A stretch of DNA of 20,119 bases from a virus. The notes beneath the pieces were generated by a model, which worked only from the letters and a program-made list of their open reading frames with translations, was not told the origin of the DNA and ran no database searches. The stretch covers positions 1-20,119 of IMG/VR virus record IMGVR_UViG_3300030090_000356; one strand, given 5' to 3'. How positions within the stretch are numbered: position 1 is the stretch's first letter; each line of letters starts with the position of its first letter. Made by a program: the position numbers and the translations under genes. Positions 1 through 20,119 of this stretch are shown one piece after another.

Positions 1-94
1 GACATTAGAAGAAATAATCGGTTGGAGTGCTTATTTTCAAGTTTTAAATGAAAATCAAGAGAAAGAAATGGAAAAAATTCGTAGACGCAGGTAG
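1..94 (+). CDS. Tail assembly chaperone, C-terminal fragment (partial)
   Basis: An open frame runs in from the window edge (first full codon at position 2) and stops with TAG at 92-94, giving 30 residues that begin TLEEIIGWSAYFQ and end in an arginine-rich tail (RRRR). The pattern of two acidic residues, a short hydrophobic helix and a W-x-x-Y-F core is what I know from the C-terminus of the small chaperones (lambda gpGT type) that coat the tape measure before tail assembly. Its position 22 bases upstream of the tape measure gene fits. In many phages this part is made by a programmed frameshift, but the slippery site would lie outside the window. The call rests on a short fragment and gene order. 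Confidence 0.6.
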   Translation, partial: TLEEIIGWSAYFQVLNENQEKEMEKIRRRR

Positions 95-116
95 AATAAG
101 AAAAAAATAAAAGTTT

Positions 117-2222
117 GTGGCTGCTGGTAACGCAAAAATTAATGTTATTGTTGATGGCTTAAAACAAGTACAGGCTTTAGAAAGATCGTTAAACAATATT
201 TCTAGATTATCAGGAAAAATAAATCAAGGTAGTAGTGGTGCTGTACCAGTTAGAATTGAAAAAACAACAGCACAGTTAAAGGAAGCTCAACGAGCTTCAA
301 TGGTAAAAACTAGAAATATTGGAGATCAAATAGAAAGATTAGGAGCACAAGGTTTAAATGTAGATAAAGCTAGAGCAGCAATTAAAAGAGCATCAATAGC
401 AAATGATCAGAAATTATTTACATTGGCGAAAGCACATCAAGACGCAGCATTAGAAACTTTAAAAACAGAAAAATTTATTACACAAGAAAAAAGTAGGCAA
501 AGACAGTTTGGATCAATACGAGGAATGGGTGGAGGACGTTTTGGTGGTGGAGGAATGAACCCTAGAGGAAACAGGGCAGCCTTAACAAGCGGACTTGTTT
601 CTGGTGCGTTTCCATTGCTATTTGGACAAGGTTTGCTTGGAGGTGCTGCTGGTTTTGCTGGTGGTTTTGCAGGAACGAAGATGGGTGGTCAGATGGGAGG
701 TTTTGCAGGAGGTCTTGTTGCTACTGCTGTTCTTCAACAAGTCCAACAACTAATTGGCAGGTTAGGAGACTTAGGTAAAGCAATGAGTCCATTTGTACAG
801 GACACAAATGCTTTGGTAAATGCAATGGGTCTTGCAGGTACAGCAGAGGCTAAAAGAATACAGATAATAGAGCAACTTCAAGGAAAGCAAGCAGCCTTCA
901 ATGCTGCGATGCAGAAGATGAGAGAAACAATAGGAACAGAAGCTACTAAAAGGCTAGAAGAATTTGGAGAGAAAGCATCATTAGTAGGCAGTGAATTTAA
1001 AATTGCAATGATGAAAATGCAAGATTCTCTTCTTATTGTTATAAATGCTGTTGATAAATTATTAGGAATATCAAAAGGAGCAGAAAAAGCAAGGCTTGAT
1101 AGATTTATAGAAAATAGTAAAAATACTTCAATAGTAAATAGACGAGAAGAATTAAAATCTCTAAGAGAAAATAAAGACGCTAGAGGAAAAGTAAAAGATC
1201 CAAAAAGAGAAGCTCAGTTAGAAGAAGAATTAGAACAGATCGCAAGAATAGGAATTGCTTTAGAAGATCAAAAAGTTAAGATGTCTGAGATAACTTTAGA
1301 ACATGACAAATTAGTTCAAAAAGCTCAAGAAGAAAAAGATCTTAAAGAAGCTATTAAAAAACTAACAGAAACAGGTCTTTCTGAATCTGTTGCAAAAGAA
1401 ATAGCACAAAGAGAACAAGTTAAAGACAAAGTTTTAGAGGGTTTAGATGGACTAAGAGACAGTTTGAATATTCAAAGAGCACAATTAACAAATTCAGAAG
1501 AAGATAGAAAAACTTTAGAAAAAATTGATGAATTATTAGCAGACATTCTTGATAAAAGAAAACAAATACTAGGCGAAACAGAGAAAGCTACAAAAGCATT
1601 AGAAGATCAAGGACGTGAAATTAAAAAAGTAAAAGTAACTAAAGAAGAAATTGCAGACTTGTTAGCCAATGAAATGACAAATGCTCTTATGGGTCTTATT
1701 GAAGGAACAAAATCATTAGGTGAATCATTAGCATCTATTGCTAAGTCACTGGCAAAAATGTTCCTCAACGCTGCTTTTCAAAACATATTTAATAATGTGT
1801 TCAGTATTACTAAAAGTAAACAAGGTTCATATAGCAGAGCAGGTGGATTTAAAGCATTTCAGCAAGGTGGTGTTGTAAATTCTCCTACCCTTGGAATGAT
1901 TGGAGAAGGTGGTGAATCGGAATACGTCATACCTGCTTCTAAGATGGATGGTGCGATGGCTAGATATTCAGCAGGTGCTAGAGGTGGTGCGGTAATTCCA
2001 GGTGGTAGCCATGAATCAGGTACAGTTGCAGGTGGATCTGGTAATGCAATAGTTGAATACACTGGTCCTGTTCTTAACTTCAATGGAGATGAGTACGTTC
2101 CAAAATCTGCTGTGCCTGATATTATTGGTGCTGCTTCAAAACAAGGTGCAATGGCAGGTAAAGCACAAACTATGAATACACTTAGAAACTCTAGAAGTCA
2201 ACGTGCATCTCTTGGATTATGA
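117..2222 (+). CDS. Tail tape measure protein
   Basis: A 701-residue protein starting with GTG at 117; no Shine-Dalgarno is visible (upstream is A-rich). It sets tail length and is threaded through the tail tube. The N-terminal 140 residues are charged and helical. Residues about 155-225 are a glycine/alanine-rich hydrophobic stretch of the kind that crosses the host membrane during DNA injection. Residues about 320-510 are very rich in E, K, L and I and look like long coiled coil. Near residues 582-606 is the characteristic tape-measure C-terminal signature with GGVVNSPTLGMIGEGG followed by E-Y-V-I-P. At about 0.15 nm per residue the tail would be roughly 100 nm long (inference). The next gene overlaps by the four bases ATGA, indicating translational coupling. 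Confidence 0.9.
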   Translation: MAAGNAKINVIVDGLKQVQALERSLNNISRLSGKINQGSSGAVPVRIEKTTAQLKEAQRASMVKTRNIGDQIERLGAQGLNVDKARAAIKRASIANDQKLFTLAKAHQDAALETLKTEKFITQEKSRQRQFGSIRGMGGGRFGGGGMNPRGNRAALTSGLVSGAFPLLFGQGLLGGAAGFAGGFAGTKMGGQMGGFAGGLVATAVLQQVQQLIGRLGDLGKAMSPFVQDTNALVNAMGLAGTAEAKRIQIIEQLQGKQAAFNAAMQKMRETIGTEATKRLEEFGEKASLVGSEFKIAMMKMQDSLLIVINAVDKLLGISKGAEKARLDRFIENSKNTSIVNRREELKSLRENKDARGKVKDPKREAQLEEELEQIARIGIALEDQKVKMSEITLEHDKLVQKAQEEKDLKEAIKKLTETGLSESVAKEIAQREQVKDKVLEGLDGLRDSLNIQRAQLTNSEEDRKTLEKIDELLADILDKRKQILGETEKATKALEDQGREIKKVKVTKEEIADLLANEMTNALMGLIEGTKSLGESLASIAKSLAKMFLNAAFQNIFNNVFSITKSKQGSYSRAGGFKAFQQGGVVNSPTLGMIGEGGESEYVIPASKMDGAMARYSAGARGGAVIPGGSHESGTVAGGSGNAIVEYTGPVLNFNGDEYVPKSAVPDIIGAASKQGAMAGKAQTMNTLRNSRSQRASLGL

Positions 2223-2731
2223 GTATTACAACCTTAATAACTTTTGTAGAAGTATTTAGTGTAGATGTAAATGAAAATAAAAGTACAAAACATTTACTTC
2301 AAAATGCCAAAAGAGAACCTTCAGAGGATGTAAAATCTGCAAAAAATACAATCTCTTTTAATGGTAAAAATTATCATTACTTACCCTTTGTTTATCAAGG
2401 CACAACTATAAATAGATCAGGAGATAATATTGAATCTAATTTAATTATGGCAAATCATCCATTAAGCATGGCAAAAGCACAGGAAGCTGTACTTAATAGA
2501 TATTTTGTTGAAGTAAATGTATGTATTGCAGCTAATGATAATATTGATAATATAACAAACGTTTTAACCACGGATACATGGCTTGCTGCTTCTATGTCTT
2601 ACGATTCAGAAGTTGTAGAGGTTTTATTAAGTAGTGCAGTAGATGCTGTAGGTGTGAATGTTCCGAGTATTGTATTAACGACTCAAGCTGTTGGTAAACT
2701 ACCAGTATCAAGCGATATTCAGAACAGATGA
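2219..2731 (+). CDS. Minor tail protein, lambda gpL-like
   Basis: A 170-residue protein whose ATG overlaps the tape measure stop (ATGA at 2219-2222). The N-terminus (LITFVEVFSVDVN) is a beta strand followed by a segment with FNGKNYHYLPFVYQG and later LIMANHPLSMA. This resembles the layout of phage minor tail L proteins: an opening strand ending in D, then 'f-x-G-x-x-Y-x-x-x-P', then an 'l-x-i-x-n' strand. Its place between the tape measure and the NlpC/P60-like gene is the place of lambda L (order H-M-L-K-I-J). It is shorter than lambda L (about 232 residues) and has only one cysteine, so the iron-sulfur C-terminal domain of lambda L is absent. The family call is pattern- and position-based. 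Confidence 0.6.
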   Translation: MSITTLITFVEVFSVDVNENKSTKHLLQNAKREPSEDVKSAKNTISFNGKNYHYLPFVYQGTTINRSGDNIESNLIMANHPLSMAKAQEAVLNRYFVEVNVCIAANDNIDNITNVLTTDTWLAASMSYDSEVVEVLLSSAVDAVGVNVPSIVLTTQAVGKLPVSSDIQNR

Positions 2732-3117
2732 AGCCACATCAACTTATTGGTTTACCTTATAGATTAGGTGCTGACCCTATCAAGCATCATGCGGTAGATT
2801 GCTTATCTTTGGCTCGTACAGTTTTAAAATACTATGGTATAGACTCACCTGAACCTACAAGGAATTGGTATAGAAGAGTAAGAAAAAAAGACTTTGATAT
2901 ATTTAAAGAAGAACTCGAAAAGTGGGGAAACGAGACAAAACAGTTTAATATAGGTACAGTTGCATTATGTAAATCTAATAATGGATTTGGTCTTGCTGTT
3001 TACTATGAGGAAGGATGGATAAACTGCGGAGAATCGGAGGTAAGATGGAGTCCTTTAGACGGCCTGGAGGTCGTAGGGTGTTACTCCCCGCAGAAATTGA
3101 ATTATGTGAAACAATAG
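2728..3117 (+). CDS. NlpC/P60-like tail protein (gpK-like), possibly inactive
   Basis: A 129-residue protein overlapping the previous gene by ATGA (2728-2731). The N-terminus LIGLPYRLGAD followed by H-A-V-D-C-L-S-L (C25) matches the NlpC/P60 cysteine-peptidase nucleophile motif, usually 'G-x-P-Y-x-x-G-...-D-C-x-x-L'. In lambda the equivalent domain in gpK helps the tail tip breach or process during assembly. The strand that normally carries the catalytic histidine ('H-V-G-I-Y') reads FGLAVYY here, with no histidine, so the hydrolase may be dead and kept for structure. The C-terminus (GLEVVGCY) is a typical last strand of this family. Its 3' end overlaps the next gene in another frame. Synthesis is probably coupled with its neighbours. 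Confidence 0.65.
   Translation: MKPHQLIGLPYRLGADPIKHHAVDCLSLARTVLKYYGIDSPEPTRNWYRRVRKKDFDIFKEELEKWGNETKQFNIGTVALCKSNNGFGLAVYYEEGWINCGESEVRWSPLDGLEVVGCYSPQKLNYVKQ
3036..3040 (+). promoter_or_regulatory. Shine-Dalgarno GGAGG selecting the tip-protein start
   Basis: GGAGG lies four bases upstream of ATG 3045, inside the NlpC/P60-like gene. It is one of the few strong ribosome binding sites in the window. An alternative ATG at 3015, preceded by GAGG at 3007-3010, would add ten residues. I prefer 3045 because of the stronger site and because the conserved-looking N-terminal motif FRRPGGRRVLLPAEIE begins just after it. Confidence 0.5.
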
Positions 3118-6100
3118 GAATAACAGAAGATGAATATTGGTATTTTGTAGAATTAACACAAGCATATAATGGAAAAAGACCTAAAGAATATGATGAGATT
3201 CCTTATGTTGTAAATGGATTTGTTGCGACATTTATAGGTTCTGCAATGGCAGGTAATATTGGAGCACAACTACTTTTAGGAATTATTCTTACAGTTGTTT
3301 CAATATTATTAACACCAAAACCTAGAGCACCTAAAACTCCTCCTAGTCTTACAACTGCTGGTCAAACAGGTCCAAAAAGATTTGCTCCACAGACAGGTTT
3401 TAATTCAGTACAGGAACTTGCAAAACTTGGAGAAATAGTGCCTCTTGTTTTTACTAAGCAAGAAACAGAGATAATAGGAGATTATAAATATTATTATGGA
3501 GGTGTTCGTGTTAACACTAGATTGCTATGGTCGCAAATGATAAGTCTTGGCACAGGGCAACAGTTAAAGGCTTTATTTATGATCGGTTTGGCAGATTTAG
3601 CAGCTAAACCAGAATTTGCAGGTTATGCAATAGGTGATTTATTACTTAAAAATTATATAAACAAAAAATTAGCTTTATATATAATGACTGATGGTGGTAG
3701 ACCACAGGAAGGGCCAGAAAAGTATTCAGAAGGCACTTTGGAACCTCAAGTTGACAGAAATAACAGTAAGTTTAGAGATGTAATGTCTGTTGATTGGGAT
3801 GAACAGCTTGGCGCTATAGATACTATTGTCAGTAGTGCAAGAACTCCTAATACACAAGTGCAGTTTGGAGCGTATTCACCTATGCCAAACAGCATGAGAT
3901 ATAGGGTTCCTTACGAATTAGTTTTAAAACAGAAAAACTTAAAAAGCGATAATAAAAGAGATATAGATAAAAAAAGACAAAAGCTTAGAACTAATTTTCC
4001 AAGATATGCTTCGATAGTGAATTATAACGGTAGTGACACAAATAGAAATAGTTTTAATGTTGAAAAAAATAAAGATATACAGTACACCATTGGAGACATG
4101 GATAGCGAAACACAATATGGTGAAGAGTTTGACCCTTGGGGTGTAGAAGATGTTAAATCAGCCGTTAATGCTTCAAGAGAAGAATCAGATGATGCTATTC
4201 AAGTGGGTGAATCTTACTTAATAGGATCAGCTTTAGCCGTTTGCATTAAAAAAAGTAGACCTATATGGACACCAGAACATTATCAAGATTGTACTTTTAG
4301 AGTTGATACACCTGGCAAAATTGATGTAAGAAGCGGTACAGAGGGATTACAAGCTGCTCATTCAGGCTATCAATTATTAACATTACAAAAAGTTGCTATT
4401 GGAACTATAAGTAACAGTAAAGTTTGTGATGTTACAGAAATAGGTTTGAAGTCAAAAGTTTTTAAACAAGTAACAAGTTTTCCTAATGTAAATAGTCACC
4501 CTGGCGCTGTCGGCTGGAATGAACAAAATGCTGACACTACAGAAGGAGTTGTCAAAAGATATAACGATGATGACGGGAATATATCGCTTGGTGGAATGAG
4601 TAAATATCTTACTAGATATAGTTTTTTTAGATTACAGGCAAGAGTTGCTGGTGTTGGTGAAGCAGATTGGAATTATATAGACCAAGGCATACCTTTTGGT
4701 ATTAGAGGTAATTCACCGCAACCTCAATATAATTTTATAAGAATTAATCATCGTAGTACACCAAAGAAAGAATACGAATTTAGATTTTTACCTTTTCCAG
4801 GAAATTTAATAAAAAGAGATTTTGTTGATCGAAACAACCCTGTAAGAATATTAAGTTCTGCTGGAGAACTTCTTTCGTATGAGATTAGCCCAAATGAAGA
4901 AGTTTATAATATTTATTTTAAAGGATCTCAAGAAAAACTAAGAAGTGGTGATGTATCAAATACTGAATGGTATTTAGGTGATTTACCGACTGATGTAGAC
5001 GGAGGTAAAGTTAATAGGATTCTTGAGACTGTCGATGGAACGATACCACAATCTACGAGATGGATAGAAGTAGATAGAAAGACATCTAATATGGATGCAA
5101 ATTTAAGAAGCGAAGCTGTAATTTTTTATAAAACACAAAATTATGGTAGTACTTGGGTGTGGAGTACAAGAGATAGACCTCCTCATTGGTCAGCGTATTT
5201 TGGAAATAGAAATCAAACAATAAATGGTCCTTTAAGAAATCCAAATACCATCACTATTGGAGATCCTTATGTTCATCCTTATTATGAACCTGGGGATGGT
5301 TTTAGATATGGTGTTGGTCCACATATACAAACTTTTAGAGGTAAACCAAAGCACAGACGTGGTGAATATTACGGAATAATTAAATATGAAATGTTAACTC
5401 GTGACGTAGATCCTATCGTGCATGAAAATATTTCAACTTCAACAAGCGGAAACGGATCTGGATTAACTGTAAATATTAAAGTTTATTTAAGCCCTATTAA
5501 TAATCAATATGCTGCTGCAACTTGGGAGATTAATCAAAGAGGTAGTGGTTATAAAGATAGTGACAGGATTAGTATTCCAGCTACAGGAAATTTCCCAGGT
5601 AAAAATAATATTGATATAGTTACTGATTTTAGTGAATTTGTATCAGATCCTTGGCCTGAAGGTAAAAATTTAAACCCATTTGATGCTTTATCAGACTACT
5701 ATCAATACGATGCAGAACGCAGCAGTCATCAAGACGGACCAGAACATGAAATAGTTTATGTAAACGAACAAAGTAATTTAGGTAGTCCACCACCATACGC
5801 TGTAGATAATGCAGGTATTGCTAACGTTGCCTTACGTCTTAGCAGTTCTAAAGAATGGAATAGTTTTTCACAATTTTCTGCATATATTAAGGAGGGTATT
5901 AAAGTTGAAAACATAGCTAAAGGCAGACCATTTGATGTACCAATATTCGGGCCAACCAACTTATTTCCTGAAATAGTTTATGCCTTATTAACTGATAAAA
6001 AATTTGGGCTTGCAAATTCTATTGGAGTTAGTTCTGTTGATAAAGATAGAATGGTAACTGCTGCTAAATTTTGCGAAGCTAATAAATTTTATTGGGATGG

Positions 6101-6977
6101 AGTTATAACTGATAAGCAAAACGTAAGAGAGTTTATTTACCAAAACGCAGTATTTAATTTTTTAGATTTTACAATTCTTGGGGGTAAATTTTCATTATTT
6201 CCCTCTGTTCCTTTTAATCCTAGTACTTATGTAATTGAACGTACACAAAAACCATTAGTTCGAGCTTTGTTTACTGATGGCAATACAAAGAATTTAAAGG
6301 TTAGCTTCTTATCTCCAGAGGAACGTCAAAATTTTATAGGCACAGCTTACTTTAGAAGAGAAGTTCCAAATGGTTTTTCTGAAACAGAATCAATTACTTT
6401 AGCAGTTGCTGAAGATGATTTGTTAACGCAGAGCGATATTGAAAAATTACCAATAGAAGTATTTGATATGTCAGATTTTTGTACTACTCAAAATCACGCT
6501 GAAGAATTTTTACAACACGCATTAATGATAAGAAAAAAAGTAGATCATGGTATCAAATTTGAAACTACACCACAGGCTGCATTAGGATTAAAGCCTGGAG
6601 ATTATATAAGGTTTATTTCAGAAGCTACACACACTAGCAGATTTGAAAACGGTGTAATATCTTCTGATGGAGTTGTACAAAGCGTGGGTAATAATAGTCT
6701 TACGAATGTCAATATTTATCATTGGAAACCAGGAACAGAAGAAGTTAAAGAATCTAATCTAAATGTTGTAGATGGGTATGCTACAAATGCAAACTTATAT
6801 GGATCTGTCTTTACAGTAAAACAAACAAGTGAATCTAATAGATTATATAAAGTTGAATCAATTACATACACAGATGAAGGATTAATTGAATTATCAGGAA
6901 GTCATGCACCTCTTTTATCTGATGGAACTCTTGCTACAATAAATTATGATCCCGTTAATGATTTTACAGGTGTGTAA
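3045..6977 (+). CDS. Tail tip attachment protein, gpJ-like with gpI-like N-terminal segment
   Basis: About 1310 residues from ATG 3045 (1320 from ATG 3015). It is the largest tail-shaft protein and would form the baseplate/tip hub that touches the host. Residues 4-30 hold a basic motif (FRRPGGRRVLLPAEIE). Residues 54-90 are strongly hydrophobic and glycine-rich, ending in LLTPKPRAP, like the segment found in lambda gpI, suggesting an I-J fusion. Near residue 835 there is a single RGSGY-x-x-SD motif of the 'G-x-G-Y-x-x-x-D' type seen in phage fibre domains. Residues about 968-1052 (FPEIVYALLTDKKFG ... GGKFSLFP) match the core of the Phage-tail_3/J family. The C-terminal region (LGLKPGDYIRF) is a tip-family beta domain. 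The gene overlaps the upstream gene by 73 bases, and the next ATG shares its stop codon (TAATG). Confidence 0.85.
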   Translation: MESFRRPGGRRVLLPAEIELCETIGITEDEYWYFVELTQAYNGKRPKEYDEIPYVVNGFVATFIGSAMAGNIGAQLLLGIILTVVSILLTPKPRAPKTPPSLTTAGQTGPKRFAPQTGFNSVQELAKLGEIVPLVFTKQETEIIGDYKYYYGGVRVNTRLLWSQMISLGTGQQLKALFMIGLADLAAKPEFAGYAIGDLLLKNYINKKLALYIMTDGGRPQEGPEKYSEGTLEPQVDRNNSKFRDVMSVDWDEQLGAIDTIVSSARTPNTQVQFGAYSPMPNSMRYRVPYELVLKQKNLKSDNKRDIDKKRQKLRTNFPRYASIVNYNGSDTNRNSFNVEKNKDIQYTIGDMDSETQYGEEFDPWGVEDVKSAVNASREESDDAIQVGESYLIGSALAVCIKKSRPIWTPEHYQDCTFRVDTPGKIDVRSGTEGLQAAHSGYQLLTLQKVAIGTISNSKVCDVTEIGLKSKVFKQVTSFPNVNSHPGAVGWNEQNADTTEGVVKRYNDDDGNISLGGMSKYLTRYSFFRLQARVAGVGEADWNYIDQGIPFGIRGNSPQPQYNFIRINHRSTPKKEYEFRFLPFPGNLIKRDFVDRNNPVRILSSAGELLSYEISPNEEVYNIYFKGSQEKLRSGDVSNTEWYLGDLPTDVDGGKVNRILETVDGTIPQSTRWIEVDRKTSNMDANLRSEAVIFYKTQNYGSTWVWSTRDRPPHWSAYFGNRNQTINGPLRNPNTITIGDPYVHPYYEPGDGFRYGVGPHIQTFRGKPKHRRGEYYGIIKYEMLTRDVDPIVHENISTSTSGNGSGLTVNIKVYLSPINNQYAAATWEINQRGSGYKDSDRISIPATGNFPGKNNIDIVTDFSEFVSDPWPEGKNLNPFDALSDYYQYDAERSSHQDGPEHEIVYVNEQSNLGSPPPYAVDNAGIANVALRLSSSKEWNSFSQFSAYIKEGIKVENIAKGRPFDVPIFGPTNLFPEIVYALLTDKKFGLANSIGVSSVDKDRMVTAAKFCEANKFYWDGVITDKQNVREFIYQNAVFNFLDFTILGGKFSLFPSVPFNPSTYVIERTQKPLVRALFTDGNTKNLKVSFLSPEERQNFIGTAYFRREVPNGFSETESITLAVAEDDLLTQSDIEKLPIEVFDMSDFCTTQNHAEEFLQHALMIRKKVDHGIKFETTPQAALGLKPGDYIRFISEATHTSRFENGVISSDGVVQSVGNNSLTNVNIYHWKPGTEEVKESNLNVVDGYATNANLYGSVFTVKQTSESNRLYKVESITYTDEGLIELSGSHAPLLSDGTLATINYDPVNDFTGV

Positions 6978-7411
6978 TGGCAACCAGTAGATTTTTTCCA
7001 CCTATAAAACCTTCTTCTAGAAGCTACACCCCTGGAACTTACCCACAGACAGAATTTGTCGCACAAAATGGTGCAAAAACTGTACTTAGATATGGAAACA
7101 AAAAAGTAGATGCAAAATTAACTTTAGGATTTACAAATATTACAGATAACGAAGCTAATCTTATTTTAAATTTATATGAAGAAGTTAACTCTGATTATGA
7201 TTATATTGAATTTAATACTGGCGATGGACTTGCAGGGATGACTCTTCCTGATACAACAAACATGAATTTATTTGATAAATTTAGAGAAATTGAAGGTTTT
7301 GGAAGAACTCTGTTAAGATACAGGTTTGATGGTCCTCCTAAGGTTACAAGTGTCAGACCTAACAGAGTAAATGTGCAATGTAAATTTGTCGCTTGCCTTG
7401 ATGGGGATTAG
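6977..7411 (+). CDS. Minor tail protein, gpM/DUF2460-like fold (tentative)
   Basis: A 144-residue protein whose ATG overlaps the J stop (TAATG at 6975-6979). It opens with RFFPPIKPSSRSYTPG, then PQTEFVAQNGAKTVLRYGNK, then alternating strands and a helix with DNEANLILNLYEE. It ends with two strands (LLRYRFDGPPKV and VNVQCKFVACLDG). The plan of a first strand, a 'G-x-x-x-x-x-r' loop, a helix, then 'y-x-f-x-g-p-P' recalls lambda gpM and DUF2460-type proteins that sit between tape measure complex and tip. I cannot prove the family. The gene follows J rather than preceding it as in lambda. It is almost certainly a tail component, being locked into the J transcription unit. Confidence 0.5.
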   Translation: MATSRFFPPIKPSSRSYTPGTYPQTEFVAQNGAKTVLRYGNKKVDAKLTLGFTNITDNEANLILNLYEEVNSDYDYIEFNTGDGLAGMTLPDTTNMNLFDKFREIEGFGRTLLRYRFDGPPKVTSVRPNRVNVQCKFVACLDGD

Positions 7412-7431
7412 AATGTATTTAAAATTAAACT
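7412..7431 (+). promoter_or_regulatory. Recurrent AT-rich intergenic motif, copy 1
   Basis: AATGTATTTAAAATTAAACT occupies most of the 26-base gap before the tube-like gene at 7438, six bases from its ATG. It resembles the sequences at 8767-8786 and 10905-10924, which also fill gaps before late genes. Its role (late promoter element, RNA processing or translation signal) is unknown. Confidence 0.3.
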
Positions 7432-7437
7432 AAAACG

Positions 7438-7893
7438 ATGGCTGGCTTTTATTCTGGTAAAGAAGGACAATTATTTGTAGATGGTACGAAAGTTGCCAAA
7501 GTTAGATCATGGTCTTTTAGTTTTAATCAAGCAGTATTAGAAACTGTTTCATTAGAAGATACTGATAGAACAATAATTCATGGTACTAGAAGTTATACAG
7601 GCAGTGCTAGTGTTTATTATTATCAAGAAACAGCTGGAGGAGGTGCTGGTCAGCTTACTACGTTAATACAAAAATGTATTAAACAAGGTGATAGTGCCGG
7701 AAATGATGGGGTTAATACAGAAAGCACTACCATGAAATTCAAATTAAGAATTAATGATGGGTCTAGTGCTGGTAGATATATAGAGTTTTTAGCGATTCCA
7801 ACAAGTATTGCTATTACAAGTTCAGTAGGAGAAGTAACAGCAGCAGATATTAGTTTTGAAGTAAGTGGAGCACCTACTGACTTTGCTATATAA
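7438..7893 (+). CDS. Tail tube-fold protein
   Basis: A 151-residue beta-rich protein. The start GKEGQLFVDGTKVAKVRSWS, then VLETVSLEDTDRTIIHGTRSYTGSA, is the classic opening of phage tail tube proteins: 'G-x-x-G-x-v-x-v-d-g' with two paired strands, then a 'd-t-x-l-x-d-x-x-r' loop and a 'G-x-x-s-x-x-G-s' turn. It ends with strands AITSSVGEVTAADISFEVSG. Tube proteins polymerise as stacked hexamers around the tape measure. Here the gene lies downstream of the tip gene rather than upstream of the tape measure, so it may be the main tube protein in an unusual place, a second tube protein, or a tip/terminator ring with the same fold. The next gene starts immediately after its stop. Confidence 0.6.
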   Translation: MAGFYSGKEGQLFVDGTKVAKVRSWSFSFNQAVLETVSLEDTDRTIIHGTRSYTGSASVYYYQETAGGGAGQLTTLIQKCIKQGDSAGNDGVNTESTTMKFKLRINDGSSAGRYIEFLAIPTSIAITSSVGEVTAADISFEVSGAPTDFAI

Positions 7894-8754
7894 ATGTCTA
7901 TTTATTTTGGATCGACAGGTTTTATTGAATTAAAACGTGATGCTTTAAATTCTCAGATAGGAACATCTTTAAACCCTGCTGATGTAAATACAGCTAAAAA
8001 AAGATTTTCTGTTGAAAATATTAATGGTTCATTAATTACAGGCGATCAAATTGAGATAGAAACTGTTGATGGAAGTAATTTGGAATTATTATCTAGTCAT
8101 GATTTTCCTGACTTGCGTAAATATATCCATATTGATGATATGGGTGGAATTAAGTTATATAACACTTTTTCATCTGCTTTAGCTGGTGAAGTTACAGATG
8201 CACTTACATTAACAGCACCATCTTCAACAAAGAATATATTAATACGCACCAGAAATACTAGATTTAGACCTCTTGCAAAGATTACTGAATTTGAGATTAC
8301 AACAACAAGAGATACTGTTGATGTTAGTAATTTGGGAGAAGAATTTAGACAGCAGTATGAAAACGGTCTTATATCAGGACAGGGAACGATACAAACAATA
8401 TGGCAGCATAGAAATTTTCAAAATGATACAAGTGATTTTGAAAGTCCAGAATTTCCTGTTTATCTAAGTCAATTATTGGTACGGATGCAGCAGGGAGCAG
8501 ACTTTGAAGGAAGATTTTATGTCTATCACGATCCAACTCAAACTACGAACAGCGTTTGGTATCAATCAATGTGTGTAGTAACTAATGTAGCTGTCAACGT
8601 ACCTGCAAGTGGTTTAGTAGAAGCACGGATAGAATTTATAACTAATGGTGTGATTAGACTTCATAACGGAGTTCCACCATCATTCTTGTTATTAGAAAGT
8701 AGTGATAAGATATTGCAAGAGGATGGAGATGGTATTTTACTTGAAGATCCTTAA
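7894..8754 (+). CDS. Tail protein with tail-tube-like domain
   Basis: A 286-residue protein starting on the base after the previous stop, with no room for its own ribosome binding site, so translation is likely coupled. Residues 1-125 form a beta domain (YFGSTGFIELKRDA ...). Residues about 125-245 repeat the tube-fold signature seen in the neighbour: PLAKITEFEITTTRDTVDVS, then NLGEEFRQQYENGLISGQG, then a late strand pair ending ARIEFITNGVIRL. The last 22 residues hold an acidic leucine motif (LLLESSDKILQEDGDGILLE), a short degenerate repeat often seen at the ends of structural proteins of environmental phages. It probably partners the 151-residue protein, for example as a tube or tip ring. 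The exact role is not known. Confidence 0.5.
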   Translation: MSIYFGSTGFIELKRDALNSQIGTSLNPADVNTAKKRFSVENINGSLITGDQIEIETVDGSNLELLSSHDFPDLRKYIHIDDMGGIKLYNTFSSALAGEVTDALTLTAPSSTKNILIRTRNTRFRPLAKITEFEITTTRDTVDVSNLGEEFRQQYENGLISGQGTIQTIWQHRNFQNDTSDFESPEFPVYLSQLLVRMQQGADFEGRFYVYHDPTQTTNSVWYQSMCVVTNVAVNVPASGLVEARIEFITNGVIRLHNGVPPSFLLLESSDKILQEDGDGILLEDP

Positions 8755-8766
8755 AATAAGATTTAT

Positions 8767-8786
8767 GATGTACTTAAAAGTAACTT
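8767..8786 (+). promoter_or_regulatory. Recurrent AT-rich intergenic motif, copy 2
   Basis: GATGTACTTAAAAGTAACTT sits three bases before the ATG of the first tail fibre gene (8790) in a 35-base gap. It is alignable with copy 1 (7412-7431) over its whole length. There is no Shine-Dalgarno for the fibre gene. Confidence 0.3.
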
Positions 8787-8789
8787 GAC

Positions 8790-10901
8790 ATGGCTGATCT
8801 ACAGATTACACAATTACCAGAATTAGGTTCAGCCCAACTGCAAGCAACAGACCCGATTGCTCTTGCAGATGTCAGTGCAACAGAAACTAAGAAAATAACT
8901 GCAAAAAACTTTGTACAGGGTGCTTTTGGATTAGTAGATGCAGCATCAATACCAGCTACAGCACTTAGTTATCCTTTATCTGTAGGACAAATTGTTACTG
9001 CCACTTTAGCTGATAACGCTGTTACGAATGCAAAGATCACAGATGCAACTATAACTGGTGCGAAATTAGCAAATAATACGATCACAGCTACGCAGATCGC
9101 AGCAAATGCTATTACTTCTAGTGAACTTGCAGATAATGCAGTAGATACAGCAGCAATAACAGACTTAAATGTAACTACAGTAAAAATTGCAGATACAGCT
9201 ATAAATACAGCAAAAATAGCTGATAGTGCTGTTACTTTTGTTAAAACTAATTTTAGCGATGGTGATATTCCTGGAGCGAAACTTACTTCTGCTTCTGTTA
9301 CATCCACTCAACTTGCTAATAATTCTGTAACTGCAAATGAACTAGCAGATAATGCCGTAGATACGGCTGCTATTACCAATACTGCTGTAACAGGTGCAAA
9401 GATTGCTTCAGATACTATCACTGCTGGTAACATTGCTGCTAATGCTATTGGATCGTCTGAACTTGCTGATAATGCAGTAGACAGTGGAGCTATCGCATCA
9501 AATGCTGTTACTACTGCAAAAATTACAGACTTAAATATTACTACGGATAAGTTAGCCAATAATGCTGTTACTGCTGCCAAAATTACTGATAATACTATTA
9601 CTGCTACACAAATTGCTGCTAACGCAGTTGGTTCTAGTGAATTAGCTGATAATGCTGTTGATACCGCAGCTATAGTAAATACTGCTGTTACTGACGCAAA
9701 GATAGCATCAGGAATTGCAGGTACAAAAATAACAGATGGAACAATTACAGCAGCTAAATTAAATACATCTAATATTGATAGATCATTAAATGTAGCATCA
9801 GGTAATTTAGGTATAAACAATGCAGTAACAGGCGGAGCATCTGCAAGAAATGGTATTACTTACAATGCACAGGGATTAATAACAGCTACAGCAGCATTAG
9901 TTGCAAGTGATATACCAGAAGCTACAACATCAGCAGTTGGAGGTGTAAGCGTACCATCAGCAGGTGGTTTGGCTATTACAGCAGCAGGTGCATTATCTAT
10001 AAACAACACTGTTACTGCTGCAACTAGATCAGGAATTACTTTTAACGATCAAGGATTAATAACAGGAACGGCTGCTCTTGTTGCGAGTGATTTACCTTTA
10101 GCTACTGCATCTGCTGTTGGTGCTGTATCAATACCAGTTGCTTCTGCTCCTTTAGCTATTTCTGGTACAGGTGTTTTATCTATTGCAAATAGCGGAGTAA
10201 CAGCAGGTACATATCCAAAAGTTACAGTATCGGCTCAAGGTATTGTTACTTCAGGAACAACTCTTGCTGCTAGTGATATTCCTGATTTAGCCACTTCAAA
10301 AATCACTACTGGTACGTTTGGAACAAGCTTTGTAGCAAATGATGCGATTACAATGGATAAGCTGGCAAACTTGTCTACTGGATTTATACAAGAAGCATCT
10401 CCTGATATATCTGACTTACCTACTGGTGTTTTCTGGTTACAAGAATCAACAGGACAATTAAGAATATTTAACGGAAACAGTTTCTTTTCTGTTGGTTTTG
10501 GAAGATTGGCAGAAGAAAACCTCAGATTTTGCGGAACATTTAATGCTAGTAACGGAACAATAGTTACACTTACAGCTTTTGGAACATCAGCAGGTTTTAC
10601 TGTAAGTAATGCAATACCAGCAGGTACAGCAACATTAACTGGAGCTTACTTTGTTTGTGTTACCCCTGGAAATGGAACAGCAGTTGTACCAAGTACTAGC
10701 TTTGATGCAGGTGATTGGTGTTTATGCGTGGGTGCGGATAATTGGGATAGAATTGATACTTTATCTGGACCAGGTAGTGTTTCCAGTTTGAATGATTTAT
10801 CTGATGTAACAGTATCAAGTCCTACAACTGGTCAATTATTAGTACTTCAGGCAAGCGGTCAATTCGCAAATGTTTCCGTACTTAGTGGAGGAACTTACTA
10901 A
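8790..10901 (+). CDS. Tail fibre with decapeptide repeats
   Basis: A 703-residue protein, probably a trimeric fibre attached to the tail tip. Residues 1-65 (LQITQLPELGSAQLQATDPI ...) form a non-repeat N-terminal head for attachment. Residues 66-326 are 26 tandem units of about ten residues (for example NAVTNAKITD, NAITSSELAD), a parallel-beta or triple-helical shaft pattern. Residues 352 to about 506 contain two and a half copies of a roughly 60-residue module (GITYNAQGLIT ... ASDIP ... LSI). Residues 530-660 form a globular domain with LRFCGTFNAS and GDWCLCVGADNWD. The tail (SSLNDLSDVTVSSPTTGQLL) is a linker-like end with no S74 chaperone. It lies next to a second, longer fibre gene. Fibres like this determine host range; the receptor is unknown. 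Confidence 0.8.
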   Translation: MADLQITQLPELGSAQLQATDPIALADVSATETKKITAKNFVQGAFGLVDAASIPATALSYPLSVGQIVTATLADNAVTNAKITDATITGAKLANNTITATQIAANAITSSELADNAVDTAAITDLNVTTVKIADTAINTAKIADSAVTFVKTNFSDGDIPGAKLTSASVTSTQLANNSVTANELADNAVDTAAITNTAVTGAKIASDTITAGNIAANAIGSSELADNAVDSGAIASNAVTTAKITDLNITTDKLANNAVTAAKITDNTITATQIAANAVGSSELADNAVDTAAIVNTAVTDAKIASGIAGTKITDGTITAAKLNTSNIDRSLNVASGNLGINNAVTGGASARNGITYNAQGLITATAALVASDIPEATTSAVGGVSVPSAGGLAITAAGALSINNTVTAATRSGITFNDQGLITGTAALVASDLPLATASAVGAVSIPVASAPLAISGTGVLSIANSGVTAGTYPKVTVSAQGIVTSGTTLAASDIPDLATSKITTGTFGTSFVANDAITMDKLANLSTGFIQEASPDISDLPTGVFWLQESTGQLRIFNGNSFFSVGFGRLAEENLRFCGTFNASNGTIVTLTAFGTSAGFTVSNAIPAGTATLTGAYFVCVTPGNGTAVVPSTSFDAGDWCLCVGADNWDRIDTLSGPGSVSSLNDLSDVTVSSPTTGQLLVLQASGQFANVSVLSGGTY
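8985..9767 (+). repeat. 26 tandem decapeptide units (about 30 bases each) in fibre 1
   Basis: Residues 66-326 of the fibre fit the consensus N-A-[VI]-T-x-x-[KE]-[IL]-[AT]-D. All units are ten residues except one of 12 (residues 146-157) and one of 9 (308-316). A four-unit block ending in ...SSELAD-NAVDTAAI recurs around residues 86-125, 198-237 and 258-297. Codons differ between block copies although residues are kept, so the copies are old at DNA level. Confidence 0.85.
9843..10308 (+). repeat. About 60-residue tail-fibre module, 2.5 copies
   Basis: Residues 352-411, 412-473 and 474 to about 506 of fibre 1 align: NGITYNAQGLIT / SGITFNDQGLIT / PKVTVSAQGIVT, each followed by an LxASD[IL]P motif. 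The first two copies continue with [TA]SAVG-x-VS[VI]P and a strand ending LSI. The third copy is truncated after ASDIP. Confidence 0.75.
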
Positions 10902-10904
10902 ATT

Positions 10905-10924
10905 GATGTATCCTTTAGTTAAGT
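10905..10924 (+). promoter_or_regulatory. Recurrent AT-rich intergenic motif, copy 3 (diverged)
   Basis: GATGTATCCTTTAGTTAAGT lies 11 bases before the ATG of the long fibre gene (10936). It shares the ATGTA start and the TTAA-rich end with copies 1 and 2 but is less alike in the middle. Confidence 0.22.
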
Positions 10925-10935
10925 CAAGGTAAACT

Positions 10936-13900
10936 ATGGCAATTCAAATTAAATTAAAGAATAGTGTTGTACAGGATAGTACTCCAAGTACATCTGATTT
11001 ACCTGCTGTAGGTGAGATAGCACTTAACGCAAATATAAATAGCATCGGTGGCTTTATGCGAGCCAGTGATAATACGATTGTAAAAATATTTGGTCCAGGA
11101 AGTTTATCAACACCCACTGCTACAACTACAGTTTCGGGTATATCTGAATTAGCAACTAATAGTGAGACAACAACTGGAACAGCTACAAATAGAGTTGTAA
11201 CCCCTGCTGGATTAAATGCGGTAACAGTTGCAGAACGTACCACATCAAACACTAACTATGTGGCAAAAGCTGGTAGTACTTTAACAGGTGTATTGACCAT
11301 GCCTAATGGTTCTAATTCTGCACCTGCTATAAACTTTGGAGATAGTGATAGCGGAATATTTGGCGGAACTAATACTGTCAGTTTGGCTGCTGGAGGAACA
11401 ACAAGATTAACTGCTGATACAGGAGTAAGTGTTGTTGGTACTTTAGCTGTTACTGGAGCTATAACTTCTACAAGTGATTTAACTATTGCAGATAAGATAA
11501 TTCATTCTGGCGATACAAATACTGCGATAAGATTCCCTGCTGCTGATACTGTTTCTGTTGAAACTGGTGGCAGTGAAGCCCTAAGAGTTGATAGTTCACA
11601 ACGATTGCTTATTGGATCGAGTACGAGCGTTGATGTCGCATCAAGTGCAGCCTCGTTACTACAAGTTGAACATACTTCGGGTAACATATCTGCTGCTTTT
11701 TATAGCACTGTAAATTCTACAGGACCATCAGGAACTCTTGCTTTAGGACACGCTAGAGGAAGTGCATCAGGTATTCTTTTAGAAGATGACGCTATGGGTC
11801 ATATTCGTTTTGCTGGGGGTGATGGAGTTGACCTTGAAACAATAGGAGCGCAAATAGCTGGTGAAGTAGATGGCACACCTGGAGCTAATGATATGCCAGG
11901 TCGTTTAGTATTCAGCACAACGGCTGATGGTGCTGCTACTCCTACCGAAAGATTAAGAATAGACAGTACAGGAAAGGCTACGTTTACTGTTGATGCAAGT
12001 ATAAACAGCGTAAATATTGGTAAAGGTGCAAACTCTGTTGCTGGTAACACTGTTCTTGGAGATAGTGCTTTAGATGCTTCTGTTACTGGAGGAGATAATA
12101 CTGCCATTGGGCAAGCTGCACTAACAGAGTTAACATCAGGTTCACATAATACTGGTGTTGGGCATGATGTCCTTAGAAATACTACAACTGGTTCTAGCAA
12201 CACAGCTTTAGGTTCAAACGCTTTAGATAACAATACAACAGCATCTAATAATACTGCGGTAGGTAAAGATGCTTTAGAAGTAAACACAACTGGAGCTTCA
12301 AACACTGCTGTTGGTAGTGAAGCATTAGCGGATAACACAACAGGAAGCTTTAACGTTGCTATTGGTAGACAGGCACTAAAAGATAACACAGAAGCAAGTA
12401 ACAATATTGGTATCGGCAGAGCAGCGTTAGGAGCGAACACCACTGGAACGCAGAATATAGCTATAGGTGCTTTAGCTTTAGACTCTAATACAACAGCAAA
12501 CAACAACACAGCAATAGGTTATAACTCACTGGGGCTTAATACAACTGGAGCTCAAAACGTAGCTATGGGTGCTTTCGCCTTAGACGCAAACATAACTGGA
12601 AGTAATAACACTGCTGTAGGATATCAAACATTAACAACAAACACAGCGACTAATAACACTGCTTTTGGTTACCAGGCATTAAGACTTAATACAACAGGTA
12701 CAGCAAACACTGCTATAGGTTTGCAAGCACTGAACGTCAATGTAAATGGAACTGAAAATACTGTTATAGGACACCAAGCTTTAGATGCAAATACGTCTGG
12801 TGCAACAAACACTGCTGTAGGAGCTTTTGCTTTAGGAGCAAATACTACTGCAAGCGACAACACTGCCGTTGGTTATAGAGCTTTATTAACAAACACAACT
12901 GGAACTCGAAACGTAGCTGTGGGTTCTGGTGCGTTAGATGCCAATACAACTGCTGATAATAACACTGCTGTTGGGGACGAGGCTTTAGGAGCTAATACCA
13001 CAGGAGCAGACAATGTGGCTATTGGTCGCAACGCTATGATAGCTAATACAACAACAAGCAATAATGTTGCTGTTGGTAGAAGTGCATTACAACAAAATAC
13101 AGCAGATGACAATACTGGCATTGGTCGAGATGCTTTAGCAGTAAACACAACTGGCACAAGAAACACTGCTGTGGGTGGTCTAGCCTTAGATGCTAATACA
13201 ACTGCGGATAACAATACTGCTGTAGGTTATGGTGCTTTAAGTTCAAATACTACAGGGACTAATAATACTGCTGTTGGACAAGCTGCTTTAGCGGTAAATG
13301 TTTCTTCAGACGGTAACACTGCTGTTGGAAGAGCAGCGTTAAATGTCACTACAGGAGATAGTAATACTGGTGTTGGTAATGGTGCGTTAGAAAGTAATAC
13401 AAGTGCATCTAATAATACTGCTGTAGGAAAAAATGCTTTAAATAAGAACACAACAGGAGCAACAAATACAGCTTTAGGAACAAACTCTTTACATGAAAAT
13501 ACCACTGGATCGGACAACGTAGCTATTGGTGTTGGTGCTTTAGATGCAAATACCACAGCAGATGACAATGTTGGTATTGGTAAAAATGCTTTAGGAGTAA
13601 ACACAACTGGAACTACAAACACAGCTGTAGGTGCATTTAGTTTAGATGCGAACACAACAGCTGATGGAAATACAGCTTGTGGTTCTTTTTCTTTAACAGC
13701 TAACACAACTGGAACAGAGAATAACGCTTTTGGTAAAAGTGCTTTAGGAGCAAACACTACAGGAAATTATAATAATGCTTTTGGTAGAGAAGCTCTAAGA
13801 CAAAATACAACTGGACTAAATAACACGGCATTTGGACACGAAGCTTTAGAATCTAATACAAGTGCCAGTAATAACACTGCTTTTGGTTATGAAGCAGCTT

Positions 13901-15753
13901 CACTTTCAACAACACCAGATAATATAACAGCCATCGGTAAAGGTGCTTTAAGAAATAATACAGGTGGAACTGATACAACAGCAGTAGGAACTAACTCTTT
14001 ATTTAACAATACTTCTGGTGATGCTAACTGTGCTTTTGGTAGATCAGCATTAAATGATAATACTACTGGTGATAATAACTGTGCGTTTGGTAAAAACAGT
14101 CTGGCAGATAATACAACTGCAAGTGGTAATTCAGCTTTTGGTCATTATGGTTTATCAGTTAATACAACTGGAATCTATCTAACTGCTGTAGGATTTAAAG
14201 CTTTAACTGCAAATAGCACTGGAACTAGAAATACCGCTGTTGGATATGAAGCTGCAACAGACATTACCACAGGTGCATCTAACGTTGCTATAGGTAGTTT
14301 TTCATTATATAAAGCCACTACAGCAAACAATAATACCGCTGTCGGTCATACCGCTTTAGAAAACACAACAGGTGCAGAAAATACTGCGGTGGGTGCTAGT
14401 TGTATGAACTCTAACACTACAGGAGATAGTAATACCGCTGTAGGTAAATCTGCTTTATCGGCAAACACAAGTGGAACTCAAAACGTAGCTGTAGGTACTT
14501 TAGCTTTGGATGCTAATACTACTTCTGGAAAAAATACTGCAATTGGTCATGGATCTTTAGGATCAAATACTGGAGAACAAAATACAGCAGTAGGTAGGTT
14601 TGCTTTAGGTAATAATTCAACTGCTTCAAACAATGTAGCTGTTGGTTTTAATGCGTTACTAGAAAATACAACTGGAACAGATAACGTAGCAGTAGGTACT
14701 CAAGCGTTAGATGCAAATACTACTGCAAGTAATAATACAGCAATCGGAGATGTATCCCTAACTGCCTGTACTACAGGAGCAGACAATACTGCTGTAGGAG
14801 CAAGTTCTTTAAGTTCATTGACCACAGCCAATTTTAATACTGCTACTGGTACAAGAGCTTTAAACGGACTTACAACTGGTAGTGGTCATTGTGCGTTTGG
14901 TGAAGATGCTTTAGTTGTTGCCACAACAGGAGCGCAAAATAACGCTATGGGTCAAAGTGCTTTGAGAAGTTGTACTACAGGAAGTTATAACGTAGCAATA
15001 GGAGCTAATAGTTTAGCTGCAAGTACAACTGCTTCAAATAATACTGCTGTAGGTCATTCCAGTTTAAACGACCTTACAACTGGACACTCTAACGTAGCGG
15101 TAGGAACTAATGCTTTAGATACGCTAACAACTGGTGTACAAAATACTTGTCTAGGTTATGCAGCTGGTGATGAGATAACAACTGGTAACTACAACACTTG
15201 CGTAGGTAATAACTCTGGTCAAGACATTACCAATGGTTTTCATAACGTTGCTATTGGACACTCTACTGATACTAATAACGTTGATAGGTCAATCACTATT
15301 GGTACTGATCTCACAGGTAAAGGTTCAGATTACATAACTTTTGGAAGAAACTCGGTTGGAGTTGTTTATAATCAATACAGTTCAAATGCAACTTGGACAA
15401 GAGATTCAGATGAAAGACTTAAAAAAGATATAAATACTAACACTGATTGTGGTTTAGATTTTGTAAATGATTTAAGAACAGTTACATATAAATGGAAAGC
15501 ACCTTCAGAAGTGCCTTCAAATTTCCCAAGTTATGACAAAGATAACTCAACACCAAGCAGTAATAAGAAAATGTATGGATTTATAGCTCAAGAAGTTAAA
15601 GCAGTTATGGATAAACATAATATTACTGATTTTAATGGTTGGACTTGTCCTGATGATGGAATACAAGGTATTTCATATGAAATGTTTGTTATGCCATTAG
15701 TTAAGGCAGTACAAGAATTATCCGCAAAAGTCACAGCCCTCGAAGCAGGGTAA
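10936..15753 (+). CDS. Long tail fibre with 64 17-residue repeats and S74 intramolecular chaperone
   Basis: A 1605-residue fibre. Residues 1-60 (IQIKLKNSVVQDSTPSTSDL ...) form an N-terminal attachment domain. Residues about 95-365 are beta-rich modules (DSGIFGGTNTVSLAAGG, RFPAADTVSVETGG, ERLRIDSTGK) common in phage fibres. Residues 371-1452 are 64 tandem units with consensus N-T-A-V-G-x-x-A-L-x-x-N-T-T-G-x-x. The 'A-[VI]-G-x-x-A' core resembles the YadA-type trimeric head motif, so a trimeric beta-roll shaft is likely (inference). Residues about 1485-1605 are a Peptidase_S74 domain, with SDERLKKDI carrying the Ser1491/Lys1496 dyad, YGFIAQEVKAV, and a C-terminal coiled coil (LVKAVQELSAKVTALEAG). 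S74 domains fold the trimer and then cut themselves off just before the serine, here freeing about 115 residues. It is probably the main receptor-binding fibre. Confidence 0.87.
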   Translation: MAIQIKLKNSVVQDSTPSTSDLPAVGEIALNANINSIGGFMRASDNTIVKIFGPGSLSTPTATTTVSGISELATNSETTTGTATNRVVTPAGLNAVTVAERTTSNTNYVAKAGSTLTGVLTMPNGSNSAPAINFGDSDSGIFGGTNTVSLAAGGTTRLTADTGVSVVGTLAVTGAITSTSDLTIADKIIHSGDTNTAIRFPAADTVSVETGGSEALRVDSSQRLLIGSSTSVDVASSAASLLQVEHTSGNISAAFYSTVNSTGPSGTLALGHARGSASGILLEDDAMGHIRFAGGDGVDLETIGAQIAGEVDGTPGANDMPGRLVFSTTADGAATPTERLRIDSTGKATFTVDASINSVNIGKGANSVAGNTVLGDSALDASVTGGDNTAIGQAALTELTSGSHNTGVGHDVLRNTTTGSSNTALGSNALDNNTTASNNTAVGKDALEVNTTGASNTAVGSEALADNTTGSFNVAIGRQALKDNTEASNNIGIGRAALGANTTGTQNIAIGALALDSNTTANNNTAIGYNSLGLNTTGAQNVAMGAFALDANITGSNNTAVGYQTLTTNTATNNTAFGYQALRLNTTGTANTAIGLQALNVNVNGTENTVIGHQALDANTSGATNTAVGAFALGANTTASDNTAVGYRALLTNTTGTRNVAVGSGALDANTTADNNTAVGDEALGANTTGADNVAIGRNAMIANTTTSNNVAVGRSALQQNTADDNTGIGRDALAVNTTGTRNTAVGGLALDANTTADNNTAVGYGALSSNTTGTNNTAVGQAALAVNVSSDGNTAVGRAALNVTTGDSNTGVGNGALESNTSASNNTAVGKNALNKNTTGATNTALGTNSLHENTTGSDNVAIGVGALDANTTADDNVGIGKNALGVNTTGTTNTAVGAFSLDANTTADGNTACGSFSLTANTTGTENNAFGKSALGANTTGNYNNAFGREALRQNTTGLNNTAFGHEALESNTSASNNTAFGYEAASLSTTPDNITAIGKGALRNNTGGTDTTAVGTNSLFNNTSGDANCAFGRSALNDNTTGDNNCAFGKNSLADNTTASGNSAFGHYGLSVNTTGIYLTAVGFKALTANSTGTRNTAVGYEAATDITTGASNVAIGSFSLYKATTANNNTAVGHTALENTTGAENTAVGASCMNSNTTGDSNTAVGKSALSANTSGTQNVAVGTLALDANTTSGKNTAIGHGSLGSNTGEQNTAVGRFALGNNSTASNNVAVGFNALLENTTGTDNVAVGTQALDANTTASNNTAIGDVSLTACTTGADNTAVGASSLSSLTTANFNTATGTRALNGLTTGSGHCAFGEDALVVATTGAQNNAMGQSALRSCTTGSYNVAIGANSLAASTTASNNTAVGHSSLNDLTTGHSNVAVGTNALDTLTTGVQNTCLGYAAGDEITTGNYNTCVGNNSGQDITNGFHNVAIGHSTDTNNVDRSITIGTDLTGKGSDYITFGRNSVGVVYNQYSSNATWTRDSDERLKKDINTNTDCGLDFVNDLRTVTYKWKAPSEVPSNFPSYDKDNSTPSSNKKMYGFIAQEVKAVMDKHNITDFNGWTCPDDGIQGISYEMFVMPLVKAVQELSAKVTALEAG
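12046..15291 (+). repeat. 64 tandem 17-residue (51-base) repeats in fibre 2
   Basis: Residues 371-1452 divide exactly into 64 units: 58 of 17 residues and six of 16 (units 12, 21, 26, 46, 50 and 64). Glycine at unit position 5 is present in all 64. Asparagine at position 1 is present in 60, the exceptions being units 38, 39, 43 and 57. Many units alternate between an ALDANTTA type and an NTTGT type, a two-unit (about 102-base) higher-order period. Confidence 0.92.
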
Positions 15754-15777
15754 ACTGTAACTAACTACCTTTTTATC

Positions 15778-16029
15778 ATGGAAGAAAAAACCGCAGATGA
15801 AATTGCAGCAATCTTCTCTGCTGCTGGTGATAGCGTAACTGTTATCAATACTGCTCAAACATCAGAAGAAACTGATGATGAGTACAAAGATCAAATCAAG
15901 CGTAATGTAGAGCATCTTGAAATTATCAAGGAATACAAAAAGCTTGATGAAACAACATCAATCTGGACATCAGAAGATTTTACTGATATCGACAAAGCTA
16001 TTGTTGATGGTAAAAAAGTTTATTCTTAG
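15778..16029 (+). CDS. Small acidic protein downstream of fibre gene, function unknown
   Basis: An 83-residue, strongly acidic and lysine-rich protein, predicted helical. It has an N-terminal helix (EEKTADEIAAIFSAAGDSV), a central helix (DQIKRNVEHLEIIKEYKKLD) and a short C-terminal segment (DFTDIDKAIVDGKKVYS). There is no signal peptide or membrane segment. It starts 24 bases after the fibre stop, without a Shine-Dalgarno. From memory, similar small helical proteins often follow tail-fibre genes in marine cyanophages, so a role as fibre accessory or assembly factor is possible, but nothing in the sequence proves it. Confidence 0.7.
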   Translation: MEEKTADEIAAIFSAAGDSVTVINTAQTSEETDDEYKDQIKRNVEHLEIIKEYKKLDETTSIWTSEDFTDIDKAIVDGKKVYS

Positions 16030-16057
16030 GTATCATTAGTACAATTATTTAAAACTT

Positions 16058-16267
16058 ATGTCAAAACTATCTGAAAGATGCGAAGAACGTAAGGTAGAAG
16101 CACAAGCTCTTGCTGATAAGTTCAATGCTCTTACCGAAGAAGGTAAGAAGATAGAAAATGAAAAAGCACAAGTTCTTGAACAATTTAATGTTAAAAATTC
16201 TCAGTATGCAGAATTAGTACAAATGGTTCAAGAAGAAGAGGGTGCAGAGGCCGTAGTCGATGGCTAG
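16058..16267 (+). CDS. Small coiled-coil protein, function unknown
   Basis: A 69-residue protein that is almost entirely predicted helix with heptad-like spacing of hydrophobics (ALADKFNALTEEGKKIENEK, then VLEQFNVKNSQYAELVQMV) and an acidic tail (QEEEGAEAVVDG). It has no membrane segment. It overlaps the next gene by eight bases (ATG 16260 within the stop region GATGGCTAG), so the two are probably translated together. It may be an assembly chaperone or coiled-coil partner of the fibres (inference). Confidence 0.65.
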   Translation: MSKLSERCEERKVEAQALADKFNALTEEGKKIENEKAQVLEQFNVKNSQYAELVQMVQEEEGAEAVVDG

Positions 16268-16562
16268 TGTTACCTGGGCATTAGCTAACGTTGACTTTGA
16301 TGTAGACGATGGCTTTTGCCATACCGCACACTGGACTGTAACTAGAGTTGATGGAGATTATTCTGCGTCATCTTATGGTAGCTGTGCGTTGACCAAACCA
16401 GAATCTTTAACAACTAGAACTGACTTAAAAACAGCAGATATTATTGCTGATGTAAAAGCTGTTCTTGGGACGGATAGAGTTGATGAAATTTTAACTGGAT
16501 TAACTTTAAAAATTAGTGAAGAAAAAACTCCTACGCAAGGAAGTTTTGTACCAGCTAGTTAG
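16260..16562 (+). CDS. Small beta/alpha phage protein, possibly DUF7936-like
   Basis: A 100-residue protein starting in the last codons of the previous gene. The N-terminal half is beta (VTWALANVDFDVDDGFCHTA, then HWTVTRVDGDYSASSYGSCA). The C-terminal half is helical (TADIIADVKAVLGTDRVDEI) followed by a short polar tail. The plan 'V-T-W-A-l-x-x-v', 'h-W-x-v', 's-s-Y-G-s', then a helix reminds me of a small uncharacterised protein family often encoded beside phage fibre genes, for which I recall the name DUF7936. That name is from memory and unverified. It is the last gene of the fibre-adjacent group; the next + gene starts 122 bases later. Confidence 0.6.
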   Translation: MASVTWALANVDFDVDDGFCHTAHWTVTRVDGDYSASSYGSCALTKPESLTTRTDLKTADIIADVKAVLGTDRVDEILTGLTLKISEEKTPTQGSFVPAS

Positions 16563-16686
16563 TTTTTACAGGAATATTTCTATCAATAATTCCATACATG
16601 ACATAAAGTGGTGCTAATCCTATAATCAGGAAAAGTACCATAAATGTTATTGGTACGCTTGCTTTAATTAGTGCTTCTCTTATCAT
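16555..16686 (-). CDS. Putative 43-residue membrane microprotein (antisense, uncertain)
   Basis: The 122-base gap between the + genes ending 16562 and starting 16685 is open on the minus strand from ATG (16686-16684) to TAG (16557-16555). The peptide begins MIREALIKASVPITFMVLF and has one clear hydrophobic segment (residues about 11-33) with basic residues before it and DRN after it, a plausible single-pass membrane protein. Its start codon overlaps the + strand ATG at 16685 head to head, and there is no Shine-Dalgarno. It could be chance, but the membrane-like composition and the otherwise empty gap make it worth listing. Confidence 0.35.
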   Translation of the reverse strand: MIREALIKASVPITFMVLFLIIGLAPLYVMYGIIDRNIPVKTN

Positions 16687-16903
16687 GTTTCAAAAAATAG
16701 CTAATGTTTTAAGTATTATCTCATTTGTAATGGTAGCTTCAATGAGTGGTGGAGCGTACTTTGGTTACAAGTATGTAACTTCTGAAAACTTTAAAGCAAA
16801 AGTAATGAATGAAATACTTGGTAATGTTTCTGGAATGATGCCAAAGATGTTAGATCAAGGCTTACCTAAGATGACAGGTCCATCATTACCTCTTAAAAAA
16901 TAA
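16685..16903 (+). CDS. Small membrane-anchored protein, function unknown
   Basis: A 72-residue protein with one N-terminal transmembrane segment or uncleaved signal anchor (residues about 7-28, VLSIISFVMVASMSGGAYFG). An amphipathic helix follows (SENFKAKVMNEILGNVSGMM), then a proline/lysine tail (GPSLPLKK). It is the first gene of a tightly packed group of four. The next start codon comes directly after its stop (TAAATG). Small single-span proteins near the end of late operons can be holin, spanin or assembly factors; none of these families is recognisable here. Confidence 0.65.
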   Translation: MFQKIANVLSIISFVMVASMSGGAYFGYKYVTSENFKAKVMNEILGNVSGMMPKMLDQGLPKMTGPSLPLKK

Positions 16904-16993
16904 ATGCTTTTTCCTCTAGTCACTGTTAGTTTGGCAATCCTAATTTATAGTACTTGTGCGTTTGCAATGTATAAATATTTTAGCGAAAGATGA
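16904..16993 (+). CDS. 29-residue membrane micropeptide
   Basis: A 29-codon frame starts directly after the previous stop and ends in TGA at 16991-16993, where ATGA starts the next gene. The peptide is MLFPLVTVSLAILIYSTCAF followed by AMYKYFSER: one hydrophobic helix with a short basic cytoplasmic end. The seamless start after the upstream stop and the ATGA overlap downstream argue that it is a real gene. Its function is unknown. Confidence 0.6.
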   Translation: MLFPLVTVSLAILIYSTCAFAMYKYFSER

Positions 16994-17157
16994 ATTGCTG
17001 GCACTGCAAAACTGAACTTATTTGGGGTGCTGATGCAGATATAGAAGAGGACTTTCAACCTGTTTTATATCAAGAATACTCAATGGTAAGTAATTTTTCT
17101 TGCCCTAAATGTGATTCATATGTAGAAGTCTATAAACGAAGAGATGCCTACGATTGA
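16990..17157 (+). CDS. Small four-cysteine zinc-ribbon protein
   Basis: A 55-residue protein from ATG 16990 to TGA 17155-17157. It begins MNCWHCKTELIWGADADI and has a second cysteine pair in NFSCPKCDSYVEVY. C3/C6 and C38/C41 form a CxxC-x31-CxxC zinc-ribbon (rubredoxin-like knuckle) arrangement, with beta strands after each pair. There is no membrane segment, so it should be cytoplasmic. It might bind nucleic acid or a protein partner; ribbons this small are also seen in transcription modulators. The ATGA overlap upstream and a 14-base overlap with the gene at 17144 place it firmly in this operon. I recall similar WHC-x-T-E-L-I-W-G proteins from marine cyanophages (unverified). Confidence 0.75.
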   Translation: MNCWHCKTELIWGADADIEEDFQPVLYQEYSMVSNFSCPKCDSYVEVYKRRDAYD

Positions 17158-17728
17158 TATACCTCGTATAAATATAAACAAAGTTCAAATACACGAAATA
17201 CCCGTATGGAAAACTGATATACAAACATTAAATAATATAAGTAAACCTATAGTTGATATCCCTGGTTGTGTAAGAGTACATAGAAATAATCTTACAAGTC
17301 TTATTGATAGTGATAAAGATGAATACGGCACATATACAGAATGTGGTAATTTCAGTATTCCTAGTTTTGAACCTTTACAGTATAACCCCAACGAATTTGT
17401 ATATACGCAATCAGAAACCCCCCAAAATCAGGAACAAGAATTTGTTCAGCCTACAGTAGAACCGCCAAAATACGAACCAAAAAAGAAAAAAGATGAACCG
17501 CTTTTCGTTGAGTGCCCTGGACCAAATGACCAAAGGGTAGGCCAATATGCTTCAGAGTTTAAATTAGAACGTGTTATAGGACATAAAAGAAGCGAAGATG
17601 GTAGTGAATGTATAACCTTGTATGAAAGTACTAAATTCATCGAGCAATACATACCGAATCCTTTTGCTTATAAATTAGTAGGTAGACTAGTTGGAAGGGG
17701 TCTATCTACTTTTTTATTTTTAAGGTAG
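17144..17728 (+). CDS. Conserved-looking phage protein of unknown function, possibly structural
   Basis: A 194-residue protein. It has an N-terminal segment (DIPRININKVQIHEIPVWK) with short strands, then a motif with VDIPGCVRVHRNN, and CGNFSIPSFEPLQYNPNEF. A proline/lysine/glutamate-rich linker follows (residues about 90-120), then a compact segment, ECPGPNDQRVGQYASEFKLE and ERVIGHKRSEDGSEC. The last 20 residues (KLVGRLVGRGLSTFLFLR) are basic and hydrophobic and could touch the membrane. The ATG is inside the zinc-ribbon gene (14-base overlap). The end of the gene also encodes an intrinsic terminator stem (17678-17721), so the C-terminal residues are constrained by the RNA structure or arose by its insertion. 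No function is recognised. Confidence 0.7.
   Translation: MPTIDIPRININKVQIHEIPVWKTDIQTLNNISKPIVDIPGCVRVHRNNLTSLIDSDKDEYGTYTECGNFSIPSFEPLQYNPNEFVYTQSETPQNQEQEFVQPTVEPPKYEPKKKKDEPLFVECPGPNDQRVGQYASEFKLERVIGHKRSEDGSECITLYESTKFIEQYIPNPFAYKLVGRLVGRGLSTFLFLR
17678..17721 (+). terminator. Intrinsic terminator overlapping the end of the + gene
   Basis: GTAGGTAGAC (17678-17687) pairs with GTCTATCTAC (17700-17709) over ten base pairs with one G-U wobble and a 12-base loop. It is followed directly by TTTTTTATTTTT (17710-17721). This is a good rho-independent terminator for the whole + late region. It lies inside the last codons of the 194-residue gene, whose stop is at 17726-17728. Confidence 0.75.
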
Positions 17729-17739
17729 AATGTTCATCC

Positions 17740-17771
17740 GTAGATAAGTTTAATACCCGTGACTTGTCTAC
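17740..17771. other. Second hairpin in the convergent gene junction
   Basis: GTAGATAAG (17740-17748) pairs with CTTGTCTAC (17763-17771), nine base pairs with one G-U wobble and a 14-base loop. The right arm contains the stop codon of the minus-strand gene. No good T-run follows on either strand, so it may act as a transcript-end protector or weak terminator. Its left arm can also pair with the right arm of the upstream terminator (TATCTAC, 17703-17709). Confidence 0.45.
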
Positions 17772-18544
17772 TTAAATTTGTGAGTATGTGGGATGACTTG
17801 ATTTGGAGGTGGTTGAACAATGACCCCCTCACATAATTTTGCGAAGTTACTTTTAGGATCGAAATATATTCCCTTCAACATCAATTCTCCACAATTTTTC
17901 AATCTAGCTATTTCATAATTTAGCAGCTTTGCATTTAATTCTTGTTTTTGTAAATTTATCTGTGTGTTAGCTGCATCTAAACAAGAGTCTTGAAATCTAT
18001 TGTCTAGTGGAATATTGAATGTAAGTGCAAATCCAAAGTTTAATCCTAAAGAATCTTTGTTACCACTGTAGTTTTCTTGATAGTAAAGTACATTTCCTGG
18101 ATTATCAGGCACTCCATCATCGTTTGCGTCTGTTGGATCATAAACAGGTGTGTGATAAATATAATCCTGTGGTCGCTTTTGGTTGAATGATGTAGTAACA
18201 AACGGACTAACTGTCATTTGTGGTCCAGAACACTTGATATTATTTCCGTATGTATTTTCTACCATTGGTCCACCCAAAACTTGTGTAGCAAAGTTTGATA
18301 CGGAACCTGACGCAGATGCGGAAGGAGCAGCAGTATTTGAGGTGTTAGCTAATACAGGATTGCCTAGCAGACTTATTGCGAGAAGATAGTTGTGGTATCT
18401 GTGACGCTTGTGCTTTGAATGGTACGAGTTATGTCGGTCACGGATTCCATTCCAGGTGCTTGATAAACTTCTGTAAATTGAAAAGCATCTCCAACATTTG
18501 ATTGAGTCCAGTTTGGTCTTTGATCTAAATTTAATCCCTGCCAT
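17768..18544 (-). CDS. Secreted protein with calcium-loop motif; start codon unclear
   Basis: The longest frame from an ATG (18544) is 258 residues, but its first 50 or so overlap the next gene in another frame and are H/K/R/W-rich, so they are probably not real. The true protein looks as if it begins just before KRHRYHNYLLAISLLGNPVL (around 18400), a normal signal peptide with likely cleavage after A66. No ATG, GTG or TTG exists there; an ATA at 18376-18374 overlaps the upstream TAA. The mature part has NTSNTAAPSASASG, four cysteines (C105, C188, C218, C238), a loop DANDDGVPD (residues 139-147) matching the D-x-[DN]-x-D-G-x-x-D calcium motif of thrombospondin-3/dockerin type, a helix (QINLQKQELNAKLLNYEIAR) and a proline/histidine tail. 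It is probably periplasmic or surface-exposed; function unknown. It is the last gene of the minus operon. Confidence 0.65.
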   Translation of the reverse strand: MAGIKFRSKTKLDSIKCWRCFSIYRSLSSTWNGIRDRHNSYHSKHKRHRYHNYLLAISLLGNPVLANTSNTAAPSASASGSVSNFATQVLGGPMVENTYGNNIKCSGPQMTVSPFVTTSFNQKRPQDYIYHTPVYDPTDANDDGVPDNPGNVLYYQENYSGNKDSLGLNFGFALTFNIPLDNRFQDSCLDAANTQINLQKQELNAKLLNYEIARLKNCGELMLKGIYFDPKSNFAKLCEGVIVQPPPNQVIPHTHKFK

Positions 18545-18798
18545 GTATGCGTAGTTCCGTTTATTGTTTCACTAACTGAGGTAGCTGCTGGAGTGATAGA
18601 AGATCCGTCATGCTGAATCCCTGATCCTGTGACGGAGTAAAGAAACCCAGAATTATATTCTGTTGTTCGTATAGTCTCTGTAATATTTGTGGTAGTTTCG
18701 GTTCGGCTGGTGGAACTACCCTGCGTAAAATTAGGTATAACTGGCACAGCGTAACAAGGAGCAGATATAACAAAGCCAAGAAGAAGAAGCCTCCTCAT
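18373..18798 (-). CDS. Secreted protein with signal peptide, function unknown
   Basis: A 141-residue protein. It has a clear signal peptide, MRRLLLLGFVISAPCYA, with likely cleavage after A17; the cysteine is not in a lipobox. The mature part is threonine/serine-rich beta (SSTSRTETTTNITETIRTTE), then GFLYSVTGSG (residues 51-60), a W-containing stretch, VGDAFQFTEVYQAPGMES (102-119) and a beta tail ending DTTTIFSQ. Its start overlaps the upstream gene's stop by ATGA (18798-18795). It shares landmarks with the upstream 161-residue protein (SAPxYA signal end, YS-x-x-G, G-[ED]-A-F-x-F), suggesting distant paralogy. It is exported to the periplasm or beyond; I do not recognise a characterised family, though similar proteins are familiar to me from cyanophage genomes (unverified). 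Confidence 0.75.
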   Translation of the reverse strand: MRRLLLLGFVISAPCYAVPVIPNFTQGSSTSRTETTTNITETIRTTEYNSGFLYSVTGSGIQHDGSSITPAATSVSETINGTTHTWQGLNLDQRPNWTQSNVGDAFQFTEVYQAPGMESVTDITRTIQSTSVTDTTTIFSQ

Positions 18799-19280
18799 TC
18801 GATAGTAAGATCAACGACAAACTGACCTGTCATCACGATACCCGTTCCTGTTCCTGGTGTCATTGTAATAGTGTGATTATCTATTGCTACTGCTGCTGTT
18901 CCTACACTTCCAGCAGAAGTTGAGGTTAGATCACTGAAGTTTGGCACAGTGCCTACTGTAACTGCACTACCTGGTGTGGCATCTCCTTCTAGAAAACTTG
19001 TAGAAAAACTAAACGCTTCGCCACTGGTCGCTTGCGTGGCAGAGGGAAACGAAATACTCGGAACCCCCGAAGTCGTAGATCCAAAACCGCCTATTGTAGC
19101 TGCTGAGTTAGAGTCAACCGTGGTAACATTGTTACCCGAAATACTGTACGAAGAGCCAATTTTATCAGCCGTACTAGCTGCCGAAAGCGATTCAAACTTT
19201 ACGCTGGAGGATATGGAATGATTCATGTCCGCATAAACTGGTGCGGAGGCAAGCAATAAAAGAGGAAGTAGCTTTTTCAT
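18795..19280 (-). CDS. Secreted serine/threonine-rich protein, function unknown
   Basis: A 161-residue protein with a textbook signal peptide, MKKLLPLLLLASAPVYA, with likely cleavage before D18. The mature part begins DMNHSISSSVKFESLSAAST, then SSYSISGNNV (residues 43-52), glycine/serine-rich beta stretches, GEAFSFSTSF (87-96), and ends with MTGQFVVDLTIE. It has no cysteine and low charge, and is probably a beta-sandwich-like exported protein. It is joined to both neighbours by ATGA overlaps (19280-19277 and 18798-18795). Codon use matches the neighbours, so it is not a recent foreign insert. Its role may lie at the cell envelope (adsorption blocking, lysis, virion decoration), but this is inference. 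Confidence 0.75.
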   Translation of the reverse strand: MKKLLPLLLLASAPVYADMNHSISSSVKFESLSAASTADKIGSSYSISGNNVTTVDSNSAATIGGFGSTTSGVPSISFPSATQATSGEAFSFSTSFLEGDATPGSAVTVGTVPNFSDLTSTSAGSVGTAAVAIDNHTITMTPGTGTGIVMTGQFVVDLTIE

Positions 19281-19528
19281 TTGACTTTAACGTTAGTGTC
19301 TTTGCTGTCTAATTTAGCAGTGTTTCCAGGTTTCTTTTTGTTCACACTGATACCATAAGATCCTAAAACGCCACTGGTCAAGCCGGCTAAAAACGCTCCA
19401 TCATTACGAATTTTATCCATATATCCAAGAGTCATCATTGCAAGCGACCAGCAAAGAATCATAAATCGGACAGCATGACCAAAGATTTCTCCCCAATCCG
19501 TGCCTTCTTTTTCTTCTTGTTCTTCCAT
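19277..19528 (-). CDS. Two-helix membrane protein, holin-like topology
   Basis: An 83-residue protein and first gene of the minus operon. The N-terminus is acidic (MEEQEEKEGTDWGEIFGH), followed by hydrophobic helix 1 (residues about 19-37, AVRFMILCWSLAMMTLGY), a short basic loop (DKIRND), hydrophobic and glycine-rich helix 2 (about 44-62, FLAGLTSGVLGSYGISV), and a lysine-rich C-terminus. Two helices with a charged tail is the layout of small class II holins, but also of many other small phage membrane proteins; no endolysin is visible nearby. A nested inverted repeat lies just upstream and could fold in its mRNA leader. It has no Shine-Dalgarno. Its stop overlaps the next gene's start (ATGA). 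Confidence 0.65.
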   Translation of the reverse strand: MEEQEEKEGTDWGEIFGHAVRFMILCWSLAMMTLGYMDKIRNDGAFLAGLTSGVLGSYGISVNKKKPGNTAKLDSKDTNVKVK

Positions 19529-19538
19529 ATAAAGAAAA

Positions 19539-19590
19539 CTGCCTTAAGGTATCTAGAGATAGTAGCTGACCACTACTTTTTGTAAGGCAG
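19539..19590. promoter_or_regulatory. Nested inverted repeat upstream of the secreted-protein operon
   Basis: CTGCCTTA (19539-19546) is exactly complementary to TAAGGCAG (19583-19590). Between them AGTAG (19561-19565) pairs with CTACT (19573-19577) and is followed on the + strand by TTTT. CCTTAAGG (19542-19549) is itself a palindrome. The structure lies 10 bases before the ATG of the minus-strand membrane gene. It may be an operator, a leader that controls translation, or a weak terminator. Confidence 0.5.
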
Positions 19591-19592
19591 CT

Positions 19593-19621
19593 ATGACAAA
19601 CGTAGCAAATATTGATATGTT
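19593..19621 (+). promoter_or_regulatory. Candidate sigma-70-type promoter
   Basis: ATGACA (19593-19598), a 17-base spacer, then TATGTT (19616-19621) fits a moderate -35/-10 pair pointing at the small + gene at 19645. Each hexamer has mismatches, and AT-rich DNA produces such matches by chance. Confidence 0.25.
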
Positions 19622-19644
19622 GTAAAGTATTAGTACTTAATGTT

Positions 19645-19806
19645 ATGTTAAAAATCTTAAAACCCTTGCTTTTGCAATTCTTTTCTACGACTGCTGTAAA
19701 GCGTCTGGTAGTAGATTTGCTTCGTGCAATCTGTAAACAGACAACGAATACATTGGATGACCGTGCAGTAGATATTTTGGAGCAACAATTATTTCCTAGA
19801 CTTTAG
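19645..19806 (+). CDS. Small basic/hydrophobic protein, function unknown
   Basis: A 53-residue protein from ATG 19645 (an upstream in-frame ATG at 19612 would add 11 residues). The N-terminal helix MLKILKPLLLQFFSTTAVKR is amphipathic or membrane-associated. A second helix (RLVVDLLRAICKQ) follows, and then NTLDDRAVDILEQQLFPRL. I remember similar LKPLLL...T-x-N-T-L-D-D-x-x-V proteins from cyanophages, without an assigned function (unverified). There is no Shine-Dalgarno. It is convergent with the next minus gene, and their ends overlap by 11 bases (19796-19806). Confidence 0.6.
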   Translation: MLKILKPLLLQFFSTTAVKRLVVDLLRAICKQTTNTLDDRAVDILEQQLFPRL

Positions 19807-20005
19807 TTATTGTTGGATGTTTAGGAAAGACTTGAAAACAAGTAACAGGAAAATTAAGTTCTTCCCATTGCCTTGTATGTGATGCTAGTTTTACTGCCTC
19901 TTCTTCATCGTATGCCTGGATAACTGTTTGAAATCCTATGTTTTGCACTTCGTCTAAACCTACATAAGCTCCAGGTATTCTAATTACCCAGGCTCTGATT
20001 CTCAA
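19796..20005 (-). CDS. Small protein of unknown function (start uncertain)
   Basis: The frame is open from 20083, but from 20083 to about 20006 it overlaps a better-looking frame of the upstream minus gene, and its residues there are a K/R-rich run typical of an out-of-frame shadow. I place the start at TTG 20005, giving about 69 residues beginning LRIRAWVIRIPGAYVGLDEV. Other options are ATG at 20056 or 20083. The protein has beta strand, helix (DEEEAVKLASHTRQWEEL) and beta strand (FPVTCFQVFP), a compact alpha/beta fold. It would overlap the upstream gene by 26 bases. No family is recognised. Confidence 0.55.
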   Translation of the reverse strand: MRIRAWVIRIPGAYVGLDEVQNIGFQTVIQAYDEEEAVKLASHTRQWEELNFPVTCFQVFPKHPTITKV

Positions 20006-20119
20006 ATCCTTGTAATTCGATCCATCCTTCTTCTGTTTCCGCTTGCGGAAGCTCATCCAATGGGATTCCCAGAATTGTTGCATCTAAAGCTCCTACTATT
20101 TCTCCATTGTAAGCAGCAA
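19980..20119 (-). CDS. C-terminal end of a minus-strand gene running off the window
   Basis: An open minus frame (first full codon 20117-20115) reads AAYNGEIVGALDATILGIPL, then DELPQAETEEGWIELQGFEN, and stops at TAG (19982-19980): 45 residues cut at the window edge. The acidic, well-mixed composition looks coding, whereas the overlapping frame here is basic low complexity. No domain can be named from this fragment. Confidence 0.5.
   Translation of the reverse strand, partial: AAYNGEIVGALDATILGIPLDELPQAETEEGWIELQGFENQSLGN

Follow-up and report, generated by a model that had tools for sequence, protein, structure and literature searches.

Cyanophages of three types share a conserved set of genes that we interpret, with a probability of about 0.55, as a late lysis or egress module acting on the cyanobacterial envelope. 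The set comprises genes B, P, C and D plus A, F and E. It occurs in T4-like and T7-like cyanophages and in a siphovirus-like one, the latter being the window analysed here. The tail genes of this 20,119-bp virus record are of siphovirus type, and their closest annotated relatives occur in S-CBS1, S-LBS1 and Mic1. What the sequence itself provides is the content and order of the genes, the predicted signal peptides, the start of D within C, the late-promoter cores of T4-like relatives, and a genomic slot in which phages without the module have endolysin cassettes. The original prediction had suggested lysis, a block to superinfection or decoration of the virion as possible roles. Lysis is now favoured because of the genomic position and the replacement by endolysin cassettes in related phages, and the other two are placed lower. 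To our knowledge, the host-lysis genes of the commonest ocean cyanophages are largely unassigned. A module present in three phage types, with an endolysin cassette in others, offers a short, testable list of genes and joins about seven families without known function into one system.

Gene layout in the window

16685-16903, plus strand: gene F, 72 aa, one transmembrane segment (TM); phrog_568, E 6e-17, PHROG label 'plasmid stability'; syntenic
17144-17728, plus strand: gene A, proline-rich, convergent with D; phrog_570, E 1.3e-28
17677-17710, plus strand: hairpin and U-run of a terminator downstream of gene A; -16 kcal/mol, z -3.6
17768-18544, minus strand: gene D, 258 aa from the ATG at 18544; predicted mature part approximately 17768-18346
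18373-18544, minus strand: C/D overlap, 172 nt, D being read in frame -1 relative to C
18373-18798, minus strand: gene C, 141 aa, predicted to be exported, DUF6322
18795-19280, minus strand: gene P, 161 aa, predicted to be exported, distant paralogue of C by profile comparison
19277-19528, minus strand: gene B, small membrane protein of 83 aa with DUF6450; candidate for a holin-like component
19645-19806, plus strand: gene E, 53 aa, in divergent orientation to B; phrog_2738, E 2.8e-18; syntenic

All four minus-strand genes that had been predicted are present as ORFs, and since each of them matches a phage family without assigned function (PHROG; Pfam for DUF6450 and DUF6322), they are not chance ORFs. 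ATGA junctions of 4 nt link B to P (19277-19280) and P to C (18795-18798), as proposed, but C and D are joined by the long -1 frame overlap instead. On the plus strand, A and F converge on D, and E diverges from B at the same position as in P-SCSP1u. The four genes had been likened to an independent module; because A, F and E belong to the same module, they do not form a stand-alone system. The strong terminator expected at one border exists, but it reads on the plus strand and follows gene A. At the other border, the supposedly structured divergent region (19529-19644) folds within chance (z -0.78). Neither sigma-70-like nor terminator-like sites are in excess in the region, and an Rfam search gave no match. 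Elsewhere in the window, positions 10936-15753 encode a 1605-aa protein that has many NTAVG/NTTG-type repeats and, at its end, the chaperone-of-endosialidase domain PF13884 (E 3.5e-13).

Distribution and gene order

A tblastn search against 50,697 phage records yielded 412 with C, 435 with D and 402 with P, nearly all of them named cyanophages and the remainder 'marine' or 'uncultured'. The architecture hardly varies across 320 IMG/VR loci, so that the homologues are syntenic; the refuting outcome named in the original prediction, scattered homologues without synteny, did not occur. Where the flank permits, C is accompanied by D in 283/283 entries and by A in 239/242, counts that are partly non-independent since some contigs were picked up by two scans. 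P is present in all window-type (60/60) and T4-type (56/56) loci and in none of 59 podovirus-type loci. Most of the 15 loci from the scan with A that are without D end a few bases past A; in two (L258 and L263), a further 613 and 1144 bases follow.

T4-like phages have the order P-C-D (T4-GC 237, 236, 235) convergent with A-F-B (T4-GC 234, 414, 218), and T7-like phages have A-B-C-D on one strand (P-SSP7_042-045; P-GSP1, S-TIP37, S-SBP1). In P-SCSP1u, A is convergent with D-C-B and E is divergent, which is the layout of the window minus P and F.

A cellular origin was rejected, the 10 matches in 84,980 genomes lying on what appear to be contigs of phages in MAGs, single-cell assemblies or contaminated assemblies. 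Cyanophage-like D genes in assemblies named as unrelated bacteria or archaea (L337-L346; e.g. a 188-kb contig, Nonlabens xiamenensis) suggest phage contamination or binning errors. One 51,137-bp record (G001; L352-L354) has the cassette twice (1665-2084 and 39559-39996), about 38 kb apart and each copy preceded by a near-identical 65-aa gene; it is likely a composite of two related phages that exceeds one genome length. We found no paper that names DUF6322, DUF6450 or these PHROG numbers, and none that treats the homologous genes as one module.

Predicted proteins of the module

Gene B encodes a protein that matches DUF6450 (PF20048; 31.6 bits versus a Pfam cut-off of 25) and phrog_721/phrog_21865, and that is 89% identical to its P-SCSP1u counterpart. 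Of the two helices originally proposed, one is a clear hydrophobic segment; the second is weak in the window, and two TM are annotated in PSSP7_043, the homologue in P-SSP7. Small and with one or two TM, B nevertheless matches no holin family in PHROG or Pfam. C belongs to DUF6322 (PF19847; E 8e-34, 116.6 bits versus a cut-off of 30.6) and to phrog_650 (E 8.5e-50). P matches phrog_564 (E 1.2e-42) and scores only 13.4 bits against DUF6322, below the cut-off of 30.6. Judged from a direct profile match (probability 95.5, E 1.6e-8), C and P are distant paralogues.

Signal peptides had been proposed for three proteins. They are clear on P (MKKLLPLLLLASAPVYA) and C (MRRLLLLGFVISAPCYA), but in D about 50 residues precede a signal-like segment that ends in LLAISLLGNPVLA and extends to approximately residue 66. 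Together these segments support the predicted export to the envelope. Judged by inspection, none of P, C and D has a lipobox at its cleavage site. D matches phrog_848 (E 4.3e-78) and also phrog_1755. All 61 sequences compared share its cysteines 105, 188, 218 and 238, which is consistent with an oxidising compartment.

In relatives, A is proline-rich with a C-terminal TM and a lysine-rich tail. The window version lacks the C-terminus through an apparent deletion of about 230 bp, located near 17659 where a short 'tcct' match occurs, so that TM and tail are gone and the gene runs into the terminator hairpin; this is either a real deletion or an assembly artefact. The product of gene F/T4-GC 414 (phrog_568) is a small one-TM protein of the module, and its 'plasmid stability' label is probably misleading.

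Gene D starts within gene C

Reading by eye of window-type and T4-like loci revealed no usual start codon directly before the D signal peptide, and a non-canonical start beside it was rejected for want of a consistent candidate codon. An ATG lies 57 codons before the C stop in the window type and 55 codons before it in most T4-like sequences, its A being the third base of the codon preceding a conserved tryptophan of C. All 86 T4-like sequences and all 90 window-type sequences in which the codon is complete have an A at this base. They include 49/49 serine codons, whereas only 25% of serine codons in T4-like C genes end in A. Over the last 55 codons of C, 87/88 and 83/85 distinct sequences have no stop codon in the -1 frame, as compared with about 2% and 8%, respectively, expected from synonymous shuffling. 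In one locus (L177), C and D are separated by what appears to be an HNH endonuclease gene in opposite orientation (5451-5985), and D begins at an ATG of its own (5986), right before the signal peptide. The conserved ATG, the open -1 frame and this arrangement argue that D is an independent, predicted exported protein that usually starts inside C. A programmed frameshift from C into D was rejected, since inspection revealed no slippery heptamer and the conserved ATG accounts for translation. Synonymous diversity along C is lower in the overlap in T4-like loci and noisy in window-type loci. Podovirus C/D overlaps are arranged differently, and in P-GSP1 (L171, 3878-4594) D and E are fused into one ORF. 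The start of D is thereby corrected for a gene found in hundreds of genomes.

The genomic slot and its endolysin-bearing counterparts

In T7, the holin occupies the slot between tail fibre and small terminase, and in P-SSP7 the module sits between tail fibres and small terminase. Compared with P60, this lysis slot is occupied by the module in P-SSP7, P-SCSP1u, S-TIP37 and S-SBP1; the corresponding slot of P60 contains an endolysin (phrog_181, E 2.8e-31), a coiled-coil protein with an N-terminal TM and another TM protein. S-CBS1 and S-LBS1 likewise have endolysins after their tail genes, and none of A, B, C and D was found in these three endolysin-bearing comparison phages. Conversely, PF00959, PF01510, PF08291, phrog_181 and PF01832 gave no match in six module-bearing genomes or contigs (two window-type, one podovirus-type, one T4-like, P-SCSP1u and P-SSP7), the IMG/VR contigs among them being possibly incomplete. 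P60, S-CBS1 and S-LBS1 matched PF00959, PF08291, phrog_181 and PF01832; PF01510 matched in cellular controls only. The single SLT match lies in an internal virion protein of P-SCSP1u. Syn5 is an exception, both module and endolysin being absent from its slot. In T4-like phages, the module is located near regA and nrd genes or near photosynthesis genes, with no adjoining tail genes.

P-SCSP1u proteins with hydrophobic segments above threshold are A, B, C, D, three virion proteins, a primase/helicase and a packaging protein, the segment of the latter likely reflecting a mis-called start; hence, outside the virion, its hydrophobic or exported proteins are essentially A to D. Close to the small terminase of P60 (L360, 34061-34324), Syn5 (L359, 36392-36652) and S-SBP1 (L173, 4440-4694), we also observed a coiled-coil protein with an N-terminal TM (phrog_12220), possibly an inner-membrane spanin-like protein.

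Late-promoter cores in T4-like relatives

The sequence NATAAATA is the published late promoter of T4-like cyanophages (PMC2984593). Among distinct T4-like loci, 60/66 have a TAAATA core in the 150 nt upstream of P (about 10 expected) and 58/63 have one in that distance upstream of B (about 8 expected). The excess is small upstream of C (9/74 versus 1.8) and A (12/74 versus 4.8), and absent upstream of F. The cores upstream of P and B suggest that both convergent operons are probably late in T4-like phages, a result without direct bearing on the phage type of the window.

Proposed function and alternative explanations

We infer membrane topologies for A and B, a physical interaction of the products and a function in lysis, and propose the following model. 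B would oligomerise in the inner membrane and take the role of a holin. A and F would reside at the inner membrane, with the proline-rich part of A in the periplasm. P, C and D, exported by Sec, would open or weaken the wall and the outer membrane and thus replace endolysin and spanins. It is a guess that C, D and P form oligomeric outer-membrane pores. With lower probability than a lysis or egress role in general, the module may represent endolysin-independent lysis by an inner-membrane protein, a proline-rich periplasmic linker and exported β-rich proteins, specific for the picocyanobacterial envelope and used by podo-, myo- and siphovirus-type cyanophages. Searches of PHROG and Pfam speak against lysis in that no lysis, holin or spanin family is matched in the module. 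The same databases revealed no peptidoglycan-cleaving domain in A to F, and the breakage of the wall is therefore not explained. The Syn5 slot, the location of the module in T4-like phages, the small number of endolysin-bearing comparison phages (three) and the weakness of the structure models likewise count against lysis.

The structure models of C and D are too weak for assigning a mechanism. C (pLDDT 61) is predicted with two long, paired strands of 23 residues, and D (pLDDT 48) with short strands followed by a 42-residue helix. No PDB relatives of either protein were found by sequence or by significant fold match. The fold matches of C include β-barrel pores, but they are non-significant (best E 0.086), and assignment to a pore fold was rejected. 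These strands and matches, together with several exported proteins, their inner-membrane partners and the phage-encoded CsgGF pores reported elsewhere (PMC9004378), would be compatible with an outer-membrane channel or secretion device that moves molecules through the envelope during infection without lysing the cell, a role like that of pelagiphage CsgGF. We consider this rather unlikely, given that Pfam gave no match to CsgG or CsgF and that the replacement by endolysin cassettes would be left unexplained.

The products are predicted to be exported, are cyanophage-specific and are common to phages competing for the same hosts, as would suit superinfection exclusion or a remodelling of the host surface that shields the infected cell from other cyanophages. 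Expression as late as the T4-like promoter cores suggest would be too late for this purpose, the fact that nearly all minimal genomes keep the genes points to a core function, and the replacement in the slot would again find no explanation; such a role is unlikely. Least probable are virion-associated or virion-decorating proteins, which the proximity to tail genes in the window and in T7-like phages and the late-promoter cores in T4-like relatives would permit, but with which signal peptides (incompatible with cytoplasmic assembly) and the service of one gene set to three virion types disagree. The S-SM1 virion list contains 41 proteins; labels in the S-SM1 record were dropped as evidence of virion content because T4-GC15 carries the label 'hypothetical' in it although the protein was detected in the virion.

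Comparison with known systems

The proposed lysis or egress module shares with the holin-endolysin(-spanin) cassette of the T7/P60 type the slot between tail fibre and small terminase and one or more small TM proteins. It differs from that cassette in having no endolysin domain and no holin or spanin sequence match, and instead several proteins predicted to be exported by Sec. Pelagiphage CsgGF, for which a role in lysis was proposed (PMC9004378), resembles the module in consisting of phage-encoded exported envelope proteins. The host group is different, however, and homology to CsgG or CsgF is not detectable with Pfam. Closest are T4-GC 218, 234-237 and 414 and P-SSP7_042-045, which are homologous to the window genes, occur in the same or a related order, and have been annotated singly as hypothetical or 'plasmid stability'. 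To these T4-like and T7-like carriers the window adds a siphovirus-type genome in which E is divergent.
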